DNA of 64,000 nt from Antrihabitans auranticaus. GTDB taxonomy: Bacteria > Actinomycetota > Actinomycetes > Mycobacteriales > Mycobacteriaceae. Position 1 is the stretch's first letter; each line of letters opens with the position of its first letter. This document shows positions 1-64,000 of the stretch, piece by piece. The notes below the pieces were generated by a model, which did not search any database, was not told where the DNA came from, and was given only the letters and a program-made list of their open reading frames with translations. Made by a program: the position numbers and the translations under genes. Location: contig NZ_JAEMNW010000001.1 of assembly GCF_016481275.1 (NCBI RefSeq), positions 496,001 through 560,000 on the forward strand. The letters run 5' to 3'.

Positions 1-1880
<1,880 letters not shown>

Positions 1881-1905
1881 CTAACTCAGCCCTACGACAG
1901 TCCGG

Positions 1906-2454
1906 CTACCACTTGAACATGGGAAGCGGAGACAGCGGATTCGTCCGAACTCGCCCTGCCGTAAGCGTAACCAACCGGACGTGAAAGCCTGCGTCGGGAT
2001 ACGTGCTCGCGATTCGGCGATAGTCCGCCATCGACATTCCGAAGCGCCGCACCCCGAACAACACATCGATGGTGTCCGCGCGGCGAAAGATCTCGACCGG
2101 TGAATGCGGGTCTGCGGCCGCGCGGAGCTTGTGATGCTGATCGATCATGTCGTCGACCAGCGGTACGAGGTCCGTACGGTCGCCCTTGGACAGTCAGTCA
2201 CGCGCCAACTCCGCCGACGGACCCAGGTAGTCGAACGTTCCCGCGGACCAGATGCCGAGATCGTGAAACGCACCGGCCGTCAGATACTCCTCGCGCGACG
2301 ACGGCACCGCACCCGACCCGCCGCCGACGGCGTAGAGGGCGTCACAGAACTCCAGTACACGCAGGACGTGATTGGTGTACGGGGTTCGATCCCCGGCCAA
2401 CGCCGTGAACCACGGCTCGAGCCTGCGATCGATCTCATCCCGTACGGTTCCCAT
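1906..2454 (-). pseudogene. HD-domain phosphohydrolase gene interrupted by an in-frame TGA
   Basis: A 183-codon frame is interrupted at codon 87 by TGA (2194-2196, minus strand). Upstream it reads RTPYTNHVLRVLEF and AGAFHDLGIW; downstream, in the same frame, it reads MIDQHHKLR and EIFRRADTIDV. The HD metal ligands (NHV, FHD, QHH and RAD) are therefore divided between the halves, so neither half alone should fold as an active HD hydrolase. The ATG at 2454 overlaps the stop of the upstream MetE-like gene (TGATG), as in a normal operon; a GTG at 2457 is an alternative. One base change (TGG to TGA at '...ELARD-X-LSKGD') would explain it. It could be a real nonsense mutation, a sequence error, or a leaky UGA-C stop. 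Substrate unknown. Confidence 0.75.
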
Positions 2455-3470
2455 CACAACGACTCCGGTTCCTCCGCAAACGCTCTTGCTGTTTCCACAC
2501 TCAGCCGTAATGCCTTGCGCGCCCAGCTGTTGGACGCCGCCGCCAGGCCACAGCCGGGCGTGACGAGAATCTGATCGCGTAACGTCGACCGCTTGAATCC
2601 GAGCCGGTCGACCAGGTTGAGCGCGGGGTTCGCGATATCCCGCCAGGTCGGCTCGATATCCGGTCCGACGGCCGGAACCAATCCCAGCGCAACAGCTTTC
2701 CCTGCTTCGAGCAATTCGCCGATGCCGTCGAGGTCAGCAACCTGCAAGAGCGCCGCGTCGACGCCGATGCACTCCGCCTTGCTGCGCCGCAGCAGCTCCA
2801 GTGGTGGCGAAGCACCGCAATTGTGTACCAGGACAGGTACTTGCGCAGCCTCGACGACGAGGTCCAGCAGGTGCAACACGTTGGGCGCGGGCAGCGCAGC
2901 GACGCGGTCCATTCCGGTTACGCCTTTGACCGTGCCCGCAATGACCGCCGGAAGCGACGGCTCATCCAGCTGCAGAACAACTTTCGCACCGAACCGACGT
3001 TGCACCTCGGCAACGTGCTGGGCCAGCCCCTCTGCGAGCGACTCCGCGAAGTCACGGACAGCGCCGTCGTCGGTGAGCACTCTGTGGCCATTGCCCAGCT
3101 CGACCTCGGCGGCTAGCGTCAGCGGACCGCAAGCCTGCAGCTTCAGTGCCTTCCCAGTGCCTACGTAACCGGCCTTCTCCCAAGCCTCTTCGAGGAGGTC
3201 CAGGTCTTCACGGAGCAACCGCAGCGAGCGCTTCGCCACGCTGCCAGGAGTCCTCGCCAAGCGGTAGCCACGGGTCGTCGTGTCGAAATGCATGTCGACG
3301 AGCAGGGCACCGGCGCGACCGATCATGTCGGCACCGACTCCGCGAGCGGGCAATTCGACGATATGGGGCATCTCGCCCAGCTCACCGACTATCGTCGCCG
3401 CAGCTTCGCGCGAGTCCGTCCCCGGCCAGGACCCGATCGCCGTCGCAATCCCGCCGAACGGAGTTGTCAC
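2454..3470 (-). CDS. MetE/UROD-like barrel protein (Rv3015c type)
   Basis: A 338-residue protein of the cobalamin-independent methionine synthase C-terminal-barrel/UROD-like superfamily. The N-terminus [15 protein letters not shown] and the later segments [22 protein letters not shown] and [11 protein letters not shown] are typical of short actinobacterial MetE-like proteins; the His and Cys in the last two may be metal ligands, as in MetE. It is far shorter than full MetE (about 750), so methionine synthesis should not be assumed. The GTG start at 3470 overlaps the mnmA stop by 4 nt (GTGA), implying translational coupling. It lies between tRNA thiolation genes and ligA, as in mycobacteria. 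Biochemical role unknown. Confidence 0.8.
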
Positions 3471-4552
3471 CTGTGGTGGCCGGTCCGGGCGATCGTGCCA
3501 CTGCCGATCACTACGTCACCCGCGGCGGCCGGACGGTAGAGCACCAATGCCTGCCCCTTTGCTACACCGGTCAACGGCTCACGCAACCTGACTTCGATTC
3601 CACTGCCGATACTTTCGGCAACCGCATCGGCTGTTCCGCCGTGCGCCCGGACCTGGACGACACATTCGACCGGACCGTCCGGCGCGCTACCGGAGGTCCA
3701 GATCGCACGGTCCGCGCCGATGGTCCACACCTGCAGCCGCTCGACCGAACCCACACGGACCGTTCCACTTTCGGGCTCGATCTCGGTCACGTACCGCGGT
3801 CGGCCGTCAGCTGCCGGACCGGCAACACCCAGCCCCTTGCGCTGCCCGATCGTAAAGCCGTGTACACCATCGTGTTCCGCGAGCACCGCACCGGAATCGG
3901 CGTCGACGACCGCACCCGGCCTGATCCCGATGCGTGCACCGAGAAACGCCCGGGTGTCACCCGACGGGATGAAGCAGATGTCGTGACTGTCGGGCTTGTC
4001 TGCGACAGCAAGCCCGCGCGCCGCGGCTTCTTCGCGAATCTGCGGCTTCGGTGTATCGCCGACAGGGAACAGCGCACGCGAAAGCTGCTGTGCCGTAAGC
4101 ACTGCGAGAACGTAGGACTGGTCCTTCTCCGCATCGACAGCGCGGCGCAGCACCCCGTCGTCGAGTTGCGCGTAATGCCCGGTTGCGACCGCGTCGAAAC
4201 CCAAGGCGAAGGCGCGGTCGGCCAAGGCGGAGAACTTGATCTTCTCGTTGCAACGCAAGCAGGGATTCGGGGTCTCGCCTGCGGCATACGAGTCGACGAA
4301 GTCGTCGATGACGTCTTCCTTGAAGCGCTCCGCAAAATCCCAGACATAGAACGGAATTCCCAGAACGTCGGCGGCGCGGCGCGCATCGCCGGCGTCTTCC
4401 TTCGAGCAGCAGCCGCGGGCTCCGGTTCGTAATGTTCCCGGCTCGGCGGACAGGGCGAGGTGCACGCCGACTACATCATGACCAGCGGCTACCACGCGTG
4501 CGGCAGCGACAGCCGAGTCGACGCCGCCGCTCATCGCAGCAAGCACACGCAT
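3467..4552 (-). CDS. mnmA: tRNA-specific 2-thiouridylase
   Basis: 361 residues. It adenylates U34 of tRNA-Lys/Glu/Gln and transfers sulfur to make 2-thiouridine. The PP-loop SGGVDS is at residues 8-13, the catalytic cysteine pair lies in NPCLRC (98 and 101), and the second catalytic cysteine is in [11 protein letters not shown] (about 193). The start is the ATG at 4552, which shares its first base with the iscS stop (TGATG). A longer upstream reading frame exists but has no family homology. Cotranscribed with iscS, which can supply the persulfide sulfur. Formerly trmU; Rv3024c equivalent. Confidence 0.96.
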
Positions 4553-5865
4553 CAGCGAATTCCTTCCGAAGACAGCTCGCTCAGTGCCGCGGTGGACCGC
4601 GAACCGGCGCCGGCGAGCCCAGCAGCCTTGGCCCGCTCGACGACCTGTGGCAGCGCCGCGATCAGGGCATCGATATCGGATCGAGTAGTTGTGTGTCCCA
4701 ACGAGAATCGCAATGATCCACGGGCGGCAGCCGGGTCGACACCCATCGCGATGAGGACGTGGCTCGGGCGCGCGACGCCCGCGGTACACGCGGATCCCGT
4801 CGAACATTCGATGCCTGCGGCGTCCAGCAGCATCAACAGCGAATCGCCTTCGCAGCCGGGGAAAGTGAAGTGGGCGTTGCCAGGGAGGCGGTCATCGCCC
4901 GAGGCACCGTTCAGCACCGCGTCCGGCGCTGTTGCGCGAACCCCGGCGCTGAGGTGCTCCCGCAAGGCCCGAAGGTGCGCGGGCCGAACATCGAGTTCGT
5001 CGACCGTCGCCCGCAATGCGGCCGCCATACCCGCGACAGCAGCGGTGTCCGGTGTACCGGAGCGCACATCGCGTTCGTGCCCGCCACCGTGCAGCAACGG
5101 AACACACGGAACCTGGCGCCCCAGCAGCAGAGCACCCACGCCCTGCGGGCCACCGAACTTGTGGGCAGCGATGCTCGCCGCCGACAGTCCACTCGCCGCG
5201 AAGTCGATGGGCAACTGTGCGGCGGCCTGAATCGCGTCGCTATGCATAGGCACGCCGAACTCACGAGCGATCGCGGCAAGCTCCACGATCGGCATGATCG
5301 TGCCGACCTCGTTGTTCGCCCACATGATCGTCACGAGTGCCGCATCGTCGGCGTGCAGTGCCAATGCTGCCCGCAACGTGTCCGGCGCAACCCGGCCCTG
5401 CGCGTCCACGGGCAGCCACGTCACCGAAGCGCCCTCGTGCCGTTCGAGCCACTCGACGGCGTCGAGCACGGCATGGTGCTCGACGCAGCTGGCGAAGATG
5501 CGGGTCCGGCGCGGGTCGGCGGCGCGGCGCGCCCAGTAGATGCCCTTGACGGCGAGGTTGTCGCTCTCGGTACCACCGGAGGTGAAGATCACTTCGGACG
5601 GCCGCGCACCGAGGCATGCTGCGATCGACTCGCGCGCCTCCTCGACTCGGCGACGGGCGGCGCGGCCGGATCCGTGCAGCGAGGACGCATTGCCGACCGT
5701 GGCGAAAACAGCGGTCATCGCCTCGATAGCCACGGGCAGCATCGGCGTTGTTGCCGCGTGGTCGAGGTACACCGGGGTGGCAGCGCCGTTCAGGAGCGAG
5801 CCGTTCACAGCTGAGCCGTTCACAGCCACGCCTTTGCCGGCAGAGCCCTGGTTAACCGAGTTCAT
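4552..5865 (-). CDS. iscS: cysteine desulfurase (NifS/IscS-like)
   Basis: 437 residues. A PLP enzyme that converts cysteine to alanine plus an enzyme-bound persulfide for tRNA thiolation or Fe-S assembly. The family start [11 protein letters not shown] appears at about residue 32; the PLP lysine is in [10 protein letters not shown] (K236) and the persulfide cysteine in [10 protein letters not shown] (C360). The 31-residue N-terminal extension is unusual: it includes NGSAVNGS encoded by a 15-bp tandem repeat (5798-5827), has a poor ribosome-binding site, and could be partly untranslated. Overlaps mnmA by 1 nt. The group assignment rests on context; general cysteine desulfurase function is clear. 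Confidence 0.95.
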
Positions 5866-5920
5866 GACCTAACAAGGATAGCCCGGTCGAGCCTGAGCTT
5901 TGACCGGGCCGTTGTCGCTG

Positions 5921-6838
5921 CTACGCGGTTTGCGCGACCAGCGTGCGAGTTGTGTCGGGCGTTTTGACCGTATTGCGCGCGTCGGCCGATTCGAGCACGC
6001 CGTGCGCCTCGAAATCGAGCACGTCTGCACCACGAACCGCACGCTCGCACCGGGCAGCAAGATCCTTTCGATCCGCACCGGGTTGCTCGATCGGCGCGAG
6101 GACGACCTCGGCCGTGATCGAGTCGGCCCGCAGCATCCGCAACAACGAGGTCGCCATCGAATCTTCCCCGACGAAGCTTGCCGTCGTCGACAGCGAACCG
6201 TCGTCGTTGCGGTACTGCAGACGCACCGGCTGCACGGGGGTTTTCGTATCGACCGCCGACTGGAACAGCGCGGGCCGCAGGCCGCCGTACGCACGTCCGC
6301 ACCACGTTGTGCCTTCGGGGAAGAACGCGATCCGCTCCCCCGCCGCCATCCGGTCGGCCATCTCCCTGATGACTCCCGGCAGGGCTTTGAGATTGCCGCG
6401 ATCGATCGGAATGACGCGCATCCTGCGCGCGAGCGTGCCGAGCACCGGCCAATCCACGAGATCGGCGCGCGCGACGAAACTGATCGGCTGCACCGATGCG
6501 AGCACAAGCACGTCGGTCCATCCGACATGTCCTGTCGCGACGAGAACACCCTGTTCAGGCGCGCTGAACATGGCACCGGGTGAGTCGCTGCCGCGCTGAT
6601 CGACCACGTCTACGGTGATTCCGAAGCAGCGAACGAGGACCTCCGCGTAGCGCCGCTGCACACCGCTCTTCATCGTCGCGGGCGTGAGAGCGTTCACGAC
6701 CGGGAAGCTCGCCATGGCTGCACCGACCGTCAGCACGCGCTTCGCGAACGTCCCGTTGCCGACCGTGGCCGATTCTGCATCGACGCACTTCGTGCCACAC
6801 GGACTCGCAGGCATCCACGAGTGCGCCTCGGCGGTCAT
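5921..6838 (-). CDS. PlsC-like lysophospholipid acyltransferase
   Basis: 305 residues. The acyltransferase HX4D catalytic motif is GHVGWTD (His104, Asp109), and the glycerolipid-binding motif is FFPEGTTW (about 173-179), with VIPIDRG between them. This predicts 1-acylglycerol-3-phosphate-type acyltransferase activity or acylation of another lipid acceptor. The ATG at 6838 shares one base with the stop of the GNAT gene (TGATG), so the longer frame upstream is not used. The pair corresponds to Rv3026c-Rv3027c and resembles OlsB/OlsA pairing for ornithine lipids, but that pathway is an inference. The gap to iscS is 55 nt. Confidence 0.88.
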   Translation of the reverse strand: MTAEAHSWMPASPCGTKCVDAESATVGNGTFAKRVLTVGAAMASFPVVNALTPATMKSGVQRRYAEVLVRCFGITVDVVDQRGSDSPGAMFSAPEQGVLVATGHVGWTDVLVLASVQPISFVARADLVDWPVLGTLARRMRVIPIDRGNLKALPGVIREMADRMAAGERIAFFPEGTTWCGRAYGGLRPALFQSAVDTKTPVQPVRLQYRNDDGSLSTTASFVGEDSMATSLLRMLRADSITAEVVLAPIEQPGADRKDLAARCERAVRGADVLDFEAHGVLESADARNTVKTPDTTRTLVAQTA

Positions 6839-7653
6839 CAGAGCGACTTTCCTTCGAGCGCTGCCGCGGCCTGCTGGAGCCTTTCGAGATAGCGCTGATT
6901 CACCTGGTGCAGTCCGAGCAGCGCAACGAAGTCCGCCACGGCGAAGTCGGGGTCGTGCGCGGGTTCGCCGGCAACGGTCGCTCCGAGTCGCAGGTAGCCC
7001 TTGAGCAGGGGCGGCAGCTTCGTGCGAGCCGGCGCTGCGATCTCGTCGAGCGTCCTGCCCTCGACGACGACCGGGTTGTAGGGACGGACCGAGTACGGCG
7101 AAGCGTGCTTGCTCAGGAGAACGTCCCGCACACCGCGCACGTTCGCGCCGGGAGCCTCGTCTGGAGCCTCCTGCATCGGTACGGAGACGCAGCCCATCAC
7201 CCATTCGTATCCGGTCAGCTGGATGTAGTGCAGGATGCCCGCCCACATCAGGCTCAGCACCGAACCGTTGCGGTGCTCGGGGCGCACGCACGCCCGGCCC
7301 ATCTCGACGATCTGCGGCCGCAGCGGCGCGAGTGCGGAGAGGTCGAACTCCGTGGCCGTGTAATAGCCGCCTGCCGCCTTTGCCGAATCCGGCGGAAGCA
7401 TCCGGTAGCAGCCGACGAACTGGTCGGACAACTCGTCGCGGACGAGGAGATGGTCGCAGTGGTCGTCGAAGCGGTCGGCGTCGAGGCCGAGCTCGTTGGC
7501 CGGAATGTCGAATCCCGGCTCGGAGGCGAAAACGTCGTAACGCAAACGCTGCGCCGCCAACCGATGCTCCCGGTCCGACGTGACAACCAGCGAGTACCTA
7601 GGCCGCGTAGTTACATCAACACTCGGAGGGGACAGTACCGACAAAGTGGTCAT
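6838..7653 (-). CDS. GNAT-family N-acyltransferase (OlsB-like)
   Basis: 271 residues. Motifs ERRLAAQ-type RLRYDVFASE near the N-terminus, QIVEMGRACVRPEHRNG in the middle and SLMWAGILHYIQ are typical of the ornithine-acyl-ACP N-acyltransferase/haemolysin-like GNAT group (Acetyltransf_5). It probably transfers a 3-hydroxyacyl or acyl chain from ACP to an amine. It overlaps the downstream PlsC-like gene by 1 nt, which supports sequential N- then O-acylation of a lipid head group. Whether the organism makes ornithine lipid cannot be read from sequence. The region upstream contains a palindromic repeat and no obvious promoter match. Confidence 0.82.
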   Translation of the reverse strand: MTTLSVLSPPSVDVTTRPRYSLVVTSDREHRLAAQRLRYDVFASEPGFDIPANELGLDADRFDDHCDHLLVRDELSDQFVGCYRMLPPDSAKAAGGYYTATEFDLSALAPLRPQIVEMGRACVRPEHRNGSVLSLMWAGILHYIQLTGYEWVMGCVSVPMQEAPDEAPGANVRGVRDVLLSKHASPYSVRPYNPVVVEGRTLDEIAAPARTKLPPLLKGYLRLGATVAGEPAHDPDFAVADFVALLGLHQVNQRYLERLQQAAAALEGKSL

Positions 7654-7807
7654 GTCCGTTGTCTAACGAGCCAGTAATGCTGCGCGGGATATGCACGGTG
7701 ACGTGTCGATGCAGCTTGGGTTAACGCAGGTCGCAGGGGGTGGTCGCGTTCACCGGGGGTTCACGAAGGTGGACTGGGGGCGACAGATACGCCGCATTTG
7801 TTGTTGC

Positions 7808-7866
7808 GCTCGCGGTTTTGCGCGTCGCTCGCGTAATAACGCGAGCGCGACGCAAAAGGGCGAGCG
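7808..7866. repeat. 59-bp palindromic repeat, copy 1
   Basis: Nested imperfect palindrome: outer arms around CGCTCGCGGTTTTGCG and CGCAAAAGGGCGAGCG, inner arms around GCTCGCGT/ACGCGAGC. It aligns without gaps to copy 2 at 8923-8981 (about 50 of 59 positions identical). It lies in the 298-base gap between the divergent GNAT and AbiEi-like genes; the rest of that gap holds the two DnaA-box-like sites and no gene I can support. Confidence 0.8.
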
Positions 7867-7872
7867 TGGGCG

Positions 7873-7899
7873 TTATCCACAGGGCTCCAGTTATCCACA
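7873..7899 (+). promoter_or_regulatory. Two tandem DnaA-box-like 9-mers
   Basis: TTATCCACA occurs exactly at 7873-7881 and 7891-7899, 18 bp apart on the same strand. This is the consensus DnaA box. The site lies 53-79 bp upstream of the AbiEi-like start codon and between the origin-like repeat and the gene. Two boxes alone do not make an origin; a regulatory role for DnaA or another factor is an inference. Confidence 0.6.
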
Positions 7900-7951
7900 G
7901 GCAGCCTATTTTCGGCGGGTCGGACGCGCAGCGGCAGGACAACATGTGTTC

Positions 7952-8897
7952 ATGAGCGAACCGATCCGGCGGGCAGACGCCCTCGCCTACGGACAGACAG
8001 ACGCCGAACTGCGCAATCTGTACACACGACAAGGCTGGTCCAAGTTGCGTCCGGGACTGTATGTCCCGCCCGAATTCGAGGAGCTGACGCGCGAGGCCAA
8101 GCATCGCGAACTCGTGGTCGCGACAGCGCCCTTGCTGTCGGCGCTCGCGTCGATCAGTCATCAATCGGCTGCAGTCATGCACGACGTACCGCTGTGGTCG
8201 GTCCCATTCGATCGCGTGCATGCGACGCGTGACCGGCCCGCTGGCGGCCGTAAGACACGTCACCTACACATGCATTGCGCACCGTTGCCCGACGAAGACG
8301 TCGTCGTCATCGATGGCGTACGCGTCACCGACCTGGCCCGCACGGTCGGCGACCTGGCACGGACAGTGCCGCTCGAGCAAGCAATCGTTGCCGGCGACGC
8401 CGCGATGCGAAAGGGTCTGACTCGCAACGAGATCGTCGACGGGTTGGCCTACGCCGAGGGGCGGCACCGGCTATAGGCGCGCACTGCTCGCGACCCAACT
8501 GTTCGACGGTCGCAGCGAGAGTGTCGGCGAATCACGAAGCCGCCTGGCACTTTCCCAACTTCGACTGCCGACGCCGCAGTTGCAGACCGAGTTCTTCGAC
8601 AACGCAGGAGTGTTGCTCGGTCGCGGTGACTTCTTTATCGAAGAGTTCGGCGTGATCGGCGAATTCGATGGGAAGGTCAAGTACGGCAAGTACTTACGCC
8701 CAGGGGTGTCGCCTGGCGAAGCGGTATATCGCGAGAAACTTCGCGAAGACTCGCTGCGGGACATGGGATGGGAGGTGGTGCGGTGGATCTGGAGCGAACT
8801 CGAGCGCCGCGACGTGATACACGCCAGATTTCAGCGCGCGATCACACGCCGCAAACACGCACAGCGACCACTGGGCACCTACCGGTTGGCGGCGTGA
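7952..8897 (+). pseudogene. AbiEi-type antitoxin/DUF559-like gene, frameshifted
   Basis: The first frame (7952-8476) encodes an AbiEi-type N-terminus: ELRNLYTRQGWSKLRPGLYV, SHQSAAVMHDVPLW, and VTDLARTVGDLARTVPLEQA. It stops at TAG (8474-8476). The family's C-terminal half continues one base out of phase from about 8463 to 8897: LFDGRSESVGESRSRL, then LQTEFFDNAG, VIGEFDGKVKYGKY and DMGWEVVRWIWSEL, the last resembling the VSR/DUF559 nuclease-like fold. Removing one C near 8467-8470 restores a 314-residue protein. No partner toxin gene is adjacent. Codon use and GC match the surroundings. It is a recent pseudogene or a sequence error. Confidence 0.8.
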
Positions 8898-8922
8898 CTA
8901 CAGCGCTCGCGACGGATGCTGT

Positions 8923-8981
8923 GCTCGCGGTTTCGTTTCCCGCTCGCGTTATAACGCGAGCGGGACGCAATAGGGCGAGCG
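8923..8981. repeat. 59-bp palindromic repeat, copy 2, with a perfect 28-bp palindrome
   Basis: Same unit as 7808-7866. Its core 8938-8965 is a perfect 28-bp palindrome with arms TCCCGCTCGCGTTA and TAACGCGAGCGGGA and no loop. It lies between the 3' ends of the AbiEi-like pseudogene (plus) and the dienelactone hydrolase gene (minus), so it could also act as a bidirectional terminator, although there is no T-tract. Confidence 0.85.
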
Positions 8982-8993
8982 GGAGGGGGCCGA

Positions 8994-9899
8994 CTAGCCC
9001 AAGTACTGACCGAACCAGGCGAGGACCCGTTGCCAGGCGTCCGCGGCGGCGGTGGGGTCGTAGCGGTCGCTCGTGTCGTTGAAGAAGGCGTGGTTCGCGC
9101 CCCGTTCGGTCACGACCTCGTGCGGGAGGCCCGCGACCTCCAGAGCTGTGGTCGCGGCGTCTCGGGTGGCGTTCACCCGCTCGTCCAGTTCGCCGTACAT
9201 CGCGATGACGGCCGCGTGCGAACCCGCGAAGCTCGCACCTTCCGGCAGCGGACCGTAGAACGGGGCCGCGGCGTCGAGGCGCGGCTCCCCCGATGCCAGC
9301 AGTCGCCACGTCAGCATGCCGCCCATACAGAAGCCGATCGCTCCGACCTTCTTGCCCGGCGCACGGCGCTGCATTTCGTCGATACCGGCCTTCATGTCGC
9401 CGAGCAGACGCTCGGGTGGCGCCGCCGTCAGGGCGGCGGTCGCTTTCGCCGGATCGTCGAAGGACCCCGTGCCGCCTTCTTCGGAGAGCAGGTCGATTGC
9501 GAGGGCCGAATACCCGGCGCCCGCGAATCTGCCGGCAACCGAGCGAATGTGGTCGGTCAGGCCCTTGTTCTCGTGGATAACGAGCAGCACTCCGCGCGGG
9601 TCTGCGGCCGCGGCCCAGGCACCGGTCAACTTGCCGGACGGACCTTCGAACGTAATCGGTTCCGTGGCCACCGCGCCCTCGAGACCGGGCGGCGGCGTAG
9701 TCGATGCGGTCGCACCGATGGTCGTGGTTCCGCTCTCCGATTTGTTCGACGCACACGCGGCGAGCAGGGTCGACGCCGCAGCGGCGGTAAGTCCGAGCAA
9801 CCCGAGCCTGCGCAGCGCTTCGCGGCGCGGGAGCAACCCGTCAGCATGGTCGGTAGCGATTTCTTCGGCGACATAACGCTGCAACGGTGTCATCGTCAT
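8994..9899 (-). CDS. Exported dienelactone-hydrolase-family lipoprotein
   Basis: 301 residues. The N-terminus has a twin-arginine-like PRREALRRLGLLGL followed by a hydrophobic stretch and lipobox LLAAC (Cys49), so the mature protein should be lipid-anchored outside the membrane. The DLH triad is visible: nucleophile Cys191 in GFCMGGM, Asp240 in YGELDERV and His271 in GANHAFFND; Glu110 in IHENKGL is the usual accessory residue. Substrate unknown; carboxymethylenebutenolidase activity is only a family label. It is divergent from the patatin-like gene with 117 bp between the starts. Confidence 0.88.
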   Translation of the reverse strand: MTMTPLQRYVAEEIATDHADGLLPRREALRRLGLLGLTAAAASTLLAACASNKSESGTTTIGATASTTPPPGLEGAVATEPITFEGPSGKLTGAWAAAADPRGVLLVIHENKGLTDHIRSVAGRFAGAGYSALAIDLLSEEGGTGSFDDPAKATAALTAAPPERLLGDMKAGIDEMQRRAPGKKVGAIGFCMGGMLTWRLLASGEPRLDAAAPFYGPLPEGASFAGSHAAVIAMYGELDERVNATRDAATTALEVAGLPHEVVTERGANHAFFNDTSDRYDPTAAADAWQRVLAWFGQYLG

Positions 9900-10016
9900 C
9901 CAATCCGCATCGGCTCCTTCGAATTATTCACCGACAAACCGAGATTCGCACGAACCTGTCGGACCCATGCGGAACTATGTCCTCGGTGGGGCAGTTCGGT
10001 TCGTCGAATTGGAGTG

Positions 10017-12671
10017 ATGGTGTCGATAGTCAGAGGCGCGAGAGCCACAGCGGAACTGCGCAAGCGGCTTGCCGAGCATGAGCAGATCGGGGATGCGAAA
10101 GACCTTGTTGCCGACCTGCCCCCGTCGTTCGACCTCCGATCCGAGGACAATTGGCTCTGGGACCGCCGAGAGGCACCCGATCCGACCGTGGCACCGCTTC
10201 GTTCCGAGGACGCCTACGCGCTCGACCGCGCGGGGAGCCCGCCGCTCGACCTCCTGCACCGCACCCCGTACGACGTTGTCTACGAGCCTGATTCGTCTGT
10301 CAGCACCGAACTGAAGCAGCAGTACTGCCGGCGAAGCGTCGACCTGACGATGAAGGGTGGAACGACGAGCGGCGTCGTGTATCCGCTGGCGATCTGCGAG
10401 ATCGCGCGGTCGTTCCGGATTCGAAACGTCGGTGGCGCCTCCGCCGGAGCGATCGGCGCGTCTGCGGCCGCCGCAGCCGAAATCGGCCGTCGCGCACAGG
10501 CATTGGGAACGCCGCTTCCGGGGGGCGGAGGCGACCCGAAACAAGGCCACGTCCGCCGTGGGTTCGTCGGCCTCGCGGACACGGTGGCGTGGTTGGCCGA
10601 GGTCGACGCCGCACCGGAGCAACGGGCGGAATACCGGCTCGCGCAACTGTTCCGGCCGACGAAGAAGTCCCTCTCGCTGTACCGGATTGCGGTCGCCGTG
10701 ATGCGGCGCAACTGGTTCGGAATCGCGCTGCTCGCCGGCGGCATCCTCGGTTGGCCGTCGCGCATCGCGGCTGCGGTCGTCACCGCACTGGCACTGACCG
10801 TCGTCGCCGTGGTCTCGGCCGCACCGGGAAGCAACTGGTTAGGCGTCCTCGCGCCGGCCGCAGCCGGGCTCGCCGGGCTCGGCCTCGTGATCTTCGGCGC
10901 GGTTATGGGCGGACTGGTTGTTCGCAAGGTCGTACCCAAGAAGGACCGGACACCCGAGGACCTCAGGGAGCCGCTGCCCGATCCCACAACCAGGCGCCCT
11001 ACCCGAATCACGCTGCCTGCGGTGACGGCAGTAGGCACGCTAGCGATTGGCGTCGGCTTGCTGTGGATTCCAGCCCGGTGCAGCGACCTCGTCGCGACAC
11101 ATTTCTGGGCCGCGTTGCCCGTGGTGTTTCTGGCGTTGGTCGTGGCCATTGTGGCGATTCATGTGCTTCGAATCGTTTTCATCGTGTCGAACGCGCAATC
11201 CGGCGCGTTCGGTCTGATCGCCGGCTCGTCCGATACATCGGTCGTCAAGGGCGGATTCCTCGGCTTGTGGGACAAGGTCGCGGGAATGGCGAAACCGACG
11301 GTCGACCGCGCTCTGGTGCCTTGGCTGTCGGAGACGCTCAGCCAACTCGCGGGAGTCGACGGCGTCCTGCGCTTCGGTCATCTCTGGTGCGGCGCCGAGT
11401 GGGACGGGAAGATGGCGCCGAATCACGAATCGATCCACAACCCGGGCGCCCGCAACGTCAACCTCGAATTGATGACGTCGGAACTCGTCCAGGGTGTGCC
11501 GTATCGATTCCCGCTGGATATGCGAGACCAGGTCGGCAAAAAGAACCGGCCGACGCTGTTCGTGCGGGAAAGCGATCTGCTCGAAGTGTTTCCCGACAGC
11601 GTCGTACGCGCCATTGCCACGGGTGCCGCAATGGAGGCGCAGGTCATCCCCACCGGGGACAAGATCGAGGACCTCTATCCTTTCCCGGATCCATGGGACC
11701 TCCCGGTCATTTTCGCGGTCCGCCTCAGCATGGCCCTACCAGGGCTTTTTCAATCGGTTCGCGCATACCGATTCGTTGATCACCTCGACGTTCGCGACGA
11801 CTTCGGCCGCTTGATCACACGCGACGGGCAACAGATGATGTATCCGGGCGACGTCAAGAAGTCGACGAAGGCGATCACCTCCAGCGAGAAGGTATCCCTC
11901 GAAAAGACCATGTGGGTCGAACCACTCTGGTTTTCCGACGGTGGGATCACATCGAACTTTCCCATTCACTTCTTCGACTCACCGCTGCCGCTGTGGCCGA
12001 CTCTCGGGATCAACCTCGAATCGCATCCGCGCGGGTTCCGGCATCAGGACGTGTGGCTCTCGGCGGATTGGCAGACGACCAGGTCACCCGCGAAACCGCT
12101 CGACAAGGGCTTTCTGAGCTTCGCGGCAGCGATCGTCAACACCGCGCGCGGCTGGCGCGACACCACGCAGCTGTTCATGCCGGGCTATCGCGGGCGCATC
12201 GCATCGGTGCGGCAGACGAAGGGCGAGGGCGGAGCCAACCTCTTCATGGAACGGGAAACGATTGCAGCGCTGGCACTCCGCGGCGCCTTCGCCGGTGCAC
12301 GGCTGCGCCGGCGGTTCTCGTCGAATGCCTACTGGCAGCGCCACCAGTGGCTGCGCATGCGGGTCGCCCTGGAGAACATCGACCGGTTGCAACGCGAGGC
12401 GAAGGTTGCGCTCGGTCAGCCGGTGTACTCGACGCTGCTCACCCCCGGCGCACAGCCGCCGATTCTTGCCATCGATGTTGCCACCGCGGGTGGCGATGCG
12501 GCGCTCCCCGAACGGCGCAACTGGTTCACCGCAGCGAAGCCTGCGCGCTATTGGGAGGCTGCGCGTGCACTCGCCGAAGGATTAATGGAACTTCCCGACT
12601 ATTCGCCCGACGCACTGAGCGACCGCAGTCCGTATCCGACGCCGGAATTGCGGCAAGTGCCACCGCTATAA
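10017..12671 (+). CDS. Patatin-like phospholipase with internal membrane helices
   Basis: 884 residues. The patatin catalytic dyad is present: oxyanion loop MKGGTTSGVVYP (112-123), nucleophile Ser142 in GGASAGAIG, and Asp641 in SDGGITSNFP. Between them, about residues 231-391, are three or four strongly hydrophobic segments (for example GIALLAGGILG, GLAGLGLVIFGAVMGG, FWAALPVVFLALVVAIVAI). The hydrolase is thus predicted to be membrane-embedded, with the catalytic parts on the same side. The start is ATG 10017; GTG 10020 has better spacing from GGAG at 10011. Actinobacterial homologues are mostly annotated as patatin-like; physiological lipid unknown. A stem-loop follows at 12693. Confidence 0.85.
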   Translation: MVSIVRGARATAELRKRLAEHEQIGDAKDLVADLPPSFDLRSEDNWLWDRREAPDPTVAPLRSEDAYALDRAGSPPLDLLHRTPYDVVYEPDSSVSTELKQQYCRRSVDLTMKGGTTSGVVYPLAICEIARSFRIRNVGGASAGAIGASAAAAAEIGRRAQALGTPLPGGGGDPKQGHVRRGFVGLADTVAWLAEVDAAPEQRAEYRLAQLFRPTKKSLSLYRIAVAVMRRNWFGIALLAGGILGWPSRIAAAVVTALALTVVAVVSAAPGSNWLGVLAPAAAGLAGLGLVIFGAVMGGLVVRKVVPKKDRTPEDLREPLPDPTTRRPTRITLPAVTAVGTLAIGVGLLWIPARCSDLVATHFWAALPVVFLALVVAIVAIHVLRIVFIVSNAQSGAFGLIAGSSDTSVVKGGFLGLWDKVAGMAKPTVDRALVPWLSETLSQLAGVDGVLRFGHLWCGAEWDGKMAPNHESIHNPGARNVNLELMTSELVQGVPYRFPLDMRDQVGKKNRPTLFVRESDLLEVFPDSVVRAIATGAAMEAQVIPTGDKIEDLYPFPDPWDLPVIFAVRLSMALPGLFQSVRAYRFVDHLDVRDDFGRLITRDGQQMMYPGDVKKSTKAITSSEKVSLEKTMWVEPLWFSDGGITSNFPIHFFDSPLPLWPTLGINLESHPRGFRHQDVWLSADWQTTRSPAKPLDKGFLSFAAAIVNTARGWRDTTQLFMPGYRGRIASVRQTKGEGGANLFMERETIAALALRGAFAGARLRRRFSSNAYWQRHQWLRMRVALENIDRLQREAKVALGQPVYSTLLTPGAQPPILAIDVATAGGDAALPERRNWFTAAKPARYWEAARALAEGLMELPDYSPDALSDRSPYPTPELRQVPPL

Positions 12672-12692
12672 AAACGCTCTGTAGAGACAACA

Positions 12693-12722
12693 CTGCCCCG
12701 GTCACCACGCTGACCGGGGCAG
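12693..12722. terminator. Bidirectional stem-loop between the patatin-like gene and etfA
   Basis: A perfect 12-bp stem CTGCCCCGGTCA/TGACCGGGGCAG with a 6-nt loop sits between the convergent patatin-like gene and etfA, 21 bases after the first and 18 before the second stop. No long T-tract, but position and stem strength support termination for both strands. Confidence 0.75.
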
Positions 12723-12740
12723 AGCTGGCGAAACCGGGTG

Positions 12741-13697
12741 TCAGCCCTTGTGCTTCTTGACCGCGTCGGTCAGCTGCGGGGCGACGTTGAACAGGTCGCC
12801 GACGATGCCGTAGTCCGCGATCTCGAAGATCGGGGCCTCTTCGTCCTTGTTGACAGCGACGATCGTCTTCGACGTCTGCATGCCGGCCCGGTGCTGGATA
12901 GCGCCGGAGATGCCGAGTGCGACGTAGAGCTGCGGCGAAACCGTCTTACCGGTCTGACCGATCTGGAACTGACCCGGGTAGTAGCCCGAGTCGACCGCGG
13001 CACGCGATGCGCCGACGGCGCCACCGAGCGAGTCCGCGAGTGCCTCGACGACCGAGAACTTCTCTGCGCTACCGACACCACGGCCACCGGCCACGACTAC
13101 GGAAGCTTCAGCGAGATCCGGGCGGTCTCCGCCCACGACGGGATCCTTCGAGAGGATCTTGACGACGCCCTCTTCCTGGGCGGGCACCTCGACGGTGACC
13201 TTCTCGCCGGCACCGGCCTGCGGGGCTGCCTCGACGGCACCCGGGCGGACCGAGATGACGGGAACATCGCCCGTGGCCTTGGCCTCGACGGTGAACGCGC
13301 CACCGAAGATGGAGTGCACGGCCGTGCCGTCCGACTTGACCTCGATCACGTCGGAAAGCAGGCCCGAACCGAGGCGCGCGGCAAGACGTCCGGAGACCTC
13401 TTTGCCTTCTGCGGTTGCGGCCACGATGACGGCGGCCGGACCGGCGGACTCGACGAGCGAGGCAAGGACGTCGACCTTCGGCGTCACGAGGTAGTTCTCG
13501 ATGTCGTCGCCCTCGGCGACGTAGATCTTCTCGGCACCGGCGGCGGCGAGAGCCTCGGCGAGTGCGCCAGCCGTGCCGGCGGCACCGGTGACGACTGCCG
13601 ACGGCTCGCCCAGTGCGCGCGCGGCGGTGATGAGTTCGGTGGTGACCTTCTTGAGTGCACCCTCGGCGTGCTCAACGAGCACAAGTACTTCTGCCAT
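12741..13697 (-). CDS. etfA: Electron transfer flavoprotein alpha subunit
   Basis: 318 residues. With EtfB it carries electrons from acyl-CoA dehydrogenases to the respiratory chain, binding FAD in the alpha C-terminal domain. The N-terminal domain starts [17 protein letters not shown]; the FAD domain shows [48 protein letters not shown] and [21 protein letters not shown], all family signatures. Follows etfB after 35 nt and is evidently cotranscribed. Equivalent to fixB/Rv3028c. Cytoplasmic. Confidence 0.97.
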
Positions 13698-13732
13698 TGT
13701 TCTTGTCTCCTAGGAAGTTTCGCGAGCCGGTC

Positions 13733-14518
13733 TCAGATGATCTTCTGCGCAACGAGGTAAGCGGCAATCTTCGTGCCACCGTCACCTTCGTCGGCAATCC
13801 GCTCGCCTGCGGTCTTCGGCGGCTTCGGAGTCGCAGACGTGACCGCGGTCCCCGCGTTCGCAACGCCGACCGTGCTCGGGTCGATGCCGATGTCTGCCAG
13901 CGTCAGCGTCTGAACTTCCTTCTTCTTCGCGGCCATGATGCCCTTGAAGGAGGGGAAGCGCGGCTCGTTGATCTTCTCGTTGACACTGACGATCGCCGGC
14001 AGCGAAGCCTCGAGGACGAACACGCCGTCATCGGTCTCGCGCTCGGCGGTGATCTTGTCGCCGTCGAGGGTCACCTTGCGCACATGCGTGAGCTGCGGGA
14101 TTCCGAGGTACTCGGCGATGATGGCCGGGACTGCACCGATGGTGCCGTCAGTCGCTTCGTTACCGGCGATGATGAGCTCGACGCCCTCGATCTGGCCGAG
14201 TGCGCCTGCAAGCGCCCACGCGGTCTGGATCGCGTCAGATCCGTGCAGAGCAGGGTCGTTGACGTGCACGGCCTTGTCGGCGCCCATGGAAAGCGCCTTC
14301 CGGATGGCTTCGGTCGCGCGATCCGGACCGGCCGACAGCACGGTCACTTCGCCGCCCTGTGCCTCCTTGATCAGCAACGCCTCTTCGACTGCGCGCTCGT
14401 TGATCTCGTCGAGAACGGCGTCAGCGGCCTCGCGGTCGAGCGTGTAGTCACCATCGGAAAGTTTGCGCTCCGACCATGTGTCCGGAACCTGCTTGATCAA
14501 TACGACGATGTTCGGCAT
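13733..14518 (-). CDS. etfB: Electron transfer flavoprotein beta subunit
   Basis: 261 residues, normal for the family. Starts MPNIVVLIKQVPDTWSERKL; the AMP-binding region and ETF-beta signature are seen in IIAGNEATDGTIGAVPAI and VRKVTLDGDKITAERETDDG. First gene of the etfBA unit; the region upstream (14519-14701) is shared with the divergent methyltransferase gene and contains a 7+7 palindrome at 14625-14642 that may control it. Equivalent to fixA/Rv3029c. Confidence 0.97.
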   Translation of the reverse strand: MPNIVVLIKQVPDTWSERKLSDGDYTLDREAADAVLDEINERAVEEALLIKEAQGGEVTVLSAGPDRATEAIRKALSMGADKAVHVNDPALHGSDAIQTAWALAGALGQIEGVELIIAGNEATDGTIGAVPAIIAEYLGIPQLTHVRKVTLDGDKITAERETDDGVFVLEASLPAIVSVNEKINEPRFPSFKGIMAAKKKEVQTLTLADIGIDPSTVGVANAGTAVTSATPKPPKTAGERIADEGDGGTKIAAYLVAQKII

Positions 14519-14624
14519 GGGTCTACGTCGACCTCCTGTAGTAGCGTCATCTGTTCGCGAGGCTCAGGACGAGCGCTCGCCTGTTGAGCACCGCAATAGC
14601 TGTGCCAGAGATTACCCCATGCAG

Positions 14625-14642
14625 AGTTACTCGCCAGTAACT
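14625..14642. promoter_or_regulatory. Palindromic operator candidate in the etfB/methyltransferase divergent promoter
   Basis: AGTTACT-CGCC-AGTAACT: two perfect 7-bp arms with a 4-bp spacer, in a 183-base divergent intergenic region. Size and symmetry suit a TetR-family dimer site. It is 107 bp from the etfB start and 60 bp from the methyltransferase start. The regulator is not in the window or not recognised. Confidence 0.6.
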
Positions 14643-14701
14643 TGGGTGTGAAGTGGACCACCCAACCTGCATCGATGACGCGAGGCACTAACGTCGATCG
14701 G

Positions 14702-15496
14702 ATGAGCGACGTATCTCTGGGGACGACCGACGACGCTGTGACCGCCGATTCCGGCGCGCCACTGCCGCTGACCGGTGAGCGAACCGTACCCGGAATCCCC
14801 GAAGAGAATTACTGGTTCCGACGCCACGAGGTCGTCTACCGCGACTTGCTCGCGCGCTGCGCAGGGCGCGAGGTGCTCGAAGCAGGATCAGGAGAAGGTT
14901 ACGGCGCCAACATGATCGCCGCTGTCGCTGCCAGCGTGGTCGGCGTCGATTACGACACAAGCGCGGTCGCGCACGTTCGCGCGCGCTACCCGCGTGTCCG
15001 AATGTTGCAGGGCAATCTGGCGGAGCTGCCGATTCCCGACGAGTCGGTCGACGTGGTCGTGAACTTTCAGGTGATCGAGCACCTGTGGGACCAGCCGCAG
15101 TTCATCCGCGAGTGCGTGCGCGTTCTGCGTCCGGGTGGCGAGTTGCTGATCAGCACACCGAACCGCATCACGTTCTCCCCCGGTCGTGACACACCACTCA
15201 ACCCTTTCCACACGCGTGAATTGAACGCCACGGAGCTCACCGAACTCCTTGTAGACGCGGGATTCGAGGTCGAATCGATGAACGGTGTTCATCACGGCGC
15301 ACCGCTACGAGCGCTGGACGCGAAGCACGGCGGCTCGTTCATCGACGCGCAGATCGAGCGCGCGCTCGCAGGCGAACCGTGGCCCGAGGACCTCACCGCC
15401 GAGGTCGCAGCAGTAAGTACAGACGACTTCGAGATCAAGGTCGACGACATCGACGCAAGCCTGGATCTGCTCGCCATCGCGGTGAAACCGCGGTGA
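14702..15496 (+). CDS. Class I SAM-dependent methyltransferase (Rv3030 type)
   Basis: 264 residues. SAM-binding motif I is VLEAGSGEGYGANM, followed by VVGVDYD and the post-motif region VVVNFQVIEHLWDQPQF and LRPGGELLISTPNR. Gene order with the next two genes matches Rv3030-Rv3032, which are tied to 6-O-methylglucose lipopolysaccharide (MGLP) synthesis; a sugar O-methyltransferase role on glucan is therefore likely but inferred. The ATG at 14702 is chosen over an in-frame upstream ATG (14642) because the earlier codons show no homology and overlap the operator candidate. Its stop overlaps the next start by 4 nt (GTGA). Confidence 0.85.
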   Translation: MSDVSLGTTDDAVTADSGAPLPLTGERTVPGIPEENYWFRRHEVVYRDLLARCAGREVLEAGSGEGYGANMIAAVAASVVGVDYDTSAVAHVRARYPRVRMLQGNLAELPIPDESVDVVVNFQVIEHLWDQPQFIRECVRVLRPGGELLISTPNRITFSPGRDTPLNPFHTRELNATELTELLVDAGFEVESMNGVHHGAPLRALDAKHGGSFIDAQIERALAGEPWPEDLTAEVAAVSTDDFEIKVDDIDASLDLLAIAVKPR

Positions 15497-17040
15497 CGCC
15501 GACCACGTCACCAGGCCTGTTCAGCCTGGTACTGCACTCCCACCTGCCGTGGCTGGCCAACCACGGCAGGTGGCCGGTCGGCGAGGAATGGCTCTATCAG
15601 TCGTGGGCCGCGTCGTACCTGCCCGTCGTCAAAGTGCTGAAAGACCTTGCTGCGCAAGGGCACAGCCACGTGCTGAGTCTCGGCATCACACCGGTTCTCG
15701 CTGCCCAGCTCGACGATCCGCACTGCCTTGCGGGCATGCACCACTGGCTCGGCAACTGGCAGTTGCGTGCGCACGAAGCAGCGCTGATGCCGGACGAGCC
15801 GCATCGTGAACTCGGAAAGCGCGAGCATCGCCTTGCCGCCGCCGCGCTCGAGGATTTCGAGACGCATTGGCGCCACGGTGCTGCACCCGTGCTGCGCGAG
15901 CTCATCGACGCAGGCACGATCGAACTTCTCGGCGGACCGCTCGCCCACCCGTTCCAGCCACTACTGGACCCGCGGATGCGTGCGTTCTCCCTCTCCGAAG
16001 GACTAGCCGACGCAAAGATTCGCTGGGGATCCACCCCGACGGGCATCTGGGCACCGGAGTGCGGTTTCTCCCCCGGCATGGAGACCCAGTACGAAGCAGC
16101 CGGAATCAGGCATTTCATGGTCGACGGACCGTCTCTGCGCGGCGATACCTCGCTCGGGCGGCCCGTCTGGAACTCCGACGTCGTCGCGTTCGGCCGCGAC
16201 TTGCAGGTCAGCTACCGCGTGTGGTCACCGAAATCGGGCTACCCGGGCCACTCGGCGTACCGGGATTTCCACACCTACGACCACGCGACCGGCCTCAAGG
16301 CCGTCCGCGTGACCGGCCGGAAGGTCGCGGGCGAGAACAAGGCGCCGTACGAGCCCGAATTGGCAGCCAAAGCAGTGCGCAAGCATGTGGCCGACTTCGT
16401 CGACGTCGTCCGGAAACGTCTCGCATCCGAATACGAGCGGACCGGTCGGCCGGCACACGTCGTCGCCGCGTTCGACACCGAACTGTTCGGGCACTGGTGG
16501 CACGAGGGTCCGCAATGGCTCGGCGAGGTTCTGCAGGCCCTTCCCGAAGCAGGCGTCGAGGTCGGCACGCTCGAGGATGCGCGCCAGCGCGGATACGTCG
16601 GCGAACCGGTCGAGCTACCCGCCTCGTCGTGGGGCTCGGGCAAGGATTGGCGGGTGTGGGCAGGCGATCAGGTCGCCGACCTCGTCGAGTTGAACGAGGA
16701 CGTCGTCAGCGTTGCCCTGGAAACCGTCGACAAAGCGCGCGAGACAGGCGGCTCGGGGGTCGAGCTACGCGACCGCGTCAACGACCAACTGCTGCGTGAA
16801 GCGCTACTCGCCGTGTCGAGCGACTGGGCTTTCATGGTCAGCAAGGACTCTGCGGCGGGCTACGCGCGGGACCGTGCGCACCTGCATTCGCATGCCGTGC
16901 GGGAGATCGCGGAGGCGGTCGGTTCCGGCCAAGTCGCGCGAGCGGGCCGTTTGGCGGCAGGATGGGGCAAAGCCGACGGGCTGTTCCCCGGACTCGATGC
17001 ACGCAGACTGCCGAGCCGCGACGCAGTGGCGACGGTCTGA
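15493..17040 (+). CDS. GH57 1,4-alpha-glucan branching enzyme
   Basis: 515 residues. GH57 motifs are seen in order: LVLHSHLPWL at the N-terminus, catalytic nucleophile Glu189 in GIWAPECGFSPG, and the acid/base Asp328 in VAAFDTELFGHWW. It introduces alpha-1,6 branches in alpha-1,4-glucan, here probably the MGLP or glycogen-like chain. The GTG at 15493 overlaps the upstream methyltransferase stop; a longer in-frame reading lies in the upstream gene. Equivalent to Rv3031. Operon with the methyltransferase and GT4. Confidence 0.9.
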   Translation: MTPTTSPGLFSLVLHSHLPWLANHGRWPVGEEWLYQSWAASYLPVVKVLKDLAAQGHSHVLSLGITPVLAAQLDDPHCLAGMHHWLGNWQLRAHEAALMPDEPHRELGKREHRLAAAALEDFETHWRHGAAPVLRELIDAGTIELLGGPLAHPFQPLLDPRMRAFSLSEGLADAKIRWGSTPTGIWAPECGFSPGMETQYEAAGIRHFMVDGPSLRGDTSLGRPVWNSDVVAFGRDLQVSYRVWSPKSGYPGHSAYRDFHTYDHATGLKAVRVTGRKVAGENKAPYEPELAAKAVRKHVADFVDVVRKRLASEYERTGRPAHVVAAFDTELFGHWWHEGPQWLGEVLQALPEAGVEVGTLEDARQRGYVGEPVELPASSWGSGKDWRVWAGDQVADLVELNEDVVSVALETVDKARETGGSGVELRDRVNDQLLREALLAVSSDWAFMVSKDSAAGYARDRAHLHSHAVREIAEAVGSGQVARAGRLAAGWGKADGLFPGLDARRLPSRDAVATV

Positions 17041-17056
17041 CCATGTCGGGAGCAGC

Positions 17057-18322
17057 ATGAAGATCTTGATGGTGTCGTGGGAGTACCCACCTGTCGTTGT
17101 CGGCGGGCTGGGCAGGCACGTCCACCATCTCGCCGTCGAGTTGGCCACCGCGGGCCACGAGGTCGTCGTGCTGTCCCGGCGCCCGACCGGAACCGATGCC
17201 GCGACCCACCCGACGCACTCCCACATCTCCGAAGGTGTGCTCGTCGTCGCAGTCGCCGAAGATCCGCCGCATTTCGTCTTCGGCGAGGACATGCTCGCGT
17301 GGACCCTTGCCATGGGCCACGCGATGGTCAGGGCCGGCATCGCACTCGCCAAGCCCGGCATCGGCGAGGGTTGGCAGCCCGATGTGGTCCACGCGCACGA
17401 CTGGCTGGTCGCCCACCCGGCGATCGCCCTCGCCGAGTTCTACGACGTTCCCCTCGTCTCGACCCTGCACGCGACAGAAGCCGGCCGGCACAGCGGCTGG
17501 GTGTCGGGTCCGATCAACCGTCAGGTGCATTCGGTCGAGTGGTGGCTCGCAAACGAATCCGATGCGCTGATCACCTGTTCGTCGTCGATGACGGACGAGG
17601 TCACCAGGCTTTACGGCACCGACCTCGCGCCGATCACGGTGATCCGCAACGGCATCGACGTCAGCACGTGGAGTTACCGCAGGCGACAGCCGCGGACCGG
17701 TCCGGCGCGGCTGCTCTACGTCGGACGACTCGAGTACGAGAAGGGCATCCAGGACGCTATCGCGGCATTGCCACGGGTCCGGCGTAGTCACCCTGGCACG
17801 ACCCTGGCGATCGCCGGCGAAGGTACGCAGTTCGATTGGCTGTACGAACTTGCCCGCACGCACCGCGTGGCGCGCTCGGTGTCGTTCCTCGGCAACCTCG
17901 GCCACACCGAACTACTCGGCTGGTTGCACGGCGCCGACGCGATCGTGCTGCCCAGCCGGTACGAGCCGTTCGGCATCATCGCGCTCGAAGCTGCCGCTGC
18001 CGGAACGCCTTTGGTCACGTCCACCGCAGGCGGACTCGGCGAAGCCGTCGTCGACGGTGTCACCGGTCTGTCGTTCCAGCCCGCCGATGTCGCGGGGCTG
18101 ACGTCGGCCATCCGCGAGACGCTCGACGACCCCGCCGCCGCGCAGCAGCGGGCTCTCGCAGCACGCGAACGCCTCACGGCCGACTTCGACTGGCACGTGG
18201 TTGCCGCGGAAACGACGCAGGTCTACCAGAGCGCCAAGCGTCGGGTCCGGCACCCACTGACCAGGCCGGTCATCACGAAACGTCCGCTCCCCGAACGCGA
18301 TCCAGGCTCACCGCTCGTCTGA
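17057..18322 (+). CDS. GT4-family alpha-glucosyltransferase (Rv3032 type)
   Basis: 421 residues. Begins MKILMVSWEYPPVVVGGLGRH, the GT-B glycogen-synthase-like start with the Gly-rich donor loop; the C-terminal domain has LLYVGRLEYEKGI and the EX7E motif region YEPFGIIALEAAAAGTP. Predicted to extend an alpha-1,4-glucan from a nucleotide sugar in the cytoplasm; Rv3032 is linked to MGLP and glycogen/capsular glucan elongation. A GGAG lies 5 nt before ATG 17057. A five-codon mini-frame (17043-17060) overlaps the start and is probably not meaningful. Sixteen bases after the branching enzyme. Confidence 0.9.
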   Translation: MKILMVSWEYPPVVVGGLGRHVHHLAVELATAGHEVVVLSRRPTGTDAATHPTHSHISEGVLVVAVAEDPPHFVFGEDMLAWTLAMGHAMVRAGIALAKPGIGEGWQPDVVHAHDWLVAHPAIALAEFYDVPLVSTLHATEAGRHSGWVSGPINRQVHSVEWWLANESDALITCSSSMTDEVTRLYGTDLAPITVIRNGIDVSTWSYRRRQPRTGPARLLYVGRLEYEKGIQDAIAALPRVRRSHPGTTLAIAGEGTQFDWLYELARTHRVARSVSFLGNLGHTELLGWLHGADAIVLPSRYEPFGIIALEAAAAGTPLVTSTAGGLGEAVVDGVTGLSFQPADVAGLTSAIRETLDDPAAAQQRALAARERLTADFDWHVVAAETTQVYQSAKRRVRHPLTRPVITKRPLPERDPGSPLV

Positions 18323-18332
18323 ACGAGTGCGC

Positions 18333-19121
18333 CTAGCTCGCCCCAGCCGCCTTTTTGCGTGCGATGTCTTCCAGTGCTGCAATGTATTTGGCGCGGTCTG
18401 CCGCGCCGGCTTCCCACGCTTCCTTGCGGTTCTTGACGACACGAGCGGGCGATCCGACCGCAATGCTGTAGTCGGGGATCTCGCCACGTACAACGGCGTG
18501 GGCGCCGAGCACACAGCCGCGACCGATGCGGGTCCCGCGCAGGATGGTCACTTTGGTCGCGGTCCAGGTATCCGGACCGATCCGAACCGGCGTCTTCACG
18601 ATGCCCTGATCCTTGATCGGCAGGGTGATGTCGTCCATCTTGTGGTCGAAATCGCAGATGTAGCACCAGTCGGCGATGAGCGCGGACTCGCCGAACTCGA
18701 TGTCGAGGTAGCAGTTGACGACGTTGTCCTTGCCGAAGACGGTCTTGTCTCCGATCCGCAGCGAGCCCTCGTGGCAGCGCAGCGCGTTGCCGTCGCCGAT
18801 ATGCACCCAGCGGCCGATCTCCATGCGCGCGAGGTCCGGGGTCGCGTGGATTTCGACGCCCTTACCGAGGAACACCATGCCGCGCAGAATGATGTGCGGG
18901 TTTGCCAGTTTGAACTTGAGCAAACGGTAGTAACGAACGAGGTACCAGGGCGTGTAGGCCTTGTTGGCGAGCACCCACTTCAGAGAAGCGATCGTCAAGA
19001 ATTTGGCTTGCGCGCTGTCCTTGCGCCGCGAACCGCGCCACCTCGAGCTCAGGGGTGCGCCCCACATGCTGGTCATCGCTGCGAATCTCTTACGCTGCGC
19101 TTCGAATCTCTCACTGTGCAC
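18333..19121 (-). CDS. Left-handed beta-helix acyltransferase (Rv3034c type)
   Basis: 262 residues. Hexapeptide-repeat acyltransferase: repeats run through FLGKGVEIHATPDL, IGRWVHIGDGNAL, VRIGPDTWTATKVTILRGT and IGRGCVLGAHAVVRGEIPDYS, ending in the usual GSPARVVKNR. Likely transfers acetyl or short acyl groups to a sugar; beside MGLP genes it is a candidate for acylating that polysaccharide, by inference. The GTG at 19121 has GGGAG just upstream; ATG 19076 (MTSMWGAP) is an alternative. Convergent with the GT4 gene, 10 bases apart. Confidence 0.85.
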   Translation of the reverse strand: MHSERFEAQRKRFAAMTSMWGAPLSSRWRGSRRKDSAQAKFLTIASLKWVLANKAYTPWYLVRYYRLLKFKLANPHIILRGMVFLGKGVEIHATPDLARMEIGRWVHIGDGNALRCHEGSLRIGDKTVFGKDNVVNCYLDIEFGESALIADWCYICDFDHKMDDITLPIKDQGIVKTPVRIGPDTWTATKVTILRGTRIGRGCVLGAHAVVRGEIPDYSIAVGSPARVVKNRKEAWEAGAADRAKYIAALEDIARKKAAGAS

Positions 19122-19249
19122 ATTCTCCCGTCACGTCACCCGCCTGGCACGCCAGCCTACTTTTGCCCGACGCGTCGCTTGCGCCGGTACCCGGGCCGAT
19201 CTGCGGCCGGGATAGTCTCGTGCGAGCACAAATCCGGACGGGAGACTTT

Positions 19250-20572
19250 ATGCGACTCGGTATCAGCAAGGTGCGCACGTCAGCCCTGCTGGTCGGACTG
19301 CTGGCGCTCGCGACAGCGGCCTGCGGCGCAGACAGCGGTCAGACTGACATTCTTGCAGCGGGCGGCTGGCCAGGGATGCATTCGGACGCACGCAACAGCG
19401 ATACGAGTCGGGTGACGGGGTCGCGCGATCTTTCCCTCGCGTGGTCGCGCCCCATCGGCGGACCCGTCGCCACCTATGCATCTGTCGGCAAGACCGGGCA
19501 GCTGTTTCTCACCGCGAACACGCCCGGCGGCTGCAACCTCGTCTCGTTCGAAATCGATTCGGGTCGCAAGCGCTTCTGCAACAGGCTCGGCCCGGGCGTC
19601 ATCGCGTCCACGGCGATCGTCGACGAAGCGATCAACGTCTACGTCGGTGACAACGGCTCGATGAGCTCGTTCAACGACCACGGCCAGCCACGGTGGCGTG
19701 CACCGGCCATCGGTACCCCACTGTCCGCGCAGTTCACCGGCGACGGCAATCTCTTGTTCGTCACGCACCGCGGGCAGGTCAGAGTGCTCGAAAGGCAGAC
19801 CGGCAGCAACGTCACACCGCCGTTCGACCTCATCCCGCCGCCGGATCCGCTGCAGTTCCCGAACCTGCCCTTGGCGCTGGACGATGTCGGCCTCGACAAG
19901 TGCTTCGCCGGCACCGAAGAGTGCCCGGTCGCGAACACCCCCGCGATCGACATTCCCTCCGGCCGCTTCTTCGTGACGCTGTGGCGTCCCGGCGCACCGA
20001 GCGCGTCACTGGTCGCGTTGCAGTACACCGGTGGCGACAATCCCGGAATCACGCAGGTCTGGAACGCGGACATCCTGGCGGGAGGATCCGCCTCGAGCCC
20101 GGACCTCTCGGCCGACGGCAAGACCGTCTATGTGTCGGACAACGCGAACCACCTGCTTGCCGTCGACGCCGAGAACGGCACCACCAAGTGGTCCTACGAT
20201 CTCGGCTTCACTCCGCTGGGTAGCCAGTCGACCTCGGACGACGGCTTGATCATCCCGTCCGGCGGCCGGAACGGTCACCTGCTCGCCGTACGCGACATGG
20301 GCGACCACGCCGAGCCCGCATGGGACCGCCGTGACCTGGTCCAGCTCGGTGTGCCTGCCCAGACCGCGGGCTCGACGGGGTACACGGTTGTACAGAGCGG
20401 CTCCGACGACGATCCGAAGCTCGTCCTGCTCACATTCGACACCGAGACCGGTGAGACGGTCGATCAGGACGAACTGCCGGGCGCGGTGGGCACGACGGTC
20501 GGCACCTCGATCGGTCCGGACGGCGAGGTCCTCGTACCGACGTTGCTCGGTGAACTGTTCGTCTTCAAATAG
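19250..20572 (+). CDS. Lipoprotein with PQQ-like beta-propeller (Rv3035 type)
   Basis: 440 residues. Signal peptide VRTSALLVGLLALATAAC with lipobox (LATAAC), then WD/PQQ-like propeller blades: LAWSRPIGGPVATYASVG, NVYVGDNGSMSSFNDHGQP, LLAVDAENGTTKWSYDLG. Predicted extracytoplasmic lipoprotein; no catalytic motif and no PQQ-dehydrogenase signature, so a binding or scaffold role is more likely. GGGAG at 19240-19244 precedes ATG 19250. Its last 8 bases overlap the stop of the convergent gene on the other strand. Confidence 0.8.
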   Translation: MRLGISKVRTSALLVGLLALATAACGADSGQTDILAAGGWPGMHSDARNSDTSRVTGSRDLSLAWSRPIGGPVATYASVGKTGQLFLTANTPGGCNLVSFEIDSGRKRFCNRLGPGVIASTAIVDEAINVYVGDNGSMSSFNDHGQPRWRAPAIGTPLSAQFTGDGNLLFVTHRGQVRVLERQTGSNVTPPFDLIPPPDPLQFPNLPLALDDVGLDKCFAGTEECPVANTPAIDIPSGRFFVTLWRPGAPSASLVALQYTGGDNPGITQVWNADILAGGSASSPDLSADGKTVYVSDNANHLLAVDAENGTTKWSYDLGFTPLGSQSTSDDGLIIPSGGRNGHLLAVRDMGDHAEPAWDRRDLVQLGVPAQTAGSTGYTVVQSGSDDDPKLVLLTFDTETGETVDQDELPGAVGTTVGTSIGPDGEVLVPTLLGELFVFK

Positions 20573-21722
20573 GCGGCGGCTCGCAGACGAACGCGACTGC
20601 CGAACGGCCGATCCGGGTGATTACCAGCGCGAGCGCCTGCGAGCCCTTCAGCTTCAGCCGTGGGCGCAGCACCGCAGGGTCGACGTCGATGCCGCGGACG
20701 AGAATCTCCAGCCTCCCGCAGTCGCGGGCGGCCAGCTCGCGGCGGAGGTCCTTCTCTGCGAACTTCAGTTGCACCAGAACGCGGAAGCCACGCGTGCCGT
20801 CGGGTACCCGGTCTCCGGTGAGGTAGGCGATCCGGGGATCGAGCTGCCACAGGCCATGCCGGGCCGCGTAGTGGCGGACCAGTCCCGCCCTGACGACGGC
20901 GCCGTCGGGATTGACGATCCACTCACCCGGCGTCCTTTCCGGGATGTCGTCCGGTTCGTCATCGGCGATTTCCCACGCCTGACCGGTTGCGCCGAGCACG
21001 GTCGCGCGCCGTCGAATACCGTTGTTCGACAACCCGTCCGACCATAGGCACGCTTCGCGAACGCCGCCGGCGAGGGACACGACTTCGACCTCCCCGGTCC
21101 AGTCCAGGCGATCGAAGTCGAGTCCGGGCGCACACTTCACCGCCAGATCCCGACCCCGGTAGGCGTCGACGAGGTCCGGCAGCGGGGGCTGCAGACGCGC
21201 GGGATCGTGTGTGCGCTTGCCGTCGGCACGGCGTGCCGGATCGGCGATGACGACGGTGCCGCGGGTAACCGGTGTGCGTGCGTCCGCGCGCATGAGCGCT
21301 ACCTCGGGGAGGTTATGAGCCGCCATCCGCAGCCGGACCTCATCGAGATCACTACCTACAACGGTCGGGCACACGGCCGCAAGCTCGGCCAGCTCTGCGC
21401 CGATCGAACACGTCACGTCGTGGACCGATCGGCCCGCCAGTCGGCGCGCACGATGGGCCGCGACCACACTGGGCGTCGCCTGCTGCAGTGCGTCGTCGGT
21501 GAACAACCAGTGCGCTGCGGCTGTGAGCTTGGCGGCGGAGCGCCTGCGCAGCAACACGGTCTCCACCAGTGCCGGTGCCGCCGAACCGAACAGCTCGCGT
21601 GCCCGACCGAGGTCACGGACACGCGAGCTGTTGGAGAGGTCCAGCTGCTCGACCGTCGCCAGCGCGGCAATCCCTGCCGAACTCGCGAGGTACGCAACGT
21701 CGGCGACGGTGAAGTTGTACAA
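20565..21722 (-). CDS. SAM methyltransferase with THUMP-like C-terminal domain (Rv3037c type)
   Basis: 385 residues. SAM-binding core about residues 95-150: VHDVTCSIGAELAEL, VVGSDLDEVRLRMA; VIADPARRADGKR is a DPP-like acceptor loop. The C-terminal region (WQLDPRIAYLTGD...) matches the THUMP-like extension of actinobacterial proteins. Rv3037c has been proposed as an MGLP methyltransferase; an RNA substrate is also possible from fold. The start is TTG 21722, one base after the stop of the upstream methyltransferase, so the two are coupled. Ends 8 bases inside the convergent lipoprotein gene. Confidence 0.78.
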   Translation of the reverse strand: MYNFTVADVAYLASSAGIAALATVEQLDLSNSSRVRDLGRARELFGSAAPALVETVLLRRRSAAKLTAAAHWLFTDDALQQATPSVVAAHRARRLAGRSVHDVTCSIGAELAELAAVCPTVVGSDLDEVRLRMAAHNLPEVALMRADARTPVTRGTVVIADPARRADGKRTHDPARLQPPLPDLVDAYRGRDLAVKCAPGLDFDRLDWTGEVEVVSLAGGVREACLWSDGLSNNGIRRRATVLGATGQAWEIADDEPDDIPERTPGEWIVNPDGAVVRAGLVRHYAARHGLWQLDPRIAYLTGDRVPDGTRGFRVLVQLKFAEKDLRRELAARDCGRLEILVRGIDVDPAVLRPRLKLKGSQALALVITRIGRSAVAFVCEPPPI

Positions 21723-21723
21723 G

Positions 21724-22725
21724 CTAGCTTGGCTTCACACCCGTGATGAGGGCGTTGTAGAAGAACTCCCGCGGTACGACGTGCCGCAGGACCGTCTCGT
21801 CGAGCCACGTGAGGGCTTTCCAGCTTGTGAAGCCGAAGCGCGCCCAGTTCCAGCCGAGTTTCTCCGGCGGAAGTGCGTACTCGAGAGTGCGCAACGGCCA
21901 GCCCAGGAGAGCGGCGGCGAACTCTTCGGTCTTTGCGTGTGCGTCCACAGCTCCCGCCGCTTCGGCGATACTCTCGAGTTCGCCCGGTGCGAACGTGTGC
22001 AGGTCGACGACGGCTTCGAGTGCCGCCGCGCGCGAGGACTCGTCGAGCTCGGCCTGCGGGCGTCGCCAGCTCTCCAGGAACGACAGCTTGGTGATGCGGG
22101 TCGTGGTCTCCCACGTGATCCGCCCGAGCCAGCGCGCGTAGAAATCGCCGACCGTGGTCGGCTCACCGGCGAACACGAAACGGCCACCGGGCTTGAGCAC
22201 GCGCAGAACCTCGCGCAATGCCTTCTCGACGTCCGGGATGTGGTGCAGGACAGCGTGACCCACGACCAGATCGAACGTGTTGTCCTCGTACGGAATCGTC
22301 TCCGCATCGGCAACGCGGCCGTCGACCTCGAGGCCGAGATGCTCGGCATTGCGCAGCGCGACCTTCACCATGCCCGGTGAGAGGTCGGTGACCGATCCGG
22401 TCTTCGCAACGCCGCCCTGCATCAGGTTGAGGAGGAAGAACCCGGTACCACACCCCAGTTCGAGCGCACGCTCGTACGGCAGGGGCTGCTCACCGGCGAC
22501 CGCGTCGAAACGACCGCGCGCATAGTCGATGCAGCGCTGGTCGTAACTGATGTGCCACTTGTCGTCGTAGGACTCCGCTTCCCAGTCGTGGTAGAGGACC
22601 TGCGCGAGCTTCGTGTCCTTCAGCGCAGCCTCCACCTCCGCCTGGGTGGCATGCGGGTTCGGCGCCGGATCGAGGTCCGGCACCGCCGCGAGATGGCGTG
22701 TGGGCTCGTTGGGACTTGCAGTCAT
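21724..22725 (-). CDS. Class I SAM-dependent methyltransferase (Rv3038c type)
   Basis: 333 residues from ATG 22725 (MTASPNEPTRHL); an in-frame start 36 bases upstream is less likely. Motif I is ALELGCGTGFFLLNL, then VTDLSPGMVKVALRN, DNTFDLVVGHAVLHHIPDV and LRVLKPGGRFVFAGEP. The UbiE/COQ5-like core is followed by a 130-residue C-terminal domain (KLSFLESWRRPQAEL...) of unknown role. Substrate unknown; location in the MGLP-type block makes a lipid or polysaccharide acceptor plausible. Confidence 0.85.
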   Translation of the reverse strand: MTASPNEPTRHLAAVPDLDPAPNPHATQAEVEAALKDTKLAQVLYHDWEAESYDDKWHISYDQRCIDYARGRFDAVAGEQPLPYERALELGCGTGFFLLNLMQGGVAKTGSVTDLSPGMVKVALRNAEHLGLEVDGRVADAETIPYEDNTFDLVVGHAVLHHIPDVEKALREVLRVLKPGGRFVFAGEPTTVGDFYARWLGRITWETTTRITKLSFLESWRRPQAELDESSRAAALEAVVDLHTFAPGELESIAEAAGAVDAHAKTEEFAAALLGWPLRTLEYALPPEKLGWNWARFGFTSWKALTWLDETVLRHVVPREFFYNALITGVKPS

Positions 22726-22780
22726 GAAGGGCAGCCTACTAGCTGGTACGGGGTGAACCACTTCCTAGCTGGTCTGAGCG

Positions 22781-23560
22781 CTACTCACCCGTAAACCGCG
22801 CGCGGCCCGGACCGTTCTCGATGAACGACCGGATTCCGACGGCGGCGTCCTTCGTACCGAACAACGAGGCGAACTCGCGACGTTCCACTTCCAGCCCGGC
22901 GTTGAGGTCGACTGCCAGGCCACCGTCTATTGCGGCCTTGGCTGCGGCAAGCGCCTTCGCAGGTCCGTCGGCGAATTGAGCCGCCCAGCGGCGCGCCGCG
23001 TTGTACACCTCGTCCGGCGCGACGACCTCGTCGACGAGACCGATGGCGAGCGCCTCGTCGGCTTCGACGAAGCGCCCGGTGAAGACAAGATCCTTCGCCT
23101 TGCTCGCTCCGATCAAGCGGGCAAGTCGTTGTGTGCCGCCACCGCCGGGAATCACTCCGAGCAGAATCTCCGGCAGCCCCAGCTTCACGTTGTCGCCGAT
23201 GATTCGACGGTCGGCGCCCAGCGCGACTTCGAGGCCACCGCCGAGCGCATAGCCGGTAATGGCCGCGACCGTCGGTTTCGTGATGGTCGCGATGCAACCG
23301 AGCGCTGTCTGGATGTCGCCGGCCAGCAATGCACCCTGGCCGGCACTGAAATCGGCCATCTCCTTCACATCGTCGCCTGCCGCGAAAACCTTCTCGCCGC
23401 CGTAGACGACCACCGCGCGAACGTCGCTGTCCGCCTCGGCCTCCCGCGTCGCAGCCATCAACTCACGATGCACCTGCAAGTTGAGGGCATTCACCGGCGG
23501 CCGCGCGATGCGGATGGTTCCGATGCGGTCGGAAACGTCGAGCGTCACGAATTCAGCCAT
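22781..23560 (-). CDS. Enoyl-CoA hydratase (EchA17-like)
   Basis: 259 residues, standard crotonase length. Oxyanion-hole residues in KVFAAGDDVKEMA and GYALGGGLEVALGAD; the catalytic glutamate region reads LGLPEILLGVIPGGGGTQRL, containing both glutamate candidates. Hydrates trans-2-enoyl-CoA in beta-oxidation. Nine bases after the NUDIX gene, so likely cotranscribed. Equivalent to Rv3039c (echA17). Whether it acts on straight-chain fatty acids or another acyl-CoA cannot be told. Confidence 0.93.
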   Translation of the reverse strand: MAEFVTLDVSDRIGTIRIARPPVNALNLQVHRELMAATREAEADSDVRAVVVYGGEKVFAAGDDVKEMADFSAGQGALLAGDIQTALGCIATITKPTVAAITGYALGGGLEVALGADRRIIGDNVKLGLPEILLGVIPGGGGTQRLARLIGASKAKDLVFTGRFVEADEALAIGLVDEVVAPDEVYNAARRWAAQFADGPAKALAAAKAAIDGGLAVDLNAGLEVERREFASLFGTKDAAVGIRSFIENGPGRARFTGE

Positions 23561-23569
23561 GCCGCAACG

Positions 23570-24394
23570 CTACGCGGGCGATCGTCCTGCCCACGGATGC
23601 GGCCCTGCCGCGTAGTAGCCCGCATCGCCCGGAAAGTCGATCCGCAGTTGGCCGTCGTCGAAGTGCAGATTCGGCTCGATCGGGGTGATCTCGGGTTCAG
23701 CTTTCAGCACGTCGACGCTGTTGCCGAACTGTTCGAGGCTGTGCAACTGCGACCATGTGGGAGGCAGCAGGATCGACTCGCCCGCCTTCCAGTCCGCGAT
23801 TGCCGCGCCCGGGGTCCGCCACACGACCGCTGCGGCCTCCGAAGTCTCGCCGTCCGCGATCTGTCCTTCGGGCACGACCGCCACGAAGAACCGCGTGTCG
23901 TATCGCCGCTTCTCCCCCACGGGCGTGATCCAGTTCGACCACGGCCGCAGGAGGTCCGCGCGCAGGACGAGCTTCTCTCGCTTCAGAAACGCGCTGAACG
24001 TCAGCTCGCGGCGCTCCAGCTCACCGCGTGCGTCGCGATAGCCGGAAGTATCGGCGACCACCGTCTCGTGCGTCGGCCCGGCAAGCAGGACCCCGCACTC
24101 CTCGAATGTCTCGCGGACCGCGGCACACACGAGCGCCTTCGCCTGCTTCTCCGCGACGCCCCACCGCTGCGCCCACCACGAGACCGGCGGACCTGCCCAT
24201 TCGATGTCGGCGTCTGCATCCGACGGATCGACGCCGCCGCCGGGAAACACGGTCATTCCGCCGGCGAACGCCATCCCACCGACTCGGCGGAGCAGAAACA
24301 CCTCGAGCCCGGGTGCCCCGTCGCGGACGAGAATCACCGTCGACGCGTCTTTAGGGGTCGGTACATGCTCTGCGCTGACATCCGCTTGGCTCAC
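23570..24394 (-). CDS. NUDIX hydrolase, NUDT7/19-like split box
   Basis: 274 residues. The Nudix box is divided as in CoA/acyl-CoA-type Nudix enzymes: FPGGGVDPSDADAD, then after an insertion AAVRETFEECGVLL supplying REX2EEXG. This form is common in NUDT19-like proteins that hydrolyse CoA esters; adjacency to an enoyl-CoA hydratase agrees with an acyl-CoA substrate, by inference. Seventeen bases after the ABC ATPase. Equivalent to Rv3040c. Confidence 0.88.
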   Translation of the reverse strand: MSQADVSAEHVPTPKDASTVILVRDGAPGLEVFLLRRVGGMAFAGGMTVFPGGGVDPSDADADIEWAGPPVSWWAQRWGVAEKQAKALVCAAVRETFEECGVLLAGPTHETVVADTSGYRDARGELERRELTFSAFLKREKLVLRADLLRPWSNWITPVGEKRRYDTRFFVAVVPEGQIADGETSEAAAVVWRTPGAAIADWKAGESILLPPTWSQLHSLEQFGNSVDVLKAEPEITPIEPNLHFDDGQLRIDFPGDAGYYAAGPHPWAGRSPA

Positions 24395-24411
24395 ATCGTC
24401 GACCGTACCGC

Positions 24412-25257
24412 TCAGCGATGGCGGTGCCGCCCGGGCAGTCGGCTGCGCCGTGCGAAGTACCGGCCGTCGACCTTGTCGAGGGCGATCGACTGGCTGAAGG
24501 CCTCGCTGAGGTTCTCGCTCGTCAGGACGTCTCCGAGCAGACCCTGAGACACGACCTCGCCCTCCTTGAGCAACAGCCCGTGGGTGAAGCCCGGCGGGAT
24601 CTCCTCGACGTGGTGGGTGACGAGGACCGTCGCGGGACTGTCGGGATCTTCGGCGAGATCGGTCAGGCGGGCGACCAGTTCCTCGCGACCGCCGAGATCG
24701 AGGCCTGCCGCGGGCTCGTCGAGCAGCAGCAGTTCGGGATCGGTCATCAGCGCTCGCGCGATGAGCACCCGTTTGCGCTCACCCTCGGAGAGGGTTCCGT
24801 ACGTGCGGTTCGACAGGTGTTCGGCCCCGAGGCTTTCGAGCATGTCGACCGCACGGTTGACGTCGACCTTCTCGTAGCGTTCCCGCCACCGGCCGAGGAC
24901 CGCGTAGCCGGCGGAAACGACGAGATCGCTGACCTTCTCGTCCGCGGGTACGCGGCTCGCCAGCGCCGAAGAGGAGAGGCCGATCCGTGGCTTGAGTTCG
25001 CTGATGTCGACTCGGCCGAGCACCTCGCCCAGCAGATGCGCGGTTCCCGACGTGGGATGCATCTCTGCGGCGGCAATGCGCAGCAACGACGTCTTGCCTG
25101 CACCGTTCGGTCCCAGGACGACCCACTTCTCGTCGAGTTCGACCTGCCACGTCACGGGCCCGACGAGCGTGACCCCCGAACGACGGATCGTGACGTCGGT
25201 GAAGTCGATGAGCAGGTCTGGATCCGGTTCGGGCACGTCCCCCATCTTGGACCACAT
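24412..25257 (-). CDS. ABC transporter ATP-binding protein
   Basis: 281 residues. Walker A VLGPNGAGKTSLL, signature LSEGERKRVLIAR, Walker B PELLLLDEPAAGLD and the H-loop LVTHHVEEIPPG. No permease is adjacent, and the C-terminus ends soon after the ATPase domain; it resembles ModF/YfmM-like or solitary ATPases (Rv3041c). Export, import or a non-transport role cannot be decided. ATG 25257 (MWSKMGDV) is chosen; ATG 25245 is possible. Divergent from glgX by 18 bases, so promoters overlap the starts. Confidence 0.88.
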   Translation of the reverse strand: MWSKMGDVPEPDPDLLIDFTDVTIRRSGVTLVGPVTWQVELDEKWVVLGPNGAGKTSLLRIAAAEMHPTSGTAHLLGEVLGRVDISELKPRIGLSSSALASRVPADEKVSDLVVSAGYAVLGRWRERYEKVDVNRAVDMLESLGAEHLSNRTYGTLSEGERKRVLIARALMTDPELLLLDEPAAGLDLGGREELVARLTDLAEDPDSPATVLVTHHVEEIPPGFTHGLLLKEGEVVSQGLLGDVLTSENLSEAFSQSIALDKVDGRYFARRSRLPGRHRHR

Positions 25258-25275
25258 TGATGCGGCTTTCACGGC

Positions 25276-27405
25276 ATGATCGACACCGTGTCGCCGCAAT
25301 CGCCGTTTCCACTGGGCGCAACGATCGTCACGGGAGGCACGCAATTCGCAGTGCACGCCCCAGAAGCAACGCGCGTCGAGCTGTGTCTCGTCGACGGCGA
25401 GGGTGACGAACGCCGCATCGATCTGCCCCACCAGACGTACGGAATTTGGCATGGGCTCGCCGAGGGAATCGGTGCGGGGCAGCGGTACGGCTACCGCGTG
25501 CACGGTCCGTGGGAGCCGATTCGCGGCCGGCGCTGCAACCCGCACAAATTGCTCCTGGACCCATACGCCCGGCAAATCACCGGCAGGGTCGGCGACAACA
25601 GTGCGCTGCTCGGTTACGCCGACGAGGCGTTCGGAGAGCCGTCGACCGTCGATTCGCTCGGCCACGTTCCGCTGTCCGTTGTCACCGCATCACGCACGAC
25701 CGGTGTCGGCGAACGGCTCGAAACGGCGTGGGCCGAAACCGTTCTGCTCGAGGTTCACGTCGGTTCCTACACCGCGCGTCACCCAGGGGTGCCCGTGGCC
25801 GATCGCGGTAAGTACCTGGGGCTCGCGTCGCCTGCCGTCGTCGACCACCTACACGAAATAGGCGTCACCGCGCTCGAACTCCTGCCTGTCCACGCCTTCA
25901 TCACCGAACCTTCCGTCCGCGCTCGGGGCATGCGCAACCACTGGGGTTACTCGACCGGTTCCTACTTTGCCCCGCACCCCGGCTATGCCTCGGCGCCAGG
26001 CGAAGAGGTCGCCGAATTCCGATCGATGGTCGACGGATTGCACGCCGCGGGAATCGAAGTCGTGCTCGACGTCGTCTACAACCACACCTGCGAGCACTCC
26101 GTCTGGGGACCGACGATCAGCTGGCGCGGGTTCGACGCACCGGGTTACTACATGCTCGACGACGACGGCTGCGACATCGACCTGACCGGCTGCGGAAACA
26201 CTGTCGACGGCTACTCACCTGTCGTCGCCAGAATGGTCTGCGACAGTCTGCGGTACTGGTATTCGGACCTGGGCGTCGACGGTTTTCGCTTCGACCTGGC
26301 ATCAGCACTCGCGCGAGATGGCCTGGGCCCCTTCGACTCTCGCGCGCCGCTGCTCACGGCAATCTTCAGCGATCCGACACTGGCGCGCGCGAAGCTGATC
26401 GCGGAACCCTGGGATGCCACAGCCGCCGGTTATCAGGTCGGCAACTTCGGCAGCCAGTGGTCGGAATGGAACGACAAGTTCCGTGACGATGTGCGCCGGT
26501 TCTGGCTCGCCGACCGTGGCGTGCGCGACTTGGCTTCGCGCATAGCAGGTTCCGAGGATCTGTTCGGGACGGTCCGCCTCGACCGGCGGCCGTGGGCGTC
26601 GGTCAACTTCGTCACCGCGCACGACGGGTTCACCGTCGCCGACGTCGTGTCCTACGAGAACAAGCACAACGACGCGAACGGCGAGGACTCCAAAGACGGC
26701 GCCGACCACAACGCCTCCGCCAACCACGGTGTCGAAGGCCCGACGGACGATCCCGCCGTGCTTGCCGCACGCGGTCGGCATGCACGTGCGCTGCTCGCGA
26801 CCCTGCTCGTTTCGACCGGCACGCCCATGCTGCTGGGCGGCGACGAACTCGGCCGCAGTCAGGGCGGCAACAACAACGCATACTGCGTGCCCGAAGAGGC
26901 ATCGCCACAAGATTCGTGGGCCATCGACTGGCCTGGTGCCGACGACCCGTGGGTCGCATTCGTCAGCGCACTCACCCGGTTGCGACGATCGGCGCCGGCA
27001 CTGCGGCAGCCGGAGTTCTTCGACGGTCGCAACACTCCGACGGGCCATCCTGACCTCGTCTGGTTCGGCGCCGACGGCGTCGAGATGACCGTCGACGCGT
27101 GGCACGACGACTCTCGTCGCACATTGCAAGCGTGGATCGACGAATCCGACGTTCGAATCGCAGCCGACGGCGAGGATCCGAAGCGCGACTCGAGTTGGCT
27201 ACTGATATTCCACTCCGGCGGCCCGGCGGACCTCACCACCGGGCGCCCGGAATGGTTCGACGGCGAACTCGAGCCCGTCTTCGACTCGTCCGATCCACTG
27301 GGGACACCGGCAGACATGGGGACGTTGGCGGCCGGCGCCGTGGTCTCGGTGAGCGGTCAGACGGTGTTAGCGCTGCGGTCGCGCGCACGCACGGTCGTCG
27401 AATAG
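25276..27405 (+). CDS. glgX: Glycogen debranching enzyme (isoamylase type)
   Basis: 709 residues, normal for GlgX. CBM48 near residues 10-90 (PFPLGATIVTGGTQFAVHAP), then the GH13 barrel with VYNHTCEHSV (region I), catalytic nucleophile Asp in GFRFDLASAL, general acid Glu in KLIAEPWDAT and the stabilising Asp in FVTAHDGFTV. Hydrolyses alpha-1,6 branches of glycogen or of limit dextrins; its placement near the branching enzyme block fits glucan turnover. ATG at 25276. Its 3' end overlaps a small gene on the other strand by 39 bases. Belongs to the glgX/treX group; no treY/treZ is in the window. Confidence 0.95.
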   Translation: MIDTVSPQSPFPLGATIVTGGTQFAVHAPEATRVELCLVDGEGDERRIDLPHQTYGIWHGLAEGIGAGQRYGYRVHGPWEPIRGRRCNPHKLLLDPYARQITGRVGDNSALLGYADEAFGEPSTVDSLGHVPLSVVTASRTTGVGERLETAWAETVLLEVHVGSYTARHPGVPVADRGKYLGLASPAVVDHLHEIGVTALELLPVHAFITEPSVRARGMRNHWGYSTGSYFAPHPGYASAPGEEVAEFRSMVDGLHAAGIEVVLDVVYNHTCEHSVWGPTISWRGFDAPGYYMLDDDGCDIDLTGCGNTVDGYSPVVARMVCDSLRYWYSDLGVDGFRFDLASALARDGLGPFDSRAPLLTAIFSDPTLARAKLIAEPWDATAAGYQVGNFGSQWSEWNDKFRDDVRRFWLADRGVRDLASRIAGSEDLFGTVRLDRRPWASVNFVTAHDGFTVADVVSYENKHNDANGEDSKDGADHNASANHGVEGPTDDPAVLAARGRHARALLATLLVSTGTPMLLGGDELGRSQGGNNNAYCVPEEASPQDSWAIDWPGADDPWVAFVSALTRLRRSAPALRQPEFFDGRNTPTGHPDLVWFGADGVEMTVDAWHDDSRRTLQAWIDESDVRIAADGEDPKRDSSWLLIFHSGGPADLTTGRPEWFDGELEPVFDSSDPLGTPADMGTLAAGAVVSVSGQTVLALRSRARTVVE

Positions 27406-27519
27406 CGGTCGAGGCGCCAGCTGTCGACGGTGCCTGCCTGCGATTCTGCCCAGGGCGATTGCGACTGGTATCGATGCCGCAACCCAGAGGATCAGCGCCG
27501 CCACCAGTAGCGAGTTCAT
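27367..27519 (-). CDS. Small predicted membrane protein
   Basis: 50 residues: MNSLLVAALILWVAASIPV is a single hydrophobic helix near the N-terminus followed by a basic segment (GRIAGRHRRQ), predicting an N-out, C-in topology. The ATG overlaps the stop of the upstream gene by 4 bases (ATGA), a strong sign of translational coupling. It overlaps the glgX 3' end on the opposite strand. No family recognised. Confidence 0.6.
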   Translation of the reverse strand: MNSLLVAALILWVAASIPVAIALGRIAGRHRRQLAPRPLFDDRACARPQR

Positions 27520-27992
27520 GACGCGGCCTTGGTGTCGTCGAGGTATTGCCGGCTGTTCGCGACCCGAATCGCCTCGGTCACGGCTTCCACGGTAGGTAGG
27601 CCGGACGACGGACGCGGCGGGACCACCCACCGCACCGGACCCGACACGACAACTGTCGGCGGTAGCGGTATTCGCAACCCCGACCAGCGAACCGTCGCAC
27701 GGGCGGCACGAAGGGCGCGGAGGTCGGCGTCACCCTTCGGGGCGCGAGCAAGAATCACGAGTCGCCGATTCCCAGGCAGGTCCAGCGTCGGCCACGTCAT
27801 CGACCCCTGGTACATGAGCCGGAGCAACTCGGCGACGCGGTCGCCGAAGAGTTCGATCCCGCACAGCGAATCGCCCGCGACGACCGACAGTCCGGTCGGC
27901 GTCTGCGCAAGCGGCCAACCCATCTCGCGGTACTCGGCCTCGAGTTCCGCGAACCGCGGATTGTCCACAGCGCGTCGAACGGTGATCTGCAC
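27516..27992 (-). CDS. Unknown protein, 158 residues
   Basis: GTG start at 27992 is supported by a GGAGGAGG sequence 5-6 bases upstream. The protein has an acidic N-terminal helix (AELEAEYREMGWPLAQTP), then LSVVAGDSLCGIELFGDRVAEL and PGNRRLVILARAPKG, and a Pro-rich VVPPRPSSGLP before the C-terminus. The middle segment faintly resembles the N-terminal part of bifunctional primase-polymerase-like proteins, but no catalytic acidic triad is evident, so no function is assigned. Translationally coupled to the 50-residue membrane protein. Confidence 0.65.
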   Translation of the reverse strand: MQITVRRAVDNPRFAELEAEYREMGWPLAQTPTGLSVVAGDSLCGIELFGDRVAELLRLMYQGSMTWPTLDLPGNRRLVILARAPKGDADLRALRAARATVRWSGLRIPLPPTVVVSGPVRWVVPPRPSSGLPTVEAVTEAIRVANSRQYLDDTKAAS

Positions 27993-28096
27993 AGCGCCTC
28001 CTCCGCGATTCGTTGTGTTGATATGCGCATGCGGGGCGATTCCGTTAACTACTCGGGGATCGAATACCCGACGCTCCGGGCCCGCAAACCGCGTGA

Positions 28097-28741
28097 TCAG
28101 GTCGCAACCGGCACCGGTGCATGCTCCCGCTGCGGACCGTGTGCGGCTGGACTGTCGAAGCCTGGCAGGTACCGCGAAATGGCCGGAATGAACAGCTGAA
28201 TCAGCGGACCGATACCGAGCGCGTAGACCACGGTGCCCAGCCCGACCGTTCCGCCGAGCAACCAACCGGTGGCCAGGACTGCAACCTCGATCAGGGTGCG
28301 GACCAATCTGACCGATCGACCGGTCCGCCGGACAAGGCCAGTCATCAGGCCATCGCGTGGACCTGGACCCATTCCGGCTCCGATGTAGAGAGCCGATGCG
28401 AGCGCGTTCAGGACCACCGAAGCAATCATCACCGTTGCCTGGACCCACAGGCCGTCGACCGCCGGCAAAACCGCGAGGCCGATGTCCACCGAAATCGCGA
28501 TCACGACAATATTGCTGATCGTGCCCAAGCCTGGCCTTTGCCGCAACGGGATCCACGCCATAAGCACTGCTAGACCGGTCAGAGCAGTGACAGCCCCGAA
28601 CGATAGCGGCACACGGCCAGCGACACCCTGATGAAACACATCCCACGGATCCAGGCCGAGACCGGCGCGGATCATCATGGCCATCGAGAAGCCATAGAGT
28701 GCAAGGCCGAAGTAGAGCGCAATCAGACGCCGAATCAACAT
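28097..28741 (-). CDS. YczE/YitT-like integral membrane protein
   Basis: 214 residues with five or six hydrophobic segments: RLIALYFGLALYGFSMAMMIR, FGAVTALTGLAVLMAW, GTISNIVVIAISVDIGLAVL, VMIASVVLNALASALYIGAG and LGTVVYALGIGPLIQLFIP. The RAGLGLDPWDVFHQG and GMGPGPRDGLM motifs mark the YczE family, whose members often sit beside MocR/AsnC-type regulators; none is adjacent here. Starts at ATG 28741, with an AT-rich inverted repeat 21 bases upstream. Transport substrate unknown. Confidence 0.82.
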   Translation of the reverse strand: MLIRRLIALYFGLALYGFSMAMMIRAGLGLDPWDVFHQGVAGRVPLSFGAVTALTGLAVLMAWIPLRQRPGLGTISNIVVIAISVDIGLAVLPAVDGLWVQATVMIASVVLNALASALYIGAGMGPGPRDGLMTGLVRRTGRSVRLVRTLIEVAVLATGWLLGGTVGLGTVVYALGIGPLIQLFIPAISRYLPGFDSPAAHGPQREHAPVPVAT

Positions 28742-28761
28742 TCTTCGATGATGCCTAGAAC

Positions 28762-28782
28762 TGGCTATCCAATAAATAGCCA
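28762..28782. promoter_or_regulatory. AT-rich inverted repeat upstream of the YczE-like gene
   Basis: TGGCTAT-CCAATAA-ATAGCCA: perfect 7-bp arms around a 7-bp spacer, the most AT-rich patch in the neighbourhood. It lies 21-41 bases upstream of the YczE-like start and 18 after the previous gene, fitting an operator at the promoter. The regulator is not in the window. Confidence 0.6.
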
Positions 28783-28799
28783 AGTCTGGACAACTGGCC

Positions 28800-29204
28800 T
28801 TATATCTGTGCAGACCAAGCGCTCCAACGCAGACCACTCACGACGATTGCCGGGCCTTCCGGCCGCGCCCCGGAGTACTGCGCATACTTCGCGACCAACG
28901 CGTCGATTGCAGCAACGCCCGCGACAGAATCTGCATCGACGACACGCGCTGTGCCGTCCACCCGAACCCACCAGAGGGCGGACCAGTCCTCGTCGTACCG
29001 GTCCACGATCAGGCTCACGTCCGGATTCGCGGCGATGTTGGCGAGACGCCGAAGTCGCCGGGTGGTTTTCGGCTTGTGGTCGATGGCCAGGTACACACAG
29101 TTGGCTCCGACAGCGAAGACCACAGGCACGATATGCGGACCGCCCGGACCGATCGTTGCCAAGCGCGCGACGCGTTCCGCCGCGAACCTGCGCTCGGCGT
29201 CCAT
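28800..29204 (-). CDS. F420-dependent/PPOX-class split-barrel oxidoreductase
   Basis: 134 residues. Reads ARLATIGPGGPHIVPVVFAV, VYLAIDHKPKTTRRLRRLAN and NPDVSLIVDRYDEDWSALWWVRVDGTARV, the flavin/F420 split beta-barrel pattern (TIGR03668-like). Probably a small cofactor-dependent reductase; exact substrate unknown. Starts one base after the stop of the PTH2-like gene, so it is part of the serB operon. Cytoplasmic. Confidence 0.83.
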   Translation of the reverse strand: MDAERRFAAERVARLATIGPGGPHIVPVVFAVGANCVYLAIDHKPKTTRRLRRLANIAANPDVSLIVDRYDEDWSALWWVRVDGTARVVDADSVAGVAAIDALVAKYAQYSGARPEGPAIVVSGLRWSAWSAQI

Positions 29205-29205
29205 G

Positions 29206-31169
<1,964 letters not shown>

Positions 31170-31229
31170 TCAAGTGCTCACGTGCGGCGGTCGCACAGAC
31201 CCGCCATAAGTCGACACTGAACACGCGAA

Positions 31230-31252
31230 AGGCCCCCTCGTAGAGGGGGCCT
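31230..31252 (-). terminator. Terminator hairpin downstream of ctaD
   Basis: AGGCCCCCTC/GAGGGGGCCT, a perfect 10-bp stem with a 3-base loop, 13 bases after the ctaD stop in its transcription direction. No long U-tract, typical of GC-rich actinobacteria. Confidence 0.8.
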
Positions 31253-31265
31253 CATCGCTCGGGTT

Positions 31266-33005
31266 CTACTTTTCGAGAGCAGCGTCCTTCTCGTCCACCG
31301 GCGTCGAGTGCCCGCCCGAACCCCAGCCGACGTGCGCTTCTGCGCGCATTCGATCGACCATGTGCGGGTAGTGCAACTCGAACGCGGGGCGCTCGGAACG
31401 AATCCGGGGCAGCTCGTAGAAGTTGTGGCGCGGCGGCGGGCACGAAGTCGCCCATTCCAGCGAGTTGCCGTAGCCCCACGGATCGTCGACCGTCACGACC
31501 TCGCCATACCGGAAACTCTTGAAGACGTTCCAGACGAACGGCAACGTCGAAGCACCGAGGATGAAGGCACCGATCGTAGACACCGTGTTGAGCACGGTGA
31601 AGCCGTCGGTCGGCAGGTAGTCCGCGTAGCGACGCGGCATGCCCTCGTTACCGACCCAGTGCTGAACGAGGAACGTCGTGTGGAAACCGACGAGCGTCGC
31701 CCAGAAGTGCCACTTGCCGAGCCGCTCGTCGAGCATCCGGCCAGTCATCTTCGGGAACCAGAAGTAGATCCCGGCGAACGTCGCGAACACGATCGTGCCG
31801 AACAGCACGTAATGGAAGTGCGCGATGACGAAGTACGAGTCGGTCACGTGGAAGTCGAGCGGCGGGCTGGCCAGGATGACGCCCGAAAGCCCACCGAACA
31901 GGAATGTCACGAGGAAACCGACAGACCACAGCATAGGAGTTTCGAAAGTCAACTGACCTCGCCACATTGTGCCGATCCAGTTGAAGAACTTCACACCGGT
32001 CGGTACCGCGATGAGGAACGTCATGAAGGAGAAGAACGGGAGTAGGACCGCACCGGTGGCGTACATGTGGTGCGCCCACACCGCGATCGACAGCGCCGCG
32101 ATTGCAAGCGTCGCGTAGACGAGCGTGGTGTATCCGAAGATCGGTTTGCGACTGAAGACAGGGAAAATCTCCGACACGATCCCGAAGAACGGCAGCGCGA
32201 TGATGTACACCTCGGGGTGCCCGAAGAACCAGAACAAGTGCTGCCAGAGCAAGACACCGCCGGTGGCAGGGTCGTAGATGTGCGCGCCGAGATGACGGTC
32301 GGCGGCCAGGCCCATCAGCGCCGCGGTCAGGAGCGGGAATGCGAGCAGCACGAGGATGCTGGTCACAAGGATGTTCCAGGTGAAGATCGGCATCCGGAAC
32401 ATCGTCATACCCGGGCAGCGCAGGACGATCACCGTGGTGACCATGTTGACGCCGCCGAGAATCGTGCCGAGGCCCGAAACAGCGAGTCCCAGAATCCAGA
32501 GATCCGCACCGACACCCGGGGAATACAGTGCGCTGGTCAACGGCGAGTACGCCGTCCACCCGAACTCGGCCGCGCCGCCGGGCGTGATGAAACCTGCGGT
32601 CGCCATCGTCGCACCGAACAGGTAGAGCCAATAGCTGAAAGCGTTGAGGCGCGGGAACGCGACGTCGGGTGCACCGATCTGCAACGGCAGCACCACGTTC
32701 GCGAAACCGAAGACGATCGGCGTCGCGTAGAAGAGCAGCATGATCGTGCCGTGCATGGTGAACAGCTGGTTGTACTGCTCAGGCGAGAGGAACTGCAGAC
32801 CTGGCACCGCTAGTTCGGTGCGGATCAGCAGCGCCATAAGACCACCGATCAGGAAAAACCCGAGCGACGTGGTCAAGTACATGATGCCGAGCACCTTGGG
32901 GTCGGTGGTCGTGAGCATCTTCCACAGGTACGAACCCTTCGGTCCGACGCGTGGCGGATACGGCCGGGCGGCTTCAAGCGCAGGCTTGGGCTCTACGGCA
33001 GTCAC
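31266..33005 (-). CDS. ctaD: Cytochrome c oxidase subunit I (aa3)
   Basis: 579 residues with about 12 transmembrane segments. Contains heme/copper ligands: [14 protein letters not shown] (heme a His), [14 protein letters not shown] (CuB His with the cross-linked Tyr), WAHHMYATG (CuB His pair) and [10 protein letters not shown] (heme a3 and heme a His). Terminal oxidase core in the cytoplasmic membrane. GTG 33005 ([12 protein letters not shown]) has AGGAGG 4-5 bases upstream, better than the farther in-frame start. Rv3043c equivalent. Upstream 220 bases to the DUF427 gene hold its promoter but no feature I can name. Confidence 0.97.
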
Positions 33006-33225
33006 TAATCCTCCTGATATGCCTTCGGTCGCTCCGCAGGCCCCGCTCCTCATGTCCGCCGTCGGCGGTGGAGACACGATCCTCGGGCTTGCGTCTCGAA
33101 TCGTAGCCGCTTCGATACCGCCGGGCGGACCCGGTCCTACTCTGTGTCGTAATTAAACTCCCCTACCCGCCGTCAGGGCACCCAATGCCCGGAAGTTGTC
33201 GGAATTCTCCTGCCCGAGACGGCCT

Positions 33226-34038
33226 TCAATCGCGAGGCGACCACGGGGTTCTGGGACGCTGCAACAGAACTCCGTCGACCGTCATGTCGACGCGTTCCTG
33301 GTAGAAGCACACCAGCCCCGCAACCTGAGTGAGCTCCGGCGGCGGGTTTTCATAGCTCCAGGCGATGTCCGCGCCGGCATTTCCAAGCCCGCTCACATGC
33401 CAGTGTGTCGCGTGGCCCTTGTAGGCACACACGGTGTCGGTAGCGCTGCGGGTCAACTCGACCCGAACATCGTCGCGCGGAATGTAGTAGCGGGCGGGAA
33501 TCAACGATTCGAACAGCAGCAGCGGTCGCGTCGTCTCCGCGAGCAGCCTTCCTTCGAGCTCGATACGGAGATTGCGCGCACTCTGGCGCAGGTCGATGCG
33601 GCTGAAGGGATCGCGTGGATGACCGAAGATCGGCTCCTCTTCTTCCAGCCAGTCGAACGAGTCGAAGTCGAGCACGATCAGGTGGGCCAAGTCGGCGTCG
33701 TCGAGCCGATAGCCGAGACCGTTCCCGACCTGCACCGCTGTTCCCGGACTCGTATGGAATCCGAAGCCCGTGCTCGGGTCGAGGACCGGCGGTCCATCGC
33801 CGAGCACGACGGGATTTTCCGCGGCAACCGCGCTCTCGGTCTCGCGGATGTCCACGCGAATGTCGGATTCCGGCACCGCGTACGACGCAACGACTCGTCG
33901 GGGTTCCCAGATCAACGTCGCACCGCGCGTATCCGCAACCACGGTGCCGCCCTCGAGCACGCGTACGCGCTTCTCCGTGGGCTGATGCCGCAGCAGCGCC
34001 ACGTCCTGCATGATCTTTGCGGCCACGTGTACCGACAT
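33226..34038 (-). CDS. DUF427 protein with two copies of the domain
   Basis: 270 residues. The DUF427 pattern appears twice: RVRVLEGGTVVADTRGATLIWEP...YAVPESDIR and NLRIELEGRLLAETTRPLLLFE...YYIPRDDVR, the second followed by CAYKGHATHWHV and IAWSYENPPPE, the family signature. ATG 34038 (MSVHVAAKIMQD) is chosen since upstream codons lack similarity. Function unknown; such proteins are cytoplasmic and widespread in actinobacteria. Confidence 0.85.
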   Translation of the reverse strand: MSVHVAAKIMQDVALLRHQPTEKRVRVLEGGTVVADTRGATLIWEPRRVVASYAVPESDIRVDIRETESAVAAENPVVLGDGPPVLDPSTGFGFHTSPGTAVQVGNGLGYRLDDADLAHLIVLDFDSFDWLEEEEPIFGHPRDPFSRIDLRQSARNLRIELEGRLLAETTRPLLLFESLIPARYYIPRDDVRVELTRSATDTVCAYKGHATHWHVSGLGNAGADIAWSYENPPPELTQVAGLVCFYQERVDMTVDGVLLQRPRTPWSPRD

Positions 34039-34169
34039 CTCCGGACCTCCCGCCTTCGCCTGCCTCAATTGTTCATCCGGAACTGCCGAGGTGCGACGGT
34101 GCCGACTGCCTATTTCTGGCTGGTATGCGTTACGGAGGCGGCAATCGATGCCTAGTAACGTCACCGCAC

Positions 34170-35195
34170 ATGCCGGTCCGGAAGATGTCTGCCCTCGCCG
34201 TGTTGTCGATCGTCTGCGCACTGGCCGCCTGCAGTAGCCCCGCAGACGACTCGGTGTCGGTGATCAAGACAACGACCAACGTGGCCGGTGCAGCTGTCCT
34301 CGGGATCGAGCGCGACACCACCACTGCCTGCCCACTACCGGCCGCGCCGGACGACGCGGACGGTCCGACCCGCACGGTCGCCCACGCCGGCGGCGAAACG
34401 ATCGTCCCGGCCGACCCGCAGCGAATCGTCGTGCTGAGCACTCAGGCTCTCGACAGCGTGTGCGGCCTCGGATTGTGGGAACGGGTCGTCGGCGCAGCCA
34501 CGCTGGACGGTCCAGTGGCACAACCGAACTACCTCGGCACCGGCATTGCCGCGATTCCGGGCATCGGGCCGGTCGGCGCGCCCGACCTGAACAGGATCAG
34601 GGAACTGCAGCCCGACCTGATCCTGGGCTCGACCAAGCCCGACGACGCCACCGCCGCGGCCCTGTCTGCAATTGCGCCCACTGTGTACGACGGCGTAGAC
34701 GGCGGCTGGAAGCGCCAATTCGGCGTTGCCGCACAAGCTTTGGGCAGGGCGAGCGCATCGGTCGGGGCGGTTCTCGATTATCAGCGCGAAGCAGAGGATG
34801 CGGGTGTCGCGTTGAACTCCGGCCAGACGCAGGCCTCGGTCGTGCTGTTCACCGCAGATTCCATCTTCATCCAGGGCCCGGACACCTTCGCCGGGAACGT
34901 CATGACCGACACCGGGGTTCGTCGGCCGGGTTACCAGCAGGGCGGGTCGGTCGAAATCAGCGCCGACGACCTGGCCGACGCCGAGGGCGACATCATTTAC
35001 GTGATGTTCGAGGGCGATGCAGGCAAAGAGCACGGCATCGACGTCATGAAAAGCGATGAGTGGGAAGACCTCGGCGCAGCAAAGGATCGCCGCGTATTCA
35101 ACGTCGAAGACACGATTTGGAACGGCAACGGGGTCGTTGCGGCCCGCACACTGGTGTCCGACCTACTCGGTTCATTGAACGGCTACGTCTCCTAG
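34170..35195 (+). CDS. Iron-siderophore ABC substrate-binding lipoprotein (FecB-like)
   Basis: 341 residues. Lipoprotein signal SALAVLSIVCALAACSS with lipobox (LAAC), then the FecB/BtuF-type fold: PQRIVVLSTQALDSVCGLGL, IRELQPDLILGSTKPDDATA and FIQGPDTFAGNVMTDTGV. Binds a ferric-siderophore complex at the cell surface; no permease or ATPase is adjacent. Start ATG 34170 has a weak ribosome-binding site; ATG 34185 is possible. Rv3044 equivalent. No DtxR/IdeR box was seen upstream. Confidence 0.88.
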   Translation: MPVRKMSALAVLSIVCALAACSSPADDSVSVIKTTTNVAGAAVLGIERDTTTACPLPAAPDDADGPTRTVAHAGGETIVPADPQRIVVLSTQALDSVCGLGLWERVVGAATLDGPVAQPNYLGTGIAAIPGIGPVGAPDLNRIRELQPDLILGSTKPDDATAAALSAIAPTVYDGVDGGWKRQFGVAAQALGRASASVGAVLDYQREAEDAGVALNSGQTQASVVLFTADSIFIQGPDTFAGNVMTDTGVRRPGYQQGGSVEISADDLADAEGDIIYVMFEGDAGKEHGIDVMKSDEWEDLGAAKDRRVFNVEDTIWNGNGVVAARTLVSDLLGSLNGYVS

Positions 35196-35307
35196 CCGCG
35201 GTCATCTGCTTGCATGACACGCCCGAAATGACCCGGACCAGCACGTATTGCGCGGTACTGTGCTGTGAAGTCGATCACACCGGATCGACCGACGAATGGG
35301 GAGAATC

Positions 35308-35889
35308 GTGAAAATCAGGAAGCTCGCCGCAACTGCCGTGCTGGCGGTTGCAACCCTAGGACTTGCGGCTGGGACAGCGCACGGTGAACCGGCTGGACTG
35401 ACAGCTCCGGCCTACTCAGGCGCAAGCCACGGGTTGGCCTACGAGACCGCGCTGACGAACGACGGCACATCGATCTCGACGACGCTGGACTCCGGCACGT
35501 TCGCGATGAACGGCGATGCCGTGACGATCGCAGATGCCGCCGGCAACGTGATCGAGCGACTGCCACTCGTCTTCCAGGTCCGCGGTCAGGAACTGCCCAT
35601 TGCAGCGCAGATCGCCAACGACGGCCGGACCCTGACGATGACCCCGACCGGCGTATCGAACCCGGCGATCCACGATGTCGGCTCACAGCAGTGGTTCATC
35701 AGCGAACTGCAGCGGGCTGCCGTACCCGGCGCGCTCGTCGGCGCCATCATCGGCGGCATCATCGGTTTCTTCTTCTTCGGTATCGGTGTCATCCCAGGAG
35801 CCATCATCGGTGGCCTGATCGGCCTGTTCGTCGCAGGCGGCCAGCCTCTGATCGACTCGGGATTCGCGTACTTCAGCGGCCAGCCCTAG
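35308..35889 (+). CDS. Secreted/membrane protein with glycine-rich C-terminal helices
   Basis: 193 residues. Signal peptide KLAATAVLAVATLGLAAGTAHG, then a polar beta-rich part (SISTTLDSGTFAMNGDAVTI, LPIAAQIANDGRTLTMTPTG) and a C-terminal hydrophobic hairpin ALVGAIIGGIIGFFFFGIG / IPGAIIGGLIGLFVAGG. The architecture occurs in Rhodococcus/Nocardia cell-envelope proteins of unknown function. GTG 35308 is chosen because GGGGAG precedes it by 5 bases. The gene is closed by a strong terminator. Confidence 0.75.
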   Translation: MKIRKLAATAVLAVATLGLAAGTAHGEPAGLTAPAYSGASHGLAYETALTNDGTSISTTLDSGTFAMNGDAVTIADAAGNVIERLPLVFQVRGQELPIAAQIANDGRTLTMTPTGVSNPAIHDVGSQQWFISELQRAAVPGALVGAIIGGIIGFFFFGIGVIPGAIIGGLIGLFVAGGQPLIDSGFAYFSGQP

Positions 35890-35896
35890 TTTCGCC

Positions 35897-35966
35897 CGAA
35901 CCCGGGACTTCACCGAACCCGGGACTTCACCACCCGGGACATTGTGCACCGCACAGTGTCCCGGGT
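35897..35966 (+). terminator. Strong T-tailed terminator preceded by two tandem copies of its left arm
   Basis: A 16-base arm at 35932-35947 pairs with 35951-35966 (one G-T pair), loop 3 bases, followed by TTTCTTTTTG. Upstream, a perfect 17-bp direct repeat CGAACCCGGGACTTCAC occurs twice (35897-35913, 35914-35930), each containing the CCCGGGAC core of the stem. Three left arms could thus compete for one right arm. Confidence 0.85.
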
Positions 35967-35998
35967 TTTCTTTTTGTGGTCCGCGGTCGTTTGCCGCC

Positions 35999-36283
35999 TC
36001 AGGCGTTCTGCCAGAGTCCGATGACGTTGCCTTCGGTGTCCTTGAAGTAGGCCGCGAATCCCATTTCCCCCACCGCCATTTTCTCGCCTACGGTCGAGCC
36101 GCCGAGTTCCCCGATCTTTGCGAGCGCCGCCGTTATATCCGGCACGTCTACCGTGATCACCGGCCGCGTCGGCTCGTCCGCCGTTCGCTTGAACAAGCCA
36201 CCGTTGATGAAACCCGGTTCACTGGGCATCCCCGACTCGTCGCCAGGTCCGGTCGAGACAACTGTGTACTGCATCTCCGGCAT
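35999..36283 (-). pseudogene. VOC/glyoxalase-family protein lacking its N-terminal segment
   Basis: 94 residues from ATG 36283: MPEMQYTVVSTGP, GFINGGLFKRTADEPTRPVI and GFAAYFKDTEGNVIGLWQN are the usual C-terminal two-thirds of a small VOC protein. Family members have about 25 more residues (HFEIP...FYxxxFGW). The frame stays open upstream to the nrdF stop and even reads KAFGWNANEMPEMQY, but contains no ATG, GTG or TTG before that stop. The N-terminus is probably lost at the nrdF junction, or a rare CTG start is used. Strand and spacing would place it behind nrdF. Confidence 0.6.
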
Positions 36284-36391
36284 TTCGTTGGCATTCCAGC
36301 CAAAAGCTTTGACCCGTTTCCGCCGGTCGAGCTCTTCGAGGTCGTCGACCAGATGGGAGTCGTCAGCTGGGCGTAGGTCACCGTTTGCGAC

Positions 36392-37429
<1,038 letters not shown>

Positions 37430-37490
37430 CTAGACCTTGTGTCTCGACGCGTCTTGGATCCGGTCGGCCGCTGCCGCGCAGACCCTCGTT

Positions 37491-38297
37491 CTACGCGTCT
37501 GTGACAGTGTCGGAGAAGTCGAGTCCAATCTCGTGCAAAGCGGTCGCGAGGCGATCGAGAGCGATGGGCCCGACCCCGTGCAGCGCCGCAAGGTCAGCGC
37601 GTCGCCACTGGCTGACCTCTTCCAAGGTGTGCGCGTCGACCGCTCGTAATGCTCCGGTGGCGGGAGCTCCGATACTGCGCGGGAGCGGAGTGCCGGTCCG
37701 GCGCGGCGCACGCTCACGCGGCCCATCGATGTGATCGAGCACCGCTTCCCCGCGCGGAGCGAGGCGGTAACCGATAGCGAGCGATTCGGTCAGCCCCTTC
37801 TCCTTCAATTTGCGTACGTCACGCTTGAATTCGGCCGTCGGTCGGCCGACCCGCTCGGCCAGCTCGGGTGCGCGCACTTCGGCGTTGGTATCGATCAGCC
37901 GCAGCGTGTCGCGAGTCCACGGCCCGATGGGAGATGCGGCGTCGAGGCGGTCCAGGCGAGCGATGAGGTCGGCAATTTCGTCCGGCGTCGGCAACGTCTC
38001 CCGAAGTGCCGCACGCGGATCGGATCCGGCGTAGCGCAACTCGACCCGAAAAATCGGTCGATCCGGACGCGCCGACAACGCCTCGTGCAGCGCCTTGAGC
38101 GAGGCAGCGCCGCACCGTCGGGCATCTGCCGCGCGCAGGCTGGAGGCAGGTACGGGCGAGACCGCGACCACCTCGACCAGACCGATGCTGGTCCGCAACG
38201 CGGTTCCTACCTTGACGCGTGCGCGATCCCAGCGCCGAAAGGCCAGATCGATATCGCCGCGCTTGATCGCCTCCAGCTCGGCCGGTCGAATCATCAT
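37491..38297 (-). CDS. Unknown protein with PUA/ASCH-like N-terminus and HhH C-terminus
   Basis: 268 residues. N-terminus MIRPAELEAIKRGDIDLAFRRW resembles an ASCH/PUA-like fold; the middle contains a winged-helix-like stretch LAERVGRPTAEFKRDVRKLKE; the C-terminal LAALHGVGPIALDRLATALHE is a helix-hairpin-helix. The combination suggests nucleic-acid binding. Divergent from xth (25 bases between starts), so a DNA-repair link is an inference. No enzymatic motif seen. Confidence 0.72.
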   Translation of the reverse strand: MMIRPAELEAIKRGDIDLAFRRWDRARVKVGTALRTSIGLVEVVAVSPVPASSLRAADARRCGAASLKALHEALSARPDRPIFRVELRYAGSDPRAALRETLPTPDEIADLIARLDRLDAASPIGPWTRDTLRLIDTNAEVRAPELAERVGRPTAEFKRDVRKLKEKGLTESLAIGYRLAPRGEAVLDHIDGPRERAPRRTGTPLPRSIGAPATGALRAVDAHTLEEVSQWRRADLAALHGVGPIALDRLATALHEIGLDFSDTVTDA

Positions 38298-38322
38298 GGT
38301 TTCGAGTATCTAAGATTGCCCG

Positions 38323-39237
38323 GTGCTCCGGATCGCGACGGTCAATATCAACGGCATCAGAGCCGCAGGGCGGCGAGGATTCGGTGACTGGCTGACCCAC
38401 CGCAACTGCGATGTGGTGACGCTGCAAGAGGTGCGCTGTCAGCCAGAAGACCTGCCCGACAATGCTTTCGGTGGCTACCACGCATCCTACGACCCCGGTG
38501 TGATCGCCGGCCGCAACGGCGTCGCTGTCCTCACCCGAACACCACCGGTCGCGGTGCGAAGCTGGGCGGCTCCTGCCGTGGATAGACCATTTCCGAGGGC
38601 GCTGCGGCGCCACTCGCACGAGGGCCGCTACATCGAGGTCGACCTCGCCGACGCGCCCCTCACCGTGGCCAGCCTCTATCTGCCCAAGGGCGGCCTGCCA
38701 GCGCACCTGCAGGACCCAAAGCGCATGCGGGAAGCGCCCGATGGAGGCGTGAAGTACGAACGGAAGATGGCCTTCATCGGCGGCTTCGCTCGCCACCTGG
38801 TCACCGCACGGCGGGCGGCGGCGATTGCCGGACGGGAGTATCTACTGACCGGCGATCTCAACATCGCCCATTCCCGTGCCGACGTGGCCAATTGGCGCCG
38901 GAGTCACCAAACGGAGGGCTTCCTACCCGAGGAGCGGGCGTGGCTCGACGAGCAACTTTCGCCGCGCACGCTCGTCGATGTCGTACGACGTCTTCATCCC
39001 GACGTCGAGGGTCCGTACTCCTGGTGGAGTTGGCTCGGCAAGGCGTACGAGAAGGACGCCGGCTGGCGCATCGATTACCACCTCGCGACGCCAGCCCTTG
39101 CCCGGACCGCCCGGCACGCCTTCGTCGACCGGGAACACCGCGGGACCCGGCTCAGCGACCATGCCCCGGTCGTCGTCGACTACGACGTCGCGGCTCTCGA
39201 TGGCGCAGGATCGGCCCGCTACCGGTCGGCTGGGTGA
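38323..39237 (+). CDS. Exodeoxyribonuclease III/AP endonuclease-like protein
   Basis: 304 residues of the exonuclease-endonuclease-phosphatase superfamily. Motifs: LRIATVNINGIRA (Asn), CDVVTLQEVRCQ (metal Glu), LYLPKGG, LLTGDLNIAHSRADV (Asp/Asn pair), and RIDYHLATPAL with LSDHAPVVVDY (Asp-His). Predicted to cut at abasic sites and trim 3' ends. GTG 38323 start. The 3' end overlaps the convergent LuxR-type gene by 19 bases. Xth/ExoA type cannot be resolved. Confidence 0.9.
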   Translation: MLRIATVNINGIRAAGRRGFGDWLTHRNCDVVTLQEVRCQPEDLPDNAFGGYHASYDPGVIAGRNGVAVLTRTPPVAVRSWAAPAVDRPFPRALRRHSHEGRYIEVDLADAPLTVASLYLPKGGLPAHLQDPKRMREAPDGGVKYERKMAFIGGFARHLVTARRAAAIAGREYLLTGDLNIAHSRADVANWRRSHQTEGFLPEERAWLDEQLSPRTLVDVVRRLHPDVEGPYSWWSWLGKAYEKDAGWRIDYHLATPALARTARHAFVDREHRGTRLSDHAPVVVDYDVAALDGAGSARYRSAG

Positions 39238-40862
39238 ACAAGCCGGTGCTCGAACGCGAACGCGGCGGCGGCCGTCCGCGAGGTGACGCCGATCTTGGTG
39301 AAAATGTTGGAAAGGTGCCGGGCGACAGTCTTTTCGCTGAGGAATAAAGTTGCGGCAATGTCGGGGTTCGTCTTGCCCACGGCCACCAATCGGAGTACCT
39401 CGGCTTCCCTGCTGCTGAGTCCGCCTGGCAAGCACGGGTCGAGCAGTGCAGCGACGTCGCGAGCGTCGGGTGCGGCACCGAGCGCGGCGAATGTTTGCTT
39501 GGCAGAGCGTAATTCCACGATCGCCGAGTCCTCGTCACCGAGCGCGCGCAACGCCCTCGCGAGCAGGACGGCGCACCGCGCCGCCTCGTACGGAGCGGCG
39601 AGCTCGTTCCAGAGCCGACACGCTCGGCGCAGTTGCGGCGTTGCGTCGGCGTGGTCGCCGCGGGCCAGTGCCAGGTGACCGGCTGCGGCGTTCGTCATGG
39701 CACGCAAAGCAACACAACCGAAGCCGGCTGCGATCTCCGACAGCTCCTTGCTCGCTTCGGCAGCCAAGTCCGTTTCACCACCGGCGATCAGGATTTCGAT
39801 TGCCGCGGGCAGCAATTGGGACCGGTGGACCGGGTCTCGCACTTCGGCCAGCAGGCGCTTGATCGCAGCGACTGCAGCCCCCTCGCGACCAAGTGCCAGC
39901 CAGAGCAACGCGAGACCCGGCTGCGGCTCGTGCCCATACCCGAGCGCCTCGTTGTAGGCGGCGTCGGCGGCGGCGTACTCGCCGCGCACGCGGAACACGT
40001 CGCCACGTTCGGCCAGCGCAAGCCCGGCGGCAGCCAAAGTGTCGGCGGCGACGTACCGCTGTACGGCTCTGGCGAACTCCTCCAGTGCGGCGTCGAAGGC
40101 GCCGCGCAACCGCATGATCTGGCCGCGGTGTACCGCGCACTGGCCGGTGAACGAAATCAGCCCAGGCTGCCCGTCGCACCACGTGGTCAACGCGACGGTC
40201 CATTCGGCCGCCCGCCCGAAGTCGGATACCTCCTGGCAACCCTCGATCATCGCGCAGTAGACCTGGCCTGCGAAGATCGGCGAGACCCGACCCGTCGCGA
40301 TATAGACCATCGCTTCGTCCATGAGGGCAAGCCCCTCGGGGACTCGCCCGCTGTACATGGCGAATCGACCCTGCGCGGAGATCCCCATCGCGAGGAGATC
40401 CGGATCGCCGAAGCGGCGGCCATAGTCAGCTACTTCGATCGCATGCTCCTGCGCGGCGCCGAACTCGCCCGCCGCTATGTGCTGGAACATCACAGGGATA
40501 CGTAGGTAGCCACGCTCGACGACATCGTCTGGAACGTCGTCGAGCAACCGCTGCCCTCGCGCAGCCCACCCGCCGCCGATCGCCGGTTCGCCAGTGGTCG
40601 CGAGGACCGTCGCCAGCCAGAACGCGCACCGAATCGCCGCCAATGCGTCGCCCGCGTCGACGTGCAATTGGTAGGCGCGCTGCAGCGCCTGAACGCAATC
40701 GTTTTTTCGCCCGGTGAGATACGCGGCTGTCGCGAGCTTGACAAGATCTGCACCGTCGGCGGAGCCGTCATCTCCCAGCCGGGAGAGGGCGTCGTACGCC
40801 TGCAACCACTCGCGACGTTCGTAAGCGTCGCGAGCCTGCAGAAGATCCTCCACGACTCCCAC
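39219..40862 (-). CDS. LuxR-family regulator with TPR-like helical repeats
   Basis: 547 residues. N-terminal 460 residues are helical TPR-like repeats (for example GEYAAADAAYNEALGYG, AIVELRSAKQTFAALGA); the C-terminal 65 residues are a LuxR/NarL HTH: LSSREAEVLRLVAVGKTNPD and SEKTVARHLSNIFTKIGV. It lacks a receiver domain or NTPase. Lies 51 bases downstream of the flavin monooxygenase on the same strand, so it may regulate that operon. The inverted repeats at 42033-42129 are a possible target. Commonly paired with FMO genes in actinobacteria. Confidence 0.88.
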   Translation of the reverse strand: MGVVEDLLQARDAYERREWLQAYDALSRLGDDGSADGADLVKLATAAYLTGRKNDCVQALQRAYQLHVDAGDALAAIRCAFWLATVLATTGEPAIGGGWAARGQRLLDDVPDDVVERGYLRIPVMFQHIAAGEFGAAQEHAIEVADYGRRFGDPDLLAMGISAQGRFAMYSGRVPEGLALMDEAMVYIATGRVSPIFAGQVYCAMIEGCQEVSDFGRAAEWTVALTTWCDGQPGLISFTGQCAVHRGQIMRLRGAFDAALEEFARAVQRYVAADTLAAAGLALAERGDVFRVRGEYAAADAAYNEALGYGHEPQPGLALLWLALGREGAAVAAIKRLLAEVRDPVHRSQLLPAAIEILIAGGETDLAAEASKELSEIAAGFGCVALRAMTNAAAGHLALARGDHADATPQLRRACRLWNELAAPYEAARCAVLLARALRALGDEDSAIVELRSAKQTFAALGAAPDARDVAALLDPCLPGGLSSREAEVLRLVAVGKTNPDIAATLFLSEKTVARHLSNIFTKIGVTSRTAAAAFAFEHRLVHPADR

Positions 40863-40913
40863 CGCGCATCACCTGGTATGAGAGTACGCGCGCGTGGTGC
40901 CGTCAGGGGGTGC

Positions 40914-42029
40914 TCATGATGCGGCCGCTTGCTCGATCTTTGTCCGGATACCCGCCCGCGAAGCGATCGCGCGCGCCACGTACTGCGCGTCCCGTCCCAC
41001 CCCCGGAAACACCATCGAACTGAACGAATACTGGAAGCTCAACCCGCAGAAGAACAATCCCGCCGCCTCGTCGCACACGCCGCGATATTCGCGGGGCCAC
41101 CCGTCCACGCCGAACACCGGCACGTCGATCCAGTCGAACACCTGCTTGAAACCGGTCGCCCAAACGACGTTTTGCACGTCGAGCACCGTGCCGTCGTCGA
41201 GCACCGGCTGTCCGTCGCGCACCCCGGCCACCCGCGCGATACTGCGCCGCACCCCGCGCGCGGCGAGATCGTCGCGCTTCACCCGGAGCATCGGGCCGCC
41301 GTGGAACCGAATGTGCGACATCGCTTTCCGGCCGATCGGGGTCCTTCGCGTGACGATGTGCCGCCATGCGAACACGAGGATCGGGAACCCGATGCGAATG
41401 CGCCGCGAGTCCCACCTGATCGGGATCTGTCCGCAGTCGCGCCCGCACAGAATTGTTTCGTAAGTTTGTGCCGTCTCGTAGGCGATGTCGGTGCCGGAGT
41501 GGGAGGCGCCGACGACGAGCACCGCACCGGACTGCAGCTGGCCGGGTCGTCGGTACTTGCTCGAATGCATTTGCCGGATGGCGGGATTCAAGTCAGCAGC
41601 GAAATCCGGCACATTCGGAGTGCGGCCGAATGTCCCGGTCGCAGCCACAACGTTGTCGCACGTGATGGTGTCGTCGCCGATGATCGCGGCGTAGCCACCG
41701 CCCGCTCGCGCCGTCAACCGGTCGACGCGCGTACTCAACCGAACCGGCAGGTCGAAATCTATGGCGTAGCGCTCCAGAAACGCAGCTACTTCGTCGCGTG
41801 CCGGATAGCTCCACGGGTCCGCGGACGGAAACGGCATGCCGGGCAGACCGTCGTACTTGGCGGGCGAATAGAGGCGCAGGGAATCGTAGTGCTGCCGCCA
41901 ATTGTCGCCGAGGCGCCGATTCGCGTCGACGATCAGAAATTGCCGACCCATTCGCTGCAGGTGGTATCCGGTGGACAGTCCGGCCTGGCCGGCCCCGACT
42001 ATCAGTGTCTCTATGTGCTGTGTTGTCAT
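40914..42029 (-). CDS. Flavin-dependent monooxygenase (Rv3049c type)
   Basis: 371 residues. FAD-binding GxGxxG in LIVGAGQAGLSTGYHL, NADPH-binding GASHSG in VLVVGASHSGTDIAYE, and the ATG(F/T) segments VVAATGTFGRTP and VVWATGFKQ typical of FMO/YUC-like enzymes. Lacks the full BVMO fingerprint, so N- or C-hydroxylation is likely. ATG 42029 (MTTQHIETL) chosen. Upstream 115 bases carry nested inverted repeats. Operon with the LuxR-type regulator. Confidence 0.88.
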   Translation of the reverse strand: MTTQHIETLIVGAGQAGLSTGYHLQRMGRQFLIVDANRRLGDNWRQHYDSLRLYSPAKYDGLPGMPFPSADPWSYPARDEVAAFLERYAIDFDLPVRLSTRVDRLTARAGGGYAAIIGDDTITCDNVVAATGTFGRTPNVPDFAADLNPAIRQMHSSKYRRPGQLQSGAVLVVGASHSGTDIAYETAQTYETILCGRDCGQIPIRWDSRRIRIGFPILVFAWRHIVTRRTPIGRKAMSHIRFHGGPMLRVKRDDLAARGVRRSIARVAGVRDGQPVLDDGTVLDVQNVVWATGFKQVFDWIDVPVFGVDGWPREYRGVCDEAAGLFFCGLSFQYSFSSMVFPGVGRDAQYVARAIASRAGIRTKIEQAAAS

Positions 42030-42032
42030 ACT

Positions 42033-42129
42033 CCACAACGCTAAGGACCACAGCGGCCGTGCCGCATCGGGCGATCGACCCATCCACGTTTAGCGCAATG
42101 GGTGGATCGATCGCCGCTCTGCGTTGTGG
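42033..42129. promoter_or_regulatory. Nested inverted repeats between nrdE and the flavin monooxygenase
   Basis: Outer arms CCACAACGC (42033-42041) and GCGTTGTGG (42121-42129); inner arms GGCGATCGA (42070-42078) and TCGATCGCC (42107-42115), with ATCCAC/GTGGAT at the centre. It spans nearly all of the 115-base gap, directly upstream of the monooxygenase start and downstream of nrdE. It could be a terminator for nrdE, an operator for the monooxygenase, or both. Confidence 0.6.
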
Positions 42130-42144
42130 AACGCGTCTACCCCA

Positions 42145-44292
42145 CTACAGCATGCAGGAGACGCAGCCCTCGACTTCGGTTCCCTCCAAAGCCATTTGGC
42201 GGAGCCGGATGTAGTACAGCGTCTTGATGCCCTTGCGCCACGCATAGATCTGCGCCTTGTTGATATCGCGAGTCGTTGCTGTGTCCTTGAAGAACAGGGT
42301 CAACGAGAGGCCCTGGTCCACATGTTGGGTCGCGGCCGCGTAGGTGTCGATGATCTTCTCGTAGCCGATCTCGTACGCGTCCTGGTAGTAGTCCAGGTTG
42401 TCGTTGGTGAGGTACGGCGCCGGGTAGTAGACGCGCCCGATCTTGCCTTCCTTGCGGATCTCGATCTTCGACGCAACCGGGTGGATCGATGACGTCGAGT
42501 AGTTGATGTAGGAGATCGAGCCGGTCGGCGGCACCGCCTGCAGATTCTGGTTGTAGATGCCGTGTTCCTGAACCAACGCCTTCAACTCGCGCCAGTCGTC
42601 CTGCGACGGGATGTGGACACCGGCGTCGGAGAACAGCCGCGCTGCAGCCTCGGTGGTCGGCGCCCACACCTGATCGGTGTACTTGTCGAAGAACTCCCCC
42701 GACGCATACTTCGAGTCCGGGAAGCCCTTGAAGTAACTACCGCGTTCCTGCGCAATGAGATTCGACGCGCGGAGTGCGTGGTAGAGCACCGTGTAGAAGT
42801 AGATGTTGGTGAAGTCGATGCCTTCTTCGGAACCGTAGAGCACCCGCTCACGAGCCAGGTAACCGTGCAGGTTCATCTGGCCGAGGCCAATCGCATGCGA
42901 ATCGTTGTTGCCCTGCTCGATCGACGGCACCGAGAAGATGTGCGTCTGATCGGACACCGCGGTCAACGCGCGGATCGACACCTCGATCGTCTTCGCGAAA
43001 TCAGGCGAATCCATCGTCTTGGCAATGTTGAGCGAACCCAAGTTGCACGAGATGTCTTTGCCCACATGGGAGTACGAGAGATCGTCGTTGAAGATCGACG
43101 GCGTCGACACCTGCAGAATTTCCGAGCACAGGTTCGAGTGCGTGATCTTGCCTGCGATCGGGTTGGCGCGGTTCACGGTGTCCTCGTACATGATGTACGG
43201 GTAGCCGGACTCGAACTGCAGCTCCGCGATCGTCTGGAAGAACTCGCGCGCCTTGATCTTCGACTTGCGGATGCGCCGATCGTCGACCATCTCGTAGTAC
43301 TTCTCGGTGACGTTGATGTCCGCGAACGGGATTCCGTAGATCCGCTCCACGTCGTACGGCGAGAAGAGGTACATGTCCTCGTTCTTTTTCGCCAGCTCGA
43401 ACGTGATGTCCGGGATGACGACGCCGAGCGACAACGTCTTGATCCGGATCTTCTCGTCGGCGTTTTCGCGCTTCGTGTCGAGGAACCGGTAGATGTCGGG
43501 GTGGTGCGCGTGCAGGTACACCGCACCGGCGCCCTGACGGGCACCGAGCTGATTCGCATAGGAGAACGAGTCTTCGAGCAACTTCATGATCGGAATGACG
43601 CCGGAGCTCTGGTTCTCGATCTTCTTGATCGGCGCCCCGTGCTCACGAATGTTGCTCAGCAACAACGCGACTCCGCCGCCACGCTTCGAGAGCTGCAGTG
43701 CCGAGTTGATCGAGCGACCGATCGACTCCATGTTGTCTTCGATGCGCAGCAGGAAGCACGAGACGGGTTCACCGCGCTGCTTCTTGCCGGAATTGAGGAA
43801 GGTCGGGGTGGCCGGCTGGAAGCGGCCGGAGATGATTTCATCGACGAGCTCGGTCGCGAGAATCTCGTCACCGGCGGCAAGAGTCAATGCAACCATGCAG
43901 ACGCGGTCCTCGAACCGCTCCAGGTAGCGCTTACCGTCGAACGTCTTCAACGTATACGAGGTGTAGTACTTGAACGCACCGAGGAACGTCGGAAAACGGA
44001 ACTTCTTCGAGTACGCGTGGTCGATCAGGTTCTTGACGAAATTACGGGTGTACTGATCGAGAACCTCACGCTCGTAATAGTTTTCCTTGATCAGGTAATC
44101 CAGCTTCTCGTCCATGTTGTGGAAGAAGACGGTGTTCTGGTTCACGTGCTGCCGGAAGTACTGGTGGGCCGCTTCGCGGTCTTTGTCGAACTGAATCTTC
44201 CCGTCGTCACCGTAGAGATTCAGCATCGCGTTGAGGGCGTGGTAGTCGAGTTCTTCGCTCGATTCGGCGGCGCGCTGAGGCGTGCGGTTCAT
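42145..44292 (-). CDS. nrdE: Class Ib ribonucleotide reductase alpha subunit
   Basis: 715 residues. Catalytic cysteines and radical-path residues are in [11 protein letters not shown] and [11 protein letters not shown], with [21 protein letters not shown]; the C-terminal VEGCVSCML gives the redox pair served by NrdH. It lacks the N-terminal ATP-cone, as expected for NrdE. ATG 44292 overlaps the nrdI stop (ATGA); an in-frame TTG at 44331 would overlap nrdI by 43 bases. Converts ribonucleoside diphosphates to deoxy forms. Operon nrdHIE. Confidence 0.97.
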
Positions 44293-44732
44293 GCGCCCAG
44301 TTGTGATCGAGTCCGTAATTGTCGGTGCCAAAAGACTTCCAATCCATCGCGGACGCGTTCTACGTCCTCAGCAGTACCCATGAGTTCGAAGCGATACAGG
44401 TATGGCACCTGACATTTCTTCGAGATCACATCTCCGGCAAAGCAATACGTGTCGCCGAAGTTAGTGTTGCCAGCGGCGATGACTCCCCGCAGCAGCGACC
44501 GGTTGTGCGCGTTGTTGAGAAACTTGATGACCTGCTTTGGAACATGCCCGGCGTCGCGGCCGGCGATGTGAACACCGCCACCGTAGGTCGGAACGATCAG
44601 TACATACGGCTCGTCGACCCGGAAAGTGCTCTCCCGATCATGGAGCGGTATCCGGGCGGCGGGTGTGCCTAGCTTCTCGACGAATCGGTGCGTGTTCTCG
44701 GACGCACTCGAAAAGTAGACCAACGAAGGCAT
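44289..44732 (-). CDS. nrdI: Flavodoxin-like NrdI
   Basis: 147 residues. [21 protein letters not shown] is the FMN-phosphate-binding start; [10 protein letters not shown] and [20 protein letters not shown] are family signatures. Supplies superoxide or reducing equivalents for assembly of the NrdF dimanganese-tyrosyl cofactor. Lies 23 bases after nrdH and overlaps nrdE by 4 bases. Confidence 0.97.
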
Positions 44733-44755
44733 CGAATACCCACCGCCCTGAAGCG

Positions 44756-44989
44756 TCAGGCCGCGCTTGTGACGAGCGACTTGATCCGGTCGGGACGGAA
44801 GCCGGACCAGTGCGAGTCGCCGGTGACGACGACGGGAGCCTGAAGGTAGCCGAGCGCCATCACGTAGTCACGCGCATCGGCATCGACGGAGATGTCCACG
44901 ACGGAGTACTCGATGCCCGCCTTGTCGAGCGCGCGGTAAGTGGCGGTGCACTGCACGCACGCTGGCTTGGTGTAGACGGTGATGGTCAT
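44756..44989 (-). CDS. nrdH: Glutaredoxin-like NrdH redoxin
   Basis: 77 residues. [21 protein letters not shown] contains the CxxC redox motif (CVQC); the C-terminal [12 protein letters not shown] is the NrdH signature that binds thioredoxin reductase. Electron donor for NrdE. First gene of nrdHIE. Upstream region contains a NrdR-box candidate. Confidence 0.97.
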
Positions 44990-45393
44990 TTATGTCCCTC
45001 TCTACGGCCTCGAACTAGTACCCAGCTGCCAGAATTTTCGATGCTGAACGACACCTGCGATGGCGTCTCCCGGCTCCGAATTGGACCCATCTGCAGCCCC
45101 TCGGCGGTTCGACTCCGTTGTGGTCTCCCAGCAACCAAGACACTACACCTAGTGTCCGACATGTTTGCGAAACACGACATGTTGCGAACAACATCTATGA
45201 AATTCCCTGCAGGTAACGCCTGGCGCACCCGAAAGTTGCCATTTTGTCGGCGTGTCGCAGTTCACAAAATCCCGCGTGTCGTGCTGGCAGACGTGCCGAC
45301 AGTGCTGACGCTAGCCGGGAGGTCCGACAAGTTCCGCAGCTCCACATCGGTGCCCCTATGGCGTACGGTGTACGTAAAATAGGAGGAGCCACC
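44990..45393. other. 404-base intergenic region between nrdH and a divergent VOC gene
   Basis: Holds the nrdHIE promoter region, the NrdR-box candidate and an imperfect 17-18-bp direct repeat (GACATGTTTGCGAAACAC at 45158-45175, GACATGTTGCGAACAAC at 45176-45192). A T-arm-like sequence near 45103-45121 has no matching acceptor stem. AGGAGG at 45381-45386 is the ribosome-binding site of the VOC gene. No further gene is supported. Confidence 0.7.
45140..45187 (-). promoter_or_regulatory. NrdR-box pair candidate upstream of nrdH
   Basis: ACACTACACCTAGTGT (45140-45155) fits the NrdR box pattern ACACWATATATWGTGT at both ends (ACACTA...TAGTGT). A weaker second site ACACGACATGTTGCGA lies at 45172-45187, centre-to-centre 32 bp, the helical spacing usual for NrdR pairs. 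Located 150-200 bases upstream of nrdH. Repression of nrdHIE by ATP/dATP-bound NrdR is established for the family; binding here is inferred. Confidence 0.6.
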
Positions 45394-46077
45394 GTGACCG
45401 AGAAAATGATCCCGATCCTGCCGTGCCGATCGATAGCCGAGATCCTCGACTTCTATGTCGCGCTCGGCTTCGAAGCGACGGCCGTTCAGAAAAGACCCAA
45501 TCCCTTCGCGGCCATCGCCCGGGGCACGTTCGAGTTGCAGTTCTACGGCATCGGGTCCCACGACCCGGCGACTGCCTTCAACACCTGCTACGTCATCACC
45601 GATCAGGTGGACCAGCTCTACGACGAGTTCCGGTCAGGTCTGCGCGCGGCGATCGGCAAGGCACCGTCGCGCGGCTTGCCGCGCATCAACCCGATCAAGG
45701 ACATGAGTTACGGAGTCCGGCAGTTCATCGTCGTCGATCCGTCGGGCAACCAGATCAGGGTCGGACAGCCGATCGATGGGCCGTCGACGCCCGCGCCGCG
45801 AACGCGACTGGAGAAGGCGTTGGTCGCGGCGACCTTACTGGGCGATTCGAAGGGCGACGCCGAAACCGCGGCACGAGTGCTCGACGGCGCACTCGGCAGC
45901 GAGGGTGAATCGGACCTGACGCGACTACGGGCTCTGGTTACCCGGGCCGACTACGCAATTCGCCTAGGAGCGGTCGGCGAGGGCGAGGATTTCCTGGCTG
46001 CGGCTGACGCCATCGACGTCGACGATCCCGACAGTCGCCGGCGAATCCGGGAACTACGCGAGGAACTTCGGGGGTGA
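45394..46077 (+). CDS. VOC-family (bleomycin-resistance-like) protein with helical C-terminal extension
   Basis: 227 residues. The first 125 residues form a VOC fold: MIPILPCRSIAEILDFYVAL, FELQFYGIGSHDPA, FIVVDPSGNQIRVGQ, similar to bleomycin-binding proteins. Residues 130-227 are a helical extension rich in Ala/Glu (KALVAATLLGDSKGDAETA). GTG 45394 follows AGGAGG by about 7 bases. Function unresolved: drug binding or lyase. Convergent with rpmJ-B across a repeat region. Confidence 0.8.
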   Translation: MTEKMIPILPCRSIAEILDFYVALGFEATAVQKRPNPFAAIARGTFELQFYGIGSHDPATAFNTCYVITDQVDQLYDEFRSGLRAAIGKAPSRGLPRINPIKDMSYGVRQFIVVDPSGNQIRVGQPIDGPSTPAPRTRLEKALVAATLLGDSKGDAETAARVLDGALGSEGESDLTRLRALVTRADYAIRLGAVGEGEDFLAAADAIDVDDPDSRRRIRELREELRG

Positions 46078-46123
46078 GGGTGCGCGGCGGCCGGCGTGTC
46101 GCCACCAACCCCGCGCCCACCAG

Positions 46124-46580
46124 GCTCTTGTCGTGGCCGCTACTCGCGTTACGCCCCCGCAACAGCCCGTTCGCCATGCCAACCGGCGCGGCGCCCGGCG
46201 TGTCGCCACCAACGGGCTCCCACGGCGGAAACCTCGCCCAATCCCGCCCACCAGAGTCTTGCCGCGGCCGCTACTCGCGATACGCCCCCGCAACAGCCCG
46301 TTCGCCACGCGAACCGGCGCGGCGCCCGGTGTGTCACCACCAACGGGCTCCCACGGCGGAACCTCCCAAATCTCGTCCACCAGAGCCCACTCGGCCGACA
46401 TTCACCGACCGCGCCCACCAACCCCGCACCCACCCAGGCTCTTGCCGCGGCCGCCACTCGCAATACGCCCCCGCAACAGCCCGTTCGCCACGCGAACCGG
46501 CGCGGCGCCCGGCGTGTCACCACCAACGGGCTCCCACGGCGGAAACCTCGCCAAATCTCGTCCACCAGAGCCCACTCGGC
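46124..46580. repeat. Three imperfect ~130-bp repeats
   Basis: Units begin near TCTTG at 46126, 46257 and 46440 (spacings 131 and 183; a 52-base insertion separates units 2 and 3). Each contains ACGCCCCCGCAACAGCCCGT, a GC-rich hairpin around GTTCGCCACGCGAAC in units 2 and 3, and ACGGGCTCCCACGGCGGAA. All reading frames through it are repetitive (Arg/Gly/Trp-rich on the minus strand) and look noncoding. It fills the 529-base gap between convergent VOC and rpmJ-B genes. Confidence 0.85.
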
Positions 46581-46606
46581 CAGCGCTTGACACCAACCCC
46601 ACCCCG

Positions 46607-46729
46607 TCAGCCCTGGCGCGCCTTGAACCTGGGTTCCTTCTTGTTGATGACGTAGGTCTTGCCACGCCGCCGCACGATCTGCGCGCCGGGCTTGTCTTTG
46701 AGTGAGCGCAACGAGTTCCTTACCTTCAT
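46607..46729 (-). CDS. rpmJ: Type-B (zinc-free) ribosomal protein bL36
   Basis: 40 residues, beginning [19 protein letters not shown] and ending [12 protein letters not shown]. It is the C-minus paralogue of L36: the cysteines and histidine that bind zinc in the normal protein (CDKCK...) are absent. Such paralogues are made under zinc starvation and free zinc from the ribosome. A Zur/Fur-type box sits 16-34 bases upstream of the ATG. Too short for most gene callers. The zinc-binding copy is presumably in the S10/alpha operon elsewhere. Confidence 0.93.
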
Positions 46730-46744
46730 TACTCCACTCTATAT

Positions 46745-46763
46745 GAAAACGACAATCATTCCC
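46745..46763 (-). promoter_or_regulatory. Zur/Fur-family box at rpmJ-B
   Basis: The 19-bp site GAAAACGACAATCATTCCC (plus strand) keeps the Fur-family pattern G-nn-AA-n-GA-nnn-TC-n-TT-nn-C. It overlaps the promoter/5' leader of the zinc-independent L36 gene. Zur control of such paralogues is established in actinobacteria; this site is an inference from pattern and context. Confidence 0.7.
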
Positions 46764-46777
46764 ATTCACGCAAGAAC

Positions 46778-47851
46778 TTACGCCATCGCCGCAACTCGAT
46801 CGGCCACTTTCTGAGCACCCCGCGCATTGACCTGGTAGGTCAGGATCGCCAACGTGAACAGGCCGACACCGAGGTTGAACAGTGCGGCAAAGCCTTCGGT
46901 GGCGAAGTCGACGAGTGCGTTGAGCATCGTGAAGATCAGCGCCGCATTGCGCAACCACTTCAGGGGCCAGAGGTTGTCGGTGCGGCGCAACGCGATCATC
47001 GCCGGGAACGCCAGCAGGAAGGTGAGCCCGGCGCTGATCAGCAACAGAACGGTCGCAACGCTGACGCCGGCAAGTTCCAGGGTCACATGCTCGTCCTCGT
47101 AGAACCACCCGCCGAGTGCGACGCCGACCGCGCCGAACACCAGACCGAAGAACGCGAAAAAGACCATCGCCCACCCGACGATCGGAATCCAGCGCGGGCT
47201 GCGGAAAAAGTTCGGAATCAGCCGCGGCGCAAAGTCCTGCATCTTCTTCAGCCGCGCCGGCGTCGGCGCCGCATGATCCAGCAACCCCTGAATGTGCTCG
47301 ACGGCAACGGGATCGGCCCCTCGGGTCGCCGCACTCTGCAGAAGTACGACAGCCCATTCCTTGCGGTGTTCAGGTAGCCCGTGGGCGACGCCCTCGGCCG
47401 CGATCGCAGCGGAATTCGCGAGGCATTCGGCCGCGGTCGGCGGCCGGATATCACGCACGATTCGCTGCAAAACAAGGAGAAGCACGACAAGGACGTACAT
47501 CATCTCCGCGGACGGACCGTAGAAGTAATCGTTGTCCTTCGTGACGAACTTGCCGACCTCGTCGAGGAACAGACCGAATCCGATGCCGCCGAGCACAACG
47601 CACCACACCCGCGAGGCGAACCCGACGAACGTCCACCCGATGAGCAACGCGAGCATCATCAGCGCACCGCCGTACAACGCGTGCGCGATATGCAGGGTCT
47701 TGCCGCCGACCTGTGGGTATCCGGTGAGGTGCAGGTAGCCCCTCGTAATCAGAATCGTGGCGATCGCGATGATCATGAACGCTTCTGCCGATGAACTTCC
47801 GTAGGTATCGCGCAACACGCGCGATCCGCGGCGGGGCAACGTCTCGGGCAT
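46778..47851 (-). CDS. Integral membrane protein, unknown family
   Basis: 357 residues with about seven hydrophobic segments in two groups: AFMIIAIATILITRGYLHL, LYGGALMMLALLIGWTFVGFA, CVVLGGIGFGLFLDEVG, MMYVLVVLLLVLQR, then after a cytoplasmic-looking helical region (150-210) GWAMVFFAFFGLVFGAVGVAL, VATVLLLISAGLTFLLAFPAM and a final group near 325. No catalytic motif. The stop is only 15 bases from the Zur-type box, but the gene's own start is far upstream. Function unknown. Confidence 0.75.
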   Translation of the reverse strand: MPETLPRRGSRVLRDTYGSSSAEAFMIIAIATILITRGYLHLTGYPQVGGKTLHIAHALYGGALMMLALLIGWTFVGFASRVWCVVLGGIGFGLFLDEVGKFVTKDNDYFYGPSAEMMYVLVVLLLVLQRIVRDIRPPTAAECLANSAAIAAEGVAHGLPEHRKEWAVVLLQSAATRGADPVAVEHIQGLLDHAAPTPARLKKMQDFAPRLIPNFFRSPRWIPIVGWAMVFFAFFGLVFGAVGVALGGWFYEDEHVTLELAGVSVATVLLLISAGLTFLLAFPAMIALRRTDNLWPLKWLRNAALIFTMLNALVDFATEGFAALFNLGVGLFTLAILTYQVNARGAQKVADRVAAMA

Positions 47852-47893
47852 CGTGCGATTATCCGTCGACTCCGGACAAAACGGTATGACCTT

Positions 47894-49090
47894 CTACGTG
47901 CCTGTCGCGCCGCGCGCGGTGAGCGCCAGGATGTCGTCGTACAGCAATGCCTGATAGCTCATGAGGAGTTGATCGACACCGTCGAACTGATCGCCGACGA
48001 AATGTGTATTCGCAGCGGAGAGTTCGCGGTTACCCGAGCGGGCGATGAGGTCGTCGATCCGTGCATCGAGGCTGATCGTCTGTTGCACAGCGGCGACCGA
48101 GCGCAATTGGCTCTCGGCCTTCGAGAGCAGATCACCGATGCGCGCGAGCGCTGCGACCCGGACGACCAACTGGTCCCAGACCGGGACGAGCGCAGCCTTC
48201 CTCGACTCGACCTGGTTGCGGGCCGATTCGAGGAGGATGCCGCTGAGGACCGCCTCCAGCTCGAAGTCGATGTCGCGCAGAGCAACCGTGTCGACGGCGA
48301 TCTGGATCAACTCGTCGGCAAGATCGAGTTGCGATCGCTGCACAGCGAAGTGGTCCGACTGCCAGACCGACGATCCTTCGACGCGATCGAACAACGCACC
48401 GGCGAGATAGAGCAAGGTGTCGTACCGGTCGGCGAACTTGCCGTTCTCGGTCGTCGCCGGCCCTGCGAGCGAGTCGGCTACCCGCTTGCCGCGTTCGCCG
48501 ATTCGGAAGTTCTCCGAGAGCTTCGCGATACTTCCGGCTGCGGCGCCGAAGGCCACGCGCCGGACCTGATCGATCGGAGTCAGCTGCAGGGGCGTCGGCG
48601 TGTACTGCAACGCTTCGAACAGGCGCTCGCGCTGCAACGGATCCAGATGAATTCCCGCTCGCCGGTCGCGGCGAATGGTCCGCAGAGTGTTGGCGTAGTG
48701 AACGCTCGACGTCACGATAACATTCCGCAAGCCCTGCAGCCGCTTTGCCGCATCGGTCGCGCGCAGGTTGTACACGGTTTGCACTGCACCGCCACGCTGG
48801 GCCGCCGCCTTTTCTTCCAGTCGACGACGTTCGTCGGCCAGTCTGCGCAGTCCCGCGAAACCCCCGATCGACGGGATCGAACGATGCGTGCGCCGCCGGT
48901 TCGCGAGGATTTGTTGCGTCGGCTCGTCGAGGTATGCGGCTGCGATCAACACCGCGGCATCGTCGGACAGCTCCGCCAGCGGACGACCTTCGATGTGCGC
49001 GGTGTCGCACCACACCCGGACCTGATTCAGTATCCGATCCCGGCGTTGAGCCTCGGTCTCGGGCTCACCACCCCGCGCATCGTCCGGCAC
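47894..49090 (-). CDS. Unknown cytoplasmic helical protein
   Basis: 398 residues from GTG 49090 (VPDDARGGEPET), which has GAGGAGG 5 bases upstream; a farther start is excluded because the terminator of the upstream gene lies between. Predicted almost entirely helical; segments such as LRRLADERRRLEEKAAAQ and ALLYDDILALTARG. No membrane segments or known motifs. Actinobacterial homologues are annotated hypothetical. No function assigned. Confidence 0.72.
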   Translation of the reverse strand: MPDDARGGEPETEAQRRDRILNQVRVWCDTAHIEGRPLAELSDDAAVLIAAAYLDEPTQQILANRRRTHRSIPSIGGFAGLRRLADERRRLEEKAAAQRGGAVQTVYNLRATDAAKRLQGLRNVIVTSSVHYANTLRTIRRDRRAGIHLDPLQRERLFEALQYTPTPLQLTPIDQVRRVAFGAAAGSIAKLSENFRIGERGKRVADSLAGPATTENGKFADRYDTLLYLAGALFDRVEGSSVWQSDHFAVQRSQLDLADELIQIAVDTVALRDIDFELEAVLSGILLESARNQVESRKAALVPVWDQLVVRVAALARIGDLLSKAESQLRSVAAVQQTISLDARIDDLIARSGNRELSAANTHFVGDQFDGVDQLLMSYQALLYDDILALTARGATGT

Positions 49091-49153
49091 AGTCGCCTCC
49101 TCGAAACCTTCCGGACCTCTACTGTTCCAGAAAATCGGCAGCTGCGCAGAAAC

Positions 49154-49187
49154 GACCTCGGCCCCAAAAATCCCTGGGGCCGAGGTC
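49154..49187 (-). terminator. Terminator of the FMN reductase gene
   Basis: GACCTCGGCCCC/GGGGCCGAGGTC, a perfect 12-bp stem with a 10-base loop, 12 bases after the reductase stop. It also rules out a longer start for the following gene. Confidence 0.85.
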
Positions 49188-49198
49188 GGAAACACGTG

Positions 49199-49768
49199 TC
49201 AGGCAGAGAGCAGTTCGCCCCGCGACGCGCTGACGAGTTCGGTGACGATGCCCGCGATCTGACCGGCAACCTCGGCGTTCTCGCGCGGATGCTTGTCGCC
49301 GAACTTCGCACCGGTACCGCCGACCGAGATGGAGACGTCTTCGAGAACGCGACCACCCGCGACGCCGACCGCCTTGCGGGTATCGGCGTGTGCCCACTGC
49401 GCGCCGTTCTGGCTGGGCGAGCTGCTGATCACTGCAACCGGCTTGCCTGCGACCGCGCCGTTGCCGTACGGGCGGGAGATCCAGTCGATCGCGTTCTTGA
49501 GAACCGCCGGGATCGTGCCGTTGTACTCCGGCGTCACGAGCAGCAACGCGTCGGCAGCGCCGGCTGCCGAACGCAGTGCCTCGACCGCAGGAATGGGCGC
49601 ATCGGCGTCGTCGATATCGGGGTTGTAGAACGGAACGTTTTCGAGACCTTCGAACACGACGACCTCGGTACCGGCCGGCGCGACATGGCTCGCGGTATCG
49701 GCGAGCTGCCGGCTGACGGCGCCTGAACGAAGGCTTCCGACGAGAGCAAGTACACGGGACTGGGTCAT
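49199..49768 (-). CDS. NAD(P)H-dependent FMN reductase
   Basis: 189 residues. Flavodoxin-like start VLALVGSLRSGAVSRQLAD (phosphate-binding loop), then FYNPDID and LLVTPEYNGTIPAVLKNAIDW, the signature of the NADPH-dependent FMN reductase/ArsH-like family. Reduces flavin or quinones/azo compounds. ATG 49768 has AAGGAA upstream. Divergent from a TetR-family gene, which probably regulates it through the shared 95-base region. Confidence 0.92.
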   Translation of the reverse strand: MTQSRVLALVGSLRSGAVSRQLADTASHVAPAGTEVVVFEGLENVPFYNPDIDDADAPIPAVEALRSAAGAADALLLVTPEYNGTIPAVLKNAIDWISRPYGNGAVAGKPVAVISSSPSQNGAQWAHADTRKAVGVAGGRVLEDVSISVGGTGAKFGDKHPRENAEVAGQIAGIVTELVSASRGELLSA

Positions 49769-49820
49769 GGCTGAAATTCCTTTGGTTCGGATGTTCTGCA
49801 TCAGGTATACCAGCCTAAAC

Positions 49821-49832
49821 GGACCGTAGTCC
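49821..49832. promoter_or_regulatory. Short palindrome in the reductase/TetR divergent promoter
   Basis: GGAC-CGTA-GTCC in the 95-base region between divergent starts; 32 bases before the TetR start. A likely autoregulatory operator by position. Short, so moderate confidence only. Confidence 0.45.
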
Positions 49833-49863
49833 ACTTTCATTCCCGCCGAGTAGAATCCTTTTC

Positions 49864-50460
49864 GTGCCAGATCGAATGCTCCATACTCTCGGGGACGAAC
49901 CAGGTGAGCGGTCCGACGCCGCCCGGAACAGGCGGTTGCTGCTGGATGCGGCCGAATCCCTTGTCGCCGAAAGCGGTCCGGACTGCGTGACGATGGACGC
50001 CGTGGCGGCCAAAGCCGGTGTGGGCAAGGGCACAGTCTTCCGGCGCTTCGGCAGCCGCTCGGGACTTATGCGCGCACTCCTCGACCACACCGAGCGCCAG
50101 TTGCAGAACGATTTCATGTTCGGCCCGCCGCCGCTGGGTCCGGGAGCGGATCCGGTGGAGCGCATCGTTGCCTTCGGCCTCGCGCGCCTCGCGCAGGTCG
50201 AGGTGGAGGGCGAGGTCCGGCGAGCGGCCGACGCTTCCCAGGAGTTGCGGTACAGCCACCCAGCACACATGTTGAGCCATGCACATGTTGCGATGCTGCT
50301 GCGTCAGGCACACATCGCGGGCAACATCGACCTCCTGGCGGACTACCTCCTCGGCGCGCTGGACGCCGGATTGGTGATGCACCAGACGAAGGAACGCGGC
50401 GTCAGCCTCGGACAGGTTTCCAACTCCTGGGAGGACCTCGTCCGTCGAGTTACCAGGTGA
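49864..50460 (+). CDS. TetR-family transcriptional regulator
   Basis: 198 residues. TetR HTH at about 20-70: RRLLLDAAESLVAESGPDCV, AVAAKAGVGKGTVFRRFGSR. The C-terminal ligand domain is unremarkable (LLRQAHIAGNIDLLADYLLG). GTG start. Divergent from the FMN reductase; probably represses it and itself. Ligand unknown. Confidence 0.9.
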   Translation: MPDRMLHTLGDEPGERSDAARNRRLLLDAAESLVAESGPDCVTMDAVAAKAGVGKGTVFRRFGSRSGLMRALLDHTERQLQNDFMFGPPPLGPGADPVERIVAFGLARLAQVEVEGEVRRAADASQELRYSHPAHMLSHAHVAMLLRQAHIAGNIDLLADYLLGALDAGLVMHQTKERGVSLGQVSNSWEDLVRRVTR

Positions 50461-50537
50461 TCTTCGCCAGGTATGCGAACTTTATGGCAGTCTCGCGAGA
50501 AGATAGGTGCAGGCACCAGATCGTCAGGAGCTGATAC

Positions 50538-51440
50538 GTGACGGCCGACAAGCTCAGTAGCGAGTACTACCTACCGGCAGGCGCTACCGCCGACGGGACC
50601 TGCACCGTGTCGATCACACCGGAATCGGCGGGGTGGCGCGAATCCAGTTTGTGGGTCATCGAACTCGCAGCGGACGAGGGTATTTCGCTCGAATCCGAGG
50701 CCGACGAGATCATCGTCGTGCCCCTGCGCGGAGCTGCGAGTGTTTCCAGCGGTCGCCAGCGGTACATGTTGCGCGGCCGCAAGTCCGTGTTCGACGGACC
50801 TACTGATTTCGCCTACGTCGGAATCGATTCCGAATTCTCGATCGACACCGAATTGGGCGGCAGGTTCGCACTGCTGGGCGCGCGAGCCAATCGCGCGTTG
50901 CCCTTCCGGTATATCCCTGCCGAAGACGTCGCGGTGGAATTGCGCGGAAGTGGTTCGTGCAGTCGGCAAGTCCACAACTTCGCGACGCCCGAGACATTCG
51001 ACGCCGACGCGCTCATCGCATGCGAGGTGATCACCCCCGGCGGCAACTGGTCGTCGTACCCACCCCACAAGCACGACGAGACCAGCGCCGACGAGGCCGA
51101 GCTGGAGGAGATCTACTACTTCGAGATCGCCGACAGTGCTACCGGTACACCGGGATTCGGCTACCACCGCGTGTACGGCACGGACGCTCGACCGATCGAC
51201 GTCACGGCCGAGGTACGGACCGGCGATACCGTTCTCGTCCCGCACGGCTATCACGGGCCGTCGATCGCGGCTCCGGGATACGACATGTACTACCTCAACG
51301 TGATGGCCGGTCCTGGGCCGGACCGCGCGTGGAAGATCACCGACGATCCGGCACATGCCTGGATCCGGGAGACGTGGCCCGACACCCCGGTCGATGCCAG
51401 GTTGCCCCTACCCCGACGTCCCAGACTGGAAAAGTCTTGA
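50538..51440 (+). CDS. iolB: 5-deoxy-glucuronate isomerase
   Basis: 300 residues. IolB family: [52 protein letters not shown] (metal-binding His/His/Glu), and [21 protein letters not shown]. Isomerises 5-deoxy-glucuronate to 2-deoxy-5-keto-gluconate in myo-inositol degradation. iolC/D/E are not in the window. Next gene overlaps its stop by 4 bases. Confidence 0.92.
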
Positions 51441-52414
51441 CCGAAAGCGTCACTCACCCACAGTCCCCCGTGCGAGTCGCCGTCATCGGTGTCGGCAGGA
51501 TGGGCGCCGACCACGCCCACCGCCTTGCCGAGCGAACTTCCGGCGCAACGGTCACGGTAGTCCACGACGCCGACCTCGCCCGCGCAGAAACGGTCGCGAC
51601 CGAAATTTCGGGCGCACGCGTCGCGACCGACGCCTTCAGCGCGATCGCCGATCCGGATGTCGATGCGGTCCTGCTCGCCTCACCCGCACCTGCGCACTAC
51701 GAACAGGTGCTTGCCTGTCTCGCAGCGAACAAGCCTGTGCTGTGCGAGAAACCGCTGACCACCGCGGCGGCCACTGCACTGGACGTCGTGCGGCGCGAGT
51801 CCGCACTCGGCACGCCGCTCGTGCAGGTCGGTTTCATGCGCAGGTTCGACGACGAGTACGTCCAACTGCACAAGCTCATCGCCGCCGGCGATCTCGGCAC
51901 TCCGCTGCTCATCCACTGTGCCCATCGAAATCCCTCGGTACCAACCTATTTCGACAGCGAGATGCTGATCAAGGATTGCCTTGTTCACGAAGTCGACGCG
52001 ACGCGGTTCCTGCTCGGTGAAGAGGTTACGGCAGTGACCGTGTTGCGCCCAACCCCGAACCCGAGTGCGCCCGCAGGACTGCAAGATCCCCAGTTGGTCA
52101 TTCTGGAAACAGCCAACGGCAGGATCGTCGATGTCGAATTGTTCGTCACGTCGGGCCGCAGCTACGAGGTCCGCGCGGAGGTGATCGGCGAATCCGGCAG
52201 TGCGACGGCAGGATTCGGCCGCCGGAGTGCGGACTTTCTCGAGCATTTCGTGCAGGCATACGACGCCGAATTGCAGAGCTGGATCGATGCGGTGCGCGCG
52301 GGCCGCAACGTCGATGGACCGGGCGCATGGGACGGCTACATGGCTGCGGCCGTCTGCACCGCGGGCGTCGAATCGTTGCGGACCGGTCAGCGCGTCGCCG
52401 TCGCTTCACATTGA
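51437..52414 (+). CDS. Gfo/Idh/MocA-family dehydrogenase, probably inositol 2-dehydrogenase-like
   Basis: 325 residues. Rossmann motif [14 protein letters not shown] near residues 13-27, the conserved EKPLT in [12 protein letters not shown], and the catalytic region [19 protein letters not shown] (DxxxH). NAD-dependent; position directly after iolB suggests inositol or related polyol oxidation. The start is TTG 51437, overlapping the iolB stop (TTGA), or a later GTG. Convergent with the kinase gene. Confidence 0.88.
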
Positions 52415-52421
52415 TCCCCAC

Positions 52422-53186
52422 TCACATCGACCGCAACACCGCCAACGCAGCGTCGTGCAGCGCCCGGCCATACCCGGGGCCGTAGCCAGCTGCGTGCACC
52501 GCGAGTGGATGCAATTGGTGGAGATCGACCCGCGCGCGCCAACCGTCGCGTAATGGTCGAACCTCCTGATACCCGTCGACGACGACGTCCAGATGCGGGC
52601 AGCCGAATAATGCGAGCATCGCCAGGTCGGTCTCCCGATGGCCACCGTGCGCTGCCGGATCGATGAGTACCGCGCCGCCGTCCGTCCACATGACGTTGCC
52701 GTTCCACAGGTCACCGTGGATGCGAGCGGGCGCCGCGCCGTCGTCGAATGCGCCACCGGCGACGACGTCACACGCGCGCTCGATGTCTCGAAGTTGCTGC
52801 GGCACGACGCTGTGCGCGTCGACGGCGATGCGAAGGAACGGCAGCACCCGCTCGACCACGTAGAACTCGCCCCAGCCGTCGTGCTCGACGCTGCTCATCG
52901 GGCGACTTCCGATGAACAGTTGGCCGTCGAAACCGGCAGGCGGACAACCGAATCCCCCACCGTCGACGCCGGCGTCGTGCATGCGAGCGAGCGCCGCACC
53001 GAGTGATCGTGCAGCGGCAGCGGTCGGACGCGCCGACTCGAGCCGTGCCAAGTCGATGTAGTCGCGACCTGCACCGAGTACACGCACGACGGGGGCACCC
53101 GCCGAGCCGAGCCACCGCAACCCTGCTGCCTCTGCGGCAAAGAAATCGGGGTGGGCACCGGGTCGCGATTTGTGGAACGTGCTCAC
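52422..53186 (-). CDS. Fructosamine kinase-like phosphotransferase
   Basis: About 254 residues from GTG 53186 ([16 protein letters not shown]). Catalytic and metal motifs: [13 protein letters not shown] and [18 protein letters not shown], typical of FN3K-like deglycation kinases. It probably phosphorylates a ketoamine or ribulosamine. An ATG at 53225 would make the 5' end overlap nadE in a shared CATG; GTG 53186/53189 is preferred because the family begins near STFHKS. No signal peptide. Confidence 0.82.
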
Positions 53187-53223
53187 CACGCATGCCTCCA
53201 GGTCACTGGCTAGAGTTGCAGAC

Positions 53224-54048
53224 ATGGCGAATCTACGCGAGCAGATCATTGCCGAGCTGGGTGTCCAGCCGACTATCGACCCGAAGGCGGAGATCCGGCG
53301 CCGGGTCGACTTCCTGAAGGACTACCTCCAGTCGACGCCGGCAGGTGGGTTCGTCCTCGGCATCAGCGGTGGGCAAGACAGCACACTCACCGGCAAGCTC
53401 AGCCAGCTTGCCGTCGCCGAACTGTGCGACGAGGGTCGGCAGGCCGAATTCGTCGCGGTACGACTGCCATACGGAACGCAGGCCGACGAGGAGGACGCCC
53501 AGATCGCACTGCAATTCATTCAGCCGGACCGCACCGTCGTGGTGAACGTGAAGCCCGGCGCTGACGCGACAGCGTCCGAAGCCGCCAAGGGCTTGGGCGA
53601 CGGCGAACTGCGAGACTTCGTGCGCGGCAACATCAAAGCCCGCGAGCGCATGGTCGTGCAGTACGCGCTCGCAGGCCAGCTCAACATGCTCGTCGTCGGT
53701 ACGGACCACGCCGCCGAAGCTGTGACCGGATTCTTCACGAAGTACGGCGACGGCGGCGTCGACATCACTCCTCTGACCGGCCTCACCAAGCGCCAGGGTG
53801 CGGCGCTGCTGCAAGAGCTTGGCGCTCCACCGAGCGTATGGGCGAAAGTCCCGACCGCGGATCTCGAAGACGACCGGCCCGCCCTGCCCGACGAGGAAGC
53901 ACTGGGCCTGAAGTACAGCCAGATCGACGACTACCTCGAGGGCAAGGAGGTCGGCGAGGACGTGTCGTCGAAGGTCGAATCGATCTTCCTGGCCACGCGG
54001 CACAAGCGCACGGTGCCGGTGACACCGCTCGACGACTGGTGGCGATAG
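53224..54048 (+). CDS. nadE: NH3-dependent NAD+ synthetase
   Basis: 274 residues, same length as E. coli NadE. PP-loop [32 protein letters not shown] and [25 protein letters not shown] are signatures. Adenylates nicotinate-adenine dinucleotide and amidates it to NAD+. Lacks the glutaminase domain found in mycobacterial NadE, so it uses ammonia. ATG 53224. Confidence 0.96.
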
Positions 54049-54067
54049 GGGCCTCGCGCACAGGCAT

Positions 54068-56881
54068 TCAGCTGTGTGAATAGAGCTCCGGCTCGAAGTT
54101 TCGCGTCTTGTACCAGTACTCGAACGTGAAGCTGGGCCACAACGTGCGGTTCTTCCCGAATTCGTCGAGATACCAGCTCTTGCAGCCACCCGCCGACCAG
54201 ACTGCGTCGTCGAGACGTTCCTGCAATGCATCGTTGAATTCGCGCTGCGCTTCGGGTTTGACGTCCAGCGAATCGAGTCCGTCTTCGCCGAGCATCGAAA
54301 TGCCCTGCAGCGCATAGTTCACCTGCGACTCGATCATGAAGATGATCGACGTGTGCCCTAGCCCGGTGTTCGGTCCGAGAAGCAGGAAGAAGTTGGGGAA
54401 GCCGTTGACGGAGACGCCGAGGTAGGCCTCCATCCCCGTGTCCTTCCACGAATCGCGGATCTCCACGCCACCCTTGCCGACCACCTGCATCGGACCGATC
54501 GGGTCCGACACATGGAAACCGGTGCCGTAGATGATGGCGTCGGCGTGCCGCTCGATTCCGTCGTCGGTAACGATGCCGTGCTCGGTGACTTCGGCGATTC
54601 CGTCCGTGATCACCTCGACGTTGTCGCGGTTGAGCGCTGGGTAGTACTCGTCCGACATCAGAATGCGCTTGCAGCCGAGCGTGTAGTCGGGCGTCACTTT
54701 CTTGCGCAGCTCCGGATCGTCGATCGAGCTGTCGATGTAGCGCCTGGCAAAGACTTCCGCCAGTTTCATCGCGCGCGGATCGACCGCAAGACCGAGCACG
54801 CGCGCTTCCATCCACACATAGATGCCACTACGTGCGACGCGTTGCGCGAGCGGGACCGCCGACAGAATCTTCTGCTCCAGCTTGCTCATCTTTCGGTCGG
54901 GCTTGGACATGACCCAGGGCGGCGTCCGCTGGTAAAGATTGAGCTGCTTGACCTTCGGTGCAATCTGCGGCACGAACTGGATCGCTGACGCGCCGGTCCC
55001 GACCACCGCGACCGTCTTACCCTCGAAGTCGTAGTCGTGGTCCCAGCGCGCCGAGTGAAAAGCGTTGCCCGCAAACCGCTCGACACCCTCGAGCTTCGGA
55101 TACGCGGGGATGCTCAGGGCGCCGACCGCGGAGATCACCGCCTTCGCGGTGGTGACCTGCCCGTCGCGGGTGGTGACGCGCCAGTACTGGCGCGCATCGT
55201 CCCATTCGATTCGAACGACCTCGGCGCCGAGCCGCAGGTGCGGCCGCAGCTGATACTTGTCGGCGCAATGCCTTTGGTACTCCCAGATTTCGGCTTGCGG
55301 CGCGAACATGCGGGACCAGTTCGGATTCGGTTCGAAGGAGAACGAATACAGGTGCGACGGCACATCGCAGGCGCAACCCGGGTAGACGTTGTCGCGCCAC
55401 GTGCCACCGATCTCGTCGGCCTTCTCGAACAGAACGAACTTGTTGACGCCCGCTTCCTTCAGCTTGATCGCGGCGCACAGGCCCGCAAACCCGCCACCCA
55501 CGATGGCTACCCGATACTCCGCTTGGATCGGTGCCGACACCGTCAACTCCGGTCGGCTCTGCGTTGCCGCCGGCTTGTTTGCGACGGCACCGAGCTGGTC
55601 CAGCAGGAGGTCTGTGAATTCCTCCGCAGCCTCGGCGTCGAACTGCTCGAACAGGAATCGCACGGCGAGGTGCAACGACCCCGCGACCGTCACCGCGCCG
55701 ACGCTGACGCCGATCGGCAACGCGGCGGGTGGTGAATGGTAGATCTCCGTTGGACCCTCGCCGTCGAAGTACGGTGCAACCGGGATCCGGCCGAGGTTCG
55801 ACAGCACCGAACTGTCGACCAGTCGATTCCCGGTCAGTGGCAACAGCGACGGCAGCGCCCGTTTCAGACTCACCGGCACGCGATTTCCGATGTTCACGAG
55901 GTCGAACAATCCGGCCGCCTCCTGCGCACGACGGACCGGTTCGGTCTGTACCGCGACCGCCGCGGTCGCCATCGCGAGGTCCTTGCGATCGCGCGCATCG
56001 GTCGAGATCGAGGACATCGACGTGTAGTTGCCGACGCCGTCCCAGAACCAGTCACTCGGGCGCGTATTCACCGGCGCCATCACGGAGATCCGCCCGGATT
56101 CCTTGCCGTGGGCGGTATTCCAGCGATCGATCGTCACGTGCAGTGCTGCGATGAGCACGTCGTTCAACGTTGCCCGATCTGGTCGGTTCGCCTGCAATCG
56201 CTCCGTCTGCTCGGCGCTCAATTGGCGGGTGACGACGCGGCAGCCCGGCCGCTCCGACTCCCCTTGCGCCGCAACGCGAGAAGGCCCCCGCAGGCCGTCG
56301 GCCAGCCGGGACGCACTGCGCAGAGCACGGGTGGTCCACTCGCGCCAATCCGTCGCCGAAAGATGACGCTCGAGCGCACGCGCGTCCTCGATGGCCAGCG
56401 AATCAGCAGGATCCTCCACGCCCCGATAGAAATTCGCGACCGACTGAACGAACCGATACGCGGCGATGCTGTCGAAAGCAACATTGCTGAAGCTGAACAA
56501 CACCGTGTCGCCGCTGTCTCGCCGCGCAAGCACGACCCGGAACGACGGCGAAAGGCTCAACGGGATGGGCGCACTCAGCAGATTGGTGCGGATCTCGGCG
56601 AGACGCTCGTCGTCGGGACAATCGACCGCACTGACCGGATCCAGGTCGACCGTGTCCGGGACGAGCCATTCGTAAGAACTGTCGAGCCGTCCCCAGTCCT
56701 GCAGGCGCGCGCGAGCGAGTGGATGGCGGGCCGCGGCGGCCGAGGTGGCCGAATCGAGCCGGTCGAGATCGAGCGAACCCGTCGCACCGACTTCGAACTG
56801 TATGTTCCACGGGCTCGTCGCGCGCTCGAGGTGATAAACGGCCTCTTCGAACTCTCTGAATCGAAATGTCTTCGTCGACAT
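54068..56881 (-). CDS. Fusion of a degenerate PapA/condensation-like domain with a BVMO-type flavin monooxygenase
   Basis: 937 residues in one frame. Residues 1 to about 435 look like CoA-dependent acyltransferases (PapA/WES/condensation): YHLERATSPWNIQFEV, NDVLIAALHVTIDRWN, APVNTRP and NLGRIPV. The HHxxxDG site is replaced by FSNVAFDSIAA, so the catalytic His is missing. From about 455 a complete FMO follows: YRVAIVGGGFAGLCAAIKL, the BVMO fingerprint FAGNAFHSARWDHD, and second GxGxxG VAVVGTGASA. It may make or process esters/ketones, with the first domain as a binding or scaffold part. Convergent with nadE. Alternative: two proteins if an internal start is used. Confidence 0.85.
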   Translation of the reverse strand: MSTKTFRFREFEEAVYHLERATSPWNIQFEVGATGSLDLDRLDSATSAAAARHPLARARLQDWGRLDSSYEWLVPDTVDLDPVSAVDCPDDERLAEIRTNLLSAPIPLSLSPSFRVVLARRDSGDTVLFSFSNVAFDSIAAYRFVQSVANFYRGVEDPADSLAIEDARALERHLSATDWREWTTRALRSASRLADGLRGPSRVAAQGESERPGCRVVTRQLSAEQTERLQANRPDRATLNDVLIAALHVTIDRWNTAHGKESGRISVMAPVNTRPSDWFWDGVGNYTSMSSISTDARDRKDLAMATAAVAVQTEPVRRAQEAAGLFDLVNIGNRVPVSLKRALPSLLPLTGNRLVDSSVLSNLGRIPVAPYFDGEGPTEIYHSPPAALPIGVSVGAVTVAGSLHLAVRFLFEQFDAEAAEEFTDLLLDQLGAVANKPAATQSRPELTVSAPIQAEYRVAIVGGGFAGLCAAIKLKEAGVNKFVLFEKADEIGGTWRDNVYPGCACDVPSHLYSFSFEPNPNWSRMFAPQAEIWEYQRHCADKYQLRPHLRLGAEVVRIEWDDARQYWRVTTRDGQVTTAKAVISAVGALSIPAYPKLEGVERFAGNAFHSARWDHDYDFEGKTVAVVGTGASAIQFVPQIAPKVKQLNLYQRTPPWVMSKPDRKMSKLEQKILSAVPLAQRVARSGIYVWMEARVLGLAVDPRAMKLAEVFARRYIDSSIDDPELRKKVTPDYTLGCKRILMSDEYYPALNRDNVEVITDGIAEVTEHGIVTDDGIERHADAIIYGTGFHVSDPIGPMQVVGKGGVEIRDSWKDTGMEAYLGVSVNGFPNFFLLLGPNTGLGHTSIIFMIESQVNYALQGISMLGEDGLDSLDVKPEAQREFNDALQERLDDAVWSAGGCKSWYLDEFGKNRTLWPSFTFEYWYKTRNFEPELYSHS

Positions 56882-56991
56882 GAGTGGCCCTTCGATCCGG
56901 TACTCGGATCTCGGACATTACGCCGGAGAGCTCGACCCTTTGCGCTGATCAGAAACAAAATGTTGGCGCCGTGGATGTTTCGGTACGACGG

Positions 56992-57252
56992 TCAGCCGCC
57001 TGCAAACGGCGGCAGGACGTCGATCCGGGCACCGACCGGATAGCTCTCGTCGCGGGTCAGATCGTCGCCGACAAGGTAGGCCGCGACCTTGAGCACGCGA
57101 TCCATGCCGGCGCCGTGGCGCGCGCTCAGCACTCTCGTCACGTCCGCGACCGTCGCACTTTCAGGAACTTCGAGCACTTCCTTGACGCAGCCGGCGGCGT
57201 CGGCCGCGGCAGCGAAGTAGCGCACCTCTAGCGCGCGCAGGTCGTCAGCCAC
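56992..57252 (-). CDS. moaD: Molybdopterin synthase small subunit
   Basis: 86 residues, ubiquitin-like. Starts [17 protein letters not shown] and ends [10 protein letters not shown]-type ([10 protein letters not shown]); the C-terminal GlyGly is thiocarboxylated to deliver sulfur. Overlaps the moaA 3' end by 8 bases. Partners with MoaE at 60546. Confidence 0.92.
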
Positions 57253-58306
57253 CTATTGCTCCCATGCTGCGCTCAGGGGGCACGAATCCGTCCGCGTTGA
57301 TGCCGTGGCCCGCCCATTTGTTCCACATCGCGCCGCGCCAGAGCTGTGCGATCTCTTCGTCGGATGCGCCGAGCCGAAGTGCCGAACGCAGATCGACTTC
57401 GTGGTCGCTGAACAGGCACGAGCGGATCGTGCCGTCGGCGGTCAGCCTGGTGCGGTCGCAGTCGCTGCAGAAGGATCGGGTGACCGAGGCGATGATCCCG
57501 ACAGTCGCGGGTCCGCCGTCGACGAGCCACTCTTCCGCAGGCGACGACGGATCGTCACGGCCGACTTCGGCAAGGTCGAATCGGGTGCCAAGCACGTCGA
57601 GCAACTGTGCCGCGGTGACCATGTTGTTGCGCGCCCACTCCTGATCGGCGTCCAGCGGCATCTCTTCGATGAACCGGAGCTCGCACTCTTCGGCCAGGCA
57701 CCACGCCAGGAGGTCGACGGCGCCTGCGAGCGTCTGCGGCATCAGCACCGCGTTGACTTTGAGCGGGGACATTCCGGCCGCCCTGGCCGCGCGGATGCCC
57801 CGCAGCACCGAAGGGAGCCTGTCCCTGCGGGTCAGCTGAGCGAACTCGGCACGGTCGACGGAATCGAGCGACACGTTGACGCGGCTGAGGCCGGCTTCGG
57901 CCAGTCCCGCGGCCCGATGTTCGAGGCCGACCGCGTTGGTCGTCATCGACAGCGGGATTCCCGGCACCGCGCGTGTGCAGCCCGCGATCATTTCTTCGAG
58001 GTCGCGGCGCATGAGGGGCTCGCCGCCGGTGAAGCGGATCTCCGTGACGCCGAGCCGGTGCACAGCGATCCCGACCAGCCGAACGATTTCCGACGACGTC
58101 AACAGCTGGTCCTGGGGAATCGCGGGCAAGCCTTCTTCCGGCATGCAATACGTGCAGCGCAACGAGCATTTTTCGGTAATCGACACACGCAAGTCCTTGG
58201 CGACCCGGCCGAATTTGTCGAGGAGGTAGGGCACCTCCGGGCGCCCGTCCAATGACGGCACGGCACCACGGCGCACCGTGGGGATGCCCATGCCGATCAC
58301 TGTCAT
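57245..58306 (-). CDS. moaA: GTP 3',8-cyclase (radical SAM)
   Basis: 353 residues. N-terminal [4Fe-4S] motif [13 protein letters not shown], second cluster [21 protein letters not shown], and C-terminal GAIGG. First step of molybdopterin synthesis from GTP. ATG 58306 ([11 protein letters not shown]) chosen; the longer frame upstream lacks homology. Divergent from moeA with 87 bases between. Confidence 0.96.
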
Positions 58307-58393
58307 ACCTTCATTATGGCGGCTGCGCCGCCTGTGCGCGTTTAGCGAGTCCCTGGAGGTTCCAACCGCGCACAGGTGCGTAGCCTTTTTCCC

Positions 58394-59575
58394 ATGACCC
58401 GTCGAACAGTGGCCGAGTACGCGAGCCACATCACTCGACTGCTACGTCCGCTCGAACAGCTGCCGACGGAGGACGTGCCACTCCGGTCCGCGATAGGCCG
58501 GCTGCTGGCGGCCGACGTGACGTCGCCGCTCGACTTACCGCTGTTTCGCAACTCGCAGATGGACGGCTTCGCTGTCGACGCAGCGTCGGTGGTCGAGGTT
58601 CCCGCACGGCTCACCGTTCGCGCCACGATCGCGGCGGGCGACGCCGGACTCGGCGCGCACGTGCCTGGTACCGCGACCCGAATCATGACCGGTGCGCCGA
58701 TGCCACCTGGTGCGGACTGCGTCGTTCCGGTGGAGGACACCGCGGCCGATGGCGACACGGTCGTCATCCGGCGTGGGCGGGTCGCAGGCGAGTTCGTCCG
58801 GGAACCAGGAACCGATGTCGGTGCCGGTTCACTACTACTTCCCGCGGGTGCGTTGCTTGCGCCTCGCCACATCGCAGTGTTCGCAGCGGTCGGCATCCAG
58901 ACGGTGACGGTCCGGCGCCGGGTGCGCGCAGCCGTCATCACGACGGGCACCGAGCTGATTCCCGCCGGAAACACATTGGGCCCCGGCCAGATCTACGACT
59001 CGAACGGCATCGCCCTCGCTACGAGTCTCGAAGCGAACGGTGTCGAGGTCGTTTCGGTCGGGCACAGCAGCGACGACCCCGCCGAATTTCGCAAGTTGCT
59101 CGACGCCGCAACCGAATCCGCCGACCTCGTCGTCACGTCCGGCGGTGTGTCGATGGGCGATTTCGAGGTCGTCAAGGATGTGCTGGTTCCCCTCGGCGGC
59201 GAATTCGGCCATGTCGCAATGCAACCCGGCGGGCCGCAGGGCTCGACCGTCGTCGACGGCATTCCCGTCCTCAGTTTTCCGGGCAACCCGGTCAGCACGC
59301 TCGTGTCGTTCGAGGTCTTTGCCCGGCCGATTCTGCGCCGCTGCGCCGGCCTGCCGCCGATCGTTGCCGAAGAACTTGTGCTGTCGCATCCGGTGACATC
59401 GGTTGCCAAACGGCAGTTTCTGCGTGGCCGCCGGTTGGGCGACAAGGTCGAGGTGGTTTCGGGTCCCGGATCGCATCTGATCGCGGCCATGGCATGGGCC
59501 GATGTCCTGATAGACATTCCGGCGGAGGTACTTTCGGTCGACGCCGGATCCGAAGTGAAGGTGTGGGCGCTATGA
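58394..59575 (+). CDS. moeA: Molybdopterin molybdotransferase
   Basis: 393 residues. MoeA signatures: [58 protein letters not shown] and LPGNPVST-type [12 protein letters not shown]. Inserts molybdate into adenylated molybdopterin. The stop overlaps the next start (ATGA). First gene of moeA-moaC/mogA-moaE. Confidence 0.96.
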
Positions 59576-60549
59576 CCGAACTGTCGCACGTAGACGGGGA
59601 AGGGCGCGCCCGGATGGTCGACGTCAGCGCCAAAGCCGACTCGGCGCGCACCGCGGTAGCGGCCGGTGAGTTGCAGACGACAGCCGAAGTCGTTGCGCTG
59701 GTGCAGGCCGACGGGATGCCCAAGGCGGACGTGCTCTCGACCGCGCGCATCGCGGGCATCAGCGGGGCCAAGAAGACGTCGGAACTGATTCCGCTCTGCC
59801 ACCAACTCGCACTGTCGTCGGTGCAGGTCACCTTCGGGTTCACGGCGACCACGATCACGATCGAAGCGACCGCAAAGACCAAGGGTCCCACAGGCGTCGA
59901 GATGGAAGCACTGACCGCAGTTGCCGTCGCCGGCCTCACGTTGCACGACATGGTGAAGGCGGTCGACCCGGCTGCAACCCTGAACGGAGTGCGACTCCTC
60001 ACCAAAGATGGTGGTAAGCGCGGACATTGGACGCGTGCGACGGCTGACGTGGCCCCACTCGATCCACGCTCGGCGGTGGTTCTGGTCGCTTCGACGGGCA
60101 CGGCGCGCGGCACCAGGACCGACACGACCGGTCCCGCAATCGCCGAATGGCTTACAGGACAAGGTTTCTCGGTGCGCGGACCCCTCGTCTATGCCGACTC
60201 CGATATTGCCGAGGGCCTTGCAGATGCATTGACCGGCGGGCCTGCATTGGTTGTCAGCACCGGCGGCACCGGCGCCTCCCCTACCGACCGGACCCCCGAA
60301 GCGACACTCGCCGCCCTCGATCGCGAGTTGCCGGGCGTCGCCGAGGCGATTCGCCAACGCGGCACAGCGAAGTTCCCGAACGCAGCACTGAGCCGCGGGG
60401 TCGCAGGTTTGGCCGGCCGCACGGTCGTCGTGAATCTGCCCGGCTCAACCGGCGGTGTCCGGGACGGACTCGCCGTTCTCGAACCAATCCTCGACCACCT
60501 GCTCGAGCAGGTCGCTGGACGGGGCGCGCACGAGGAGGTCACGCCGTGA
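59572..60549 (+). CDS. MoaC-MogA/MoaB fusion protein
   Basis: 325 residues. Residues 1-160 are MoaC: MVDVSAKADSARTAVA, LIPLCHQLALSSVQV (active-site His region), GVEMEALTAVAVAGLTLHDM. From about 165 a MogA/MoaB domain: SAVVLVASTGTARGTRTDTTG, VVSTGGTGASPTDRTPEAT. Combines cyclic pyranopterin monophosphate synthesis with MPT adenylylation. ATG overlaps the moeA stop; its own stop overlaps moaE (GTGA). Confidence 0.92.
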   Translation: MTELSHVDGEGRARMVDVSAKADSARTAVAAGELQTTAEVVALVQADGMPKADVLSTARIAGISGAKKTSELIPLCHQLALSSVQVTFGFTATTITIEATAKTKGPTGVEMEALTAVAVAGLTLHDMVKAVDPAATLNGVRLLTKDGGKRGHWTRATADVAPLDPRSAVVLVASTGTARGTRTDTTGPAIAEWLTGQGFSVRGPLVYADSDIAEGLADALTGGPALVVSTGGTGASPTDRTPEATLAALDRELPGVAEAIRQRGTAKFPNAALSRGVAGLAGRTVVVNLPGSTGGVRDGLAVLEPILDHLLEQVAGRGAHEEVTP

Positions 60550-60950
60550 TTGCACGCATTTCGTCGGAACCATTGGATCCCGCAGTCGTGGACGCCGCAG
60601 TCGCCGGGCCCAAGTACGGCGCCGTCGTCGTATTCACCGGCGTGGTCCGCAATCATGATGGTGGTCAAGAGGTTTCGTTGCTCGAGTACTCCTCGCACCC
60701 TGATGCGGAGAAGTTCCTCACGAAAATCTGCGCAGAGGTTTCCGAAGCGACCGGGCTTCCGGTCGCCGCCGTTCATCGGGTCGGCAAGCTGACCGTGGGT
60801 GACCTTGCAGTCGTTGCCGCAGTTGCGTCGCCGCATCGCGCGGAGGCCTTCACTGCGTGCGCCGAACTCGTCGAGCGCATCAAACACGAAGTTCCCATCT
60901 GGAAGCGACAGCACTTCGCGGACGGCGTCTCCGAATGGGTCGGGCTCTGA
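60546..60950 (+). CDS. moaE: Molybdopterin synthase large subunit
   Basis: 134 residues. VVFTGVVRNHDGGQEVSLLEY, AAVHRVGKLTVGDLAVVAAV, and KHEVPIWKRQHFADG with the catalytic lysine. Forms the synthase with MoaD. GTG start overlapping the fusion gene. Together with moaA/moaD, moeA and the MoaC-MogA fusion it completes a local Moco set. Confidence 0.95.
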   Translation: MIARISSEPLDPAVVDAAVAGPKYGAVVVFTGVVRNHDGGQEVSLLEYSSHPDAEKFLTKICAEVSEATGLPVAAVHRVGKLTVGDLAVVAAVASPHRAEAFTACAELVERIKHEVPIWKRQHFADGVSEWVGL

Positions 60951-61036
60951 GCGCGCGTCAGCGATCGTTAATCGCCCGCTAAGCGGGACAACCGATGCTT
61001 TCTCCAACAGTTCAGCCACCTTGGAGAGAAGCCCAC

Positions 61037-61555
61037 ATGACCATTGCTCGCACCATCGCCCGTTCCGCACTCGCCGCCACCGCCATCGGCATATCCGCGC
61101 TCGCCACCGTCAGCCTGGCGGCCGCAACACCCGCGGGACCGTGGGGCAACGAGCAGTCCGTCATCGACGCATTTCCTGAGCTTCTCCCAGCCACACCGAC
61201 CGAGTACGGCTACCACCACGCGTTCTGTGAGGCCCACACCGATACCAACAGCTACGGGGAGGCGGGCGTCTCGTGCTACGACCAGGGTGGAATCGCCTTT
61301 ACGGTCGACGAATACACAGATCCGTCGCAGATCGACTTCCTCGTTCGCGCACTGGGTTCCGGTTCCTCGACAAACGGTGAACTGCGAGACGGCACTACTT
61401 TCACGGCATACAACGGGGAGTCCGACGGCCAAGACTTCGTGATCGTCACCTTCGACTCCGTCAAGCTGGACAACTTCACCATTTTCGCCGCAGCGATCGG
61501 CGGCGCGCCGGGAGACGTCGAGGCATGGCTCGCGGACGCCCCGATCGGAGGCTAA
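61037..61555 (+). CDS. Small secreted protein, unknown family
   Basis: 172 residues. Cleavable signal peptide SALAATAIGISALATVSLAAATPAG; mature part has two cysteines (FCEAHTD and VSCYDQGG) likely forming a disulfide. Actinobacterial exported protein of unknown function. GGAGAG precedes ATG 61037. The stop overlaps the convergent cobW-like gene by 4 bases. Confidence 0.78.
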   Translation: MTIARTIARSALAATAIGISALATVSLAAATPAGPWGNEQSVIDAFPELLPATPTEYGYHHAFCEAHTDTNSYGEAGVSCYDQGGIAFTVDEYTDPSQIDFLVRALGSGSSTNGELRDGTTFTAYNGESDGQDFVIVTFDSVKLDNFTIFAAAIGGAPGDVEAWLADAPIGG

Positions 61556-62574
61556 GCGGACACGTATCGCCACAAACCGAGAAGGGCGTCGTCACCCAGC
61601 GGATCACCGGAGTGCACGACGCCGGCAAGTCGCCCTTCGAGAGCGTCCATATCGATTCCCGCGCCGATCAACACCAGATTCGAGACCCGCTCCTCGCCCT
61701 TCGACCACCGCATCGGCTCGACGCGAATGTGCCGACCGACCGCGTGCACGACGAACTTCCGTCGCTCGCCTGAGACTGCAAAGGCAACAACACCTTTGGC
61801 ACGGAACAGTCCGGTCGGCGGGTTCTCGAGGAGGTCCAGCAATTTGCGTGGGTCGAGGGATTGCACCGATGTGAAGGACACGCTGTCGTACTCGTCGTGC
61901 AAGTGCCGATGCTCGCCGGCGTGGTCGTCCTCGAGTAGCAACTGATCCAGAGTGAGCTGAGCGGCCACTTCCCGCTCGGGCGGATCGAACAGCAGCTGCG
62001 GATCGACCCGCGCCTCCGAGGTCGGGAGGATGGGCACGTCGCCGACAACCTTCCGGACCGACGCGATCAACTCCGAAAGCTTATCCGCAGCAACCGCATC
62101 CACCTTGTTGACGACGACCAGGTCCGCGAGCCGAAGGTGCTGGTCCACCTCCGGGTGACGTTCCCGCGTCGACTCGAACTCTGCCGCGTCGACGACCTCG
62201 ACCAGACCGCCGTAGGTGATGTGCGGATTGGTGCTACCGAGCACCAGCCGGATCATGTTCTTCGGCTCGGCGAGCCCGCTCGCTTCGACCACGATGACGT
62301 CGATCGCCGAGCGCGGATGCGCCAGGCGTGCGAATAGTTCGTCCATGTCGCTGACGTCGACGGCACAGCAAATACACCCGTTGCCGAGCGAGATCGCCGA
62401 GTCGACCTGACCCGCGACCAGCATGGAGTCGATATTGACGGCACCGAAATCGTTGACGACGACACCGATGCGCGTCCCGCCGTTGTTGCGCAGCAGGTAG
62501 TTGAGCAGGGTCGTCTTCCCCGAGCCCAGGTATCCGGCGACGATCACAACGGGTATCGGCACGCCGACCACCAT
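61552..62574 (-). CDS. CobW/ZNG1-family metallochaperone GTPase
   Basis: 340 residues. GTPase motifs: GYLGSGKTTLLNYLL (P-loop), NDFGAVNIDS, VVVNKVDAV; the metal-binding CICC lies in ISLGNGCICCAV. A His/Asp-rich linker DDHAGEHRHLHDEYDS precedes the CobW C-terminal domain (VSGERRKFVVHAVG). Metal transfer to a client, zinc or cobalt, is expected. No Zur-type box was found at its promoter. Confidence 0.9.
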   Translation of the reverse strand: MVVGVPIPVVIVAGYLGSGKTTLLNYLLRNNGGTRIGVVVNDFGAVNIDSMLVAGQVDSAISLGNGCICCAVDVSDMDELFARLAHPRSAIDVIVVEASGLAEPKNMIRLVLGSTNPHITYGGLVEVVDAAEFESTRERHPEVDQHLRLADLVVVNKVDAVAADKLSELIASVRKVVGDVPILPTSEARVDPQLLFDPPEREVAAQLTLDQLLLEDDHAGEHRHLHDEYDSVSFTSVQSLDPRKLLDLLENPPTGLFRAKGVVAFAVSGERRKFVVHAVGRHIRVEPMRWSKGEERVSNLVLIGAGIDMDALEGRLAGVVHSGDPLGDDALLGLWRYVSA

Positions 62575-62598
62575 AGGCCGTGCCCCTAGGGTTCTCTC

Positions 62599-63459
62599 AT
62601 GCAACCGACATTGGCCGAGTGGCTCGCAGGCGGATCCCAGGTACAGGTTCTGAATCGATCCGTGTTCGTCCGACAGGACGGACCGCAAGGCGGTCGTCCG
62701 GTGACCCTGCTCCACGGCTTCCCGACGTCATCGCACGATTGGGCCCTGATCATTCCCAGCCTCACCGAATCCGGCTGCCGAGTGACCACTCTCGACTTCC
62801 TCGGTTTCGGCGCGAGCGACAAACCGGTCGACCACGACTACCTGCTCACCGAGCAGGCGTCGATCGTCGAAGCGGTCTGGGAGCAGCTCGGGATAGGCGA
62901 GACGGCACTTGTCGCGCACGACTACGGCGTCAGCGTCGGGCAAGAACTTCTCGCCCGCGACCCGGCTCGCGTGACTCGCATGGCGTGGATGAACGGCGGT
63001 CTGTATCCGGACCTGCACCGGCCCATCCTGGTTCAGCGCCTACTCTACGGTCGATTCGGCGGGCTCCTCGCACGCGCCGCATCCGAACGCACATATGCGG
63101 CGTCGTTGCGAAAAATCCTGGGTCGGCCGGTTTCCGACGACATCATCCACGAACTCTGGGCGTCGACCTCCTCGGGCGATGGGAAGAAGGTCCAGCACAA
63201 GCTACTTCAGTACATCGACGAACGCCGCGTGCACGCGGACCGCTGGCGTACCGCACTCGAAACGTATCCGGGCCCCACACTCTTCGTGTGGGGCCCAGTC
63301 GACCCGATCAGCGGCGGGCACGTCCTGTCACGGTTGCGCGAACGGCTCCCGTCCGCGCAGTTCGTCGAGCTCGACGAGCCGCCGGCGACCGGGCACTACC
63401 CGCAGGTGGAAAATCCGGACGCCGTTGCGGCAGCGTTGATTCCGTTCTTGAACAGCTGA
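62599..63459 (+). CDS. Alpha/beta hydrolase with aspartate nucleophile (epoxide-hydrolase-like)
   Basis: 286 residues. HGFPTSSHDW oxyanion loop, nucleophile Asp in LVAHDYGVSVGQ, acid in WGPVDPISG and His in ATGHYPQVENP. An Asp nucleophile means epoxide hydrolase or haloalkane dehalogenase; the residue after it is Tyr, not the Trp of dehalogenases, so epoxide hydrolase is favoured. Substrate unknown. ATG 62599, divergent from the CobW-like gene by 24 bases. Confidence 0.85.
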   Translation: MQPTLAEWLAGGSQVQVLNRSVFVRQDGPQGGRPVTLLHGFPTSSHDWALIIPSLTESGCRVTTLDFLGFGASDKPVDHDYLLTEQASIVEAVWEQLGIGETALVAHDYGVSVGQELLARDPARVTRMAWMNGGLYPDLHRPILVQRLLYGRFGGLLARAASERTYAASLRKILGRPVSDDIIHELWASTSSGDGKKVQHKLLQYIDERRVHADRWRTALETYPGPTLFVWGPVDPISGGHVLSRLRERLPSAQFVELDEPPATGHYPQVENPDAVAAALIPFLNS

Positions 63460-63464
63460 ATCAA

Positions 63465-64000
63465 CTATTTGGACAGGGCAATTCCGATCATCTGGCTCGC
63501 GAGATCGGTGACCATCCCCACCATCTCGTCGTCGACCAGCGATCCGACACTGCCGAGGCCCAACTCCTCCAGCAATGGGCTGAGCAGGCTCATCGCCATC
63601 GACGTCAGGCCCTCACCCGCACTGCCGGAGTCCAGGGCGCTCAGCGGTGAGCTGTCTTCCTCGGGCGCCACGACCGACGGGCGCGAACGCTGTGTCGTGG
63701 TGTCCGGCGAGGTCCTGCGCGGGGTTGTGGAGTCGCCGGTCGTTGGCGGCGGCGTACCGCGAACCGGCGTCACGACGGTGGTCTGGCCGAGCAAGTAACT
63801 CACGACTCCGGTCGTGATCGCGATCGCGTGCTTGAGCTGCCCTTCACCGGTCTCGAGCAGTTGCGCGTCTTCGGGATTCGCGCCGTTGCCCATCTCGACG
63901 AACACCAGCGGCACGGTCGTCAGCGCCGGTCCGGCAACATCTGCGCGCGTCTGCAGGCCGTCGACCGCACCCGCATAGTTCGCAGGCGAGAATCCCGAAC
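63465..64000 (-). CDS. N-acetylmuramoyl-L-alanine amidase, 5' end outside window
   Basis: About 178 C-terminal residues are visible; the start is right of the window. SGFSPANYAGAVDGLQTRAD and PLVFVEMGNGANPEDAQLL are the C-terminal core of amidase_3 enzymes (Rv3717-type), including the catalytic Glu in VEMGN. After GVVSYLLG comes a low-complexity Pro/Thr/Ser linker and a Leu/Gly-rich tail (LLSPLLEELGLGSVG). Cleaves the peptide from MurNAc in the cell wall. Convergent with the alpha/beta hydrolase. Confidence 0.85.
   Translation of the reverse strand, partial: SGFSPANYAGAVDGLQTRADVAGPALTTVPLVFVEMGNGANPEDAQLLETGEGQLKHAIAITTGVVSYLLGQTTVVTPVRGTPPPTTGDSTTPRRTSPDTTTQRSRPSVVAPEEDSSPLSALDSGSAGEGLTSMAMSLLSPLLEELGLGSVGSLVDDEMVGMVTDLASQMIGIALSK

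Follow-up and report, generated by a model that had tools for sequence, protein, structure and literature searches.

In the window (the whole 64,000-nucleotide stretch of Antrihabitans auranticaus DNA that we analysed, contig positions 496001-560000), one minus-strand gene encodes a condensation/acyltransferase-fold domain and a type I Baeyer-Villiger-type monooxygenase (BVMO) domain, separated by a short linker (Table 1). The frame opens with an ATG at position 56881, ends with the stop codon at 54068-54070 and translates to 937 amino acids, congruent with the initial annotation, which had described a single 937-codon frame here and left the strand unstated. Both halves are recognized by Pfam, with no further domains found, rendering the product a two-domain protein. 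Among the NCBIfam profiles, none of the best 25 of 98 families reaches its cut-off with this protein.

Table 1. Features of the fusion gene and its upstream region (positions in the window; residues of the fusion protein)
Feature	Position	Strand	Basis
Fusion gene, 937 codons plus stop	54068..56881	minus	Pfam match to both halves; full-length counterpart in a second species
Condensation/acyltransferase-fold domain, residues 1-430	55592..56881	minus	PF00668 above cut-off; alignment with stand-alone relatives
SNVAFDS in the HHxxxDG column, residues 132-138	56468..56488	minus	Alignment
Short variable linker, residues 431-453	55523..55591	minus	dN/dS 0.46; length difference
Type I Baeyer-Villiger-type monooxygenase domain, residues 454-934	54080..55522	minus	PF00743; phmmer to 3gwd
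First dinucleotide-binding motif GGGFAG, residues 462-467	55481..55498	minus	Translation and alignment
BVMO fingerprint FAGNAFHSARWD, residues 603-614	55040..55075	minus	Translation and alignment
Second dinucleotide-binding motif GTGASA, residues 628-633	54983..55000	minus	Translation and alignment
Possible operator: 17-base inverted repeat GATCCG-N5-CGGATC shortly before the start codon	56894..56910	minus	Sequence of both species

The gene is also present in Antrihabitans stalagmiti, where a full-length fusion aligns with query residues 1-935 at 79% identity, contains no stops and likewise reads SNVAFDS. With this counterpart and a dN/dS well below one in both domains, the whole frame stands above chance. 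Two related actinobacteria hold, in one chain, a predicted ketone-to-ester-type oxygenase and an apparently dead acyltransferase-like domain. Among the matches listed, the fusion is carried by two of the four Antrihabitans genomes examined; the other two show nothing beyond a stand-alone relative of the N-terminal domain in G003 (31% identity) and a weak partial match in G002. Relatives of this domain at E 1e-10 were detected in 13 of 401 genomes of the family and 6 of 397 of the order, two partly shared samples with the window's own genome among their members, and, with the family profile at E 1e-15, in 11 of 396 genomes of the phylum; at most four candidates per genome were scored in these searches. 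A scan of genome_contigs with patterns of the N-terminal domain returned A. stalagmiti YC3-6 (NZ_JAEMNV010000002.1) as the sole relative, and viral_contigs yielded no further sequences. Plasmid records gave no match to the N-terminal domain, and in the 993 matching records no place spans 80% of the fusion.

The Condensation model (PF00668) covers residues 18-329 with 47.5 bits against a cut-off of 30.6 and spans most of the N-terminal domain, placing it in the condensation / CoA-dependent acyltransferase superfamily. Among solved structures, the family profile of the domain matches NRPS condensation domains and PapA5 (8s6l). PapA_C (PF16911) attains 13.9 bits, below its cut-off of 30, and WS_DGAT_cat is absent from the 18 Pfam families listed at E up to 1. 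Of the earlier designation as a PapA/WES/condensation-type fold, the condensation part is therefore right, whereas PapA and wax ester synthase/DGAT apply only loosely. Stand-alone condensation/PapA-like relatives from Actinomycetota measure 420-461 amino acids and share 27-40% identity with the domain (tblastn); they belong to the same family over its entire length and were aligned with it in 21 rows. The Condensation cut-off is passed by 8 of 10 relatives, L056 falling below it and L082 showing no match. In a 31-row tree the fused pair groups together with 100/100 support on a stem of 0.84, and its link to the 18 Mycobacteriales rows has a support of only 87/78.

At the HHxxxDG position the alignment confirms the proposed SNVAFDS (S132-N133-V134-A135-F136-D137-S138), such that Asn133 takes the place of the catalytic histidine and Asp137 is retained; both fused proteins read S-N-x-x-x-D-S in this column. 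Motif columns were counted on all 29 stand-alone rows, 28 of which cover the motif, L131 being gapped there. The stand-alone motif is [HN]HxxxD[GA]: the first position is His in 21 and Asn in 7 of the 28 rows (L081, L125, L126, L128, L130, L132, L134), and the glycine column holds Gly in 25 and Ala in 3. The second, catalytic histidine is invariant in these stand-alone rows (28/28) and Asn in both fused rows, and its loss is thus specific to the fused form, while the Asp137 column is Asp in all 30 rows, 28 stand-alone and two fused. Neither fused protein possesses the second histidine that marks an active condensation/PapA-type acyltransferase.

The remainder of the domain is well preserved. 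Conservation reaches 95% or more in 35 columns of 25 stand-alone rows, and 31 of these columns are unchanged in both fused rows, a count that leaves out four of the 29 stand-alone rows (L131 as partial, L132-L134 as distant). Arg143 and Asp137, near the lost histidine, are among the retained family-invariant positions. The four changed columns correspond to D12E, H133N and G236R, plus F382H, the last confined to the window protein. As a leave-one-out control, single stand-alone rows lose 0 to 9 conserved positions (L130 9/33, L081 4/37, L070 4/36), and none loses the histidine. Thus, it is not the number of losses that is unusual in the fused pair, but which position was lost.

Turning to the C-terminal half, the FMO-like model (PF00743) matches residues 457-794 with 72.8 bits against a cut-off of 22, and phmmer connects this half to cyclohexanone monooxygenase 3gwd at E 5.2e-72; among solved structures, cyclohexanone, steroid and phenylacetone monooxygenases come closest. 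In BVMOs the fingerprint FxGxxxHxxxW[P/D] lies between two dinucleotide-binding motifs, and catalytic roles in the family belong to the Asp of YPGxxxD and the Arg of CKR. Along with the FMO-like fold, both GxGxxG/A motifs of type I BVMOs are present, FAGNAFHSARWD aligns with the fingerprint FEGETIHTAAWP of cyclohexanone monooxygenase, and the two catalytic residues are retained as D506 and R739 when aligned to that enzyme. Hence, the earlier description as a complete BVMO-type enzyme with its fingerprint is sustained in the sense of an intact-looking type I BVMO half. Among the matches listed, the nearest stand-alone oxygenase sequences are only 50-56% identical, and in a 40-row oxygenase tree the fused pair sits alone on a stem of 0.63 within an 18-row group (98/97). 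An AlphaFold2 model, computed from two sequences only, has a mean pLDDT of 28.2, too low to reveal a pocket or an interface.

The known type I BVMOs of the cyclohexanone, steroid and phenylacetone monooxygenase kind share the FMO-like match, both dinucleotide motifs and the fingerprint with the C-terminal half, but the solved ones listed, at 537-655 amino acids, are without the condensation-fold domain that the fusion possesses. Congruent with the initial remark that no such system was described, we found no described protein combining a condensation fold with a BVMO in the open-access literature, among the matches listed.

The fusion occupies the same chromosomal place in both carriers. In the window genome and in A. 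stalagmiti the order is moaE, moaC-mog and moeA, then in the opposite direction moaA-moaD, followed by the fusion, nadE and a fructosamine-kinase-like gene, with the fusion running in the direction of moaA-moaD and a local order of moaD-fusion-nadE. In G003 only 8 bases and no other feature separate the moaD and nadE matches, and in G002 the kinase-like gene comes next after moaD, without the fusion; a fixed site has therefore either acquired the fusion or lost it. A role in molybdenum-cofactor synthesis is not favoured, considering that G003 has the same neighbours and G002 has moa genes, both without the fusion. A scan of ten flanking genes showed molybdenum-cofactor, NAD synthase, sugar-related and other functions; none of the ten encodes a carrier protein, PKS, NRPS or lipid function, and the neighbourhood thus lends no support to a lipid or CoA/ACP-bound substrate. 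Two further features of this region were recorded. MoaC is fused to a mog-type molybdopterin-binding domain (325 amino acids, 59572-60549, plus strand), likewise in A. stalagmiti (G001), G002 and G003 (tblastn). For nadE of the type found in the other three Antrihabitans genomes, G002 yields no hit at E 0.001, and the gene is absent from the syntenic place.

The surroundings of unfused relatives were also inspected. An origin by conversion of two adjoining genes into one was looked for there and not found: no oxygenase relative appears in 29 neighbourhoods of stand-alone N-domain relatives (17 at E 1e-8, 12 at E 1e-6; 4.7 to 18 kb long, in some cases reaching to one side only where a contig ended), and no N-domain relative in eight neighbourhoods of unfused oxygenase relatives (L101, L102, L118-L123). 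Among 20 scanned genes beside stand-alone relatives, lipid functions are suggested by some (WS/DGAT, AMP-binding, MMPL, lipase) and not by others. L071 adjoins WS/DGAT, acyl-activating enzyme and methyltransferase genes, L080 MMPL and amine-oxidase-type genes, L065 a P450 and a PPDK-type enzyme, and L070 a secretory lipase; elsewhere regulators, a glutamate-synthase-type gene, DUF1702 and others were observed. In Burkholderia arboris an unfused oxygenase relative precedes genes for a short-chain dehydrogenase, a PF10118 hydrolase and an alpha/beta hydrolase, a set that fits the expected route from alcohol to ketone to ester cleavage. As a clue to the substrate, the operon context of unfused relatives is mixed and only suggestive.

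Aggregated, the loss of the catalytic residue and the retention of nearly all other conserved positions suggest that the dead half has come to hold or recruit something for the live half. The C-terminal half would operate as an FAD/NADPH/O2-dependent Baeyer-Villiger-type oxygenase, most likely turning a lipophilic ketone into an ester. The N-terminal half, devoid of its catalytic histidine, would have lost acyl transfer, and its intact fold may keep a substrate (as such, carrier-bound or CoA-bound) or a partner protein beside the oxygenase. That the pseudo-acyltransferase domain is retained to bind or recruit a substrate, carrier or partner for a type I BVMO in the same chain is a reading to which we give an even chance, judging from sequence conservation and from analogy. 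The lipophilic ketone is a guess, prompted by the downstream genes in Burkholderia and by AlmA, another flavoprotein monooxygenase of group B with a reported BVMO activity on aliphatic ketones, which is likened to the oxygenase half by description only and, in the accessible portion of its report, is not described as fused (PMC12449030).

The analogy is with the X-domain of glycopeptide synthetases, a condensation fold in which HHxxxDG has become HRxxxDE and which is reported to be inactive and to bind P450s, delivering them to the peptide on its carrier (PMC6565677). The fused N-terminal domain resembles this oxygenase recruiter in combining a condensation fold with a mutated HHxxxDG, here SNVAFDS; however, the X-domain is housed inside an NRPS, behind a carrier domain and with separate P450s, whereas the 937-residue, two-domain fusion has a flavin oxygenase in its own chain and no NRPS adjoining. 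Against 4tx2, which we take to be the teicoplanin X-domain, the family profile of the N-terminal domain scores only E 0.29, so the likeness is an analogy of working and not of descent. A more specific version, which we advance tentatively and would not presume, is that the acyltransferase fold serves as a binding pseudoenzyme presenting a carrier-, CoA- or lipid-bound ketone to the BVMO of the same chain; it might then represent an independent flavin counterpart of the X-domain/P450 pair that arose within one genus.

Alternatively, the N-terminal domain could be a structural passenger that aids folding, solubility or oligomerisation of the oxygenase and has no ligand of its own, which we regard as unlikely while taking it seriously. 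The linker is indeed short and free to vary, differing by three residues in length between the two species, no partner is visible in the neighbourhood, and the domain evolves at roughly double the pace of the oxygenase (dN 0.187 vs 0.097). On the other hand, a spacer would hardly need most of the family-invariant positions, Asp137 and Arg143 included. Furthermore, dN/dS between the two species is 0.153 for residues 1-430, 0.46 for the linker (23 codons) and 0.077 for residues 454-934, as obtained from Nei-Gojobori counts with Jukes-Cantor correction at a dS of about 1.2, which is near saturation. Reference genes of the same species pair give 0.116 (moaA), 0.117 (nadE) and 0.175 (moeA), and as the value of the N-terminal domain lies amid these, it does not seem to be decaying as a dead passenger. 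Purifying selection thus looks to act on both halves, the dead domain apparently being maintained about as well as a cofactor-synthesis enzyme, with the linker loose.

The domain might also still be an enzyme, with altered chemistry, making the protein bifunctional and acting for instance on the ester or alcohol of the oxygenase. Heterocyclisation domains are condensation folds that work without HHxxxDG, having DxxxxDxxS instead, and Asp137 is retained in the fused domain; however, the corresponding stretch reads SNVAFDSIA, with Ser first and Ala last, rather than the heterocyclisation motif. Considering also that the exchange of the catalytic histidine for asparagine separates both fused proteins from every stand-alone row covering the motif, we find this improbable.

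Two separate proteins might arise from the one frame through an internal start near codon 448, leaving the oxygenase to work alone; an internal start with separate proteins, at no stated codon, was a possibility raised already in the initial annotation. In the window a GGAG stands a few bases upstream of GTG448, but the matching residue of A. stalagmiti is a serine, hence GTG448 is not a conserved start. Moreover, neither species has an in-frame ATG between codons 380 and 520, and the frame is unbroken in both. No conserved internal start was thus found, and we consider this explanation very improbable.

An assembly error, a concern raised at the outset, or a decaying pseudogene is in practice ruled out: although only two of the four Antrihabitans genomes carry the fusion, the independently sequenced A. 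stalagmiti has the same junction and neighbours in a stop-free counterpart, and dN/dS is far below one.

Should the N-terminal domain bind or recruit for the oxygenase as we propose, the joining of a dead condensation fold to oxygenase control, already known from glycopeptide synthetases with a separate P450, would have arisen again, this time with a Baeyer-Villiger oxygenase. It would then offer a small soluble model for how a dead acyltransferase selects the substrate of an oxygenase, and could help to steer industrially used BVMOs towards carrier- or lipid-bound substrates. Were the dead half a mere spacer, the protein would be a lineage-specific fusion of modest interest.

The upstream region is conserved in a local manner. 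Of the last 40 bases before the fusion ATG, 33 are identical between the two species (3 to 12 of 40 in offset controls), and the intergenic stretch farther upstream varies in length, with 112 and 72 bases. The 40 bases include GATCCG-N5-CGGATC, of which either genome has a single exact copy. Permitting up to two mismatches, the repeat is found at 15 and 16 places, against 1 and 0 for a backward control, which may be biased low because it contains CTAG. The fusion looks to have its own putative promoter/operator.

Additional oxygenase-type genes were observed in these genomes. Across the moa cluster from its fusion, A. stalagmiti carries another BVMO-type gene, unfused and 48% identical to the fused oxygenase (L048, 15045-16814, minus strand); the window shows no such gene at that place. 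In the corresponding region of G002, beyond moaE, residues 344-451 of the oxygenase query find a match of 33% (L092, 13283-13522) that is possibly a remnant or a distant flavoenzyme. The window genome (6.5 Mb) holds a large oxygenase repertoire, with 33 FMO-like matches at E 0.001, 32 of them above the family cut-off.
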